DNA from: Anaeromyxobacter soli
GTDB lineage: Bacteria > Myxococcota > Myxococcia > Myxococcales > Anaeromyxobacteraceae
Assembly (NCBI RefSeq): GCF_022808855.1
Contig: NZ_JAKZLF010000005.1
Location: 1 to 51,116, forward strand
Direction of reading: 5' to 3'
DNA: 51,116 nt
Positions 1 to 51,116 of this stretch are shown here, piece by piece. Under the pieces are notes generated by a model. The model made no database searches. It saw only the letters and a program-made list of their open reading frames with translations, and had not been told where the DNA came from. The position numbers were made by a program, and so were the translations under genes. Each line of letters opens with the position of its first letter. Position 1 is the stretch's first letter.

Positions 1-137
1 ACCACGCCCTCGCCCAGAACACGGTGATGCCACCTGTCACCTGGGTAAACACCGAGCAGCGGATTCGTCAGCGCGGGAGACAAGCCAAGATCCCGAGCAA
101 AGTGTCAGCGATGTCTTGACTGGTTCCACGCCAGATC

Positions 138-1007
138 TTGCCAGGAGTCACCTACCTCGTGACTCGTCGTTGCTCGGAACGGCGCTTCTTCCTGCGGCCA
201 TCCGACGTCACGAACGCGATCTTCCTCTACGTCCTCGCAGCCGCCGCGCGCATCCACCGCGTCGAGGTCCACGCCTTCTGCGTGCTTTCGAACCACTACC
301 ACCTCCTCGTCACCGACCCCGAAGCGCGGCTCCCCGCCTTCATGCAGTATCTCGACTCACTCGTCGCCCGCGCCGTCAACGCGTCGCTCGGGAGATGGGA
401 GGGCTTCTGGTCCTCCGAGAACTCGTACAGCGCCGTCACCCCCGTCGCGCCGAGCGACGTCGTGCGCAAGGCCGCCTACGTCCTCGCGAATCCCGTCACC
501 GCGGGGCTCGTTCCCACCGGTCGCGAGTGGCCGGGGCTCTGGACCGCTCCCGAGCAGCTCGGATCGGCGAAGCTCATCGCTCCCCGCCCGAAGGTCTTCT
601 TCAGCCCCAGCGGCGGCATGCCAGCATCGGCCGAGCTGCGCCTCACCACTCCCCCAGGCTTCGCGTCGGCCGAGGAGTTCCAGGCCCTCGTCGCGGTGGC
701 GCTGCGAGAGCTCGAGGACGCGCGACAGTGCGAAGGTGCGCGCGGCTTTCTCGGGCGCAAGCGCGTCCGTGCGCAGTCGCCGTTCGCGCGCCCTGCTCCC
801 GGCGAGCCCAGGCGCGAGCTCAATCCGCGGGTAGCTGCACGCGACAGGTGGAAGCGCATCGAGGCGCTCGCGCGCCTCGGCGATTTCCTGCGCGCCTATC
901 GCAGCGCGTGGCGAGCGCGACGAGCGGGCGACGCGACCATCATCTTCCCTGCGGGGACGTATCAGCTTCGGATCGAGCACGCAGTCCGGTGCGCAGCGCC
1001 TGCCTGA
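138..1007 (+). CDS. REP-associated (Y1/HUH-type) transposase-family protein, probably degenerate
   Basis: The N-terminal ~150 residues match the IS200/RAYT transposase family, which nicks single-stranded DNA at hairpins. The metal-binding HUH-type motif is seen as SNHYHLLV with H53 and H55, and the family stretch AAYVLANPV follows near residue 120. Aligned by eye to the usual FMQxLxxSYARYFN helix, this protein reads FMQYLDSLVARAVN, so both tyrosines of that helix are V76 and A79. Nicking activity is therefore doubtful. The C-terminal ~140 residues are basic and not recognised. The start used is TTG 138 with no clear ribosome site. In the same frame an ATG at 111 is followed after one codon by TGA, and the codons after that TGA (V-P-R-Q-I-L-P-G-V-T-Y) look like the normal N terminus of this family. 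The gene may be 5'-damaged or may start at CTG 120. No flanking terminal repeats were recognised. Confidence 0.75.
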   Translation: MPGVTYLVTRRCSERRFFLRPSDVTNAIFLYVLAAAARIHRVEVHAFCVLSNHYHLLVTDPEARLPAFMQYLDSLVARAVNASLGRWEGFWSSENSYSAVTPVAPSDVVRKAAYVLANPVTAGLVPTGREWPGLWTAPEQLGSAKLIAPRPKVFFSPSGGMPASAELRLTTPPGFASAEEFQALVAVALRELEDARQCEGARGFLGRKRVRAQSPFARPAPGEPRRELNPRVAARDRWKRIEALARLGDFLRAYRSAWRARRAGDATIIFPAGTYQLRIEHAVRCAAPA

Positions 1008-1044
1008 CCCGGCCAGGCACCCGCTCCAGGCAGATTGTTCTCGT

Positions 1045-1062
1045 GCGCCGGCCCGCCGGCGC
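1045..1062. repeat. Perfect 8-bp inverted repeat with 2-nt loop
   Basis: GCGCCGGC and GCCGGCGC flank a CC loop, 37 bp after the stop codon of the transposase-family gene. It could act as a transcription terminator (no T run follows) or be a REP-like hairpin of the kind RAYT proteins recognise. No flanking GTAG/GGAG-type tetranucleotide was identified. Confidence 0.5.
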
Positions 1063-1207
1063 TGCTCGAGCACGACCTCGCTCGCGCTGAGGTCGACCGG
1101 CGGCTCCGCGTGACGCACGTCCATTCACTGTACGTACGATACGCGCGACCCGGCGGACACCTCTTCAGGTGGCGTTCTCCCGCGAGTCTGCGCGATCGAA
1201 GCTCGAC

Positions 1208-1345
1208 TACTCTCGGTCGGCCGCTCCTTTCCCCTTTCCCCCTTACTCTCGGTCGGCCCGGTCACCAATTCTCGACTCTCGACTCTCGTTCGGCCCCGGT
1301 CGGGGCGCCTCGCAGCGGTCGGGACTCGCGATTACTCTCGGTCGG
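1208..1345. repeat. Three exact copies of a 13-bp direct repeat upstream of a glycosyltransferase
   Basis: TACTCTCGGTCGG occurs at 1208-1220, 1244-1256 and 1333-1345. The last copy ends on the base just before the ATG at 1346. Between copies 2 and 3 there are degenerate relatives (tandem CTCGACT and CTCGTTCGG). Function is unknown: possible operator array, intergenic repeat family or slippage product. Exact triplication of a 13-mer within 140 bp is not expected by chance. Confidence 0.7.
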
Positions 1346-2491
1346 ATGCAGCCCTACCGCCGCCTTCGCATCGCCTTCGTGGCGGACACCTTCGATTCCG
1401 CCATCGCGGGCGGCGTCCGCTCGGCGTTGCGGTTCGTGGAGGCGCTCCGCGAGCGGCACGACGTGACCGTCGTCGCGGCGGGCGCCCAGGGCGACGGCAC
1501 GCTGGCGCTCCCCGCCTTCTACCTGCCGCTCGTCGGCCGGTTGATGCGGGAGAACGGCTTCGTCTTCGCGGTCCCCCGCCGCCGGACGCTCGAGGCGCTG
1601 TTCCGGCGCGTGGACGTGGTCCACGTGCAGTTCCCCTTCTGGCTCGGGCTCCGCGCCGCGGGGATCGCGAACGCAGTCGGCGCTCCGCTCGTCTCCGCCT
1701 TCCACGTGCAGCCCGAGAACCTCCTCTACAACGTCGGCCTGCGCTCCGCGCGGCTCGTCGACTGGACGTACCGGCTCTTCCTCTCCCGGCTCTTCGACCG
1801 CTCGGCGGCGGTGGTGTGCCCGAGCCCCTTCGCGCTCGAGGAGCTGCGCGTCCACGGGCTCCGCGCGCCCGCCGAGGTGATCTCGAACGGCATCCCGCCC
1901 GGCTTCGGGCCCACGCCCATGGAGCGCCACGAGCGCCACCGCGGGAAGCTCCTCGTCGTCGCCTCGGGCCGGCTCGCGCGGGAGAAGCGGCTCGACGTCA
2001 CCGTCGAGGGCGTGCGGCGCTCTCGTCACGCGGACCGCATCCAGCTCGTCGTCACCGGCCGGGGCCCGGAGGAGGAGGCGCTCCGGCGCCGGGCGGCGAC
2101 GCTGCCCGTCCCAGCCGAGGTCGGGTTCGTGAGCGAGGACGAGCTCCGCCGGCTCCTCGTCACCGCCGACCTGCTCGTCCACGCGTCGGAGGTGGAGCTC
2201 GAGGGGATGGCGGTCCTCGAGGCGCTCGCGTGCGGGACGCCTGCCCTCGTCGCGCGAGCCCCGCACAGCGCCGCCCGCCAGTTCGCCGTCTCGGAGGAGT
2301 TCCTGTTCGAGCCGGGCGACCCGTCCGACCTCGCGCGCCGGCTCGACCTGCTCCTCGACGCGCCGGAGCGCCTGCGCGAGGCGCGCGCGCGGTGCCTCGC
2401 GCTCGCCGCAGGCTTCCGGTTCGAGGACTCGGTGCGCCGGCTGGAGGCGCTCTACCTGCGCGTGGCGCGCGGGAGCGCCGTGGCGGGCTGA
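1346..2491 (+). CDS. Glycosyltransferase family 4-like (GT-B fold)
   Basis: The 381-residue protein has a two-domain GT-B layout. An N-terminal Rossmann-like half begins IAFVADTFDSAIAGGV near residue 9 and contains VDVVHVQFPFWLG near 90. A C-terminal nucleotide-sugar half carries VISNGIP (~180), GRLAREKRLDV (~208) and the GT4 signature EGMAVLEALACGTPAL (~288), whose two glutamates normally hold the sugar nucleotide. It probably transfers a hexose from a nucleotide sugar to a lipid or polysaccharide acceptor at the cytoplasmic face; the acceptor cannot be told. ATG 1346 was chosen because family similarity begins there and the upstream frame is low complexity. No strong Shine-Dalgarno site is seen, and a 13-bp repeat abuts the start. 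Its last 40 bp overlap the 3' end of the convergent exporter gene. Confidence 0.85.
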   Translation: MQPYRRLRIAFVADTFDSAIAGGVRSALRFVEALRERHDVTVVAAGAQGDGTLALPAFYLPLVGRLMRENGFVFAVPRRRTLEALFRRVDVVHVQFPFWLGLRAAGIANAVGAPLVSAFHVQPENLLYNVGLRSARLVDWTYRLFLSRLFDRSAAVVCPSPFALEELRVHGLRAPAEVISNGIPPGFGPTPMERHERHRGKLLVVASGRLAREKRLDVTVEGVRRSRHADRIQLVVTGRGPEEEALRRRAATLPVPAEVGFVSEDELRRLLVTADLLVHASEVELEGMAVLEALACGTPALVARAPHSAARQFAVSEEFLFEPGDPSDLARRLDLLLDAPERLREARARCLALAAGFRFEDSVRRLEALYLRVARGSAVAG

Positions 2492-4767
2492 GCGGACCCG
2501 GTCCGAGGGCGCTCGCGCCGCGCGAGCCAGAGCGCGGCGGGGAGCGCGCTGAAGTCCGCGAGCATCGCGAGCAGGAACGCCGCCGCGGTCACCACCCCGA
2601 ACTGCCGGATGGGCGGGAAGCTCGAGAACGAGAGGCCCAGGAAGCCGGCCGCGTTGATGAGCGTCGCGAACGCGATGGGCCGCCCCGACACCCGCAGCGC
2701 GTGGCGGAGCGCGCCGTCGAGCCCACCCTCCCCTTCGCCCTCGTGCAGGTGGTGGAAGAAGTGGATCTGGTCGTTCTCCGTCGTCCCGAGCACCGTGGTC
2801 GCGATGAGGATGGTCGCCACGTTGAGCGGCGTGCCCGTGAGGCGCATCCCCAGGAACGTGACGAGGATCGCGAAGACCGAGGGGATCATCGCCATGAGCC
2901 GCGCCGCGGCGCTGCGGAACACGAACAGGAACACCACGAAGATGAGCGCGGCCGTGATCGCGAAGCTCTCCGCGAGCGTGGGCACGAGGCTCGCCCCCAC
3001 CTTCGCCTGCAGCAAGGACTCGCCCACGACGCGCATCGACGCGCCCTCGAGGGCCGGCGTCCCGCCGGCCGCCCGCGTCCAGTCGGCGGCGAGCGCGGCC
3101 TCGAGCGCGCGGAAGTCGCGCTCCTCCGTGCCGCGGAACACCACCGTGAGCTGGGCGTTCGAGAGCGAGCCGGCGTCGATGAACGCGCGGAGCTCCGGCT
3201 CCGCGAGCAGGAGCTGCTCGACGTCCCCGGCGAGCGCCGCGAACGCCTGGGGGTCCGCGGGGAGCGTATCGTCCCCGGACGCGAGGTAGCGGCGCATCCG
3301 CAGGAAGGTGGTGGGGCCGACGACGGACGTGACGTCCCGCTCGCGCTCGGCCGCCGAGGCGAAGCGGTCGAGGGCGTGCAGCACCTCGGGATCGGTCACC
3401 GCGCCGCGGGTGCGCACCCAGACCCGCGCGACGTTCAGCCCGCCGACGTGGTCGCGGTAGTAGACGATGTCCCGGTGGATGGGGAGCGAGGCGTCCACGT
3501 AGTCGAGGGAGTCCACGCCCACCCGCATCGGCGCGAGCCGCCCCGGGACGCCGGTGATCGCCACGAGCCCGATCGCCGCGAGCGCGAGCGCTCCCGGCAC
3601 GAGCACCCAGCGCAGCCGCCAGGTGAAGAACGGGAGGGCCCCCGCGAGCCGATCGTAGAGGCGGCTGCGGACCGGGGCGGCGCGGCCGGTGGGCGTCCGG
3701 AGCGCCTTCTGCAGCGCGGGGAAGAGCGTGAACACCGTCACCCACGAGAGGGCCAGGCCGGTGGCGGTCCACAGGCCCATCTCGCGGATGGGACGGATCC
3801 TCGAGACGGCGAGCGCGGCGAAGCCCAGCACCGCCGCGAGGGTGGAGGCGGTGACGGGCAGGAACTTGTTCGCGAGGGCGAAGAGCTGGTGCGCGTCGAC
3901 GTCCACGTCCTCGGGCTGATCGACGAACCGCGACTGGACGTAGACCAGGTTCGCGAGGGTGGTCACCATCACCGTGAGCGGGACGAGCGCCGAGACCACC
4001 GTGAACGTGAAGCCGAGGAGCCTCCCCGCCGCGACCGCGAGGGCCACGGCGGTCCCGAGGGCCACGACGACGGCGACGAGCGTCCGCCACGAGCGGTAGA
4101 GGAACAGCACGAGGGCGACGACGAACAGGCCGAACACCGGGAACCACCGGAGCGACGCCTCGCGCGAGGCCTGCTCGATCCACGCCTCCACCCACGGCGC
4201 GCCGACCCGGCGGACGCCCCGCACGGCCGCGTCGCGCGGCGCGCGATCGACGGCGGCGTCCACCGCGGCGAGGAGCGCGTCGCGCCGCGCCGGGTCGGCC
4301 GCGTCGAGCGCCACCGCCAGGCCCTGGAACCCGTCGCCGACGAGCCCCTGACGGCGGAAGAACGAGGTCCCCGTCGCGAACGCGCGGAACGCCGCGGTCC
4401 CGGCCGGGGTCGGAGCGAAGCCCGGGTGGGCGCGGCGGTAGACGTCGAGCGCGGAGACCGGCGTCACCCCGGGGATCGCGCGGAGCGCGTCCTCGAGCGC
4501 CAGGGTCTCCGCGAGCACCTCGGGGCGCCAGGGATCGTCCGCCTCGAGGAGGAGGAGCACGATCGGGCGCTCGGGGAAGATCGCCTCGAACTGGCGGGTC
4601 GCGACGTAGTCGGGATCCGAGGGGACGATGAGCCCGGAGATGCCCGCGTCGGAGCGGATGCCGACCGCGAGCGCCACGGCCACCGCGGCGAGGAGCGCGT
4701 ACGCGGCGAGGATCGGCGCGCGCAGCGCCACGATCCGGGTGAACACGCGGAGCAGCCGTGGGCTCAT
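2452..4767 (-). CDS. MMPL/RND-superfamily exporter (HAE3-like)
   Basis: The 771-residue integral membrane protein has the RND layout. One membrane helix (~10-35) is followed by a periplasmic loop, then a cluster of helices (~200-380) containing VVALGTAVALAVAAGRLLG and a run into a cytoplasmic segment near FVDQPEDVDVD. A second periplasmic loop follows, then a second helix cluster (~600-750) with the conserved GTTENDQIHFFHHLHEG stretch typical of MMPL proteins. Relatives export lipids, hopanoids or hydrophobic compounds by proton antiport; the substrate here is unknown. The frame is open to 4827, but ATG 4767 (MSPRLLRVFTRIVALRAP) sits directly before the first membrane helix and has GGCGAG upstream. 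Its 3' end runs 40 bp into the convergent glycosyltransferase gene. It is divergent from the PhnD-like operon across 139 bp. Confidence 0.85.
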   Translation of the reverse strand: MSPRLLRVFTRIVALRAPILAAYALLAAVAVALAVGIRSDAGISGLIVPSDPDYVATRQFEAIFPERPIVLLLLEADDPWRPEVLAETLALEDALRAIPGVTPVSALDVYRRAHPGFAPTPAGTAAFRAFATGTSFFRRQGLVGDGFQGLAVALDAADPARRDALLAAVDAAVDRAPRDAAVRGVRRVGAPWVEAWIEQASREASLRWFPVFGLFVVALVLFLYRSWRTLVAVVVALGTAVALAVAAGRLLGFTFTVVSALVPLTVMVTTLANLVYVQSRFVDQPEDVDVDAHQLFALANKFLPVTASTLAAVLGFAALAVSRIRPIREMGLWTATGLALSWVTVFTLFPALQKALRTPTGRAAPVRSRLYDRLAGALPFFTWRLRWVLVPGALALAAIGLVAITGVPGRLAPMRVGVDSLDYVDASLPIHRDIVYYRDHVGGLNVARVWVRTRGAVTDPEVLHALDRFASAAERERDVTSVVGPTTFLRMRRYLASGDDTLPADPQAFAALAGDVEQLLLAEPELRAFIDAGSLSNAQLTVVFRGTEERDFRALEAALAADWTRAAGGTPALEGASMRVVGESLLQAKVGASLVPTLAESFAITAALIFVVFLFVFRSAAARLMAMIPSVFAILVTFLGMRLTGTPLNVATILIATTVLGTTENDQIHFFHHLHEGEGEGGLDGALRHALRVSGRPIAFATLINAAGFLGLSFSSFPPIRQFGVVTAAAFLLAMLADFSALPAALWLARRERPRTGSAQPATALPRATRR

Positions 4768-4906
4768 CGGCTCGCCGCCACGTACAGTGAACGCCTGGTC
4801 AGCCGGAGGGCGCGGCGCATCTCGCATCCATAGCGGACCCGGACGGAACGACCGAGGATACTCTTGGGCCCCGGCTCGCCCCGGGCAGGTGCGCTAGGTT
4901 CACGGG

Positions 4907-5770
4907 GTGAGCCTCGGACGTCACCGGTACGTACGGGCGGCGGCGCTCGCGGCCTCGATCGCATGCGCGACCGCGGTCGCGGCGGCGGCGGCGCCGTCGA
5001 AGATCGTCTTCTGCGCGCCGGGGTCGCCTGGCACGACGCTGGAGGCGCAGGGCGCGATGGACGCCTTCGCCGCGGCCGCGGCGGCGAAGGCGGGGCTCCC
5101 GGCCGGCGCGCTCGGCGCGACCTACGAGCCGCTGGAGGACGCCGGCCTCGCCCGCCTTCGCGCACCGGACGCCGCCACCGCCGTCGTCTCCCTGCCGTTC
5201 TTCCTGAAGCACGAGAAGGCGCTCGCGCTTCGGGCAGAGCTCCAGCCGGTGCCGCAGGGAAGCGCGGGGCTCGAGCGCTGGAGCCTCGTCCTCAAGAAGG
5301 GACGCGGCGCGACGGCCGCGGCGCTCGAGGGCTACACGATCCTGTCCTCCGCCGGGTTCTCGCCCGGGTTCGTCCGCGGGCCTGCGCTCGGCGCGTGGGG
5401 CCGGCTGCCGGCGAGCGTGCGGATCGTCCAGTCGACCGCGGTGCTGTCGGCGCTGCGGCGCGCGGCGGCGGGTGAGCCGGTCGCCGTCCTCCTCGACGGC
5501 GCCCAGGCGGCGGCGCTCCCGAACCTCCCGCTCGCGTCGGAGCTGGAGGTGGTCGCGCGCTCGCCGTCGCTCCCGGTGGGGATCGTCGCGACGGTGGACC
5601 GGCGCATGCCGCCGGCGCAGTGGGCGAAGCTCCGCGCCGCGCTCCAGGCGCTCCCGTCGGACGCCGCGGGCGCCGAGGCGCTCGCCGGCATCCGGATGTC
5701 GCGCTTCGAGGCGGTGGATGCGACCGCGCTCTCCGCGGCCCGACGGGCGTATGCGGAGGCGCCGCGGTGA
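4907..5770 (+). CDS. PhnD-like periplasmic binding protein
   Basis: The 287-residue protein has a signal peptide (hydrophobic ~8-28, then APSKIVF). The fold cues are those of phosphate/phosphonate-type binding proteins: LEAQGAMDAFAAAAAAKAG near 44, a TAVVSLPFFLKHEKAL segment near 90, GYTILSSAGFSPGFVRG near 140, and AVLLDGAQAAALPNLP near 200. There is no neighbouring ABC permease or ATPase, so it may be a stand-alone ligand binder or a diverged envelope protein rather than a transporter subunit. It starts at GTG 4907, and its stop overlaps the GTG of the next gene by 4 bp, so at least three genes are translationally coupled. The exporter gene diverges from it. Family assignment is by eye and the ligand is unknown. 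Confidence 0.65.
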   Translation: MSLGRHRYVRAAALAASIACATAVAAAAAPSKIVFCAPGSPGTTLEAQGAMDAFAAAAAAKAGLPAGALGATYEPLEDAGLARLRAPDAATAVVSLPFFLKHEKALALRAELQPVPQGSAGLERWSLVLKKGRGATAAALEGYTILSSAGFSPGFVRGPALGAWGRLPASVRIVQSTAVLSALRRAAAGEPVAVLLDGAQAAALPNLPLASELEVVARSPSLPVGIVATVDRRMPPAQWAKLRAALQALPSDAAGAEALAGIRMSRFEAVDATALSAARRAYAEAPR

Positions 5771-6438
5771 GGGGCGGCGCGCGCGGCACGCTCGCCCTCG
5801 CGCTGGCCGGAGCGCTCGGCGCCGCCGCCCCTGTCGCCGCTCCCGCCGCGGAGGCAGCGCCGGGCGCCGGCCGCGAGGCCGACGATCCCCTCGGCGCTCA
5901 CGACGGATCCCGCCACGCGCTCGCCGCCGGCCCCCACGCGACGACCTTCTTCAGCGAGGAAGGCAGCCAGTACACCTTCCTCTCGGGGAGCGTCGGCTAC
6001 CTCGGGTCGCTCGGCGTCAACGGTCCCTTCGTCCACCTGTTCGCGCTCCTCCCGCTCCAGGCGCGCCAGGACGGGCGCGTGTACGCGACCGGTGACTATT
6101 ACCGCCGCCGGTCGGGAGGGGATTTCCTCGTCGGCTGGCAGTGGCGCTGGTCGGTGCGTTCCGATCTGGAGGCGGAGGCGGGCCCCGGGCTGCACGGGAC
6201 GCTGGTGTACCTCCCGGGCAAGCCGGGCTATCGCGACTTCTCGGCCCTGCCGCTCGGCGTGGGCGGAGGGGCGATCCTGCGGTGGAGACGGGGCGACCAC
6301 GGCTTCTCGCAGCCCATCACGGTGGGCGCCTACTGCGCGCTCGCGTACGACCTGTACGATCCGTTGCGGGCGGACGACCTGGCGCACGGATTCACTTTCA
6401 GCACGGGCTTCCTCCTCGGCCTGGGAGTCGCGCGGTGA
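5767..6438 (+). CDS. Predicted outer-membrane beta-barrel protein
   Basis: The 223-residue protein has an Ala-rich signal peptide (~1-28) ending near APAAEAAP. The rest alternates glycine and aromatic residues as in amphipathic beta strands: SQYTFLSGSVGYLGSLG, FVHLFALLPLQARQDG, GDFLVGWQWRW, and a C-terminal strand HGFTFSTGFLLGLGVAR. A small barrel in the outer membrane is the simplest reading, but no family was recognised. The GTG start at 5767 overlaps the stop of the PhnD-like gene, and the gene's stop overlaps the GTG of the downstream lipoprotein by 4 bp, so the three products probably work in one envelope process. No longer start is convincing, since the upstream frame is a shadow of the previous gene. 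Confidence 0.65.
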   Translation: MRGGARGTLALALAGALGAAAPVAAPAAEAAPGAGREADDPLGAHDGSRHALAAGPHATTFFSEEGSQYTFLSGSVGYLGSLGVNGPFVHLFALLPLQARQDGRVYATGDYYRRRSGGDFLVGWQWRWSVRSDLEAEAGPGLHGTLVYLPGKPGYRDFSALPLGVGGGAILRWRRGDHGFSQPITVGAYCALAYDLYDPLRADDLAHGFTFSTGFLLGLGVAR

Positions 6439-7451
6439 GCGCGCGCGCGCGCCGTCGCGGTCCCGCCCCTGCGGCGGCCCTGGTCGCTCTCGCCCTCGGC
6501 GCCTGCGGCCCCTACGCGGAGGTCGCGCAGAAGCTCGACGTCACCGCGCGCGTCGCCGGGGACACCTGGATCGCCGCCGACGGGGCGGAGGTCCGCGTCC
6601 TCCTCGTGGGCACCTCCTCGAGCGACGGCTCCACCCCGTTCGCGTTCACCTCGATGCAGATGCCGATCTCGGCCGGCACCTCGGCGAGCACGCTCCAGGG
6701 GACGTGGGCGGAGACCGGGAGCGAGGGGCGCGCGACGCTGCGGGTCGAGCGGGAGTACACGCTCCCGGACGAGCGCACCACCTCGCTCCTCAGCCGGCGC
6801 GGCTCCTGGCGCACCGACGAGCGGCGCACCCTCCAGCTCACCGTCATCCGGGACGGCGGCCGGCTCGTGCTCGCCGGCGACGCCGCGCTCGCCGGGACCT
6901 ACGCCGCCTTCGGCGCCGCGCTGGCGCGCCTCGGCACGGCGACGGCGCGGGACGCCGCCTGCGCGTTCCAGATCGCGAACCTCGGCATCCGCAGCTCCGA
7001 GATCCGCATCATCGGCTTCGGCGGTCCGGGGATGACGCAGTACCAGCGGGCCGAGACCTACGTCGGGACGGTCGCCGGCAACCTCCGCGTGTCCCAGAGC
7101 GGCTTCACGCACAACACGACCACGATCCTCTATTCGGCGTTCGAGGACCTCGGCGGTGCCCGGGTGGACGGCCCGCAGGTCACCGACGCCAACTCGGGCG
7201 GAGACGGGCACATGTCGGGCGTGCTCACGTTCGTCCTCCAGCCACGCTCGCCGGACGGCTCCGCCGCCACGCCCGTCACTGGCTCCATCGACTACGGCGG
7301 CGCAGGGAACCCCGCCGATGCCGTCCAGATCTCGAACGGGAGCGCCAGCGGAGGGGTGTACGTCGTCTCGATCGAGGGGGGCGGCTCCGCGCGGGTCAGC
7401 CCGGAGACGCCTCCGTCGCCCTCCGTGGCCGAATGCCTCGGCCTCCCGTGA
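6435..7451 (+). CDS. Hypothetical lipoprotein, third gene of envelope operon
   Basis: The 338-residue protein has a lipoprotein signal: basic n-region (ARARRR), hydrophobic stretch and lipobox LGAC with the lipidated Cys at 24. The mature part is rich in Thr, Ser and Gly with beta-type patterning and no motif that I recognise. A segment ILYSAFEDLGGARVDGP lies near residue 236. GTG 6435 overlaps the previous stop (GTGA). The protein presumably sits at the outer membrane beside the barrel protein encoded just upstream. The final codons and stop lie in the first copy of a ~41-bp tandem duplication. No function is assigned. Confidence 0.65.
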   Translation: MSARARRRGPAPAAALVALALGACGPYAEVAQKLDVTARVAGDTWIAADGAEVRVLLVGTSSSDGSTPFAFTSMQMPISAGTSASTLQGTWAETGSEGRATLRVEREYTLPDERTTSLLSRRGSWRTDERRTLQLTVIRDGGRLVLAGDAALAGTYAAFGAALARLGTATARDAACAFQIANLGIRSSEIRIIGFGGPGMTQYQRAETYVGTVAGNLRVSQSGFTHNTTTILYSAFEDLGGARVDGPQVTDANSGGDGHMSGVLTFVLQPRSPDGSAATPVTGSIDYGGAGNPADAVQISNGSASGGVYVVSIEGGGSARVSPETPPSPSVAECLGLP

Positions 7452-7522
7452 GTGCCCGCCGGCACCGCCGGCTGCCCGTACACCTCCCGTGAGCCCTGCC
7501 GGCTGCCGCGGCAGCCCGTACA
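7442..7522. repeat. Imperfect tandem duplication (~41 bp x 2) spanning a stop codon
   Basis: Both copies (7442-7482 and 7483-7522) begin CCTCCCGTGAG and end GCCCGTACA, with GCCGGCTGCC inside. The first copy holds the last codons and TGA stop of the lipoprotein gene. The second copy contains a perfect 16-bp palindrome, GGCTGCCGCGGCAGCC (7501-7516), which could form a terminator-like hairpin. No T run follows. Confidence 0.7.
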
Positions 7523-7577
7523 TTGCAGCGGTGCGCCGGATCCCGGCGTGACGTGCTCGTGCACGAGAGGTGAATCC

Positions 7578-8237
7578 ATGCGGAGGCTCTTCCTCGTCTC
7601 GGCGTTCTTGCTGGCGTGCGGCGGCAGCTCCAGCGACGGTGGTGGCGGCGGCGGCCTCTCGGGCACCGTCGGCGGGCGCTCCTTCACGCCCCGCGAGGTG
7701 AGGGCGATCCCGGCCGGGACCGGCACCACACCGTGCACGGTGCCGGTGCTCGGCCAGGTCGGCGTCCGGGCGCTCGCCCTCGACTTCGCGTCCTACGCCG
7801 ACGCCTGCGGCGACTACGCGACGAGCCAGTGCAGGCTCCACGCGGGCGCACAGAACGTCACCCTCCTCTTCGCGAAGCTCGATCCGTCGGGCGCGGAGCC
7901 CACGCTCGCGGCGGGGACGTACACGGTCTACGGGAGCGCCACGACGGCCGTCCCGGACGGCACCGGACGGCTCACGGTCACCTTCGCCGAGTCCCTCGCG
8001 ACGGGCGCGGCCCCGACCTGCGCGGGCACCCCCAGCCCGTCGGTGCAGGGCGGCACGCTCCGGCTCGACCAGATCACCGGCTCGGCCGTCACCGGACACG
8101 TCTCCCTCACCTTCGAGGACGGGAGCTCGCTCCAGGGCGACTTCTCGGCGCCCGTCTGTCCCGGGCAAGGTCCGGACATCTGCATGCTCGCGACCGCCCA
8201 GGCGCTCTGCACGGCGCCCCCGATCTGCATGCCTTAG
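7578..8237 (+). CDS. Hypothetical secreted lipoprotein
   Basis: The 219-residue protein has a clear lipobox, FLLAC, with the lipidated Cys at 14, followed by a Gly/Ser linker (GGSSSDGGGGGG) that would tether a globular domain to the membrane. The mature domain is beta-rich with LTVTFAESLATG and HVSLTFEDGSSLQGDFSAPVC, and carries about ten further cysteines, many near the C terminus (VCPGQGPDIC, LC, ICMP), so disulfides are likely. No named family was recognised. ATG 7578 was chosen over the open upstream frame because AGAGGTGA lies 4 bp before it and the signal peptide begins there. It is 126 bp downstream of the envelope operon and separated from it by the tandem duplication. Confidence 0.7.
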   Translation: MRRLFLVSAFLLACGGSSSDGGGGGGLSGTVGGRSFTPREVRAIPAGTGTTPCTVPVLGQVGVRALALDFASYADACGDYATSQCRLHAGAQNVTLLFAKLDPSGAEPTLAAGTYTVYGSATTAVPDGTGRLTVTFAESLATGAAPTCAGTPSPSVQGGTLRLDQITGSAVTGHVSLTFEDGSSLQGDFSAPVCPGQGPDICMLATAQALCTAPPICMP

Positions 8238-8316
8238 CGCGGTCCAGTCGCCGCTCACGGAAGACGTGAACCCTCCCCGGCCCGGGATTACGAAAGGGCG
8301 AGCCTGGGAGGGACCC

Positions 8317-8670
8317 ATGTGCCGCAACATCCGCGTCCTCTACCACTTCGAGCCGCCCACGACGGCTGAGGAGATTCGCGCCGCGGCGCTGCAGTACGTG
8401 CGCAAGGTGAGCGGACTCCGCGAGCCCTCGGCGGCAGATGCCCCGGCGTTCGAGCGGGCGGTGAGCGAGATCGCCGCGAGCACGGAGCGACTCCTCGGCT
8501 CGCTCCAGGCTCGGACGGCCGTGAGGACCCGCGAGCGCGAGCGGGAGCGGGCGATCGCCCGTGGCGCGCGGCGCGAGGACCGGCTTCGCGCGGCGCCCGC
8601 CCAGGGAGGACAGGAGGCTGCGACGCGCGGGGCCGTCGCCGGGCTGGCCGCCCGCAAGCCCAGGCGATAA
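8317..8670 (+). CDS. DUF2277 family protein
   Basis: The 117-residue protein begins MCRNIRVLYHFEPPTTAEEI, the hallmark of the DUF2277 family, followed by AAALQYVRKVSGLREPS. The first ~75 residues match the family in length and pattern. The C-terminal ~40 residues are an Arg/Glu-rich and then Ala-rich tail. No biochemical function is established for this family. ATG 8317 has GGGAGGGA upstream. The next gene starts 10 bp after the stop, which suggests cotranscription with the YcaQ-like protein. Confidence 0.85.
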   Translation: MCRNIRVLYHFEPPTTAEEIRAAALQYVRKVSGLREPSAADAPAFERAVSEIAASTERLLGSLQARTAVRTRERERERAIARGARREDRLRAAPAQGGQEAATRGAVAGLAARKPRR

Positions 8671-8680
8671 GACGAGCGGC

Positions 8681-9916
8681 ATGCCCGCCCCCGCGCTCCG
8701 GCGCGCTCGCCCGCGATCCAAGGCGACGGCGCTCACGCCGGCCGAGGCGCGTGCGTTCCTCGTCGGCCACCACGCCCTCGCCGCGCCCGAGCTGCCGCCG
8801 GGTCCGGCGGGGGTTCGCGCGCTCCTCGCCCGGCTCCGCTGCATCCAGCTCGATCCGCTCGATCCGCTGGGCACGAACGCCGACCTCGTGGCCCTCGCCC
8901 GCGTGGACGGGATCGCCAGGGGCGACGTCTACCGGCACCTCCTCCCCGGCCACGCCTTCGAGCACTTCGCGAAGGAGCGCTGCCTGCTGCCGGCGGCGTC
9001 GTTCTCCTGGTATCGGGCGGAGCTCGCCATCGAGGCGCCGTGGTGGTCGCACGCCGAGCGGCTGCGCCGCCTGCCCGCGGGCGTGGTCCAGAAGGTGCTC
9101 GACGAGGTCCGGGAGCGCGGGCCGATCGCCGCGGACGACCTCGCCGACCACGGCCGCGTCGAGCCGCTCGACTGGAGCGGCTGGCGGGGCACGCCGCGCG
9201 CCGCGAAGATGGCGCTCGAGGTGCTGCAGACGCGCTGCGAGGTCGTCGTCAGCGGGCGTGGTCCGCGCGGCAAGCTCTACGACGTGCCCGACCGCGCGCT
9301 GCCGGCTGCGGCCCGCACCCGCGTCCACCCGCCGGGGCGACCCACCGAGGAGCGGGTCGAGGCCTTCCGCCGCTGGGCGCTCCTCGAGCGCGTCGAGGCC
9401 GCCGGGCTCCTCTCGCGCGCCGGGGGCGCGACGTGGTCGATGCTGGATCCTGCCCGCCGGGCAGGGATCCACGAGGCGCTCCTCGCCGAGGGCGCCGTCG
9501 AGGAGGTCCAGGTGGTCGGCTCGACGCGCACCTACCTCGCGCCGCGCGGCTTCGCGGGGCGAAGGCACCCGAGCCCCGACGGCAGGCTCAGGCTGCTCGG
9601 TCCGCTCGACCCGCTCATCTGGGATCGCGCGCTCGTCCGCGCCGCGTTCGGCTTCGACTACAGCTGGGAGGTCTACCGGCCGGCCCACCTGCGCCGCTTC
9701 GGCTGGTACGTGTGCCCGCTCCTCCGCGGCGACGCGCTCGTCGGGCGCCTCGACGGCGCCGTCGAGAAGGGCGCGCTCCGGATCCGCGCGGTCTGGGCGG
9801 AGGCAGGCGGCGACCTCGATCGGCCCGCGCTCCTCGCCTGCCTCGAGCGGCACGCGGCGGCGTGCGGCGTGGAGCGCGTGCTCCTGCCGCGGCGCATCCG
9901 CGTGAACCGACCCTGA
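8681..9916 (+). CDS. YcaQ-like winged-helix protein (DNA crosslink repair glycosylase family)
   Basis: The 411-residue protein matches the HTH_42/YcaQ (COG3214) family: CIQLDPLDPLGTNADLVALARV near residue 50, YRHLLPGHAFEHFAKERCLLP near 85, and a C-terminal DPLIWDRALVRAAFGFDYSWEVYRPAHLRRFGWY block near 310. Escherichia coli YcaQ (AlkX) unhooks interstrand DNA crosslinks using a QxQ/QxD-type motif; here IQLDP occupies that position, consistent with a glycosylase of this superfamily. Substrate is inferred from the family only. ATG 8681 was preferred to the frame opening at 8561 because conservation starts after it and the earlier part overlaps the DUF2277 gene. The gene converges on the L,D-transpeptidase gene with a 90-bp gap. 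Confidence 0.8.
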   Translation: MPAPALRRARPRSKATALTPAEARAFLVGHHALAAPELPPGPAGVRALLARLRCIQLDPLDPLGTNADLVALARVDGIARGDVYRHLLPGHAFEHFAKERCLLPAASFSWYRAELAIEAPWWSHAERLRRLPAGVVQKVLDEVRERGPIAADDLADHGRVEPLDWSGWRGTPRAAKMALEVLQTRCEVVVSGRGPRGKLYDVPDRALPAAARTRVHPPGRPTEERVEAFRRWALLERVEAAGLLSRAGGATWSMLDPARRAGIHEALLAEGAVEEVQVVGSTRTYLAPRGFAGRRHPSPDGRLRLLGPLDPLIWDRALVRAAFGFDYSWEVYRPAHLRRFGWYVCPLLRGDALVGRLDGAVEKGALRIRAVWAEAGGDLDRPALLACLERHAAACGVERVLLPRRIRVNRP

Positions 9917-9930
9917 CGAGCGGCGGCGAC

Positions 9931-9963
9931 GGGGCGGGGGCGCAGCGCGAGCCGCTCCGCCCC
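9931..9963. terminator. Candidate bidirectional terminator hairpin
   Basis: GGGGCGG (9931-9937) pairs with CCGCCCC (9957-9963), and the GC-rich loop could pair further. It lies between two convergent genes ending at 9916 and 10007. There is no U tract, so an intrinsic terminator is only possible. Confidence 0.35.
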
Positions 9964-10006
9964 CCGCGCGCATGGTCGGCTCGCGGTCCCCGAGCGGCCC
10001 TCGGCC

Positions 10007-11947
10007 TCAATGGAACGTGGACGCCGGCGGCTCGACGGGGTCCACGGGGTCCACGGGCGCGGCGGGCCCCGGCGGCACCTGCGCCTTCGGCCTCGGCCGC
10101 GTCAGGCTGACGAGGCGCTGCGGCACCCGCCGGATCTTGCCGCGCACCGTCCCCTCGAGCACCTCCACCTCGACGGGAGGCGTCAGCTCGTAGCGGTAGC
10201 CGCGGTGCGGGATGGGCTGCCTGAGCTTCATGCCGCGCCAGGTGAACTCGTGCACGAAGGGCTGGGCGACGAGGCCGTGGCGGACGTGGTCGCGGTGCTG
10301 CAGCAGGAAGGACGCGAGCTGCACCGCGGAGTGGTTGAACAGCCGGTGACAGCCGTGGCTCTCGCTGCCCAGGATCGACTGGTAGCTCACCGAGCCGTGG
10401 GTGCGGATGCCGTTGTCGTACCAGAGCGTGGCGCCCTCGGACTCCACCGGCCGGAGGTGCGGGAGCATCACGAGCCCGTAGGCCGACGCGTAGCCGGGCC
10501 CGAGGAGGTCCGTCTCGGGCAGCCAGCGCTTCGTGCCGTACGCCCGGTGCACGAGCGCGCGGGCCGGCGTCTGCGGCGGCGGCAGCCACGCCGGCGACGC
10601 GACGACGAACCGCCACAGCCGCTTGCCGACGTCGGAGTTCTTGTACCGGAGGCCCACCCGTCCACGCGGCCCCACCTCCTTCTTCCATCCGCCGATGGTG
10701 GTCGGCCAGCGCACGAGCGCGAGCTCCTCTCCGTCGCTGGTGCGCGCGTAGAGCGTGAGCGTGGGCCGGTGCGAGATCCGCCCGCGCCACGTCGGGAGCT
10801 CGTACCAGACGTCCCCGCGGTCGATCTCCGCCCGGAGCTCCATGTGCTCGGCGTGGTACGCGGGGACCGGCGGGAGCCGCAGGGCCACCGCGAGCTGGCG
10901 GGTGGCGCCGACGCCTCGCACGCGGAAGAACGCGGCGGCCGCGCCGGGATCGGTCCACCCCAGCGCCTGCGCAGCCGCCTCCGTCGCGGGAGACACGAGG
11001 TCCGGCGCCCCATCCTCCAGCGCCTCGTACCGATCGGTGGCGTGGAACGCGTCCCCGTCGATGCGCCGGCCCAGGACGGTGCCGCGCGCCGCCGCCGCGC
11101 TGCCGTCCTCGATGAGGCCGGAGGCGTCGACCACGCGCGCGCGCAGGGACCGCAGGAGCGCGCGGAAGTCCAGCTCCCGGCTGTCCTCCGCGAGCGCCCG
11201 GCGGGTCTCGGGATCGAGCGTGCCGCGCGAGACGATGGCGTGCTTGCGCTGGTAGGCCTCGAGCGCCTCCTGCAGCCGCCAGCGCGGCGTCCGCTGCGCG
11301 CCGGGCAGGAGCCGCTCGCACTGGAGCCGCTCCTCGAGCGCGGCGAGCGCGCTCCTCACCGCGGCGGAGGGAGCGCCGTCCTGCGAGGACGGCCGCGGAG
11401 ACGTCGCGAGCGCGTGGAGCGGCGTCGCGTCCACCGCCGCGTGACACAGGTGACGCTCCTCGTCGAGGAGCCGCGCCGAGAGCACCTGGAAGCTCGGGAA
11501 GATCCCGTAGAGCTCGAGGAACGCGTCGCGGCGCGCGCGCTCCCCGTCGGGTCCGGACGGGAACTCCTCGTTCGCCAGGGCGGCGTAGGTCGCGCGGTAC
11601 GGCTGGGGCAGCTGCACCAGGTTCTCGGGATCCCGGAACACGAGCGGCACCCAGCCGTCGGACAGATCCACCACCGTGAGGCCCTCGCGCCGCGCGTCCT
11701 CCGCGCAGACGCGCCCCACCTCGCGACCCGCCTCGAGGACCGGGAGCGGGGAATCGCACGCGGGCGGCGTGTCGGCAGCCGCGAGCGGTGGGCTGGGCTC
11801 CACCGGCTGCGGCTGCGGCGGGGGCGCGCCCGGAGGAGGCGGCGGCTCGGCGAGGCAGCCGCAGAGCAGCACGAGGACCACGGGTGAACCGAGCAGGGAC
11901 CTCCACGATCCCGGCGTCGAGCCGGCCACTCCACCTCGCCGAAGCAC
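10007..11947 (-). CDS. L,D-transpeptidase (YkuD domain) lipoprotein
   Basis: The 646-residue protein begins with a lipoprotein signal (VVLVLLCGC, lipidated Cys 31) and a Pro-rich linker. A middle region (~230-290) contains LQEALEAYQRKHAIVSRGTLDPETRRALAEDS, resembling a peptidoglycan-binding repeat. The YkuD catalytic domain follows (~370-600) with the signature THGSVSYQSILGSESHGCHRLFNH read across H517, H531 and nucleophile C533. Such enzymes make 3-3 crosslinks in peptidoglycan or attach lipoproteins to it. The domain is larger than in typical YkuD proteins, more like the YcbB class. A Pro/Val repeat (PVDPVDPVEPP) closes the C terminus. The GTG start at 11947 is uncertain, since a GTG at 11929 is also possible. 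It is divergent from a thiol-redox operon with an OmpA-like gene, which fits a shared cell-wall theme. Confidence 0.82.
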   Translation of the reverse strand: MLRRGGVAGSTPGSWRSLLGSPVVLVLLCGCLAEPPPPPGAPPPQPQPVEPSPPLAAADTPPACDSPLPVLEAGREVGRVCAEDARREGLTVVDLSDGWVPLVFRDPENLVQLPQPYRATYAALANEEFPSGPDGERARRDAFLELYGIFPSFQVLSARLLDEERHLCHAAVDATPLHALATSPRPSSQDGAPSAAVRSALAALEERLQCERLLPGAQRTPRWRLQEALEAYQRKHAIVSRGTLDPETRRALAEDSRELDFRALLRSLRARVVDASGLIEDGSAAAARGTVLGRRIDGDAFHATDRYEALEDGAPDLVSPATEAAAQALGWTDPGAAAAFFRVRGVGATRQLAVALRLPPVPAYHAEHMELRAEIDRGDVWYELPTWRGRISHRPTLTLYARTSDGEELALVRWPTTIGGWKKEVGPRGRVGLRYKNSDVGKRLWRFVVASPAWLPPPQTPARALVHRAYGTKRWLPETDLLGPGYASAYGLVMLPHLRPVESEGATLWYDNGIRTHGSVSYQSILGSESHGCHRLFNHSAVQLASFLLQHRDHVRHGLVAQPFVHEFTWRGMKLRQPIPHRGYRYELTPPVEVEVLEGTVRGKIRRVPQRLVSLTRPRPKAQVPPGPAAPVDPVDPVEPPASTFH

Positions 11948-11980
11948 TCCGGAACTCTAGGGCCTCGGCGCGCCCGGACT

Positions 11981-12004
11981 CGATGTGTTCCTCGGCACAC
12001 ATCG
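11981..12004. promoter_or_regulatory. Inverted repeat in divergent promoter region (candidate operator)
   Basis: CGATGTGT and ACACATCG form a perfect 8-bp inverted repeat with an 8-nt spacer. It lies 34 bp before the L,D-transpeptidase start and 110 bp before the VKOR gene. Geometry and position suit a dimeric repressor or activator shared by the divergent genes; the regulator is unknown. Confidence 0.45.
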
Positions 12005-12079
12005 CGGAGGGGCGGGCCGTGCACGCTCGGTGCCGCTCCCGCTGTGCGCCATCGGAGCAGAGCGCCGCAGCCCGGGTCC

Positions 12080-12108
12080 TTGACGTTCCAACGATCGCTT
12101 GCTTTGTC
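12080..12108 (+). promoter_or_regulatory. Candidate sigma-70 promoter of VKOR operon, possibly leaderless
   Basis: TTGACG (12080-12085) is followed after 17 bp by TTTGTC (12103-12108). The -35 is good and the -10 is weak. A start about 7 bp after the -10 would fall at the ATG at 12115. No Shine-Dalgarno sequence precedes that ATG, so a leaderless mRNA is possible. Confidence 0.35.
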
Positions 12109-12114
12109 ACCGTG

Positions 12115-13728
12115 ATGACCACGCACGACCCGGCGTTCACGGAGCACCTGCACGGCGAGCCACCCGGGCGCGAGGAGCCGCGCGCCGGTCGCCCACCTCC
12201 GGGGCGGCGCGCCGCCTTCCCGCGCGCGGCCGTCGCCGTCGCGCTCGCGGGGGCGCTCCTCGGCGCGGTGTTCGCCGCGCTCAGCACGAGCGACTTCATG
12301 CAGCACCTCGATCGGCAGGTGCACGCCATCCACTGCTCCTTCCTGCCCGGAGCCGCGAAGGACGTCGCGGCGAGCGGCTGCAGGACCGTGATGATGAGCC
12401 CCTACAGCTCGCTCTTCCGCGAGAGCCTGTGGGGCGGGATCCCGGTGAGCCTCTGGGCGCTGGCGGTCTTCGCGTTCCTCGCCTATCGGGCCGCGCTCCT
12501 GCTGTGGCGGCGCCAGGCCTCCGCGGGCGACGCGAAGGTGCTGCTCGCGGCGGCCGCCCTGCCGGTGGCGATGTCCGTACTGTTCGGCGCGGTCTCGATC
12601 TTCTTGCTGGAGGCCGTCTGCAAGGTCTGCATCGGCATCTACGCCGCGAGCGCGCTGTGCTTCGCCGGCGCGCTCCTGGCGTACCGGGCCGTGCGCGCCG
12701 CGCCGGGCGAGGCGCGGTTCGCGGCGGCCCTGCTGGAAGGGACGGCGCTCGTCGCCGCGGTGACGCTGGCCTACGTCGCGTCCGTGCCGAGGCCGGATCC
12801 CCGCACCTCGACGCAGGGGTGCGGCGCGCTCGTCCACGCCGAGGACGGCGCGGGCGTGATGATCCCGCTCACCGCCAGCGCGGGCGGGACCCCCTCGGTC
12901 GAGGTGCTCGATCCGCTGTGCGCGTCCTGCAAGGCGTTCGACGCGAGGCTCGCGGCGAGCTCGCTCGGCGAGCGCCTCGACCTGAAGGGCGTGCTGTTCC
13001 CGCTCGACTCCCGGTGCAACTGGATGGTGACGGAGGCGATCCACCCCGGCGCCTGCGCGGTCAGCGAGGCGGTCCTCTGCGCGGCCGGCGTCGGCCAGGG
13101 GCCGAAGAACGCCGCCGCCGCGGGGGCCGTGCTCCGGTGGGCCTTCGCCCGCCAGACGGAGCTCCGCGCGCTCGGCGCCCGCGACGAGGCCGGGCTGCGG
13201 GCCGAGATCGAGCGCGAGTTCCCCGCGGTCGCCGGCTGCCTCGGCGGCGCGCTCGTGAGGAGCAAGCTCACGAAGAGCCTGCGCTGGGCGGTCGCCAACG
13301 CGATCCCGGTGCTCACGCCTCAGCTGTTCGTGGGCGACGCGCGGATGTGCGACGAGGACACCGACCTCGGCCTCGAGTACACGCTCTCCCGCATGCTCTC
13401 GCCCGAGGCCGCGCAGGAGCGCGCGCGCAGGCGCGCCGCCGAGCCGCCGCGGCCTCCGCCCCCACCGCCGCGCGCGGACCTGCAGGCGAGCGCGGCCGCG
13501 GCGCCGCCGGAGGTGGAGCCCCAGCTCCGGACCCCCGCCGCTCCTCGCGCGGTGGAGGCGCCCCCGGCGGCGCCCGGTGCGGAGGCTCCCCCGCCCCCGC
13601 CGAGCCCGGCGGAGGCCGTGCAGGACGAGGCGCGCCCCGGACCGGCTCCGGAGCCGACCCCGTCCCCGTCTGACGCAGAGTCGCCGGCAGAGACCCCGAA
13701 GCCCTCGCACGTGGAGACCGAGCGATGA
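12115..13728 (+). CDS. VKOR-DsbA-like fusion, membrane thiol oxidase
   Basis: The 537-residue protein joins two halves of a disulfide-forming system. The membrane half (~34-224) shows the bacterial vitamin K epoxide reductase pattern: a periplasmic loop with C74 and C89, a membrane helix ending in the redox pair C169-K-V-C172, and four or five hydrophobic helices. Next comes a DsbA-like thioredoxin-fold domain (~235-425) with C269-A-S-C272 and the cis-proline region VLTPQLFVG (P402). Extra cysteines (301, 314, 322, 375, 412) are present. The last ~100 residues are a Pro/Ala-rich low-complexity tail. By family knowledge the DsbA part oxidises exported proteins and passes electrons through VKOR to quinone. 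ATG 12115 (GTG 12112 just before it) has no ribosome site. The stop overlaps the next ATG by 4 bp. Confidence 0.82.
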   Translation: MTTHDPAFTEHLHGEPPGREEPRAGRPPPGRRAAFPRAAVAVALAGALLGAVFAALSTSDFMQHLDRQVHAIHCSFLPGAAKDVAASGCRTVMMSPYSSLFRESLWGGIPVSLWALAVFAFLAYRAALLLWRRQASAGDAKVLLAAAALPVAMSVLFGAVSIFLLEAVCKVCIGIYAASALCFAGALLAYRAVRAAPGEARFAAALLEGTALVAAVTLAYVASVPRPDPRTSTQGCGALVHAEDGAGVMIPLTASAGGTPSVEVLDPLCASCKAFDARLAASSLGERLDLKGVLFPLDSRCNWMVTEAIHPGACAVSEAVLCAAGVGQGPKNAAAAGAVLRWAFARQTELRALGARDEAGLRAEIEREFPAVAGCLGGALVRSKLTKSLRWAVANAIPVLTPQLFVGDARMCDEDTDLGLEYTLSRMLSPEAAQERARRRAAEPPRPPPPPPRADLQASAAAAPPEVEPQLRTPAAPRAVEAPPAAPGAEAPPPPPSPAEAVQDEARPGPAPEPTPSPSDAESPAETPKPSHVETER

Positions 13729-14414
13729 ACGACACCTCGAGGCGCTGGATCCTGCTCGCCGCGGCGCTCGCGATCCCGGCGGCGCTCGTCGTCACCTGGG
13801 CCCGCGCCGCCCAGGCCCGGCTCGACGCCACGCAGGGCGCCGCGCGCGAGGTCGCGACGGCGAGCGTGTCGAACGACGCCTACTGCACGCCGGAGCTGAA
13901 GGCGATCGTCCGCCGCGTCGCGGGCGCGTGCGGGCTGCTCGACGGCGGCGGTGGCGGCCGCGGCTGCCAGCCCCTCCAGGCCAGGAAGGTCGCCGCGCTG
14001 TCCGGCAGCGACTTCAACGCGCTCTTCCGGCCGCTGGCGCACCGGGCGCACATCGTCCAGTTCGATCCCACGAAGGCGGAGCTGGATCCGGCGGCGCGCG
14101 CCCTCGTGGAGAAGGCCTGGAGCGATCAGCGCGGCGCCAGCTTCTTCTTCGTGGTCTCGCGCGCCAGCCCCGACGGCGACGAGCAGTACAACGAGGCGCT
14201 GAGCCGCGACCGCGCGAAGGCGGTGCTGGATCACCTCGACGCGAGGTTCCACGACGAGGACCTCAGGAAGCAGGTGGGCCTCCTGTGGCTGGGCGAGGAG
14301 TTCGCGCAGCTCCCGACCGAGTTCTGCGGCTGGGACCGCTCGCGCGCCGGGGCGTGCAGCCACGCCGACATCAACCGCAGCGCCTTCGTCGCCTGGATCG
14401 ACTGTGCGATCTGA
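13725..14414 (+). CDS. Cysteine-rich OmpA-like periplasmic protein
   Basis: The 229-residue protein has an N-terminal hydrophobic segment (~8-24, WILLAAALAIPAALVV) that is a signal or membrane anchor. The C-terminal half is OmpA-like: IVQFDPTKAELDPAARALVEKAW near 107, then YNEALSRDRAKAVLDHLDARF near 155, the core helices of the peptidoglycan-binding fold, although the canonical HTD and NRR motifs are altered. It has six cysteines (AYC, GAC, GC, FC, AC, DC), which is unusual for this fold, and the even number suggests structural disulfides. Its place between the VKOR-DsbA gene (4-bp ATGA overlap) and the TlpA-like gene (11-bp overlap) makes it a likely substrate or partner of those enzymes. 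The role is inferred from context. Confidence 0.7.
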   Translation: MNDTSRRWILLAAALAIPAALVVTWARAAQARLDATQGAAREVATASVSNDAYCTPELKAIVRRVAGACGLLDGGGGGRGCQPLQARKVAALSGSDFNALFRPLAHRAHIVQFDPTKAELDPAARALVEKAWSDQRGASFFFVVSRASPDGDEQYNEALSRDRAKAVLDHLDARFHDEDLRKQVGLLWLGEEFAQLPTEFCGWDRSRAGACSHADINRSAFVAWIDCAI

Positions 14415-15048
14415 GCGGTTCGCGTGGACGGGGGCCGCGCTCCTCTCCGTCGCGCTCGCGCTCGCCTGCCGGGAGGGGCCCGGCGCCGGGGAGGCGGCCC
14501 TCCCGGAGCGCTTCGCCGGCGTGCGGAAGCAGGCCGCCACGGCCGCGGCGGCGCAGAGCGCGTTCTGCGAGCGGAGCTATCCCGCCGGCGGCGAGGGCGC
14601 CCGCCGCTACGCTGCGCCCCCGCAGCGACCGCTGCCCGGCGCGAGCGATCCCGGCGGCGCTGCCGGCGCGCCGGGGAAGGCCTGGACCTGGGTGAACCTC
14701 TGGGCCACCTGGTGCACCCCGTGCGTCGACGAGCTGGAGCTGCTCCGCCGCTGGCGGGACGGCTTCGCGCGTGACGGCGTGGACGTCCGCCTCGAGCTCG
14801 TCAGCATCGACGCCGCCGACCGTGGGCAGGAGCTCGTCGCGTGGCGCGCGAAGGGGCTGCCCGGACGACTTTCCTGGCTCCGCTCCGAGGGAGATCTCGG
14901 GCCGCTGCTCGACTCGCTCGGGGTGGAGCGGGACGCGATGATCCCGATCCACGCGCTCGTCGACGGCGCCGGCTGGATCCGCTGCGTCCGCGTCGGCGCG
15001 GTGCACGAGCAGGACTACGCCGCGGTGAAGGGGCTCCTCGGGCGCTGA
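14404..15048 (+). CDS. TlpA/thioredoxin-like lipoprotein
   Basis: The 214-residue protein has a lipoprotein signal (SVALALAC, lipidated Cys 22). The thioredoxin-fold domain contains TWVNLWATWCTPCVDELELL, with the active pair C104-T-P-C107, and a cis-proline in MIPIHALVDG (P181). The WCTPC motif is that of TlpA/ResA-type proteins, which usually reduce specific disulfides in the envelope. Two more cysteines (C55 and one near 195) lie outside the active site. GTG 14404 overlaps the previous coding sequence by 11 bp. A reductant-type protein in one operon with a VKOR-DsbA oxidase suggests a dedicated pathway with both oxidation and reduction or isomerisation. Partner specificity is inference. Confidence 0.8.
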   Translation: MRSERFAWTGAALLSVALALACREGPGAGEAALPERFAGVRKQAATAAAAQSAFCERSYPAGGEGARRYAAPPQRPLPGASDPGGAAGAPGKAWTWVNLWATWCTPCVDELELLRRWRDGFARDGVDVRLELVSIDAADRGQELVAWRAKGLPGRLSWLRSEGDLGPLLDSLGVERDAMIPIHALVDGAGWIRCVRVGAVHEQDYAAVKGLLGR

Positions 15049-15090
15049 CCCCGGTCGCCTCGGGGAGGAGTGCGCGAGGAGCCCGGCCCG

Positions 15091-16272
15091 CTACCGGCCG
15101 CCCCGGACGAAGTCGATGCGGCCGAACAGGCCCGCGGACTCGTCGTCGGGCCCGGCGGCGAAGAAGAGCGTGCTCGCCGGCCCGGCCGCGCCGTCGTTGC
15201 CGAAGTCCAGGCCCCACAGCCCTTCGATGGTGATCCGGCCCCCCTTGCCGGTGAGGTACGCGCCGCCGCCTTCGGAGGCGTCGCCCGCGAGCGAGTAGCC
15301 GATGATGTGGCCGTCGCCGAAGTTCCCGACGAGCAGCTTCCCGCCGAACCGGCCGAACCCGGAGGCGGGGGCGAGGGCGATGCCCCACGGCGAGTCGAGC
15401 TTGCCTCGCGACGCGACGCGACCGATGAGCTCCCCGTCGGGCGTGAAGGCGTTCACGTACCCGTGGTGCTGGCCGGGCACGTCGTCGTGCCGGTCCGCGT
15501 CCTGCAGCGCGTACGTGACGTAGATCGTGCCGCCGATCGCCCGGATGCCGAACGGCACGTACCCCGCCGGGATGGTCGGGTCCCGGAAGCCGCCCGTCGT
15601 GGCGACGGGCTTGAACGCGCCGTCGAACACCCGCACCGCCCCGCCGTGGAAGTCGGTGGCGTAGAGCCGCTCGTCTCCGCTCGACGTCGCGGCGAGGGTC
15701 AGGCCCTTGTACACGGCGCCCGCGAGCGAGTCGTCCACCACGACCACGGTCGTCGTGGAGCGGATGGCCGGCGCGACGGGCGGAGGCACCTTCGGGTTCC
15801 AGGCGCTGAGGGTCCCGTCCTCGCTCGCGAAGATGAAGAAAGCCGGTTCGTGGGCGCCGCCGCTCGAGACCTCGAAGCTCCCGCCCGTGTTGCCGACCAC
15901 GCCGGTGGGACTGCCGGCGTGGCCGCCCGCGCCAGCGATGCTCACCACGAGCGGCGGAGCGCCGAACTGTGCGATCCCTTCGCCGTCGTAGAGCGTCGAG
16001 ACCCCGGCGCCGTTGTCGGACACCCACCACGGGCTCGCGCCCCGGTGCGTGATGCCCCAGGCGTTCACCAGGTTCGCGTCGAGGTGCTCGGCGGAGACGG
16101 CGCCGTCCGAGACGAGGTTCCGCTGAACGTAGAGGCCGCCGAGCGCCTCGCGCGCGGCCGGCGTGACCCCTTCGTCCGCGGCGCGGCCGGTCACGCCGGC
16201 GGTCAGCGACGCCGCGCACGCGAGGAGCGCGATCGGGAAGACAGGGTGTTTCGAGACGAGCTGCGGCTTCAT
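15091..16272 (-). CDS. TIGR03118 family secreted beta-propeller-like protein
   Basis: The 393-residue protein has a signal peptide (~1-31, FPIALLACAASLTAGV, cleavage near GRA). The mature protein begins YVQRNLVSDGAVSAEHLDANLVNAWGI, followed by SPWWVSDNGAGVSTLYDGEG and repeated blade-like segments (LSAWNPKVPP, LYATDFHGGAVRVFDGAF, FTPDGELIGRV, LDSPWGIALAP, GKLLVGNFGDGHI). This order and the opening are characteristic of the TIGR03118 family, whose function is not known. The frame is open to 17010, but ATG 16272 has GGAGGG upstream and starts the signal peptide. It lies 42 bp from the convergent TlpA-like gene and 326 bp from the upstream cupin gene. Confidence 0.8.
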   Translation of the reverse strand: MKPQLVSKHPVFPIALLACAASLTAGVTGRAADEGVTPAAREALGGLYVQRNLVSDGAVSAEHLDANLVNAWGITHRGASPWWVSDNGAGVSTLYDGEGIAQFGAPPLVVSIAGAGGHAGSPTGVVGNTGGSFEVSSGGAHEPAFFIFASEDGTLSAWNPKVPPPVAPAIRSTTTVVVVDDSLAGAVYKGLTLAATSSGDERLYATDFHGGAVRVFDGAFKPVATTGGFRDPTIPAGYVPFGIRAIGGTIYVTYALQDADRHDDVPGQHHGYVNAFTPDGELIGRVASRGKLDSPWGIALAPASGFGRFGGKLLVGNFGDGHIIGYSLAGDASEGGGAYLTGKGGRITIEGLWGLDFGNDGAAGPASTLFFAAGPDDESAGLFGRIDFVRGGR

Positions 16273-16598
16273 CGGCGAGCCCTCCGGCGCCGAGGTGCCG
16301 CGCCTTCGCGCCGCGACGCGCGTGCTCGGGCGCGGGACCCGCCTCGGCTCGCAGAGGACTGACGCGCCGGCGGAGAATCGGTTTCGCTCCCGGGGGCGGC
16401 CCTGCGGGGCGACCCGACGTGGGCATCGCGCGACCGCGCGAGCGATCCACTCGCTCCTCGGCGCGGAGGAGCGGGGCCGGGCGACGACCCGCGCGCGCGG
16501 CGAGGCCGCGCCCGGCTCCTCGATGGGGAGCTCGGCCGAGGTCGTGGCGGCCCGCGCTCGCACGAGCCGGACGGCCGAACGGTGGCCGAGCGCCCGGG
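16273..16598. other. Intergenic stretch without recognised gene
   Basis: These 326 bp separate the cupin stop from the TIGR03118 start, both genes being leftward. All frames are open because of high GC, but none has a coding pattern that I trust. The GGAGGG ribosome site of the TIGR03118 gene lies at the left end. Confidence 0.5.
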
Positions 16599-17165
16599 TC
16601 ACTTCTTCCCGCGCGCGCCGGCCTCTGCCGGCGGACCCTTCCTCGCCTGCGGCGCGTTGCGCGGGTCGTCGGACGCGCGGACGTACTTGATGCCCCAGGG
16701 GCCCTGGGCGTTGAGCTGGAGCACCGTGTCCTTCGAGGCCTTCGCGAAGTGCTGCATCCCGGGCTCGAGCACGAAGAAGCTCCCCTCCGGCAGCTTCTCG
16801 AGCTTGCTCTCGTCGAAGTCGGCGCCCATGCCGAGCGAGAACTCGCCGCTCATCACCGTCACGCGCTCGACCTTGGGGTGCGTGTGCGGCGCGATCTTGT
16901 AGCCGGCCGGCACCTTGAGACGCATCGTGAACATCCCCTCCTTGCCCGGATCGCCCTCCAGCACCGCCGCCTGCGCACCGGGCGGGAGCGCCGCCGGTCC
17001 GGCGGACCACTGGATGGAGTCCCCCGTCTTCAGGATGGCTTGCTTCTCCGAGCCCGTCCCCGCCTTGGCGGCGCCCTCGTGCTGTCCAGCCAGCGCGGAC
17101 CCGGGGCCATACGCGACCACGATCACCGCCGCGAGGCTCGCGGCGTGCAGCTTACGTGTCCACAT
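16599..17165 (-). CDS. Periplasmic cupin-domain protein
   Basis: The 188-residue protein has a signal peptide (~1-26, ending SALAG). A single cupin domain follows: motif 1 reads PHTHPKVERVTVMSGEFSLGMG near 92-114, and motif 2 lies in LPEGSFFVLEPGMQHFAKAS near 128-147, giving the His/His/Glu/His set that binds a metal. Secreted cupins of this type are often annotated as anti-sigma ChrR-like or DUF4437-like; the substrate cannot be inferred. The C terminus is Lys/Arg/Gly-rich. The start ATG at 17165 is preceded by GGAGGAG, and the complementary CTCCTCC lies just upstream in the same mRNA, so translation may be gated by a hairpin. Confidence 0.78.
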   Translation of the reverse strand: MWTRKLHAASLAAVIVVAYGPGSALAGQHEGAAKAGTGSEKQAILKTGDSIQWSAGPAALPPGAQAAVLEGDPGKEGMFTMRLKVPAGYKIAPHTHPKVERVTVMSGEFSLGMGADFDESKLEKLPEGSFFVLEPGMQHFAKASKDTVLQLNAQGPWGIKYVRASDDPRNAPQARKGPPAEAGARGKK

Positions 17166-17169
17166 GTTT

Positions 17170-17196
17170 CTCCTCCTGCCCGATGAGTCGGAGGAG
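17170..17196 (-). promoter_or_regulatory. Possible ribosome-site-sequestering hairpin before cupin gene
   Basis: In the leftward mRNA, CTCCTCC (17190-17196) is followed after 13 nt by its exact complement GGAGGAG (17170-17176), which is the cupin gene's Shine-Dalgarno sequence 4 nt before the ATG. Pairing would block the ribosome site. Whether it is temperature-, ligand- or protein-controlled is unknown. Confidence 0.5.
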
Positions 17197-17388
17197 GTGC
17201 CCGCCTTCGCGCGCGCTGCGGACCGTCAGGTGTGCGGGTCGTTCCTCCCGACCCTTCGACACCGGGGCGCATAATCTGCCTGCGCCAACGCGGCGCACGT
17301 AAAAGTTCGCTGAGCGGCCACCGGCCGGCCCCCGCTCCCTCGGCCGCCCCATGGCCCCCCGCCCGCGGGCGCGGTAAGGTCGCGGGCC

Positions 17389-19620
17389 ATGCGCCTCGCG
17401 ACCTCCGTCCCCGAGCTCCCCCAGGCCCCGGCCGATCGCCCCGACGCCGCCTCCCGCGTCGAGCGCCGGCATCGCCTCAAGTTCCACCGCGCCGGAGGCC
17501 TCGATCAGCTCGCGCTGGAGAGCGGCGCCGACCTCCTCGCGCTCGAGGAGCTCGACCAGAAGCTCTGGATCGCCCTCTCCTGCCCCACCCGCGGCCTCGA
17601 GCTGGACCCGCGGACCCTCGACCTCCTCGACCTCGATCGCGACGGGCGCGTCCGGGCGCCCGAGATCCTCGCCGCCATCCGGTTCTGCGCGGCGCGGCTG
17701 CGCGACGTGGGGCTCGTCCTCTTCGGAGCCGACGCGCTGGCGCTCGACGCCCTCCGCGACGACACGCCCGAGGGCAAGGCGGCGCTCGGGGCCGCCCGGC
17801 GCCTGCTCGCGCACGTCGGCCGCCCGGAGGCGACCGCGATCCGCGCGGCGGACGTGGCGGACACCACGAAGGTGTTCGAGCACACGCTCTTCAACGGCGA
17901 CGGCGTCGTGCCGCCGGAGTCCGCGCCGGATCCCGGGACCCGCCAGACCCTCCTCGACATCGTGACCACGATGGGCGGCCTCGCGGACCGGAGCGGCAAG
18001 CTCGGGGTGGACCGGGCGCGCGCGGACGCGTTCTTCGCGGAGGCGGAGGCCTTCGCCGAGTTCTGGCGGCGCGGCGAGGCGAGCGCGGAGGTGATGGCGC
18101 TCGGCGACCGCACCGCGGCCGCGCACGCGGCCGTCCGGGCCGTGCGCGCGAAGGTGGACGACTTCTTCGTCCGCTGCGGCCTCGCCGCCATGGAGCCGCG
18201 CTCCGCCCTCGCCCTGAACCGGACCGAGCCCGAGTACGCCGCGCTCGCGGCGAGGGAGCTCGCCGCGGCCGGCGCCGAGGTGGCCGCCTTCCCCCTCGCG
18301 CGCGTCGAGCCCGGGCGCGCGCTCCCGCTCTCGGGTGGCGTGAACCCGGCCTGGGCGGCGGCGATCGCCGCGCTCCAGCGCGACGCCGTCGTCCCGGTGC
18401 ACGGGCCCGGCAAGGACGCGCTCACGCTCGAGGAGTGGACGGACCTCGTCGCGCGCTTCTCGCCCTACGAGGCGTGGCTCGCGACGAAGACCGGCGCCCG
18501 GGTCGAGGCGCTCGGGATCGCGCGCGTGCGCGAGCTCCTCGCGGCGGGCCGGGCTCCCGTCCAGGCGCTCCTCGCCGAGGACGAGGCCCACGCCGCCGAG
18601 GCCTCGGCGATCGCCGACGTCGTCCGGCTCGTCCACTACTGCCGGGACCTCGGGACGCTGCTCAAGAACTTCGTGTCGTTCGCGGACTTCTACGACCCGC
18701 TCCGCCCCGCGGTGTTCCAGGCCGGGACGCTCTTCCTCGACGCGCGCAGCTGCGAGCTGTGCATCCGCGTGGACGACCCCGGCGCGCACGCCTCGATCGC
18801 CTCGCTGTCCCGGATGTACCTCGCCTACTGCGAGTGCCGCCGGCCCGGCGGCGAGGCGATGAAGATCGTGGCCTGCTTCACGCAGGGCGACTCGGACTAC
18901 CTGATGGTGGGCCGCAACGGCGTGTTCTACGACCGGCAGGGACGGGACTGGGACGCGACGATCGTGAAGATCGTCGAGAACCCCATCAGCATCCGCCAGG
19001 CGTTCTGGGCTCCGTACAAGAAGGCCCTGCGGTTCGTCGAGGAGCAGGTCGCGCGCTTCGCGCACGCGAAGCAGAAGGCCGCGGACGACCACGTCCAGTC
19101 CACCGCGACGCACGTGACCGACGCCGCCATCGGCGAGAAGGCCCCCCCGCCCCCCCCGCCCGTCGACGTCGGCAAGATGGTCGGTATCATCGCCGCCCTG
19201 GGCGTCGGCATCGGCGCCCTCGGCACGCTGCTCGGCGGGTTCGTCACGGGGTTCATGGACCTGAAGCCCTGGTGGGCGAAGGTCATCGCGGTGGCGGCGA
19301 TGGTCCTCGTCGTGTCGGGGCCGTCGGTGCTCATCTCCTGGCTCAAGCTCCGGCACCGGACGCTCGGGCCCATCCTCGACGCGAACGGCTGGGCCGTGAA
19401 CGGGCGCGTGCGGATCAACCTGCCGCTCGGGACCGCGCTCACCGACCGCGCCGTCCTGCCCGCGGGCGCGCGCCGGACGCTCGACGATCCGTACGCGGAC
19501 GACACGGCGAAGCGCCGGCGCCGCCTGCTCTGGCTCGCCGCGGCCGCCGCGGCCCTCGCCCTCGGCGCCGCGAGGTACCTCGGCCACTGGCCGTTCGGCC
19601 CGCCGTTCTGGCGGGGGTAG
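17389..19620 (+). CDS. EF-hand membrane protein of unknown function
   Basis: The 743-residue protein was not assigned to a named family. Residues 81-92 (DLDRDGRVRAPE) fit the canonical 12-residue EF-hand calcium loop with D81, D83, D85, G86, V88 and E92. A second, degenerate loop (FNGDGVVPPES) lies near 164. The middle (~200-560) looks soluble and helical, with four cysteines in SCELCIRV and YLAYCECRR and a conserved-looking MKIVACFTQGDSDYLMVGRNGVFYDRQG. A seven-proline tract near 586 precedes two hydrophobic helices (~597-660), and another helix lies at ~712-730, so the large N-terminal part is probably cytoplasmic and anchored at its C terminus. ATG 17389 has no strong ribosome site. It is transcribed alone. 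Confidence 0.7.
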   Translation: MRLATSVPELPQAPADRPDAASRVERRHRLKFHRAGGLDQLALESGADLLALEELDQKLWIALSCPTRGLELDPRTLDLLDLDRDGRVRAPEILAAIRFCAARLRDVGLVLFGADALALDALRDDTPEGKAALGAARRLLAHVGRPEATAIRAADVADTTKVFEHTLFNGDGVVPPESAPDPGTRQTLLDIVTTMGGLADRSGKLGVDRARADAFFAEAEAFAEFWRRGEASAEVMALGDRTAAAHAAVRAVRAKVDDFFVRCGLAAMEPRSALALNRTEPEYAALAARELAAAGAEVAAFPLARVEPGRALPLSGGVNPAWAAAIAALQRDAVVPVHGPGKDALTLEEWTDLVARFSPYEAWLATKTGARVEALGIARVRELLAAGRAPVQALLAEDEAHAAEASAIADVVRLVHYCRDLGTLLKNFVSFADFYDPLRPAVFQAGTLFLDARSCELCIRVDDPGAHASIASLSRMYLAYCECRRPGGEAMKIVACFTQGDSDYLMVGRNGVFYDRQGRDWDATIVKIVENPISIRQAFWAPYKKALRFVEEQVARFAHAKQKAADDHVQSTATHVTDAAIGEKAPPPPPPVDVGKMVGIIAALGVGIGALGTLLGGFVTGFMDLKPWWAKVIAVAAMVLVVSGPSVLISWLKLRHRTLGPILDANGWAVNGRVRINLPLGTALTDRAVLPAGARRTLDDPYADDTAKRRRRLLWLAAAAAALALGAARYLGHWPFGPPFWRG

Positions 19621-19659
19621 CGAAGCGCGTCGCGCGGACGCGCGCCGGGGCGCCGTGCC

Positions 19660-21594
19660 TCAGCCGCGCCGCGCGACGAGCGCGGTCAGCTCGTCGAGGA
19701 GGGCCGGCTTCCCGAGGTGCGCCTCGAAGCCGGCCGCCTTCGCCCGTTCCTTGTCCTCCGGCTGAGCGTAGCCGCTGAGGGCGATGAGGCGCATCCCGCG
19801 GAGCGACGCGTCCGCGCGCAGCTCGCGGGCGACCTGGTACCCGTCCACGTCGGGCAGGCCGATGTCGCAGAGGACCAGCTCGGGCCTGAGCTCGCGCGCC
19901 TTCGCGATCCCCGACAGGCCGTCGGTCGCGACGTGCACCCGGTGCCCCTCCATCTCCAGCACCTCGGCGATGGTCTGCGCCGCGTCCACGTTGTCCTCGA
20001 TGACGAGGATGTCCACGCGCCGCGCGCTCGCCGGGGCCCGGGGCGGGGGCTGAGCCGCCGGCGGGCCGGGCGCCGCCGGCAGCGTCACGACGAACTCCGA
20101 GCCGCGGCCGGCGCCCTCGCTGTCCGCGCGCACGCCGCCGCCGTGGAGCTCGACGAGCCCCTTCACGAGGGCGAGCCCGAGGCCGAGGCCGCCGCGCGTC
20201 CGCGCGAGCCCCTCGTCCGCCTGGACGAACGGCTCGAAGACGCGCGGCAGGAGCTCGGGGACGATGCCGAGGCCGTCGTCGCGCACGCGGATCTCGGCCC
20301 GCCCGGCGTCCGTCGTGACGGCGACCGTCACCGCCCCGCCCTCGCGGCTGAACTTCGCGGCGTTCAGGAGCAGGTTCCCGACGACCTGCGCGATCCGCGT
20401 CGCGTCCGCCTCGACCCACACCGGGCCGGCGTTCTCGACGCGCAGCTCGAGGTGCCGTCCGGCGAAGATCGTCCGGTGGTCGTCGCAGGTCCGCGCGACC
20501 ACCTCGCGCAGGTCGACGCGCGAGCGCTGCAGCTCGATCTTTCCGCGCGAGATGCGCGTCACGTCGAGGAGGTCGTCGACGAGGCGCGTGAGGTGCTCGG
20601 TCTGGCGGCGGATCACGTCCCTCGCCCGCGCCGCCTGGTCGCTGCCCGCCGGCGCGCGATCGAGGAGGTAGATGCTGCTGCGGATGGGCGCGAGGAGGTT
20701 GCGCAGCTCGTGCGAGAGGACGCCGAGGAACTCGGTCTTGAGCCGATCGGCCTCGCGCAGCCGCTCCTCCGCGCGCTTGCGCTCGGTGACGTCCATGACG
20801 TAGCCGTGCCAGATGAGGCTCCCGTCCGGCTCGTCCGTGGGGACCGACCAGCCCTCGAGCCAGCGCACCCCCTTCCTCGGGTGCCGGTAGCGGAACACGT
20901 CGTGCCAGCGGGACCTCGTGCGGGCCGCCTCCTCGAGGACCTCGAGCACGCGCTGCAGGTCGTCCGGGTGGACGTTGGCGACGAGGGGGCCGAAGTCCGC
21001 CGCGAGCACCTCCCGCGGGATGCCGTAGAGGTCCTCGGCCGCCGGGGTGGTGAACGGCATGCACGCCGTGCCGTCGGGCCGGAGCCGGTAGGAGCAGATG
21101 ACCCCCGGAACGCTCGCCGCGACCTTGGCGAGCTGATCCTTGAGCGCGCGCTGCTCCGCCAGCGCCTCCTCGGCGCGCCTCGCCTCGGCGTCGAGGGCGG
21201 GCGGAGCCGCGCCGGCCGCGCCCTCGGAATGCTCCGATGCGTCACGCACCGTGAACAGGATGCCGGTGCCCGTCTCCGTCGGCACCGGCGAGAGCTGCCC
21301 CTCCCACCACACCTCGCGGCCGAGCACCCGCTCTCCGTGGCGAGGGACCTTCACCGTCTCGCCGCGCTGGACGCGCTCGTAGAGCGAGAGGGCCACCTCG
21401 CGCGTGTCGGGGAACACGGCGAGGATGTCCTCGCCCTCGACGCGCTCCGCGGTGTAGCCGGTGCAGCGCAGCCACTCCGCGTTCGCGCGCAGCACCGTCA
21501 GGTTCGGCGCGACGAAGCAGAGGCCGATCCCCGCGCGGGCGAACAGCAGCCCCAGCACCTCGGTCGAGAGCGCCGCCCGCTCCTGGATGGCCAT
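19660..21594 (-). CDS. PAS-PAS hybrid sensor histidine kinase with receiver domain
   Basis: The 644-residue soluble protein contains, in order, PAS 1 (~8-118), a short coiled linker, PAS 2 with PAC (~160-272, PRKGVRWLEGWSV), HisKA (~287-350; phosphoacceptor H295 in SHELRN), HATPase (~390-508; N-box N411, G1 box DDGLGI near 440, G2 GGLGLGLALVKGL) and a C-terminal receiver (~527-644; phosphoacceptor D577, S607, K629). It would sense a cytosolic cue through the PAS domains and relay phosphate His to Asp. There are no membrane segments and no adjacent output regulator, so the downstream partner is unknown. ATG 21594 was chosen because the PAS begins there. The frame is open to 21708 without conserved sequence. 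Confidence 0.88.
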   Translation of the reverse strand: MAIQERAALSTEVLGLLFARAGIGLCFVAPNLTVLRANAEWLRCTGYTAERVEGEDILAVFPDTREVALSLYERVQRGETVKVPRHGERVLGREVWWEGQLSPVPTETGTGILFTVRDASEHSEGAAGAAPPALDAEARRAEEALAEQRALKDQLAKVAASVPGVICSYRLRPDGTACMPFTTPAAEDLYGIPREVLAADFGPLVANVHPDDLQRVLEVLEEAARTRSRWHDVFRYRHPRKGVRWLEGWSVPTDEPDGSLIWHGYVMDVTERKRAEERLREADRLKTEFLGVLSHELRNLLAPIRSSIYLLDRAPAGSDQAARARDVIRRQTEHLTRLVDDLLDVTRISRGKIELQRSRVDLREVVARTCDDHRTIFAGRHLELRVENAGPVWVEADATRIAQVVGNLLLNAAKFSREGGAVTVAVTTDAGRAEIRVRDDGLGIVPELLPRVFEPFVQADEGLARTRGGLGLGLALVKGLVELHGGGVRADSEGAGRGSEFVVTLPAAPGPPAAQPPPRAPASARRVDILVIEDNVDAAQTIAEVLEMEGHRVHVATDGLSGIAKARELRPELVLCDIGLPDVDGYQVARELRADASLRGMRLIALSGYAQPEDKERAKAAGFEAHLGKPALLDELTALVARRG

Positions 21595-21853
21595 GGAAGC
21601 CCCCGCGGCGCGCGCGTCCCAGGGCACCTGCGGCCGCGCTCCGCCTGCGACAGAGTAGCGCACCCGCGCCGCGCGAGGGGCGACGGCGAGACCATCCCTC
21701 GCCAGCACGTCCGTCCCGGCGCGTCGCGCGCTCGCGGAACGACTCGCGCGGCCTGGCCAGGAGCCACTCGGCGCACATCGGCGCCGGACGCCCTCCTTTG
21801 CGCGTCCCGCGACGTCGGTACAATGTCGCTCTTCCCTTCACCGGAGGTCCGTG

Positions 21854-22630
21854 ATGCGCACCGTCGTCGTCGTCGCCCTCGTCGGGCTCACGTCTGCCTG
21901 CGTCTCCTCGGGAAAGTTCCGCAACAAGTCCGCCGAGGCCGACGAGCTGCGGGCGCACGGGGCCGAGCTCGAGGCCACCCTCGCGCGGACCAACGGCGAG
22001 CTCGAGAAGCGCACCGAGGAGGCCCGCGCCCTCCAGGCGCAGGTCGCCGAGCTCTCCTCGTCGCGGGGCACGCTCGAGGCGCGCGTGAACGAGCTCTCGA
22101 CGTCCAAGAGCAAGCTCGAGACCGTCAAGGCGGAGCTCGAGAAGAAGAGCTCGGAGTACGAGAAGATGGCGAACGCGCTGCGCGGAGAGATCGACGCGGG
22201 CCGCGTCGAGCTCACCGAGCTCCGCGGCAAGATGACCGTCAAGATGAAGGACAAGATCCTCTTCTCCTCGGGCTCGGCGACGCTCGGCAAGCCCGGCAAG
22301 GGCGCGCTCGCGGCGGTCGCGGAGGTCCTGCGCGGCGTGGAGGGCAAGGTCATCCGCGTCGAGGGGCACACCGACAACGTGCCGCTCGGCCGCGGCGGGT
22401 TCGTGTCGAACTGGGACCTGTCGGTCGCGCGCGCCCTCGCGGTCGTGAGGTTCCTGCAGGAGGCGGGGGTCGAGCCGACGCGCCTCGCCGCCGCGGGCTA
22501 CGGCGAGTACCAGCCCATCGCCCCGAACGACACGCCGGAGGGCCGCAGCCAGAACCGGCGCATCGAGATCGTCCTCGCGCCCGGCGAGGCACCCGTCCCC
22601 GCTCCCGCGCCCGCTCCCGCGGCGCTGTGA
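21854..22630 (+). CDS. OmpA-family lipoprotein with coiled coil
   Basis: The 258-residue protein has a lipobox (GLTSAC, lipidated Cys 16), a long Glu/Ala/Leu/Lys heptad-type coiled coil (~28-125; LEATLARTNGELEKRTEEA, then LETVKAELEKKSSEYEKM) and a C-terminal OmpA-like peptidoglycan-binding domain (~132-250) with ILFSSGSATL, VEGHTDNVPL, WDLSVARALAVVRFL and GRSQNRRIEIVLAPG. It likely bridges the outer membrane and the cell wall, with the coiled coil as spacer or trimer stalk, in the manner of Pal/MotB-tail proteins. ATG 21854 has GGAGGT 5 bp upstream, better placed than for the in-frame GTG at 21851. A Pro/Ala tail ends the protein. Confidence 0.88.
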   Translation: MRTVVVVALVGLTSACVSSGKFRNKSAEADELRAHGAELEATLARTNGELEKRTEEARALQAQVAELSSSRGTLEARVNELSTSKSKLETVKAELEKKSSEYEKMANALRGEIDAGRVELTELRGKMTVKMKDKILFSSGSATLGKPGKGALAAVAEVLRGVEGKVIRVEGHTDNVPLGRGGFVSNWDLSVARALAVVRFLQEAGVEPTRLAAAGYGEYQPIAPNDTPEGRSQNRRIEIVLAPGEAPVPAPAPAPAAL

Positions 22631-22652
22631 GCCGAGGTCCCCCGCCCGCGCC

Positions 22653-23987
22653 CTACGGCGCCCGGGCCCGGGCACGGGCCCCCGACGCCGTCGGGCGGGG
22701 AGGACGCGGCGGGCGCGGCCCGCGCACGCCGAGCGCCGCCGCCTCCGCCTCGATCCTGCCGACGAGGTCCGCGGGCTCGGCGAGGACCGCCGCGTCGGAG
22801 CGCACGCCGACGCGCACCTCGCCCGCGTAGCTCAGGACGCTCACGCCGAGGCCGAGGCTCGCGGGGTGCGGGACCCAGAACATCGCGCTCGCGAGCGGCA
22901 GGCCCGCCAGGTGGACGCGGGTCCTCGGCCCGGGGAGGTTCGTGAGCACGAGCGAGGCCTTGCGCGCGAAGAAGCGCGTGAGCGCGTGCTGGACCGCGTC
23001 GGGCGCGTAGCCCGCGAGCGCGAGCACGTCGTGGGCCACGACGGCGCCCGCCCCGGCGCGGAGCGCGGCGACGCGGGCGTGGACCGCCTCGAGCCGCGCG
23101 ACGGGCGTCCCGAGATCGATCGGCAGGTCGAGGAACACGACCCCGAAGCGGTTCCCGAGCGAGGCGTCGGCCCCGAGGTCCGGGCGGGCAGGACGGAAGT
23201 TCACGGGGACGAGCGCGCGCACGGGGACGAGCGGCGCCCGGCGGCTCGCGAGCAGCGACCGGAGCGCGCCGGCGATCGCCGCCACCAGCACGTCGTTCAC
23301 CGTGGCCCCGCGGCGATGCCCCGCCTCGCGGACGGCGCCGAGCGGCACGCCTCCTGACCACGCCACCCTGCGCACGCCGGAGAGCTCCGCCGCGGAGAGG
23401 ACCTTCGGATCGCTCGACATCGCGGCGAGCCGCGCGAGCGTCGCGGCGAACGCGGCGGCGTCCCGCGCGGCGGCGAGCCGCGCGCTCCCGAGCCACGGGC
23501 GCCCGCGATGCACCGCCTCGATGTGGGCGCGCGGGGCGTCCTCGGCGGCGTGCTCGTCCGAGAGGGCGAGGAGCAGCGCCACGAGCGCGAACCCGTCGCC
23601 GAGCGCGTGGTGGAGCTTCGCCACGATCGCCCCGCCGCGCCCGCGCTCCCGCACGACGTGGACGCGCCAGAGCGGGTGCGCCGGGTCGAGCCGGGAGGAG
23701 GTCACCTCGCCGACGAACTCGGGGAGCGTGCCGCGCGCGAGCTCGACCGGGACCAGGTGTCGCCGGAGCGAGAACCCGGGATCCGGCTCCCAGCCCGGCG
23801 CTCCCAGGAGACGGGGCACCGGCCGCTGCCGGAAGCGCTCGACCGCGAGCAGCCGCTCCTCGACGAGGCGCCGGACGCGCGCGAGCGCGACCGGCCCGCG
23901 GAACGTGAGGAGCGCCACGACGTCGGCCTCGTTCCTCGGCCGATCCATGCGGTACCAGGACGCGTCGCCCGCCGTCATCCGCTGCAT
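22653..23987 (-). CDS. Wax ester synthase/diacylglycerol acyltransferase (WS/DGAT)
   Basis: The 444-residue protein contains the catalytic HHxxxDG motif as H126-H127-A-L-G-D131-G132 in the middle of a condensation-like fold. PLWRVHVV lies shortly before it, and NDVLVAAIAGALRSLL (~225) and FARKASLVLTNLPGPRTRVHLAG (~335) follow, in the order of bacterial WS/DGATs. These enzymes join acyl-CoA to a fatty alcohol or diacylglycerol to make storage neutral lipid. The C terminus is Arg/Pro-rich. The frame extends to 24164, but ATG 23987 has GGAGG 6 bp upstream and starts the conserved sequence. The divergent neighbour is psiE-like, with a strong hairpin in the intergenic region. Confidence 0.85.
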   Translation of the reverse strand: MQRMTAGDASWYRMDRPRNEADVVALLTFRGPVALARVRRLVEERLLAVERFRQRPVPRLLGAPGWEPDPGFSLRRHLVPVELARGTLPEFVGEVTSSRLDPAHPLWRVHVVRERGRGGAIVAKLHHALGDGFALVALLLALSDEHAAEDAPRAHIEAVHRGRPWLGSARLAAARDAAAFAATLARLAAMSSDPKVLSAAELSGVRRVAWSGGVPLGAVREAGHRRGATVNDVLVAAIAGALRSLLASRRAPLVPVRALVPVNFRPARPDLGADASLGNRFGVVFLDLPIDLGTPVARLEAVHARVAALRAGAGAVVAHDVLALAGYAPDAVQHALTRFFARKASLVLTNLPGPRTRVHLAGLPLASAMFWVPHPASLGLGVSVLSYAGEVRVGVRSDAAVLAEPADLVGRIEAEAAALGVRGPRPPRPPRPTASGARARARAP

Positions 23988-24306
23988 CCGGCCTCCAGGC
24001 GCCGAAAGCGTGCCGCGCCCGACGAACCCACCGTACCGCTGCGTGCTCGCCCACGCGACGCGCCCCGAAGGTTCCCCCGCCGCGCCTCGCACGCGACGCA
24101 CGCGCCGCACGGCCGGCGCACACACGCGCGCTCGCCCGGTCGGCCGTCGTTCACGGTTCGTCACGATTCAGCCGGGCCCACGCGGGAGCGCCCCGCAGGG
24201 ACCTCGCCTCGAGGTCCCTGCGGGCCCGGCCACGCCTGGGGCCGCCCGCGCGAAGCTCCGCGCTGCTATGAACCCGGCGACCGCGCGGCGCCGCGGGAGG
24301 TGACCC
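23988..24306. other. Divergent intergenic region with strong hairpin
   Basis: These 319 bp separate the starts of the WS/DGAT gene (leftward) and the psiE-like gene (rightward). No gene is supported. It holds the ribosome sites of both genes and a perfect 15-bp inverted repeat at 24192-24224. Composition is as GC-rich as the rest, and no -35/-10 pair stood out. Confidence 0.55.
24192..24224. repeat. Perfect 15-bp inverted repeat with 3-nt loop
   Basis: CCCGCAGGGACCTCG (24192-24206) and its exact complement (24210-24224) flank CCT. It lies 83 bp before the psiE-like start and 205 bp before the WS/DGAT start, so a terminator role is odd. An operator, attenuator or mobile REP-type element is possible. 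Confidence 0.75.
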
Positions 24307-24783
24307 TTGGAGCGCGAGCGCGACCCCCGGAGCCGGACGCGCGGCATCATCTCGACCGCTTTCACGCGGGCCCAGGACGTCGTGTACGTCGCGCTCGGTG
24401 TGCTCCTCGCGCTGAGCGCCGCCGCGATCGTCGTCCACGGCGGGATCGATCTCGTCCACGCGATGTTCGGCGGCCTCGACGTCCGCGCGTTCGTGACGCT
24501 GCTCGACCGGATCCTGCTCGCGCTCATGGTCGTGGAGCTGCTCTACACGGTGCAGGTGTCGTTCCGCGAGCACACCCTCGTGCCCGAGCCGTTCCTGCTC
24601 GTCGCCCTCATCGCCGCGGTCCGCCGGATCCTCGTCATCACCGCCGAGTTCGGCGCGCAGACCCGGCCCGACGACAAGCTGTTCCGGCAGGTGATGTCGG
24701 AGCTCGGGCTCCTGACCGTCCTCATCGTCGTGCTCGTCGCGGCGCTCGCGATCCTTCGCAAGCGGCCGGTGGCGGCGGAGTAG
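24307..24783 (+). CDS. PsiE-like (phosphate-starvation-inducible) membrane protein
   Basis: The 158-residue protein has four predicted membrane helices: DVVYVALGVLLALSAAAIVV (~24-43), a second around FVTLLDRILLALMVVELLY (~61-80), a third at PFLLVALIAAVRRILVITAEF (~93-112) and LGLLTVLIVVLVAALAIL (~134-151). The pattern and the conserved ELLYTV...REH...EPFLLVALIA...RRILV order match the PsiE family, named for induction on phosphate starvation and of unknown biochemical role. The start is TTG 24307, backed by a near-perfect ribosome site GGAGGTGA at 24296-24303. No in-frame ATG offers a better choice. It converges closely (8 bp) with the methyltransferase gene. Confidence 0.8.
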   Translation: MERERDPRSRTRGIISTAFTRAQDVVYVALGVLLALSAAAIVVHGGIDLVHAMFGGLDVRAFVTLLDRILLALMVVELLYTVQVSFREHTLVPEPFLLVALIAAVRRILVITAEFGAQTRPDDKLFRQVMSELGLLTVLIVVLVAALAILRKRPVAAE

Positions 24784-24791
24784 CGCCGCGC

Positions 24792-25628
24792 TCAGCCGCG
24801 CGGCCGGCGTCCCACCACGTAGGCGATCCAGCCGGCCTGGTTCTGCGCGCTGCCGCGCGGCAGGTAGCGGGCCGCGGCGCCGGGCCCCGCGTCCCACAGC
24901 ACCTCGACGGCCTCGAAGCCCGCCTCGCCGAGGAGCTCCGTCAGCTCGGGGAGGCTCCAGAGCCGCCAGTCGTAGTGGAACGCCCGGCGCATCGGCCGGC
25001 CCCCCTCGAGCTCGAAGTGGATGGTGCAGCGGATCCGGTGGGTGATGGGATCGAACCCCTCCTGCTCCCAGACGTAGGTCACGCCGCGGCCGATCCGCCG
25101 GCGCTCGACGAGCGCCCGCTGCGCGTCCCACCCGCCGAAGGCGTCGAGCACGAGCGCGCCGCCCGGCGCCAGCGCGCCGAGCGCGGCGCGCAGATACTCG
25201 CCGAGCGCCTCGCGCGTGCGGAACACCCCGTAGCTGAAGTTGAGGGCGACGATCGCGTCGAACCCCTCGCCGCGGGGCGCGCGGACGTCGGCGGTCACGA
25301 GCTCGAGCCGCGAGGCCGCCGCGCCGAGCGCGGGGAGGCGGTACGTCCGGGCCCAGGCGTGCACCGCGGGATCGAGATCGACCGCCACGGCCGTCCGCAG
25401 CGGCCCCTTCGCCACCCAGCTCGCGGCGAGCGCCGCCGTGCCGCTGAAGTCCTCCCGGAGCCGCCGCGCCGGGCGTCGCCCGCGGAGGACCCGCTCGATG
25501 ATGGCGATGTCCGCCTGCGGGTCCTGGACCGCGCGCTCGTAGAGGCGGTGGCGGTCGCGGGGGCCGGGCTTCGGAGGGGCGGCGCTTCGGGGGGCGCGGT
25601 TCGCGGGGCGCATTCGGGCGCCCTCCAT
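24792..25628 (-). CDS. Class I SAM-dependent methyltransferase
   Basis: The 278-residue protein has a Rossmann-type methyltransferase core. LREDFSGTAALAASWV near 58 is motif I, AVAVDLDPAVHAWAR near 80 is the acidic post-strand 2 that binds the ribose, TADVRAP is near 110, FDAIVALNFSYGVFRT near 121 and PGGALVLDAFGGWD near 153. A second domain ends with AGWIAYVVGRRP. The substrate is unknown. The start was set at ATG 25628 because GGAGGG lies 9 bp upstream; ATG 25613 is an alternative. The first ~30 residues are Arg/Pro/Ala-rich. The M28 peptidase gene diverges from it. Confidence 0.82.
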   Translation of the reverse strand: MEGARMRPANRAPRSAAPPKPGPRDRHRLYERAVQDPQADIAIIERVLRGRRPARRLREDFSGTAALAASWVAKGPLRTAVAVDLDPAVHAWARTYRLPALGAAASRLELVTADVRAPRGEGFDAIVALNFSYGVFRTREALGEYLRAALGALAPGGALVLDAFGGWDAQRALVERRRIGRGVTYVWEQEGFDPITHRIRCTIHFELEGGRPMRRAFHYDWRLWSLPELTELLGEAGFEAVEVLWDAGPGAAARYLPRGSAQNQAGWIAYVVGRRPRG

Positions 25629-25746
25629 ACCCTTCCCTCCGCTGCCCGGCAATTCGCTCGCGGCCGCGGCGGGGCGGACGCGTCTCGGCCGGGTGCGCCC
25701 CGGCGTCCACGCTGCCCGGGACGCGCCGGCCCTCTATGTGCGACGC

Positions 25747-27561
25747 ATGCGAAAGCTCGGCAGGCTCGCCCTCGCGCTCGCCCTGACGGCCTGCACCGCC
25801 CGCGGCGCAGGCCACGCCGCGCGGGAGCCGGTGATCGATCCTGCCCGCGCGCTCGCGGAGGTGGCCTGGCTCGCAGATCCCGCGCGCGAGGGGCGCGGCG
25901 TCGGGACGGCCGGCGGCGCCCAGGCCGCGCGCTGGATCGCCGACCGGTTCCGCGAGGCGGGCCTCGCGCCCGCGCGCGACGGCGGCTACCTCGAGGAGTT
26001 CGAGGCGCCCTTCCGCGCCACCCTCGAGGCGCGGAACGCGCTCGCGATCGGCCGCGCGCCGCTCGCGCTCCAGCGGGACTTCCTCCCCTTCGGCTTCAGC
26101 GACGACGGCACGATCGAGGCGGAGCTCGTGTTCGCGGGTCATGGCATCACGGCGCCCGAGCTCGGGCACGACGACTACGCCGGGCTCGACGTGAAGGGGA
26201 AGATCGTCCTCGTCGCACAGGACTTCCCGCGCGAGGCGGACCCCGCCTCCCCGTTCCGCGACCCCCGCCGGTACCGCTTCTCCGAGTGGCGCTACAAGGC
26301 CATGAACGCGCGCGACCACGGCGCGGCGGCGATCCTCGGCGTCCGCGACGTATGGGCCCACGAGGCCCCCGACGAGCTCCCGCGCTGGCGCGGGCAGGTC
26401 GCCTCGCGGGCCGGCCTCGTCGCGGCGCGGGTCACGGCCGCGGCGCTCGGCCGCGCGGGGATCGACGTGGCCGCGCTGGCGGCGCCGGGCGAGGCGGACG
26501 GGAGGCCCCACTCGCGGCCGCTCGGGCTCCGGGCGCGGCTCTCGGTCGAGGTGCTCCACGAGCGGGCCGCGACCGCCAACGTCGTCGCCATCCTGCCCGG
26601 CCGCGACCCGGCGGTGGCGGACGAGTGCGTGGTGGTGGGCGCGCACCACGATCACCTCGGCCTCGGCGGCGACGCCTCGCTCGCCCCCGAGCGGCTCGGG
26701 ACGGTCCACCCGGGCGCGGACGACAACGCGAGCGGCGTCGCGGCCCTCCTCGCGGTCGCGCGCGCCTTCGTCGCCGAGGGCGCGCCGAGGCGCACGGTCC
26801 TCTTCGCTGCGTTCGCCGCGGAGGAGCTCGGCATCCTCGGCTCGTCCGAGCTCGCGAAGGATCCGCCGCCGCGCTGCCCCATCGGGAAGATGCAGCTCAT
26901 GGTGAACCTCGACATGGTGGGCCGTCCCCGCGGGGGGAAGGTGTACGTGGACGGCGCGGACACCGCGAAGGGGCTGCGGGACCGCGTGGTGGCGCTCGCG
27001 GAGCGCTCGCCGCGCCTGCCGCTCCGGATCGCGTTCGGCGGAGGCGACGGGTACGGCCCCTCGGATCACACGAGCTTCTACGCGCGCGGGGTCCCGGTCC
27101 TCTTCCTCTTCACCGGACCCCACGCCGACTACCACCGGCCGACGGATACCGCCGACAAGATCGACGGCCCGGGCCTCGCGGCCGTGGCGCGGCTCGCCTA
27201 CCGCGCCGCCCGCGACGCCGCCGAGCGCGATGGCCGCCTCGAGGTGGTCCGCACGGCGGCGCCACCGCCGCGCGAGCGCGGCGAGCGGAGCTACGGCACC
27301 TACCTCGGCGCGATCCCGGACTTCGCGGAGCGCGCCGAGCCGGGGGTGCTCCTCACCGGCGTCCGCCCGGGCAGCCCCGCCGAGCGGGCCGGCCTCGCCG
27401 AAGGCGACGTCCTCCTCCGCCTCGGAGCGGCGAAGGTGATGAACCTGCAGGATCTCGCGTTCGCGCTCCGCTCGCACCGGCCCGGCGACGAGGTCGAGGT
27501 CGAGTGGGCGCACGGGGCGGAGCGGCGGACCGCGAAGGTGAAGCTGGAGGAGCGCAGATGA
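25747..27561 (+). CDS. M28-family metallopeptidase lipoprotein with PA-like insert and C-terminal PDZ domain
   Basis: The 604-residue protein begins with a lipobox (LALTAC, lipidated Cys 16). A protease-associated-like insert (~95-270) contains VFAGHGITAPELGHDDYAGL and DVKGKIVLV. The two-zinc M28 core (~290-480) shows VVVGAHHDHLG, HPGADDNASGVAALL, FAAEELGILGS, NLDMVGR and FTGPHADYHRPTDTADKID, giving the metal-ligand set H, D, E, D, H. A PDZ domain (~515-600) follows: GVLLTGVRPGSPAERAGLAEGDVLLRLG. It is likely an exported aminopeptidase held in the envelope. ATG 25747 starts the signal sequence. It overlaps the next gene by 4 bp (ATGA), so peptidase and propeller are cotranslated. Confidence 0.88.
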   Translation: MRKLGRLALALALTACTARGAGHAAREPVIDPARALAEVAWLADPAREGRGVGTAGGAQAARWIADRFREAGLAPARDGGYLEEFEAPFRATLEARNALAIGRAPLALQRDFLPFGFSDDGTIEAELVFAGHGITAPELGHDDYAGLDVKGKIVLVAQDFPREADPASPFRDPRRYRFSEWRYKAMNARDHGAAAILGVRDVWAHEAPDELPRWRGQVASRAGLVAARVTAAALGRAGIDVAALAAPGEADGRPHSRPLGLRARLSVEVLHERAATANVVAILPGRDPAVADECVVVGAHHDHLGLGGDASLAPERLGTVHPGADDNASGVAALLAVARAFVAEGAPRRTVLFAAFAAEELGILGSSELAKDPPPRCPIGKMQLMVNLDMVGRPRGGKVYVDGADTAKGLRDRVVALAERSPRLPLRIAFGGGDGYGPSDHTSFYARGVPVLFLFTGPHADYHRPTDTADKIDGPGLAAVARLAYRAARDAAERDGRLEVVRTAAPPPRERGERSYGTYLGAIPDFAERAEPGVLLTGVRPGSPAERAGLAEGDVLLRLGAAKVMNLQDLAFALRSHRPGDEVEVEWAHGAERRTAKVKLEERR

Positions 27562-28658
27562 CCCGGACCCTCACCCCGACGCTCGCCGCCGCCGTCCTCG
27601 CCGCCGCCTGCGCCGCGCCGAAGGCGCCGACCGGCCCGGTCCCTCCCGCCGCGGCGCCCGTCGGCGCCCCGCCGGCGAACGCCGCTCGAGACCTGGCTCT
27701 CCCGGGCGAGCGGCACCTCCGCAACGTCCGTCAGCTCACGTTCGGGGGCGAGAACGCCGAGGCGTACTTCAGCTTCGACGGGCGGGAGCTCGTGTTCCAG
27801 TCGACGCCCGAGGGTGCCGGCTGCGATCGGCTCTACGTGATGCGCGCCGACGGCACGCAGCGGCGCCAGGTCTCGTCCGGCCTGGGCCGCGTCACCTGCG
27901 GCTACTTCTTCCCCGGAGGAGAGCGGCTGCTCTACTCCTCGACCCACGCGTCGGGCGCGGAGTGCCCGCCGAAGCCAGACCTCTCCCAGGGCTACGTCTG
28001 GCCCCTCTTCGACTACCAGCTCTACACCGCGCGGCCGGACGGCTCCGATCTCACCCCGCTCGCGCCGGCGCCCGGCGCGTACAGCGCGGAGGCGACGATC
28101 TCGCGGGACGGCTGGATCGTCTTCACCTCGACGCGCGACGGCGATCTCGAGCTCTACAAGATGCGGCTCGACGGCTCCGGGCTCGTGCGGCTCACGCACA
28201 CTCCTGGCTACGACGGCGGGGCGTTCTTCTCCGCCGACGGCGCGCGCATCGTGTTCCGCGCCAGCCGGCCCGCCGACGCGGCGGAGCTCGCCGACTACCG
28301 GCGCCTCCTCTCGCAGAAGCTCGTCCGCCCGGGGAGGCTCGAGATCTACGTCATGAACGCGGACGGCTCCGGCGTGCGGCAGGTGACCCGGCTCGGCGCG
28401 GCGAGCTTCGCGCCCTTCTTCCACCCGGACGGTCGGCGCATCGTCTTCGCCTCGAACGTCGGGGACCCGAAGGGCCGCAACTTCGACCTCTACCTCGTGA
28501 ACGACGACGGCGGCGGCCTCGAGCGCATCACCACGAACGACACCTTCGACGGGTTCCCCATGTTCTCGCCGGACGGGAAGACGCTCGTCTTCGCCTCCAA
28601 CCGGAACGCGCGGCGGCCCGGCGAGACGAACGTGTTCGTGGCGGACTGGGTCGAGTGA
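27558..28658 (+). CDS. TolB-like PD40 beta-propeller lipoprotein
   Basis: The 366-residue protein has a lipoprotein signal (VLAAAC, lipidated Cys 18), an Ala/Pro linker, then about six WD40-like PD40 blades: AEAYFSFDGRELVFQST, RLYVMRADGTQRRQV, EATISRDGWIVFTSTRDG, GAFFSADGARIVFRASR, FAPFFHPDGRRIVFASN and FPMFSPDGKTLVFASNRN. These match the beta-propeller of TolB and of the N-terminal part of prolyl-oligopeptidase-like proteins. Cysteines in GAGCDRLY, VTCGYF and AECPPKP may form disulfides. ATG 27558 has GGAGGAG upstream and overlaps the M28 stop. The frame stays open about 4 kb upstream, but that is a GC artefact. It may bind or present substrate for the coupled peptidase; this is inference. 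Confidence 0.85.
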   Translation: MTRTLTPTLAAAVLAAACAAPKAPTGPVPPAAAPVGAPPANAARDLALPGERHLRNVRQLTFGGENAEAYFSFDGRELVFQSTPEGAGCDRLYVMRADGTQRRQVSSGLGRVTCGYFFPGGERLLYSSTHASGAECPPKPDLSQGYVWPLFDYQLYTARPDGSDLTPLAPAPGAYSAEATISRDGWIVFTSTRDGDLELYKMRLDGSGLVRLTHTPGYDGGAFFSADGARIVFRASRPADAAELADYRRLLSQKLVRPGRLEIYVMNADGSGVRQVTRLGAASFAPFFHPDGRRIVFASNVGDPKGRNFDLYLVNDDGGGLERITTNDTFDGFPMFSPDGKTLVFASNRNARRPGETNVFVADWVE

Positions 28659-28664
28659 GGGCCG

Positions 28665-29621
28665 TCAGCGCCCCTGCGGCTTCGGGTCCGGCGGCGCGGA
28701 GGGCCGCGCGCGGCTCGCCACGACCCCGTTGCCCCAGCGGCGCCGCGCGAGCTCGAGCCAGGCGCGCGTGGCCGGCGGCAGGTGCCGGTCCTTGCGCCAG
28801 ATGAGCGCCACGTCCCAGGGGATCCTCGGCTCCGAGAGCCGCACCGAGAGGACCTGGCGGGGGTCGAGCTGGTGGCAGATGGTGTTCGGGAGCAGCGCGG
28901 CGCCGATGTTCGCGGCCACGGTCGCGACGATGAAGTCCCAGTGCGAGCTCTCGCTCACGACGGCCGGCTTGAACCCGGCCCGGCGGCACGCCTCGAGGAT
29001 GTGCCCGTGGAGCGCGAACTCCGGCCGGTAGAGCACGAACGGCGTGCCCGCCAGCTCGCGGAGCTCGACCGAGCGGCGACGCGCCAGCGGGTGGCTCGGA
29101 TGGAGGACGGCCCGGAGCTCGTCCTTCACGAACGGCATGATGCCGAAGGCCTCCTCGTCCGTGGGGAGCACCACCGCGCCGACGTCGAGCTCGCGGTTCA
29201 TCACGAGCGCCTCGAGGTGGTGCGAGCCCTCCTCGCGCAGCTCGAGCACGATGCCGGGGTATGCCTGGTGGTACTCCGCGAGCAGCGGCGCGAAGAAGGT
29301 GACCCCGGTGATGGGGGGCATGCCGATGCGCAGCCGTCCGCGCCGCAGCGCCGAGAGCTCGGAGACCTCCTCCTCGATGACCCGCAGCGAGTCGAGCACG
29401 CCCTCCGCCCGCTCCAGCACGATCTGGCCCGCGTCGGTGAGCGTCACGCGCCGGCGCTCGCGGACGAGCAGCGGCGTGCCGAGCTCCTCCTCGAGCGCTT
29501 TCACCATCTTGCTGATCGCGGGCTGGGTCACGTGCAGCGACTGGCTCGCCCGCGTGAAGCCGCCCTGGCGCGCCACCTCGACGAAGTACCGCAGCGCCTG
29601 TACGTCCACGTCCACCTCCAT
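28665..29621 (-). CDS. LysR-family transcriptional regulator
   Basis: The 318-residue protein has the N-terminal winged helix-turn-helix (~8-66; FVEVARQGGFTRASQSLHVTQPAISKMVKALEEELG, read in pieces) and a C-terminal substrate-binding domain (~95-300; RLRIGMPPITGVTFFAPLLAEY begins it). The tail (~300-318) is Pro/Arg-rich. It is close to CynR/CysB-size regulators, but the inducer is unknown. ATG 29621 is chosen from the HTH position. It is divergent from a small protein gene, with a LysR-type GCAT-N7-ATGC site between them, so control of that gene or autoregulation is likely. It converges with the TolB-like gene at only 6 bp. Confidence 0.9.
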   Translation of the reverse strand: MEVDVDVQALRYFVEVARQGGFTRASQSLHVTQPAISKMVKALEEELGTPLLVRERRRVTLTDAGQIVLERAEGVLDSLRVIEEEVSELSALRRGRLRIGMPPITGVTFFAPLLAEYHQAYPGIVLELREEGSHHLEALVMNRELDVGAVVLPTDEEAFGIMPFVKDELRAVLHPSHPLARRRSVELRELAGTPFVLYRPEFALHGHILEACRRAGFKPAVVSESSHWDFIVATVAANIGAALLPNTICHQLDPRQVLSVRLSEPRIPWDVALIWRKDRHLPPATRAWLELARRRWGNGVVASRARPSAPPDPKPQGR

Positions 29622-29639
29622 GTCCCTGGGTTATGGCCA

Positions 29640-29655
29640 GCATAGCAAGAATGCA
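29640..29655. promoter_or_regulatory. Candidate LysR-type binding site (T-N11-A inside GCAT-N7-ATGC)
   Basis: GCAT (29640-29643) and ATGC (29651-29654) form an inverted repeat, and T29643 and A29655 give the T-N11-A core typical of LysR sites. The local DNA is unusually AT-rich for this window. It sits 19 bp upstream of the lysR-type start and 84 bp upstream of the divergent gene. Confidence 0.45.
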
Positions 29656-29738
29656 TTTCCCTCATACATGCCCAGTCGGCTAGGTTGCGCGCGGGTTCAC
29701 GGGACGGACCTCCGGAGCCACACGGGAGACGACGAAAG

Positions 29739-30230
29739 ATGACGATCGAAGACCTTCTGCTGGGCGAGGAGGCGGCCATCCTGGACGAGGCCACCCACGC
29801 CGTCGCAGAGCTCGAGCACTACCGCCGCGACGGCGCGCAGGCGACGCGCGGACGGCTCGAGCTGCTCCACCGCCACCTGGTCGACGCGGTGCTCACGCGC
29901 GACCTCAACGCCCTGCGCGCGCACGTCACGCGTATGGCGCACGAGCGGTTCGCGGGCGGCTTCGACGTCACCGAGGTGCAGGCCGCGTTCTCGGCACTCG
30001 AGGACGCGATCTGGCGGAAGGCGCTGTCCAGGCTCCCCCCCGACGAACGCGCCTGGGGGCTCAGCCTGGTCGGCACCGTGCTCGCGCAGGGCGGCAGCAC
30101 GCTCGCGCGCACCTTCGAGTCGCTCGCGCCTCGCGCCCCGGAACCGTGCGTGGATCTCACGCCGCTCTTCCTGGGTGCGGACGCGGTGCGGACCTCGCGC
30201 TCCGTCGAGGAGCTCGTCTACCCGGTCTAG
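29739..30230 (+). CDS. Small protein, RsbRD_N-like single-domain (tentative)
   Basis: The 163-residue cytosolic, all-helical protein starts MTIEDLLLGEEAAILDEATHAV. The pattern LLHRHLVDAVLTRDLNALRAHVTRMAHERF followed by GFDVTEVQAAFSALEDAIW (read in parts) resembles the N-terminal sensor domain of RsbR/RsbRD-type co-antagonists and of some histidine kinases, here without any C-terminal output domain. That comparison is by eye. ATG 29739 has only a weak ribosome site (GGGAGACGA). The divergent LysR gene 117 bp away probably controls it. A hairpin follows its stop. Confidence 0.55.
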   Translation: MTIEDLLLGEEAAILDEATHAVAELEHYRRDGAQATRGRLELLHRHLVDAVLTRDLNALRAHVTRMAHERFAGGFDVTEVQAAFSALEDAIWRKALSRLPPDERAWGLSLVGTVLAQGGSTLARTFESLAPRAPEPCVDLTPLFLGADAVRTSRSVEELVYPV

Positions 30231-30241
30231 CCGGCTCCTGG

Positions 30242-30284
30242 CGCCCGCCGCGATCGCCGCCCGCGCGGCAGCGGACGGCGGGCG
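30242..30284. terminator. Candidate bidirectional terminator between convergent genes
   Basis: CGCCCGCCG (30242-30250) pairs perfectly with CGGCGGGCG (30276-30284). The right arm directly abuts the stop codon of the leftward dipeptidase gene, and the left arm is 11 bp after the stop of the rightward gene. There is no clear T tract. Confidence 0.45.
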
Positions 30285-31469
30285 TCAGGGCAGGTTTTCG
30301 AGCAGGAAGCGGATCGCGTTCTCGCCCATGACGGCGCGGATGGCCGCGTCCTGTAGCCCCTCGTCGAGCAGCGCCTGCGTGAGCACCTCGAGCCGCGCGG
30401 CGTCGAACGGCGCCGTGGTCGCCCCGTCGAAGTCCGACCCGAGCGCCACGTGCGACACGCCCGCGACGGCGATCGCGTGGTGGATCGCCCGGGCGACGGC
30501 CTGCGGGGTGCGGTCGCACACCGCGCCTTCCCAGTAGCCGATGCCCACGAGCGCGCCGTTCCGCCCGAGGCGCCTCAGCTGGTCGTCGGTGAGGTTGCGC
30601 GGCCCCGGGCAGGTGGCGCTCACGCCCGTGTGCGACACGATCACCGGCCGGCGCGCCAGGGAGAGCGCGTCGTCGAAGGCCCGCGGGGAGGCGTGCGCGA
30701 GGTCCGCGATCATGCGGCGCTCCTCCATCCGCCGCAGCGCCGCGCGCCCCAGCGCGCTGAGCCCGCCTTTCGCGGCCCCGTGCGCCGAGCCGGCCGCGGC
30801 GTTGTCCGCGAAGTGGGCGAGCCCCGCCGAGCGAAAGCCGGCCTGGAAGAGCGCGTCCAGCGCCTCGAGCCTCCCATCGAGCGCCTGGAGCCCCTCGGTG
30901 GCGAGCACCGCCACCACCGCGCGCCGGCCCTGCCGCTCGGCCGCGCGCGCCTCGAGCGCCGCGGCGAGCTCCGCCCGCGAGGTCGCGACGACGAGCCCGC
31001 CGCCCGAGGCCGCCGCGGCGCGCCGGAGCTTCTCGCCCTGGTGGAGCGCCCGCGCGAGGCGGCTCCCCCAGGTCGACGGCGGCCAGCGCGAGGCGACGGC
31101 GAGGGCGGTGACGAGGTCGCCCGCCCCGGGCGTCGTGGCGTAGTTGAAGCCCCGCGGCACCTCCGTGACCGTGGAGAAGAGCTGCACCGCGACGTTGCCC
31201 TCGGCGAGCCGCGGCACGTCGCTGTGACCGTGCGTCGAGCGCTTCAGCGGGTCGCGGTCCCAGAGCAGGAGGTCGTCGTGCAGGTCGACGATCCGGAGCG
31301 TCGCGTGCAGGCCGCGGGCTCGAGCGGAGACGGCTGGCAGCGGCCGGCGGGCGTCCACCCGGTTCATCCGCGCCGCGACCGCCGGCGCGAGCGCGAAGAA
31401 GAAGCTCCCCGCGGCGGCGAGCAGGAGGACGGCGGCGATCCAGGCGGCGCGGCGGAGCACGGACGGCAT
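30285..31469 (-). CDS. Membrane-anchored dipeptidase, peptidase family M19
   Basis: The 394-residue protein begins with a membrane anchor or signal (~8-30, AAWIAAVLLLAAAGSFFFAL). The M19 amidohydrolase core follows: IVDLHDDLLLWDRD near 60 (metal-binding H-x-D), AVLATEGLQAL near 190 (bridging Glu), IADLAHASPRAF near 268, VSHTGVSATCPGPRNLTDDQL near 290 (His) and HVALGSDFDGAT near 350 (Asp). Relatives are renal-type dipeptidases and act on D/L-dipeptides. An outward-facing dipeptidase could process wall peptides. ATG 31469 precedes the anchor; the divergent gene starts 50 bp away. Confidence 0.87.
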   Translation of the reverse strand: MPSVLRRAAWIAAVLLLAAAGSFFFALAPAVAARMNRVDARRPLPAVSARARGLHATLRIVDLHDDLLLWDRDPLKRSTHGHSDVPRLAEGNVAVQLFSTVTEVPRGFNYATTPGAGDLVTALAVASRWPPSTWGSRLARALHQGEKLRRAAAASGGGLVVATSRAELAAALEARAAERQGRRAVVAVLATEGLQALDGRLEALDALFQAGFRSAGLAHFADNAAAGSAHGAAKGGLSALGRAALRRMEERRMIADLAHASPRAFDDALSLARRPVIVSHTGVSATCPGPRNLTDDQLRRLGRNGALVGIGYWEGAVCDRTPQAVARAIHHAIAVAGVSHVALGSDFDGATTAPFDAARLEVLTQALLDEGLQDAAIRAVMGENAIRFLLENLP

Positions 31470-31519
31470 CGTACGCCAGGGCAGCGTTCGAGGCGGCGGA
31501 GTACGGTAGAGTCGCCGCC

Positions 31520-32071
31520 ATGGAAGATCCCAAGGCGATCGGGGTGGTGCTCGCGACGCTCGTGAACCCGGCCGGCAAGCCCGTCAGCGGCGGCGCGGCG
31601 CGGGGACAGCTCTACGCCGGCCGGGACGAGCTCGTCGTCGTGCGACCCGCGCCCCGGGCCGAGCTCCTGCAGCGGGTGACCACCGCGCTGCTCCTCGGGT
31701 CCATCGCCGCGGTCCTCGTGAACGTCTTCACCTGGCGGAGCGCGGCGGTGCTGTGGGGCGCGGTCGCCGCGCAGGCGGTGTACTGGCTCACCCTGCCCGC
31801 GCGCCGCCGTGCGCTCGACCCCGAGCCGCTCGACGCGCGCGGCCTCGCCGCGGCGCGGAGCGCCGGCCGGATCGCGATCCGGGTGCCGGCGAGCGCGGTG
31901 GTCCGGACCACGGCCCCGGAGCCCCCGCGCAGCGGGTTCCGCAAGCCCGCCCGCTTCGAGCTCACCGACGGCGCCCTCGAGGTCTACCTCTCGCCCGAGC
32001 AGCACGCCGCGATCGTGGCGGCCATCGGGCTGCGGCCCGCCGGCGAGGCGCCGGCCGGCCGCCCGTCCTGA
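31520..32071 (+). CDS. Hypothetical membrane protein
   Basis: The 183-residue protein begins MEDPKAIGVVLATLVNPAG and has two adjacent hydrophobic helices at about 51-84 (TALLLGSIAAVLVNVF and AAVLWGAVAAQAVYWL) flanked by soluble segments of ~50 and ~95 residues. The C-terminal part (IRVPASAVVRT, RFELTDGALEVYLSPEQHAAI) looks like a PH-like or small beta domain facing the cytosol. No family was recognised. ATG 31520 lacks a strong ribosome site. It converges with the AsmA-like gene (43-bp gap) and diverges from the dipeptidase gene. Confidence 0.65.
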   Translation: MEDPKAIGVVLATLVNPAGKPVSGGAARGQLYAGRDELVVVRPAPRAELLQRVTTALLLGSIAAVLVNVFTWRSAAVLWGAVAAQAVYWLTLPARRRALDPEPLDARGLAAARSAGRIAIRVPASAVVRTTAPEPPRSGFRKPARFELTDGALEVYLSPEQHAAIVAAIGLRPAGEAPAGRPS

Positions 32072-32114
32072 CGATCTCTCGCAGGCCGGCGCCGCTTCTC
32101 CCGCGCAGGCGCCC

Positions 32115-34745
32115 TCAGCGCCCGAAGAGGCCCTTCAGCTTCTTCTTCGCCTCGTCCTCGAGCCGCTTCTTCTGGCGCTCCGCCTCGTCGCGCGCCTTCC
32201 CCTCCGCCTCGGCCTTCTTCTTCGCGGCGACGTCCCCGACGTTCGCGCCCTCCGCGCCGACCGCGCGCCCGAGGGCGCCCGCCGCGGCCTGCTGGACGAT
32301 GGCCTTCACCGCCCCGTCGAGCGAGAGCCCGTCGAGCCGCGGCTTCCAGGCCGGACCCGCCAGCCGGAACGCCACGGGGATCGGCGCCGTCGGCTTCGCG
32401 CGCCCGCCCGTCAGCTTCGAGATCAGCTCCGGCGAAAGCGAGAACGTCGCCGGCATCTCCAGCGTCCCGTCGAGCTTCACGCCGCCCTCGAGCGAGAGCG
32501 CGCCCTCGCCGGTCTCCGCGCGGAGCGGCTTCGAGAGCGAGGCGAGGCCGTTCGCGATCTTGAGCCCGAACGGCAGCTCCTTGCCGAGAGAGGTCGCGCC
32601 CCGCTCCGGCAGCTTCGAGGCGGCGAACGGGAGCTTCGACGCGAGCGGCGCCGCGATGGACGCGACGAGGTCCTTCCCGTAGAACGCGCCGCCCTTCAGG
32701 ACGCCGTCCACGCCCCCCGTGACCGACTCCGACAGGAGCCCGAGCTTCCAGCCCTTCCCGCCCAGCTTCAGGCCCGCGTCGAGCGTCCCGCCGAGCACCT
32801 TGTGGTCGCCGAGGAGCTTCAGGACCTCCTCCCCCGCGACGCCCTTCAGATCGAGGGCGACCTCGAACGGCGCGTCGGGGCGCGCCACCGCGAGGTGCGT
32901 CCCGGCGGCCGAGACGGTGCCACCGAACGCCTCGAGCCGCGCCTGCTCGAGGGTCACCTCGTCGCCCTGGACCCGCACCCGCAGCGTGACGTTCCGGGCC
33001 TCGACCTTGCTCATGCGCAGCTGGCCGAGGCGCAGGTCCGCGACGCCGGAGAGCCCCGCGAACGCGGCGGGGTCGAGGGGCTTCGTCTCGGGCGGCTTCT
33101 TGCCCTTCTCGGACGGCGGCGTGGGGAGGAGCAGCTCGTCGAGGTCGAGGCGATCGCCGCGGAGCTCCGCCTCGAAGCGCGTCGTGGCCTTCGGGCCCTT
33201 GCCCGCGAGGTCCACCTTCGCCTTCCCGTCGAGCCGCGAGCGCAGGAGCGTGAGCTGGAGGGTGTCGAGCCGCACCTCCTGGCCTTCGCCCGCCTGGCGA
33301 TACGCGCCGGCCGCGCGGGCCGAGAGCGGGTCGCCCGGCTTCTTCGCGAGCGTGCCGCCCGGGCGGAGATCCGCCCCGGCGAGATCGAGCGCCGCGTCGA
33401 AGCGGACGCGCCCGCCCGACTGCGCGGCGTCCGCCCGCACCACGAGCGTCATCGGCGCGCCCGCCGCCTTCGCGAGCTGCGCGGGCACGACGAGCCGCAC
33501 CGGCGTGAGGTCGACGCGCATCTCCGCCGTCTGCGCGGTCTCCCCGCCCGAGCCCCGCACGACGAGCCCCACCGGGCCCGCGATCACCACGCCGCCCATC
33601 TGCTTGCGCAGCGGGGGGTAGTAGGCCGCGAGCGCCTCGGGATCGAGGCCGTGCCCGACGATCTCGAGGCCCTCGAACTTCGGCGCGTCTCCCTTGAGTC
33701 CGGTCGCGCGGCCCTTGCCCACGAGGGAGGCGGGGCCCGCCGTGAAGACGAGCTTCCCGATGCGGAGGTCGCCCGCCTGCGCGTCCGCCTCGAGGTCCGC
33801 GTCGAGGCCGACGTCGAGGGCCTTCCCACCCTCCTGCCCCGCGAAGGCGAGCTGCGTCGCGCGGAACCCGCCCTTCACCCGGAGCGGCCCCGCGCCACCG
33901 GGGACGGCCGCGCCGAGCTTCGCGGAGAGATCGGCCTGGAAGCGTCCGCCCCGGAAGCCCGCCGAGGGGGGCAGGAAAGGCGCGAGGGGGTCGAGGACGA
34001 TCGGCTCCACCTTCAGCACGATCTCCTCCGGCACGGGCTCGAGCGACGCGGGCAGCGGGGCCGCCTTCACGCGCAGCTCCAGGTTCTGCTTCGCGGCGAG
34101 CACCGCGGCGCGCACGACGAGCTCGAGCGGCTTGCCGGTCTCGAGGTCCTTCACCTCGACGTCGAGGTCGTCGACGGCGAGCTCCTTCGCGTTCGGCACG
34201 GTCCGGTCGAGGAAGGCGATGCGCGCGTTCTCGACGGCCGCGCGGTCGACGCGCAGCAGGCGGAGGGTCGGCTCCTTCGAGGGGGCGGGGGCCTCCGGCT
34301 CGGCCGGCTTGGCGCCCTTCGCCAGCCGGTCCGCGACGCGCTGCGCGTTGGTCGTGCCGTCCGGCAGCTTCACGACGTTGACGTGCAGGCCCTCCACGAC
34401 GGCCTCGCGGACGTGGACCTCCTTGCCGCCCGTCAGGATCGCGCGGAGGAGGTCCGCCTTCACCTCCACCCGCCGGACCTCGGCGAGGGGCAGGGGCTCC
34501 CCCTCTCCTGCCCCCACCGCGACGTCGGTGACGCGCACGCCGAGCCCGCCCCAGAGCCGCGTCGCGACGCCGCCGATCTCGACGGGCCGGCCGAGCTGCT
34601 GGGAGAGGGCCGCTGCCTGCTTGCGCGCCTGCGAGAGCAGGATCCGGTCGAGGGCGAACAGCAGCCCGACCACGGCGACGACGAGGACGAGGAGGACGGC
34701 ACCGAGGATCTTCGGCCAGCGCCTGCGCGTGCGGGGCTCGGACAT
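32115..34745 (-). CDS. AsmA-family protein
   Basis: The 876-residue protein has a single N-terminal membrane anchor (~12-34, ILGAVLLVLVVAVVGLLFAL) and then a long periplasmic beta-rich region. The opening AAALSQQLGRPVEIGGVATRLWGGLGVRVTDVAV (read in parts) is the AsmA/chorein-like start, and the C-terminal domain (~560-800) repeats the pattern with GGTLDAGLKLGGKGW and AFYGKDLVASIAAPLASKLPF. AsmA-like proteins form bridge- or groove-like structures that move or help insert lipids between membranes. The last ~75 residues are charged with coiled-coil character (KKKAEAEGKARDEAERQKK), an uncommon tail. ATG 34745 is directly before the anchor. Confidence 0.85.
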   Translation of the reverse strand: MSEPRTRRRWPKILGAVLLVLVVAVVGLLFALDRILLSQARKQAAALSQQLGRPVEIGGVATRLWGGLGVRVTDVAVGAGEGEPLPLAEVRRVEVKADLLRAILTGGKEVHVREAVVEGLHVNVVKLPDGTTNAQRVADRLAKGAKPAEPEAPAPSKEPTLRLLRVDRAAVENARIAFLDRTVPNAKELAVDDLDVEVKDLETGKPLELVVRAAVLAAKQNLELRVKAAPLPASLEPVPEEIVLKVEPIVLDPLAPFLPPSAGFRGGRFQADLSAKLGAAVPGGAGPLRVKGGFRATQLAFAGQEGGKALDVGLDADLEADAQAGDLRIGKLVFTAGPASLVGKGRATGLKGDAPKFEGLEIVGHGLDPEALAAYYPPLRKQMGGVVIAGPVGLVVRGSGGETAQTAEMRVDLTPVRLVVPAQLAKAAGAPMTLVVRADAAQSGGRVRFDAALDLAGADLRPGGTLAKKPGDPLSARAAGAYRQAGEGQEVRLDTLQLTLLRSRLDGKAKVDLAGKGPKATTRFEAELRGDRLDLDELLLPTPPSEKGKKPPETKPLDPAAFAGLSGVADLRLGQLRMSKVEARNVTLRVRVQGDEVTLEQARLEAFGGTVSAAGTHLAVARPDAPFEVALDLKGVAGEEVLKLLGDHKVLGGTLDAGLKLGGKGWKLGLLSESVTGGVDGVLKGGAFYGKDLVASIAAPLASKLPFAASKLPERGATSLGKELPFGLKIANGLASLSKPLRAETGEGALSLEGGVKLDGTLEMPATFSLSPELISKLTGGRAKPTAPIPVAFRLAGPAWKPRLDGLSLDGAVKAIVQQAAAGALGRAVGAEGANVGDVAAKKKAEAEGKARDEAERQKKRLEDEAKKKLKGLFGR

Positions 34746-34987
34746 GCGCGGAGGCTACGGCAGGAGCGGACCTCTGTCAGCGACTCCGGTGCGGTGCGCG
34801 CGGGGCTCGCGCGGGGGACGCAGGGCGCGACATCGTTGAAATCCTCCGTCGTCCGGGATACATACGACCCAGAGCGCCGACCGGACGTCAGATCCCGGGA
34901 CGCGGCGCATCCACCACATCGCGAGCCGTATCGCCGCCGAGCAGACGCGAGGAGCGTCGCCGGCGCTGCCCCCAAGGCCAGGAGCCC

Positions 34988-35308
34988 ATGTTGGAGAGAC
35001 CGCAGCATCACGAGAACCGCGCCGGCGGGCGAGGTAACAAGCGCCGTCGCCAGCGCCCCGTCCGCGGGCCGGGGGGCCGCCGCCCGGAGCGTATCCAGCT
35101 GACCGAGGAGGGAGTGCCCGCCGCGACGCCCGACTCTCCGCCCGTCTCGCCGGTCGTGTTCGTCTCGGACGACACGCGCGCGCGCTACCCCTGGATCCCG
35201 GGGCGCGTCATCGCGGGCAGCGTGTGGCGCGGGCCGGACCACATCCGAGTCCGGGTCGACGAGAACGGCAACGCGGCGCCGTGGAAGACGGTTCGCCGCG
35301 GAGGCTGA
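34988..35308 (+). CDS. Small basic hypothetical protein
   Basis: The 106-residue protein has an Arg/Gly/Pro-rich N-terminal half (NKRRRQRPVRGPGGRRP) and a better ordered C-terminal half with VVFVSDDTRARYPWIPGRVIAGSVWRG. It has no signal or membrane segment. ATG 34988 is supported by AGGAG 3 bp upstream. The basic tail suggests nucleic-acid contact, but no family was recognised. It is separated from the next gene by 108 bp. Confidence 0.5.
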   Translation: MLERPQHHENRAGGRGNKRRRQRPVRGPGGRRPERIQLTEEGVPAATPDSPPVSPVVFVSDDTRARYPWIPGRVIAGSVWRGPDHIRVRVDENGNAAPWKTVRRGG

Positions 35309-35416
35309 AGCCGCGCCGAGCTCCACCCGGCGGTCGCGCCGCACCTGGCGCGGCGGTCGGTCGAAAGCGAGGGCACCCGCTTCTCCGGCCGCCGTCGATG
35401 AGGCAGACTCGCGCAC

Positions 35417-36040
35417 ATGCTCGAGACCGCCATCGCACTGGTCGCCTTGTTCCTCGTGATGCTGGGCGGCCGCGCGCTGTTCCGGCGGAGCTCGGCGGCG
35501 CCGCGCGAGCGCGCTTCGACGGCGGGCGGCGCCCTCGTGCTGCGTCCGCTGCGCCGGAACGGGGTGATGCTCGGGATCGGCGCGCTCCTCCCCACGATCG
35601 TGCTCGCGGGGCTGGTGACGCGGGTCTGGGTCGGGGGGCAGACGGGCGTCCCCGGGCTCCTCCTCGGCGCCGCCGCCACGCTCGCGATGCTCGCCGTCAC
35701 CGCGCACCAGTTCGCCTCGGCGTTCCGCCAGCGCATCGTCGTGCACGACACGTTCATCGAGCGCGTCGGGGTGCTCACGCGCCGCAACGTGAGCTGGACC
35801 TCCGTCTCGAGCGTCGCCTACAACCCGCTCCAGCGGTGGTTCTACCTGACGCTCTCCGACGGCTCGCACCTGTGGCTCTCCGAGACGCTGCGCGGCGCCG
35901 GGGAGTTCGCCGAGATCGCGCTCCGCAGGCTCCCCGAGGGCGCGCTGCGCGCCGACCCCGTGGCGCGGGAGGTGCTCGAGGAGCTCGCGGCCACGGCGGC
36001 CGAGGGGGCCCGGACCGCCGAGGCGGACCAGCGGGCCTGA
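35417..36040 (+). CDS. Membrane protein with PH-like domain
   Basis: The 207-residue protein starts with a membrane helix (~3-20, ETAIALVALFLVMLGGRAL). Two more hydrophobic stretches follow at ~52-70 (MLGIGALLPTIVLAGLV) and ~78-96 (GLLLGAAATLAMLAVTA). The soluble C-terminal part (~105-180) reads RQRIVVHDTFIERVGVLTRRNVSW, then SVAYNPLQRWFYLTLSDGSHLWLS, the alternating strands and turn pattern of bacterial PH domains (YdbT/YokE-like). The final ~20 residues are Ala/Glu-rich. Function is unknown. It starts at ATG 35417. Confidence 0.6.
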   Translation: MLETAIALVALFLVMLGGRALFRRSSAAPRERASTAGGALVLRPLRRNGVMLGIGALLPTIVLAGLVTRVWVGGQTGVPGLLLGAAATLAMLAVTAHQFASAFRQRIVVHDTFIERVGVLTRRNVSWTSVSSVAYNPLQRWFYLTLSDGSHLWLSETLRGAGEFAEIALRRLPEGALRADPVAREVLEELAATAAEGARTAEADQRA

Positions 36041-36371
36041 CAGCGTTGCTCGCTCGGGTCGAGCCCGTCGCGAGGCGCTCGAGCAGGATCCTTCGCCGCG
36101 CGCGGCGCGAGCGCTCACAGCGCTCGCCTCCGCCGGGACCGACACGTAGCCCTCCGCCGCGCTGCCTTCCGGGGGTCGGCTCGGACGAGGCACTCCGCGG
36201 ACGCCCGCGTCCGCTCGGGCCGCGCGCGTGTGCGCCGGTCTCCTTCGTTTGTCCACCAACGGACAGGCGAACGCCCGATTCGACCCCGCCCGCAAGTCCC
36301 GCCGTCCCGGGATTCCCCTCACCCGCCGAATGCTGCTCTCCTCGCGCGGCGGGTCGGTCGACTGGAGACGA
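36041..36371. other. Gene-free spacer with hairpin
   Basis: These 331 bp lie between two rightward genes. The downstream gene's frame is open from 36228, but the part before 36372 shows no conserved pattern. It contains a 7-bp hairpin (36197-36214) and an inverted TGTCC/GGACA pair near 36255 that could be an operator. Nothing else was seen. Confidence 0.5.
36197..36214 (+). terminator. GC hairpin, possible terminator
   Basis: GCGGACG (36197-36203) and CGTCCGC (36208-36214) pair perfectly around CCCG. It lies about 155 bp downstream of the PH-like gene stop. No U tract follows. Confidence 0.3.
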
Positions 36372-36938
36372 ATGGAACCCGAGATCCGGGCGGCGTTGCT
36401 GAAGCTCTACCTCGAGCAGCTCCGCACCTTCGGCGACGGGGACGCGGCGTCGATCCGCGGCGACGTGCGGACCGAGACCGTCCGCCGCGTGGAGGAGGCG
36501 CCCGCGGCGGGCTGGCTGCCCATCGCGTTCGAGGTCGAGATCGTGCAGGCCGTGCAGCGGCGCCGGGGCGACGACGGCGTGCGCGAGCTCGGCCGCGCGC
36601 TCGGGCGCGTCGCCACCGAGACGCCGGTGCTCCGGCCGCTCGTGACGGCGACGCTCGCGATGCTGGGCCGCCGGCCCGAGGTGCTCGCCTGGATCGCGGC
36701 GAAGGGCTGGAACGTCGCGACGCGCAACGCGGGGCACGCGACCTACCTGCGGCGCGGGCCGGGGCTCGTCCACGTCGTGCTCGAAGACCTCCCGCCCGTC
36801 TCGCGCGACCGCGCGCACCTCCTGCGGTCGTGCGGAGGGATCGAGGGGCTCTACGCCTGGGCGGGGCGCGCGGCGCGGGTGGATCTCGTATGGGAGCCCG
36901 GCACCGACCGCGCGATCTTCGTGAGCTCCTGGGGCTGA
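36372..36938 (+). CDS. Hypothetical cytosolic protein
   Basis: The 188-residue protein starts MEPEIRAALLKLYLEQLRTFG and is predicted mostly helical at first (to ~110), then alpha/beta with VVLEDLPPVSRDRAHLLRSCGGIEGLYAWAG and a final DLVWEPGTDRAIFVSSWG. The pattern resembles small myxobacterial paralogous proteins of unknown function (for example the DUF2378 group), but this is a weak visual similarity. ATG 36372 has GGAGACGA directly upstream. No signal peptide or membrane segment is present. It converges with a secreted protein gene (80-bp gap). Confidence 0.6.
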   Translation: MEPEIRAALLKLYLEQLRTFGDGDAASIRGDVRTETVRRVEEAPAAGWLPIAFEVEIVQAVQRRRGDDGVRELGRALGRVATETPVLRPLVTATLAMLGRRPEVLAWIAAKGWNVATRNAGHATYLRRGPGLVHVVLEDLPPVSRDRAHLLRSCGGIEGLYAWAGRAARVDLVWEPGTDRAIFVSSWG

Positions 36939-37000
36939 GGCGACGTCCCGACGGACCCCGCCGGCGCCTGGACCCGCGACGGCTGGCGAACGCACCCGAG

Positions 37001-37016
37001 GGCGCGGTCTCGCGCC
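37001..37016. terminator. Hairpin between convergent genes
   Basis: GGCGCG and CGCGCC flank GTCT immediately before the stop codon of the leftward gene. It is a possible terminator for either convergent gene, without a T tract. Confidence 0.3.
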
Positions 37017-37018
37017 AG

Positions 37019-37486
37019 CTACCTCACGATCACCCAGACGGGCTTGCCGAGCGCGTCGATGCGCCAGCGGAGCATGAGCTGCGCATGCCCCCAGCCCTCC
37101 GGACCGCGCGAGAGCCCGCTCTCGAGCGCCCCCGGGGTGAAGTCGAGGCGGAGGCCGGTGACCACGAGGAAGCTCGCCACGCTCGCGAGCGGCTCGATGT
37201 GCGCGCGGGAGAGGAGGTGCGCCGCGAGCTCCGTCCGCTTCCCGCGGGACGACACCCGCGGCTCGTAGCCCGGCACGGACACGCGCGGCTGGCACACGTC
37301 GCCGACGCACGCGGGCGGCGCGGCGGCGTCCCCCGCGGCCGGGCGGGTCGCGGCGCCGGAGGCGGCGAGCCGGAGCGCTGCGGAGGGGGCGACGAGCTGT
37401 CGCTCGAGCGGGCGGAGCACGACGCCGCCAGCGCTCGAGGCGCTGCTGGCGAGCACGGCGACGAGGGGCATCCACGCGAGGGGCAT
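37019..37486 (-). CDS. Hypothetical secreted protein
   Basis: The 155-residue protein has a signal-like N terminus (MPLAWMPLVAVLASSASSAG) followed by a soluble region with a closely spaced cysteine pair (ACVGDVCQP near 60). The C-terminal ~80 residues hold LSRAHIEPLASVASFLVVTGLRLDFTP and end WRIDALGKPVWVIVR. No family was recognised. ATG 37486 was preferred to the open frame at 37576 because AGGGGTGA lies 6 bp upstream and a signal peptide follows directly. Confidence 0.6.
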   Translation of the reverse strand: MPLAWMPLVAVLASSASSAGGVVLRPLERQLVAPSAALRLAASGAATRPAAGDAAAPPACVGDVCQPRVSVPGYEPRVSSRGKRTELAAHLLSRAHIEPLASVASFLVVTGLRLDFTPGALESGLSRGPEGWGHAQLMLRWRIDALGKPVWVIVR

Positions 37487-37572
37487 CCCTTCACCCCTAG
37501 GGACCCACCGGTACGCCTTCAACGGCCCGTCCGTGCCTGCGGGCCGCCGCCCCGCTCGCTCGACCTCACGGC

Positions 37573-38787
37573 TCACGTGCGCACCACGGGCCCCACCTCG
37601 ACCTGGAGCCCCGCCGCCTCCAGCCGATCGAGCAGCAGGAGCCCGACCGCGGTCGCGGGCGTGAGCACGCCGCCCGCCGGCGCGCGCGGGAGCGCTTCGC
37701 GCTGGGTGGCGAGGGCGAGCGCCGCCTCGCAGAGCGTCATGACGGTCACCCGGCTGCCGGGATCCCCGCGGGCGCGCAGCGTCGCGAGCACCTTCCGCCC
37801 GGAGGCCGCCTCACCGACGAGCCGCAGCCGCATGGCCCCGAGCTCGCGTGCCGCCGGCGAGGGGCCCTCTCCGGGCGCCGGTCCGAAGCGGCGCAGGAGC
37901 GCCCGCACCCGCTCCGCCGCGAGCGCGCGCTCGAAGAGGCGGAGCCCGAGCCGCGCCGCCTCTGCGCCGAGGCGAGAGCGGTACTCGGCGGCCTCCTCGT
38001 AGGCGAACTCCGGGCCGTAGCCGCGCCCGACCGCCTCGAGGAGCGCGTTGGAGCGCCGCACGACGCGGGTGTTCACCCGCGCCATCGGAAACGGCGCGAG
38101 CCAGACCTGCCGGACCGGGTCGCGCCGGACGGCGAAGAGGTCGGCGCTGCGCGCCCGCTCGGCGCCGGTCCGGTGCTCCGCCGGGTTGAGGAGCAGCACG
38201 TCGCGGCCGACGACGAGCTCGCCCGTCTCGGCCGAGTGGAGCACCGTGGCGAGCGTCCCGCCGCCGTAGCCGCCCCGGAGCGCGAAGCTCGCGCTCACGC
38301 GCCTCGTGTCCTGCCCCCAGCGATCCCGGATGAACGACGCGACGAGGAGCGCGCCGAGATCGGAGGGGACCGAGTCGAACCCGCAGAACGGCACGATGCG
38401 CGTGCCCGCGAGCGCGGCGGCCTCGTGGTGGCGATCGACCAGGCCGCGCACCCACGCGGTCTCGCCCGTGATGTCCACGTAGTCGACGCGGTGCCGGACG
38501 CACGCGTCCACCACCGGCCCGCCGTGGTGCGCGAAGGGACCGACGGTCGTGGCGAGCACGCGGGTGCCGGCGGCCATCGCGTCGATCGACCCGGGATCCG
38601 CGCTGTCCGCGACGACGAGCCCGCTCGCGTGCGCCTCCGCCTTCACGAGCTCGAGCCGTGCGCCGCTGCGGCCGGCGACCGCCCAGCGTAGCCCGGGCGG
38701 CGCGTGCTCCGACAGGTAGCGCGCCGCCAGCCGGCCGGTGAAGCCGGTCGCGCCGAACAGCGTCACGTCGTACGGCCTGCCGGCCAC
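37573..38787 (-). CDS. Saccharopine dehydrogenase-like NAD(P)-binding protein (trans-acting enoyl reductase-like)
   Basis: The 404-residue protein opens YDVTLFGATGFTGRLAARYL, a GxxGxxG dinucleotide-binding motif, and continues with VGPFAHHGGPVVDACVRHRVDYVDITGE near 80-110 and a FCGFDSVPSDLGALL segment near 133. This arrangement is that of the saccharopine dehydrogenase/trans-acting enoyl reductase family, whose members act in lipid or polyketide reduction rather than lysine metabolism. No lipid-synthase partner is adjacent, so the substrate is open. ATG 38787 starts the Rossmann fold. The gene stands alone. Confidence 0.8.
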   Translation of the reverse strand: MAGRPYDVTLFGATGFTGRLAARYLSEHAPPGLRWAVAGRSGARLELVKAEAHASGLVVADSADPGSIDAMAAGTRVLATTVGPFAHHGGPVVDACVRHRVDYVDITGETAWVRGLVDRHHEAAALAGTRIVPFCGFDSVPSDLGALLVASFIRDRWGQDTRRVSASFALRGGYGGGTLATVLHSAETGELVVGRDVLLLNPAEHRTGAERARSADLFAVRRDPVRQVWLAPFPMARVNTRVVRRSNALLEAVGRGYGPEFAYEEAAEYRSRLGAEAARLGLRLFERALAAERVRALLRRFGPAPGEGPSPAARELGAMRLRLVGEAASGRKVLATLRARGDPGSRVTVMTLCEAALALATQREALPRAPAGGVLTPATAVGLLLLDRLEAAGLQVEVGPVVRT

Positions 38788-38966
38788 CTCGAAGCCCCCG
38801 CCCGCGTCCTCGAGGCACTCCTCTCACCCCCGCCGGCCGCGTGCACTCGCCTGGGCGGGTTCACCCCGGCGAGGGCGCGCCCGCGCGCCCGCCCGTGAGC
38901 GCGCGCTCGGGCACCCTCGCCGGCGCGCCGCCGTCTCGACACGGGCGCGCTCCGCCCCGGCGAGCG

Positions 38967-40664
38967 CTACGAGCCCGTCCTCGCCCTGGGGAGGGACCGC
39001 GGCTCTGCGTCGGTCGCGGCGCCGGAGCGCCACGCGACCCAGCCGGCGCCGTCCTCGAGCGCCGGACGGCTCGCGGCGGGCGGAGGCGGCGGCGCCGGCT
39101 GCGCCAGGACCTTCGGCGCGGGCTTCGCCTTCGGCGTCGCGGCGCGCTCGAGCCCCTCCCGCACCCGGAAGAAGCCGACGAGCTGCTGGAGGGACGCCGC
39201 CTGCGCGGCCATCTCCTCGGCGGTGGAGGAGAGCTCCTCCGCGGCGGCCGAGTTTCGCTGGGTCGTCTGATCCACGATCGCCATCGCTCTCGAGACCTGC
39301 TCGACCCCCGCCGCCTGCTGCTGGGAGGCCGCGGCCACCTCCTGCACCAGCTCCGCGGTGCTCCGGATGCCCGGCACGAGCTCGCGGATGAGCGAGGCCG
39401 AGCGCTCCGCCACCGCCACGCTCGAGCCCGCGAGCGAGCCGATCTCCTTCGCCGCCTTCTGCGCGCGCTCGGCGAGCTTGCGCACCTCCGCGGCGACCAC
39501 CGCGAACCCCCGGCCGTGCTCGCCCGCGCGGGCTGCCTCGATGGCCGCGTTCAGCGCGAGCAGGTTCGTCTGGTAGGCGATCTCCTCGACGACGGAGATC
39601 CGCTCGGTGATCGCCTTCATCGCCTGCACCGTCTCGGCGACCGCGCGCCCGCCCTCCTCCGCCCGCGCCGCGCCCGCGGTGGCCGCGGCGGCGGTCTCCC
39701 GCGCGCCCTCCGCGTTCCGGGCGATCGACGCGTTCATCTCCTCGAGGGAGGCGGTCGTCTCCTCCACGCTCGCGGCCTGCTCGCCCGTGCCCTGCGACAG
39801 GAGCTGCGACGTCTCGGAGACCTGCTGCGAGGCGCCCCCGAGCGCCTCCGAGCCCGCGCGCACCTCGGCGATGACCACCGCGAGCTTGTCCGCCATCCCG
39901 GCCATCGCCGCCTGGAGCCTGCCGAGCTCGTCGCGACGGGTGACCGCCACCGCCTCGCGCAGGTCGCCGCGGGCGACCCGCTCCACCACCCGGATGGCCC
40001 CGGCGAGCGGCCCGGTGATGCTGCGCACCACGATCGCCGCACCGAGGAAGAGGACGAGGACGATCGCGAGCGCCGCGCCGGCGATCCGCCGTGCCTCGAG
40101 CGCCGCCGCCGCCTCGAGATCGTCGACGTAGACGCCCGAGCCGACGATCCAGCCCCACGGCTCGAAAAGCTTCACGTACGAGACCTTGCGGACGGGGTCG
40201 CGCGAGCCCGGCTTGGGCCACAGGTAGGCGACCATTCCGGCGCCGTGGCGCCTCGCGGTGTCCACGAACTCGACGAAGAGCCGCTTGCCGCTGGGATCGA
40301 CCTCGCTCGCGAGGTCCTTTCCGTCGAGCTCCGGCCTCATCGGATGGACGATCATGCGCGGGGCGAGGTCGTTCACCCAGAAGTACTCGTTCCCCTCGTA
40401 GCGCAGCGCGCGGATCGTCCGGATCGCGGCCGCCTGCGCTTCGGCCACGGGGATGCGTCCCTCCTCCGCGAGGCGGGCCTGCTCGCGGAGCACCCCGTGC
40501 ACCGTCTCGACGGCGGCCCGGACCTTCGCCTCGCGCTCCTCCAGCATGCGCGACTCGACGACGCGCACGGCCTGCCAGACGAGCGCGGCGAGCGCCACGG
40601 CGCTCGCGCCCACGACGATGCGGAGCTTCGTGACGATGGTGAGGCTTCCCAGCAGGCGTTTCAT
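38967..40664 (-). CDS. Methyl-accepting chemotaxis protein with single Cache domain
   Basis: The 565-residue receptor has TM1 (~8-30), a periplasmic sCache_2-type sensor (~38-185; [25 protein letters not shown] and [25 protein letters not shown]), TM2 (~192-212), HAMP (~213-265) and a signalling coiled coil (~290-510). The coiled coil has its hairpin tip at [36 protein letters not shown] (read in parts). sCache domains bind small organic acids; the ligand here is unknown. The C-terminal ~50 residues are Pro/Ala-rich, and no NWETF-type CheR tether is seen. The frame is open to 40928, but ATG 40664 ([15 protein letters not shown]) begins TM1 and has GGAGCG upstream. No che genes are adjacent. 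Confidence 0.9.
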
Positions 40665-40781
40665 GGGCGCTCCGGTCGTGGGGTGCAGGACCTGCGCGCT
40701 TGGAAGACCCGTACCGATGAGCGGCTCCGAGGCCGGGCGCGCGTTGACCGTGGAATCGAGCCCGTCTTTCCAATGGGTTCG

Positions 40782-40799
40782 GCGCGTCGGCCGACGCGC
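40782..40799. repeat. Perfect 18-bp palindrome upstream of chemotaxis receptor
   Basis: GCGCGTCGG followed by CCGACGCGC reads the same on both strands, 118 bp upstream of the receptor start. It could be an operator or a chance GC palindrome. The CGACGCGC half recurs twice nearby. Confidence 0.5.
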
Positions 40800-40866
40800 G
40801 CAGCGTCTGCGTCGACGCGCAGCGACCGGGAGTGCGGCCGGCCCCGGGTCCAATCCGCCCGGGGCA

Positions 40867-40883
40867 CGTCGCCTCAGGCGACG
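40867..40883. repeat. 7-bp hairpin in receptor upstream region
   Basis: CGTCGCC and GGCGACG pair perfectly around TCA. It is part of the palindrome cluster between the chemotaxis receptor and the small rightward gene. Confidence 0.45.
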
Positions 40884-41156
40884 CGCCAGGCGCGCGACCG
40901 CGGCGCGCGCACGCCCACCCGGCCGCATGCGATGGCATCGACCGTCAGTGAATGTCGCTCGCGGCGCCCGAGGGCGACCGCTGATGTCCCGAGGCTATCC
41001 GCCCTCCCTGACAGCGGCCGGCCCGCGAACTCCTTCGGGGCTCCCGGCGTCATTTCTTTGACTTCCCCACACGAGCGCCCTTGCGCGCCCGGGAGGCCCC
41101 CCTAGCTTGATCCCGAGTGGCAGGAGCGCGGTGGTGGGGCGTGACCGGAGAGCGTC

Positions 41157-41489
41157 ATGGGTGTGCTGGAGAGGATCCGGATGATGACCGCGGAGCAGCG
41201 CGACGCGCTCCGCGCGATGGACGCGGAGGAGCGGCTCGCCGTCGAGATCGAGGATCTCGAGGTCGATCACCTCGCGGCGGAGGAGGCGTACCTCCGGCGG
41301 CGGGACCGGCTCCTGGGCCGCGAGGTCCCGGACGTGTACGCCGACGTCGAGAGCGCCCGCTCGATGCTGGAGCGCGTGCGCGCCGAGCGGCAGCGGCGCT
41401 TCGAGCGGCGGCGGATGGCGATCCTCGCCGGGCACGGCGTCGCCCGCGGCGTTCCCCCCTCGCAGCTCGACCTGCTCCCGAGCGAGTGA
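41157..41489 (+). CDS. Small charged coiled-coil-like protein
   Basis: The 110-residue protein is very rich in Glu, Asp, Arg and Ala: RIRMMTAEQRDALRAMDAEERLAVEIEDLE, then VDHLAAEEAYLRRRDRLLG and SMLERVRAERQRRFERRRM, all predicted helical. No signal peptide and no family was recognised. ATG 41157 has CCGGAGAG about 6 bp upstream, a fair ribosome site. It converges with the etfA stop at 41520 (30-bp gap). Confidence 0.6.
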   Translation: MGVLERIRMMTAEQRDALRAMDAEERLAVEIEDLEVDHLAAEEAYLRRRDRLLGREVPDVYADVESARSMLERVRAERQRRFERRRMAILAGHGVARGVPPSQLDLLPSE

Positions 41490-41519
41490 GCCGTCCCGTC
41501 CGGGGGCGCGGCGGTCGCC

Positions 41520-42479
41520 CTACCCGGCCTTGAGGCGCTCGCGCAGGGCTGGCACCGCCTGGAACAGGTCCGCGACGAGGCCGTAGTCGGCGATCTGGAA
41601 GATGGGCGCGTCCGCGTCCTTGTTGATCGCCACGATCACCTTCGCCCCCTTCATGCCCGCGACGTGCTGGATCGCGCCCGAGATCCCCGCGGCGACGTAG
41701 AGCTCCGGCGCGACCACCTTGCCGGTCTGCCCCACCTGCCAGTCGTTCGGCACCCAGCCGGCGTCGACCGCCGCGCGGGAGGCGCCCACCGCCGCGCCGA
41801 GGTCGTCGGCGAGCCCGGAGAGCGGGCCGAAGTCGCCCCGGGTGCCCCGGCCGCCCGCGACGACCACGCGCGCGTCGGTGAGCTCGGGCCGCTCGCTCTT
41901 CACCTCCTGCAGCTCCACGAAGCGCGTCCGGAGCGAGGCCGCGTCCACCGAGACCGGCAGCGGCGTGACCGAACCGCCCGGCGCCCGCGCCGCCGGCGCG
42001 AACTCCGTCGGGCGCACGCTGAACGCCTTCACCGTCCCGCGGAGCTCCACCTCCGCGATGACGTTCCCGGCCCACATCGGCCGGCGGAGCAGGATCTCCG
42101 CCCCCTCGCCCGCGACGGCGAGGACCTCGGTCGCGACCGCCGCGCCGAGCGCGACCGCAGCCCGGGGCAGGAGATCCTTTCCGTACGCGGTCGCGGCCGT
42201 GACGATCCAGCTCGCGCCGGCCACCCGCGCCGCGTCCGCGACCACCGGCGCGTGCGCCTCCGCGAGCGGGTGCGCCAGCACGGGCGCGTCGGCGAGGCGG
42301 ACCGCGACGCCGTGCGCGGCGAGCTCCTCCGCGGCCGCGGCGGCGCCGCTGCCGAGGACGAGCGCGCTCACCGTTCCGCCGGTGCGGCGCGCCACCTCTC
42401 GCGCGGCGGTGAGCGCGGACAGGGTGGCCTTCCTGAGGGTGCCGCGGGACTGCTCGGCGACGACGAGGACGTTCGACAT
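41520..42479 (-). CDS. etfA: Electron transfer flavoprotein subunit alpha
   Basis: The 319-residue protein has an N-terminal alpha/beta domain beginning [21 protein letters not shown] and the C-terminal FAD-binding domain (~200-310). The FAD domain carries [37 protein letters not shown] (read in parts), then [20 protein letters not shown] and [25 protein letters not shown], the ETF-alpha signature. It holds the FAD that receives electrons from the acyl-CoA dehydrogenase encoded upstream and passes them to ETF:quinone oxidoreductase. The gap to etfB is 16 bp; it is the last gene of the five-gene operon. Confidence 0.95.
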
Positions 42480-42495
42480 GGCGCGCTCGAAGGCC

Positions 42496-43299
42496 CTAGA
42501 GGACCTTCGCCTCGGCGTGAAGGCGGGTCCACAGCTCGGCGACGTCGGCGACCTTCACGCCGGCCTGCCGCCGCGGCGGGTCGAAGAGCCGCCGCACCAC
42601 CACCGCCGGCGCGAGCTCCACGCCGAGCGAGGCCGCGGGGATCTCGCGCACCTCCTTCTTCTTCGCCTTCATGATCCCGGGCAGCGACGCGAAGCGCGGC
42701 TTGTTGAGCCGGAGGTCCACCGTCACGACCGCCGGCAGCGCGACGTCGAGCGTCTCGACGCCGCCGTCCACCTCCCGCACGACGAGGGCGCGCCCGCCGT
42801 CCGCCGCGAGGACCACGCCGGGCTGCTTCTTCTGCTCGGCCTCGCTCTCGAGGCTCTCCTTCTTGGAGGCGAACGTCGCCTGCGGCCAGCCGAGGCGCGC
42901 GGCGAGCATCTGGCCGGTCTGGTTCTGATCGTCGTCGATGGCCTGCTTGCCGAGCAGGACGAGGTCGGGCCGCTCCTGCGCGACGAGCGCCTGGAGCAGC
43001 GCCGAGCCCACCCCCGGGTCGAGCGCGCCGTCGTGACGGACGAGGAGGCCGCGATCGGCGCCCATCGCGAGCGCGGCGCGGAGCTCGACCATCGCCGCCG
43101 CCCCGCCGATGCTCGCCACGACCACCTCGCCGCCGTGCTTCTCCTTGAGCCGCAGGGCCTCCTCGACGGCGATCTCGTCGAAGGGGTTCATCTTGTAGTT
43201 CACGCCGTCGGTGACGATGCCGGTCCCGTCCGGCCTCGCCCTGATCCTCGACTCCGGGTCCTCGACGCGCTTCACGGTGACGAGCAGCTTGAGGGGCAT
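42496..43299 (-). CDS. etfB: Electron transfer flavoprotein subunit beta
   Basis: The 267-residue protein starts MPLKLLVTVKRVEDPESRIR, with the ETF-beta markers VNYKMNPFDEIAVEEALRLKE near 34, GKQAIDDDQNQTGQMLAARLG near 116 and a C-terminal RFASLPGIMKAKKKEV recognition loop. It binds AMP and docks to the dehydrogenase together with EtfA. ATG 43299 was chosen from the family N terminus, with AGAGGAGA upstream. The frame runs open to 44712, which is only a shadow of the dehydrogenase gene. It lies between the acyl-CoA dehydrogenase and etfA genes in the same operon. Confidence 0.95.
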   Translation of the reverse strand: MPLKLLVTVKRVEDPESRIRARPDGTGIVTDGVNYKMNPFDEIAVEEALRLKEKHGGEVVVASIGGAAAMVELRAALAMGADRGLLVRHDGALDPGVGSALLQALVAQERPDLVLLGKQAIDDDQNQTGQMLAARLGWPQATFASKKESLESEAEQKKQPGVVLAADGGRALVVREVDGGVETLDVALPAVVTVDLRLNKPRFASLPGIMKAKKKEVREIPAASLGVELAPAVVVRRLFDPPRRQAGVKVADVAELWTRLHAEAKVL

Positions 43300-43352
43300 C
43301 TCGGCAGTTCTCCTCTGCGGTGGACGGCGTGATCCGAATCGCGAACCGTCGT

Positions 43353-45131
43353 TCAGAGCGGGTAGCGCTCGGACTCGAGCGCGGCGGCGGCGAGCCGCCG
43401 CTTCGCGGGGAGCAGGCCGGTGGCGTCGTACTTCGTGTACCGGCGGATGCCGCCGAGGAGGACCGTGAGCGTGTCTCCCTCGGCGACGTAGAACGCGGCC
43501 CGGCGGGCGGCGGCGGCGATCTTCTCGACGGCCGCGAAGGTGTGCACCTTCACGGCGGCCGCCGCGTCCGCGCGCAGCGACTCCGTCAGGCGCGGCGAGA
43601 TCTTCTCCGCCCTGAGGAGCGCGCTCTCGATCGCGAAGATCTGGATGGCCACGTCCGCGAGCGCGAGCAGCACCTCCTGCTCGTCCTTGAGCCCCTCCGC
43701 GTACCGCTGGACGGCGGCGCCTGACACCACGAGGAAGGTCTTCTTGAGGCCGCCGAGCACGGCCCGCTCGGCCGCGAAGGGCAGCGAGGGATCGAGCTCG
43801 TCGAGGGAGGGCGTCATGAGCCCCTCCAGCGCCTTCATCGCCTCCCGCTGCAGGGGCAGCTCGCCCTTCATCGCGCGGCGCAGGATGGTGCCCGGCACGA
43901 GGAGCCGGTTGATCTCGTTGGTGCCCTCGAAGATCCGGTTGATGCGCTCGTCCCGGTAGTACTTCTCCGCCGGGTACTCCTGGATGAACCCGTAGCCGCC
44001 GTGGATCTGGACCACCTCGTCGACCACGTCGGCGAGCACCTCGCTGCAGAACACCTTCGCGATCGCGCACTCGATCGCGTACTCCTCGATGCCCTGCTGG
44101 TAGGCCTCGTAGTAGCCCGCGGTGTCCTTCGGGATGGTGGCGAGCCGATCGTCGATGAGCCCGGCGAGCCGGTACACGAGCGACTCCGCGGCGAAGATGC
44201 CCGCGGTGAGGTCCGCGAGCTTCTCCTGGATGGCGCCGAAGCGGGCGATGGGCACGCCGAACTGCTTGCGCGCGTTCGCGTACGCGGCGCCGGTCCTGAA
44301 CGCCAGCTTCGCCGCGCCGGTCACCGCCGCGCCGAGCTTGAAGCGGCCGACGTTGAGCACGTTGAAGGCGATCTTGTGCCCCTTGCCGATCTCGCCGAGC
44401 ACGTTCTCGACCGGCACCTGGGCGCCCTCGAAGATGACCGAGGTCGTCGAGGAGCCCTTGATGCCGAGCTTCTTCTCCTCCGGGCCGACCGTGAGGCCCG
44501 GCGTCGATCGCTCGACGAGGAAGGCGGTGAAGTGCTTCTTGTCGATGCGCGCGAAGACCGTGAAGAGATCGGCGAAGCTGCCGTTCGTGATGAACTGCTT
44601 CGTGCCGTCGAGGACGTAGTGCTTGCCGTCGGGCGTGAGCGTCGCGGTGGTCTTCCCGCCGAGCGCGTCGCTCCCCGCCTCCGGCTCCGTCAGGCAGTAC
44701 GCCGCGCTCCACTCGCCCGTCACGAGCTTGGAGAGGTACCGGTCCTTCTGCGCCTCGGTCCCGTAGTACACGAGGGGCAGCGTGCCGATGCCGCTGTGCG
44801 CCGCGTAGGACACGGAGAACGCGCCGGCCGCGCCCATGCGCTCCGCGGCGAGCATGCTCGTCGCCTTGTCGAGCGCGAGCCCGCCGTACGCCTCCGGCGC
44901 GTCGATCATGAGCAGGCCCGCCTCGCCCGCCTTGCGCATGAGCGCGGCGGAGAGCCCCGGCTCCTGGTGCTCGAGCCGGTCGAGCACGGGCGTCACGTCG
45001 TCGCGGACGAACTGGTCCGCGGTGTGCGCGATCTGCCGCTGCTCCTCCGTGAAGTCCTCCGGCGTGAAGACGTCGTCCTTCGTCGCCTCGGTGATGAGGT
45101 ACTCCGCGCCCTTGAAGAGTCTCGCCGCCAT
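43353..45131 (-). CDS. fadE: Acyl-CoA dehydrogenase, FadE-like
   Basis: The 592-residue flavoenzyme catalyses the first beta-oxidation step, making trans-2-enoyl-CoA and reducing its FAD. Domains in order: N-terminal helical (~25-145; DQFVRDDVTPVLDRLEHQEPG), middle beta (~150-260; AYCLTEPEAGSDALGGKTTA), C-terminal helical (~265-420; GRFKLGAAVTGAAKLAFRTG, RFGAIQEKLADLTAGIFAAES, then IQEYPAEKYYRDERINRIFEGTNEINRLL, where the E in IFEGTNE is the usual catalytic base region), plus a ~170-residue C-terminal extension as in the long-chain FadE/VLCAD group. ATG 45131 has GGAGGTGA 2 bp upstream. Length and neighbours match Bacillus FadE (fadNAE). Confidence 0.93.
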   Translation of the reverse strand: MAARLFKGAEYLITEATKDDVFTPEDFTEEQRQIAHTADQFVRDDVTPVLDRLEHQEPGLSAALMRKAGEAGLLMIDAPEAYGGLALDKATSMLAAERMGAAGAFSVSYAAHSGIGTLPLVYYGTEAQKDRYLSKLVTGEWSAAYCLTEPEAGSDALGGKTTATLTPDGKHYVLDGTKQFITNGSFADLFTVFARIDKKHFTAFLVERSTPGLTVGPEEKKLGIKGSSTTSVIFEGAQVPVENVLGEIGKGHKIAFNVLNVGRFKLGAAVTGAAKLAFRTGAAYANARKQFGVPIARFGAIQEKLADLTAGIFAAESLVYRLAGLIDDRLATIPKDTAGYYEAYQQGIEEYAIECAIAKVFCSEVLADVVDEVVQIHGGYGFIQEYPAEKYYRDERINRIFEGTNEINRLLVPGTILRRAMKGELPLQREAMKALEGLMTPSLDELDPSLPFAAERAVLGGLKKTFLVVSGAAVQRYAEGLKDEQEVLLALADVAIQIFAIESALLRAEKISPRLTESLRADAAAAVKVHTFAAVEKIAAAARRAAFYVAEGDTLTVLLGGIRRYTKYDATGLLPAKRRLAAAALESERYPL

Positions 45132-45168
45132 GGTCACCTCCGGATGCCCTGTACGAAGCCGCGCGTCG

Positions 45169-46341
45169 CTAGGCGCGCTCGAAGACCGCCGCCGCGCCCA
45201 TCCCGCCGCCGATGCACATCGACACGATCCCGTAGCGCTCTCCCGTCCGCGCGAGCCCGTGCAGCAGCGTCGCGGTGAGCTTGGCGCCGGTGCAGCCGAG
45301 CGGGTGGCCGAGGGCGATGGCGCCGCCCGTCGGGTTCACGCGCGCCGGGTCGAGGCCGAGCGCGCGCACGCAGGTGAGGGCCTGCACCGCGAAGGCCTCG
45401 TTGAGCTCCACCTGCCCGACGTCCGCCTGGCGGACGCCCGCCCGCGCGAGCGCGGCCGGGATGGCCTCGATCGGGCCGACGCCCATGATCTCCGGCGGCA
45501 CGCCCTTCACCGCGTACGAGACGAACCGGCCGAGCGGCGTGAGCTTCGTGCGGGCGAGGAACGCCTCCGACACCACCAGGACCGCGGCCGCGCCGTCGGT
45601 CATCTGCGAGGCGTTCCCGGCCGTGACGCTCCCGTCCACCTTGAACGCGGGCTTGAGCCGCGCGAGCCCCTCTCGCGTCGTGTCGGCGCGGACGCCGTCG
45701 TCCGCGTCCACCCGCTCCTGCCGGCGCTCCAGCTTGCCGCCCACGAGCGCCACCCGCTCGACGTCCACCGGGGCGAGCTCGCCCGCGAACAGCCCCTTCG
45801 CCTGGGCGGCCGCGGCGCGCGCGTGGCTCTCCGCCGCGAGCGCGTCCTGGTCCTCGCGCGAGACGCGGTAGCGCGAGGCGACGAGCTCGGCGGTGACACC
45901 CATCGCGGCGTAGGACTCCGGCCAGTCCGCGGCGAGCCCGGGGTTCGCGCTGAACTTCGCGCCGCCCATCGGGACGAGGCTCATGCTCTCCGCGCCGCCC
46001 GCGACGATGGCGTCGGCGTGGCCGGCCAGGATCCGCTCGGCGGCGGTCGCGATCGCCTGGAGGCCCGAGGCGCAGAAGCGGTTCACCGTCTGGCCGGGGA
46101 CCTCCACCGGCAGGCCCGCGCGCAGCGCCGCGACGCGGCCCAGGTTCATGCCTTGCTCGCCCTCCGGGAAGGCGCAGCCCATGATGACGTCCTCGACGGC
46201 GTGCGGCTCGACCCGCGCGCGCTCGAGGAGCGCGCGGATCGCCGTCGCGGCGAGGTCGTCCGGGCGGACGTCCCGGAGCTTTCCCTTCTTGGCCTTGCAG
46301 CCGGGGGTGCGGACTGCGGCGAGGACGTAGGCTCCACTCAT
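45169..46341 (-). CDS. fadA: Acetyl-CoA C-acyltransferase (thiolase)
   Basis: The 390-residue thiolase carries the nucleophile Cys in QTVNRFCASGLQAIATA (C90), the middle signature VELNEAFAVQALTC, GGAIALGHPLGCTGAK with the active-site His near 346, and the second active Cys in SMCIGGGMGAA near 376. It cleaves 3-ketoacyl-CoA to acetyl-CoA and shortened acyl-CoA, the last step of each cycle. ATG 46341 has GAGGTGAT upstream and was preferred to the GTG three codons earlier. It lies 22 bp after fadN and 37 bp before fadE in one transcription unit. Confidence 0.93.
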   Translation of the reverse strand: MSGAYVLAAVRTPGCKAKKGKLRDVRPDDLAATAIRALLERARVEPHAVEDVIMGCAFPEGEQGMNLGRVAALRAGLPVEVPGQTVNRFCASGLQAIATAAERILAGHADAIVAGGAESMSLVPMGGAKFSANPGLAADWPESYAAMGVTAELVASRYRVSREDQDALAAESHARAAAAQAKGLFAGELAPVDVERVALVGGKLERRQERVDADDGVRADTTREGLARLKPAFKVDGSVTAGNASQMTDGAAAVLVVSEAFLARTKLTPLGRFVSYAVKGVPPEIMGVGPIEAIPAALARAGVRQADVGQVELNEAFAVQALTCVRALGLDPARVNPTGGAIALGHPLGCTGAKLTATLLHGLARTGERYGIVSMCIGGGMGAAAVFERA

Positions 46342-46363
46342 GGCGATCACCTCTTGCCGTCGT

Positions 46364-48751
46364 TCAGTTGCGGAGCGGCTTGCCCTTCTTCAGCATGTGC
46401 TGGATCCGCTCGAGGGTCTTCCGCTCGCCGCAGAGGCGCAGGAAGGCCTCCCGCTCGAGGTCGAGCAGCCACTGCTCGGTGACGGCGGTGCCGGCGGGGA
46501 CGTCGCCCCCGGTGATGACGCCGGCGATCGTCTTCCCGAGCTTCTCCTCGTACTCGGTGATGAAGCCGCCCATCCGCATGTTCCAGAGCTGGGTGGCGAG
46601 GCTCGCGGCGACGCTCCGGCCCGGCGCCCTCAGGTCCGTCGCCGGCTCGCCCGGGCGGTGGTTCGCGGCGAGCGCGAGGACGCGCGCCTTCGCGTCGTGC
46701 ACCAGCCGGTCCGGCGAGAGCGTGACGCCGTCGCCCGGCCGGAGGAGCCCCATGCCGCGGAGCTCGTCGGCGGAGGCGCTCACCTTCGCGGTGGCGATGG
46801 TGGTGAAGTGCTTGAACAGGAAGGGAGAGACGTCCGTCTCGTACTGCTCCGCGAGCCGGATGGCGCGGAGCGCGAGCTCCTTCGTGCCGCCGCCGGCGGG
46901 CAGGAGCCCGACGCCGATCTCCACGAGCCCCATGTACGTCTCGGCGAGGGGGTTCATCGCGGTGGCGTGCAGGCAGACCTCGCAGCCGCCGCCGAGCGCG
47001 AGCCCGTGCGGCGCGGCCACCACCGGCACCCGCGCGTACTTCACCGCCATCATGGCCCGCTGGAACGCCCGCACGGTGAGCGCGATCTCGTCGTAGGCGC
47101 CCTCCGCGATGGCCATCGCCACGAGCATCAGGTTCGCGCCGGCCGAGAACGCCTGGCCCTGGTTCGCGATGACGAGCCCCTGGCCCTCCGTCTCGGCGCG
47201 CCGCAGCGCCTCGTGGACCATGGCGAGCACGTCGTTGCCGATGGCGTTCATCTTGGTGTGGAACTCGAGGCAGAAGACGCCGTCACCGAGATCCAGGACC
47301 GACGCGCCCGCGTTCCGCTCCACGACCGCGCCCGCCTTCGCGAGCACGGTGAGGTCGAGGTGGTCCGCCGGCCGCGGCACCTCCAGCCAGCCGCCGCCGT
47401 GGGCGAGGTCGACGAACCGCCGCTTCCCGCCCTCCTCCGAGTAGAAGGACGGCACGCCGTACAGGGCGGCCGGGACCTTCACGCCGTCCGCCTCGGCGCG
47501 CCGCACGAGCTCGGCGACGCCGATCGCGTCCATCATCTCGAAGGGCCCGAGCTCCCAGCCGAAGCCCCAGCGCATCGCGGCGTCGACGTTCACCACGTCG
47601 TCCGCGATCTCCGGGATCCGGGCGAAGGCGTAGAGGAGGGTGTCGCGCAGGCTCCGCCACGCGAACGTCGCGGCCGGATCGTTGCCGGCGAGCACGGCGC
47701 GGAGGCGCTTCCCCGGGTCGTCGATCCCCTTCGCCGCCTCCACCGACGGGAACCGCGGCTTCCTCGCCGGGACGTACTCGCCCGAGCGGTGGTCGAAGAA
47801 GAGGACCTGGCTCCCCTCCTGCCCCTTCGTCTTCTTGAAGAAGCCGCCCTTCGTCTTATTGCCGAGCAGCCCGCGCTGGATCATCCCCTCGACGAACTCG
47901 GGCAGGAGGAAGGAGGCGCGGCGCTCGTCCCCCGGCAACAGCTCGTACGAGTTCCGCGCGACGTGGGCGAGGGTGTCGAGGCCGACGAGGTCGGCGGTGC
48001 GGAAGGCCGCGCTCTTCGGGCGCGCGGTGGCCGGCCCGGCGACCGCGTCGACCTCCTCCACGGTGAGGCCGAGCTCCACCATGTGGTGGATGGCGTTGCA
48101 CAGCGAGAACACGCCGATCCGGTTGGCGACGAAGTTCGGCGTGTCCTTGGCGGTGACGATGCCCTTCCCGAGCCGCACGCGGATGAGCTCCGCCATCCGC
48201 GCGACGACCGCCGGGTCGGTGTAGCGCGAGGAGACGAGCTCGACGAGCCGCATGTAGCGCGGGGGGTTGAAGAAGTGGGTGACGAGCAGGCGCGGCCGGA
48301 GCGGCTCGGGGAGCGCCTCCGCGAGCGCGTTCACCGAGAGCCCGCTCGTGTTCGTCGAGAGCACCACGTCGGGCCTGAGGTGCGGGGCGAGGCGCGCGAG
48401 GAGGGCCCGCTTCACCTCCAGGTTCTCGAGGACGACCTCGATCACCCAGTCGCAGTCGCGGAGGCGCGGCAGGTCGTCCTCGAGGTTGCCCACCTCGATG
48501 CGCGCCGCGTACGCGGGCAGGTAGAGCGGCGCGGGCGAGAGCTTCTCGAGCCCGGCCCGCGCGGCCGCGGCGAGCCGGTCGCGCACCGGCCGGTCCGAGA
48601 GCCCGAGCCCCGCCGCGCGCTCCTCCGCGGTCGGCTCCCTCGGGACGATGTCCAGCAGGAGCACGCGGAGCCCGGCGTTCGCGAGCTGGGCGGCGATCGT
48701 CGCCCCCATCACCCCCGACCCGAGCACCGCCACCTTCTCGATCCGTTCCAT
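46364..48751 (-). CDS. fadN: 3-hydroxyacyl-CoA dehydrogenase/enoyl-CoA hydratase fusion, FadN-like
   Basis: The 795-residue bifunctional enzyme has the dehydrogenase first: NAD-binding VAVLGSGVMGATIAAQLANAG (~8-28), STNTSGLSVNALAEAL and LLVTHFFNPPRYMRLVELVS (~160-180), then the C-terminal HAD domain (~200-400). The enoyl-CoA hydratase/isomerase domain comes after it (~480-690; AFSAGANLMLVA, APHGLALGGGCEVCLHA, GLVEIGVGLLPAGGGTKELA). This dehydrogenase-first order is that of Bacillus subtilis FadN, the reverse of E. coli FadB. It hydrates enoyl-CoA and oxidises 3-hydroxyacyl-CoA. ATG 48751 starts the Rossmann fold. It is the first gene of the operon and diverges from the sigma-54 activator. Confidence 0.93.
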   Translation of the reverse strand: MERIEKVAVLGSGVMGATIAAQLANAGLRVLLLDIVPREPTAEERAAGLGLSDRPVRDRLAAAARAGLEKLSPAPLYLPAYAARIEVGNLEDDLPRLRDCDWVIEVVLENLEVKRALLARLAPHLRPDVVLSTNTSGLSVNALAEALPEPLRPRLLVTHFFNPPRYMRLVELVSSRYTDPAVVARMAELIRVRLGKGIVTAKDTPNFVANRIGVFSLCNAIHHMVELGLTVEEVDAVAGPATARPKSAAFRTADLVGLDTLAHVARNSYELLPGDERRASFLLPEFVEGMIQRGLLGNKTKGGFFKKTKGQEGSQVLFFDHRSGEYVPARKPRFPSVEAAKGIDDPGKRLRAVLAGNDPAATFAWRSLRDTLLYAFARIPEIADDVVNVDAAMRWGFGWELGPFEMMDAIGVAELVRRAEADGVKVPAALYGVPSFYSEEGGKRRFVDLAHGGGWLEVPRPADHLDLTVLAKAGAVVERNAGASVLDLGDGVFCLEFHTKMNAIGNDVLAMVHEALRRAETEGQGLVIANQGQAFSAGANLMLVAMAIAEGAYDEIALTVRAFQRAMMAVKYARVPVVAAPHGLALGGGCEVCLHATAMNPLAETYMGLVEIGVGLLPAGGGTKELALRAIRLAEQYETDVSPFLFKHFTTIATAKVSASADELRGMGLLRPGDGVTLSPDRLVHDAKARVLALAANHRPGEPATDLRAPGRSVAASLATQLWNMRMGGFITEYEEKLGKTIAGVITGGDVPAGTAVTEQWLLDLEREAFLRLCGERKTLERIQHMLKKGKPLRN

Positions 48752-48865
48752 GGTCGCTCTCCCTGGTGGCGGGTCTTCGCGTGCGCGTCCGCGCATCGCG
48801 CTACACCTTCGGTTCATCCCGAGCCGCCCCCGGGGCGGGAGCGGCTCGGACGCGATCGGCTCCAT

Positions 48866-48881
48866 TGCATCCAGCGCACCC
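48866..48881 (-). promoter_or_regulatory. Candidate sigma-54 (-24/-12) promoter for the fadN operon
   Basis: Read leftward, GGGTGCGCTGGATGCA has GG and GC spaced by exactly 10 bp, with TGCA at -12 and the C of GGNNC at -24. A start near 48855 gives a leader of about 100 nt to the fadN ATG. The adjacent GAFTGA-type activator makes it plausible. GG-N10-GC occurs by chance in GC-rich DNA, so confidence is modest. Confidence 0.35.
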
Positions 48882-48904
48882 GCACGCGGCCATCGGGCGC
48901 ACCT

Positions 48905-48923
48905 GGGTACAACCCTGCGGGTT
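48905..48923. promoter_or_regulatory. Nested inverted repeats, candidate activator binding site
   Basis: GGGT-ACA-ACCC (48905-48915) overlaps AACCC-TGC-GGGTT (48911-48923). Both are perfect. They lie 25-45 bp upstream of the -24/-12 candidate and about 145 bp before the activator ATG, a suitable spot for a Fis-type helix-turn-helix dimer. Confidence 0.4.
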
Positions 48924-49066
48924 CGCGGACGATCGCCTTGCGGGCGCGGCCATCAGGCCCCCGACGGGGCGGCGCCTCGGTGCACCGCACGCGGAACAGG
49001 TATGCTCCGAACCCGGTACACCGCCGGCGCTGGGCCGGGAGCGTCGCGAACCCGAGGAGGAGCCCG

Positions 49067-51001
<1,935 letters not shown>

Positions 51002-51116
51002 CCATCACCTAAACGATTCGCGAACAGGCGAGCGTAGCGAGCCCGCCGGGGCGGCGCCGCGGAAGCGGCGAAGCCGCCACGGGGGGCGCCCGCGGGCCCG
51101 CGCCGCGGGGGGGGGG
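51002..51116. other. Downstream tail and contig edge
   Basis: This is non-coding sequence after the activator stop. GCGGC-GAA-GCCGC (51065-51077) is a small hairpin that could terminate transcription. The last bases are a run of G, typical of a sequence end. Nothing else was seen. Confidence 0.4.

Follow-up and report, generated by a model that had tools for sequence, protein, structure and literature searches.

What joins a disulfide-forming enzyme, a cysteine-rich OmpA-like protein and a TlpA-like predicted lipoprotein in one set of overlapping genes, and on which protein would the enzymes act? The three genes lie on the forward strand of the window, the 51,116-nucleotide stretch of Anaeromyxobacter soli DNA analyzed here. 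The gene for P1, a VKOR–DsbA fusion of 537 aa (12115–13728), overlaps by 4 bases that for P2, the cysteine-rich OmpA-like protein of 229 aa (13725–14414), which in turn overlaps by 11 bases that for P3, the TlpA-like predicted lipoprotein of 214 aa (14404–15048, GTG start). A preliminary description had reported three overlapping genes at this site, with CxxC pairs at C169/C172 and C269/C272 of P1, a WCTPC motif at C104–C107 of P3 and six cysteines in P2 (C54, C69, C81, C201, C211 and C227), and all of these were confirmed. It had further proposed that P1 and P3 act in opposite directions on P2, as their dedicated client, to control its attachment to the cell wall.

The VKOR domain of P1 was matched in Pfam (PF07884) at 61.1 bits against a cut-off of 27.5 (E = 1.6e-16). 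P1 has the VKOR pattern of a loop CXnC between TM1 and TM2 and a CXXC at TM4, and the cysteines concerned (C74, C89, C169 and C172) are kept in 27 of 27 aligned sequences. Tyr176, conserved in the same alignment, occupies the CXXC+4 position, which in VKOR belongs to the quinone site (PMC11208910). The thioredoxin-like part, with CASC (C269/C272) as its active site, gave no Pfam thioredoxin or DSBA match on its own; it was recognized as DsbA-like by alignment to the housekeeping VKOR–DsbA, through the CXXC, a TP motif and four more cysteines. Where only two cysteines had been implied for this part, the alignment revealed eight that are conserved, C236, C301, C314, C322, C375 and C412 in addition to the active-site pair. 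In total, 12 of the 13 P1 cysteines are invariant (four VKOR and eight thioredoxin-like), the variable one being C182. The C-terminal tail of P1 (13402–13725) is proline/alanine-rich, about 105 residues long and variable; most orthologues lack it, the exceptions being Anaeromyxobacter and a few more.

The genome has only two VKORs, P1 and the housekeeping VKOR–DsbA (L099 8343–9545). Common to both are the VKOR CXnC and CXXC, an aromatic residue at CXXC+4, the DsbA-like CXXC, the cysteines of the ACN, HPxAC and LC/IC motifs and a Thr-cisPro motif, the shared thioredoxin-like cysteines being C269, C272, C301, C314, C322 and C375. The loop cysteines are separated by 14 residues in P1 versus 7 in the housekeeping protein, the active site is mostly CPAC in trio P1 proteins (CASC here) versus CPFC, and C236 and C412 are particular to trio P1 and absent from its housekeeping counterpart. 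In the searched genomes the P1 type, unlike the housekeeping VKOR–DsbA, was seen only within the trio. Because a separate housekeeping enzyme exists, P1 is, judged by its sequence, a specialized copy of VKOR–DsbA.

P3 was assigned by sequence profiles to the DsbE/TlpA/ResA-like proteins, with a lipobox cysteine at C22, and its profile matched PDB structures of TlpA and ResA at E values of 1e-9 to 1e-11. The residues C104, P106, C107, E110 and P181 are invariant and form the WCxPC motif, the Glu after the motif and the cis-Pro that, together with membrane anchoring, P3 has in common with TlpA, ResA and CcmG (DsbE), for example Helicobacter pylori HP0377. HP0377, which is of the CcmG type, can act as an isomerase too; CcdA returns it to the reduced form, and a separate oxidase operates beside it (PMC4491210). 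P3 differs from these reductases in being encoded next to an oxidase and not among cytochrome-maturation genes, and in having two extra invariant cysteines, C55 and C194; its best score against curated profiles falls well short of every cut-off. Outside the lipobox, C55, C104, C107 and C194 are all invariant where aligned, and the C55–C194 pair may match a structural disulfide of TlpA. In many P3 orthologues the residue after the lipid-bearing Cys is Asp or Glu; an Asp at this position favors inner-membrane retention in Escherichia coli, and myxobacterial rules differ. Two DsbD_TM proteins are encoded elsewhere in the genome.

P2 starts with a hydrophobic stretch at residues ~9–27, a putative anchor or signal without a conserved lipobox, followed by a cysteine-rich segment (C54, C69 and C81) and an OmpA-like domain at ~108–229 that contains C201, C211 and C227. 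Its score against PF00691 was 22.5 bits, below the Pfam cut-off of 27.2; all 27 orthologues scanned matched OmpA PF00691 (E up to 0.1), and the P2 profile matched OmpA/Pal structures. AlphaFold models of P2 and P1, made with five sequences only, had pLDDT values of 53–54. Foldseek with the weak P2 model gave OmpA-like proteins as the best matches (probability 1.00, target TM mostly ~0.5–0.7, E ~2e-3), and the disulfide pairs of P2 are unreadable from structure because the models are poor. The OmpA-like label given earlier therefore stands for the fold, as the profile and Foldseek matches attest, and fails for an outer-membrane OmpA, since P2 combines an N-terminal hydrophobic segment with the lack of a lipobox or barrel. 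With the OmpA C-terminal domain and Pal, P2 shares the fold, the N-x2-LS-x2-RA motif and a C290–C302-like cysteine pair; it differs in having four additional invariant cysteines, no barrel, no lipid anchor, Ser instead of Asp at the diaminopimelate (DAP) site and a last segment that reads NRSAF versus NRRVE. An OmpA/MotB-like domain with a normal GHTD motif, scoring above the Pfam cut-off, is encoded in the same window at 22259–22558 (+).

Conservation of the P2 cysteines in orthologues had been put forward as a check on the proposal, and in the alignment all six are invariant except for Ser at 201 in a single genome, G192. C201 and C211 fall on C290 and C302 of E. coli OmpA in a joint multiple alignment, on which this match rests; a profile-to-sequence alignment placed the P2 tail differently. 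As C290–C302 is a known disulfide of E. coli OmpA (PMC11833770), the C201–C211 pair is likely to be structural. The six cysteines would form up to three disulfides, including C201–C211. With three cysteines in each half of P2, full pairing would require at least one bond that links the two halves; C54, C69, C81 and C227 could all be paired only with C227 bound to a cysteine of the N-terminal segment. The G192 protein (L086 8065–8688) has Ser201 while its relatives keep Cys, either a real change or an assembly error.

The proposed redox control of wall attachment fared less well. Ser148 takes the place of the DAP-binding Asp in 27 of 27 aligned P2 sequences, whereas this Asp is kept in the six OmpA domains aligned from the same genome and in E. 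coli OmpA. The OmpA of Acinetobacter baumannii requires Asp271 as well as Arg286 (PMC6572160). P2 keeps Arg163 together with Asn156 of the peptidoglycan motif. Canonical DAP binding by P2 is unlikely. A predicted L,D-transpeptidase with an SHGCHR motif, encoded divergently from the trio (10007–11947, minus strand), had been held to strengthen the cell-wall link. Its gene occurs in 3 of 24 Anaeromyxobacteraceae genomes, all three of them trio-bearing, and adjoins the trio in these three Anaeromyxobacter only: it was not found in a fourth trio-bearing Anaeromyxobacter (a 66% complete genome in which the trio contig has other upstream genes), and it is absent beside the trio in all other families. 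The transpeptidase is at most a local addition to the trio, and in Anaeromyxobacter the two may have been acquired together. A switch in which P1 and P3 toggle peptidoglycan binding by P2, with the transpeptidase as part of the system, would accord with the OmpA-like fold, the retained Arg163 and Asn156 and the restriction of the transpeptidase, within Anaeromyxobacteraceae, to trio-carrying genomes; against the invariant Ser148 and the transpeptidase distribution, we regard it as highly improbable. On these two grounds, wall attachment and the transpeptidase link were rejected as general properties of the trio.

The co-occurrence of the three genes, likewise suggested earlier as a check, was surveyed in 195 Myxococcota genomes. 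P2 was found in exactly 30 of them, with a clean gap between carriers (E < 1e-43) and the next best match (4e-6); the match in G021 and the rows at E 1e-5 to 1e-6 were other OmpA domains and were excluded from the carriers. Using a 71-residue fragment of the VKOR part as the query, P1 was detected in 29 genomes, all P2 carriers, and nowhere else among the 195; in the thirtieth carrier, G066, only 121 bases of contig precede P2, which puts P1 out of view. P3 relatives were present in 30 of 30 carriers. The carriers make up a scattered myxobacterial subset of 19 genera and 11 families, across which gene order and strand are conserved. P1 and P2 are adjacent wherever both are visible (gap of −4 to +140 bases, an ATGA overlap being commonest), and P2 and P3 are at most 180 bases apart except in G017, in which a kelch-like gene (L083 11798–12967) separates them, and in G185 (L090 7439–8047) and G184 (L094 8330–8947), in which P3 is on a different contig from P1–P2. 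In these two related genomes P3, apart from its partners, still has all its cysteines. G193 has a contig break inside P2, and G142 an additional P3 relative, a fragment at a contig end. Because order, strand, overlap and cysteines are conserved in 30 genomes from 11 families, a chance arrangement is excluded.

Comparison of the carrier neighborhoods revealed no fourth conserved gene beside the trio beyond close relatives; upstream ORFs that recurred as apparently shared in L083, L085 and L087 proved to be different Ser/Thr kinases. No trio was found in plasmid searches. An exact-peptide scan of ~85,000 species genomes, a method that reaches only close relatives, returned four Myxococcota loci, the closest named relative of the operon being A. 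terrae SG22. Trees of P1, P2 and P3 group largely by family, and their largely concordant form would fit either block transfer or an old trio that was inherited jointly and lost many times. The trio might be ordinary accessory genes for envelope folding: a second VKOR–DsbA of general function (P1), a likewise general TlpA (P3) and an unrelated protein hitchhiking in the operon (P2). TlpA-like proteins are indeed common, and four of the extra cysteines in the thioredoxin domain of P1 are also found in the housekeeping VKOR–DsbA; hitchhiking, however, would not be expected to yield perfect co-occurrence across 19 genera and 11 families while the flanking genes change, and this explanation is quite improbable.

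The reading of the trio as a dedicated module is well supported, because neither the co-occurrence survey nor the conservation of the P2 cysteines refuted it. As expected of a dedicated oxidase–client pair, a specialized oxidase is co-inherited with one cysteine-containing protein, besides a housekeeping oxidase. In the simplest reading, an oxidase and a reductase or isomerase work together around a single partner rich in cysteines. The VKOR part of P1 would pass electrons to quinone and reoxidize its own DsbA-like domain, which in turn would oxidize periplasmic cysteines to form de novo disulfides. P3 would reduce or isomerize disulfides; its recharging would probably fall to a CcdA/DsbD-type protein from elsewhere in the genome, for which the two DsbD_TM proteins are candidates. 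P2 would be a small membrane-tethered or exported protein and the obligate partner of P1 and P3. The analysis establishes the gene identities, their co-occurrence, the conservation and the catalytic residues; the reaction directions, the client status and the disulfide pairing are what we infer from these. Whereas the module itself is upheld by co-inheritance and cysteine conservation, the dedicated client status that had been proposed for P2 on top of it is, from the same evidence, plausible, as main client or as obligate partner; co-occurrence alone gives no pointer to which member of the trio is the client, and all P2 cysteines could be structural and made by the housekeeping VKOR–DsbA.

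Alternatively, P2 could be a membrane-tethered adaptor or scaffold whose disulfides are structural and which docks P1 and P3, bringing them to unlinked cysteine-rich clients. P2 is conserved as strictly as the enzymes and was never found without them in the genomes surveyed, the loss of its DAP-binding Asp suggests a protein- rather than wall-binding surface, and OmpA-like domains can bind proteins, YfiB–YfiR and TolB–Pal complexes being among the Foldseek matches. No unlinked client is known, however, and genes for dedicated oxidases usually lie beside that of the client, as in DsbL/DsbI–AssT; we consider an adaptor role possible, at about one chance among several. That P2 is a true thiol switch, oxidized by quinone-linked P1 and reduced by P3, so that its disulfide state mirrors or influences respiration in the cell envelope, is distinctly unlikely. 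On balance we lean toward the trio being a self-contained periplasmic thiol-redox module, in which P1 and P3 have P2 as an obligate partner and, most probably, as their main client.

Dedicated redox/client operons are already known as a class. DsbL/DsbI is a specialized oxidase pair encoded with its client, the arylsulfate sulfotransferase AssT, besides a housekeeping system, and the trio resembles it in encoding a specialized oxidase with a candidate client. The two differ in that the DsbL/DsbI–AssT oxidase system is of the DsbB type rather than VKOR, has no reductase in the unit and serves a client unrelated to P2. DsbL and its substrate AssT are discussed in PMC12724015. The preliminary description knew of no pathway with the layout of the trio, and no description of it was found in the open-licence papers that we searched. 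Thiol enzymes that oxidize and those that reduce are usually separated from one another and have many proteins as substrates. An oxidase, a reductase and a cysteine-rich partner that are strictly inherited together would offer a compact natural system for studying how a single client is matched to opposing enzymes, and with the trio comes a further family of OmpA-like proteins, one that has seemingly abandoned canonical wall binding.
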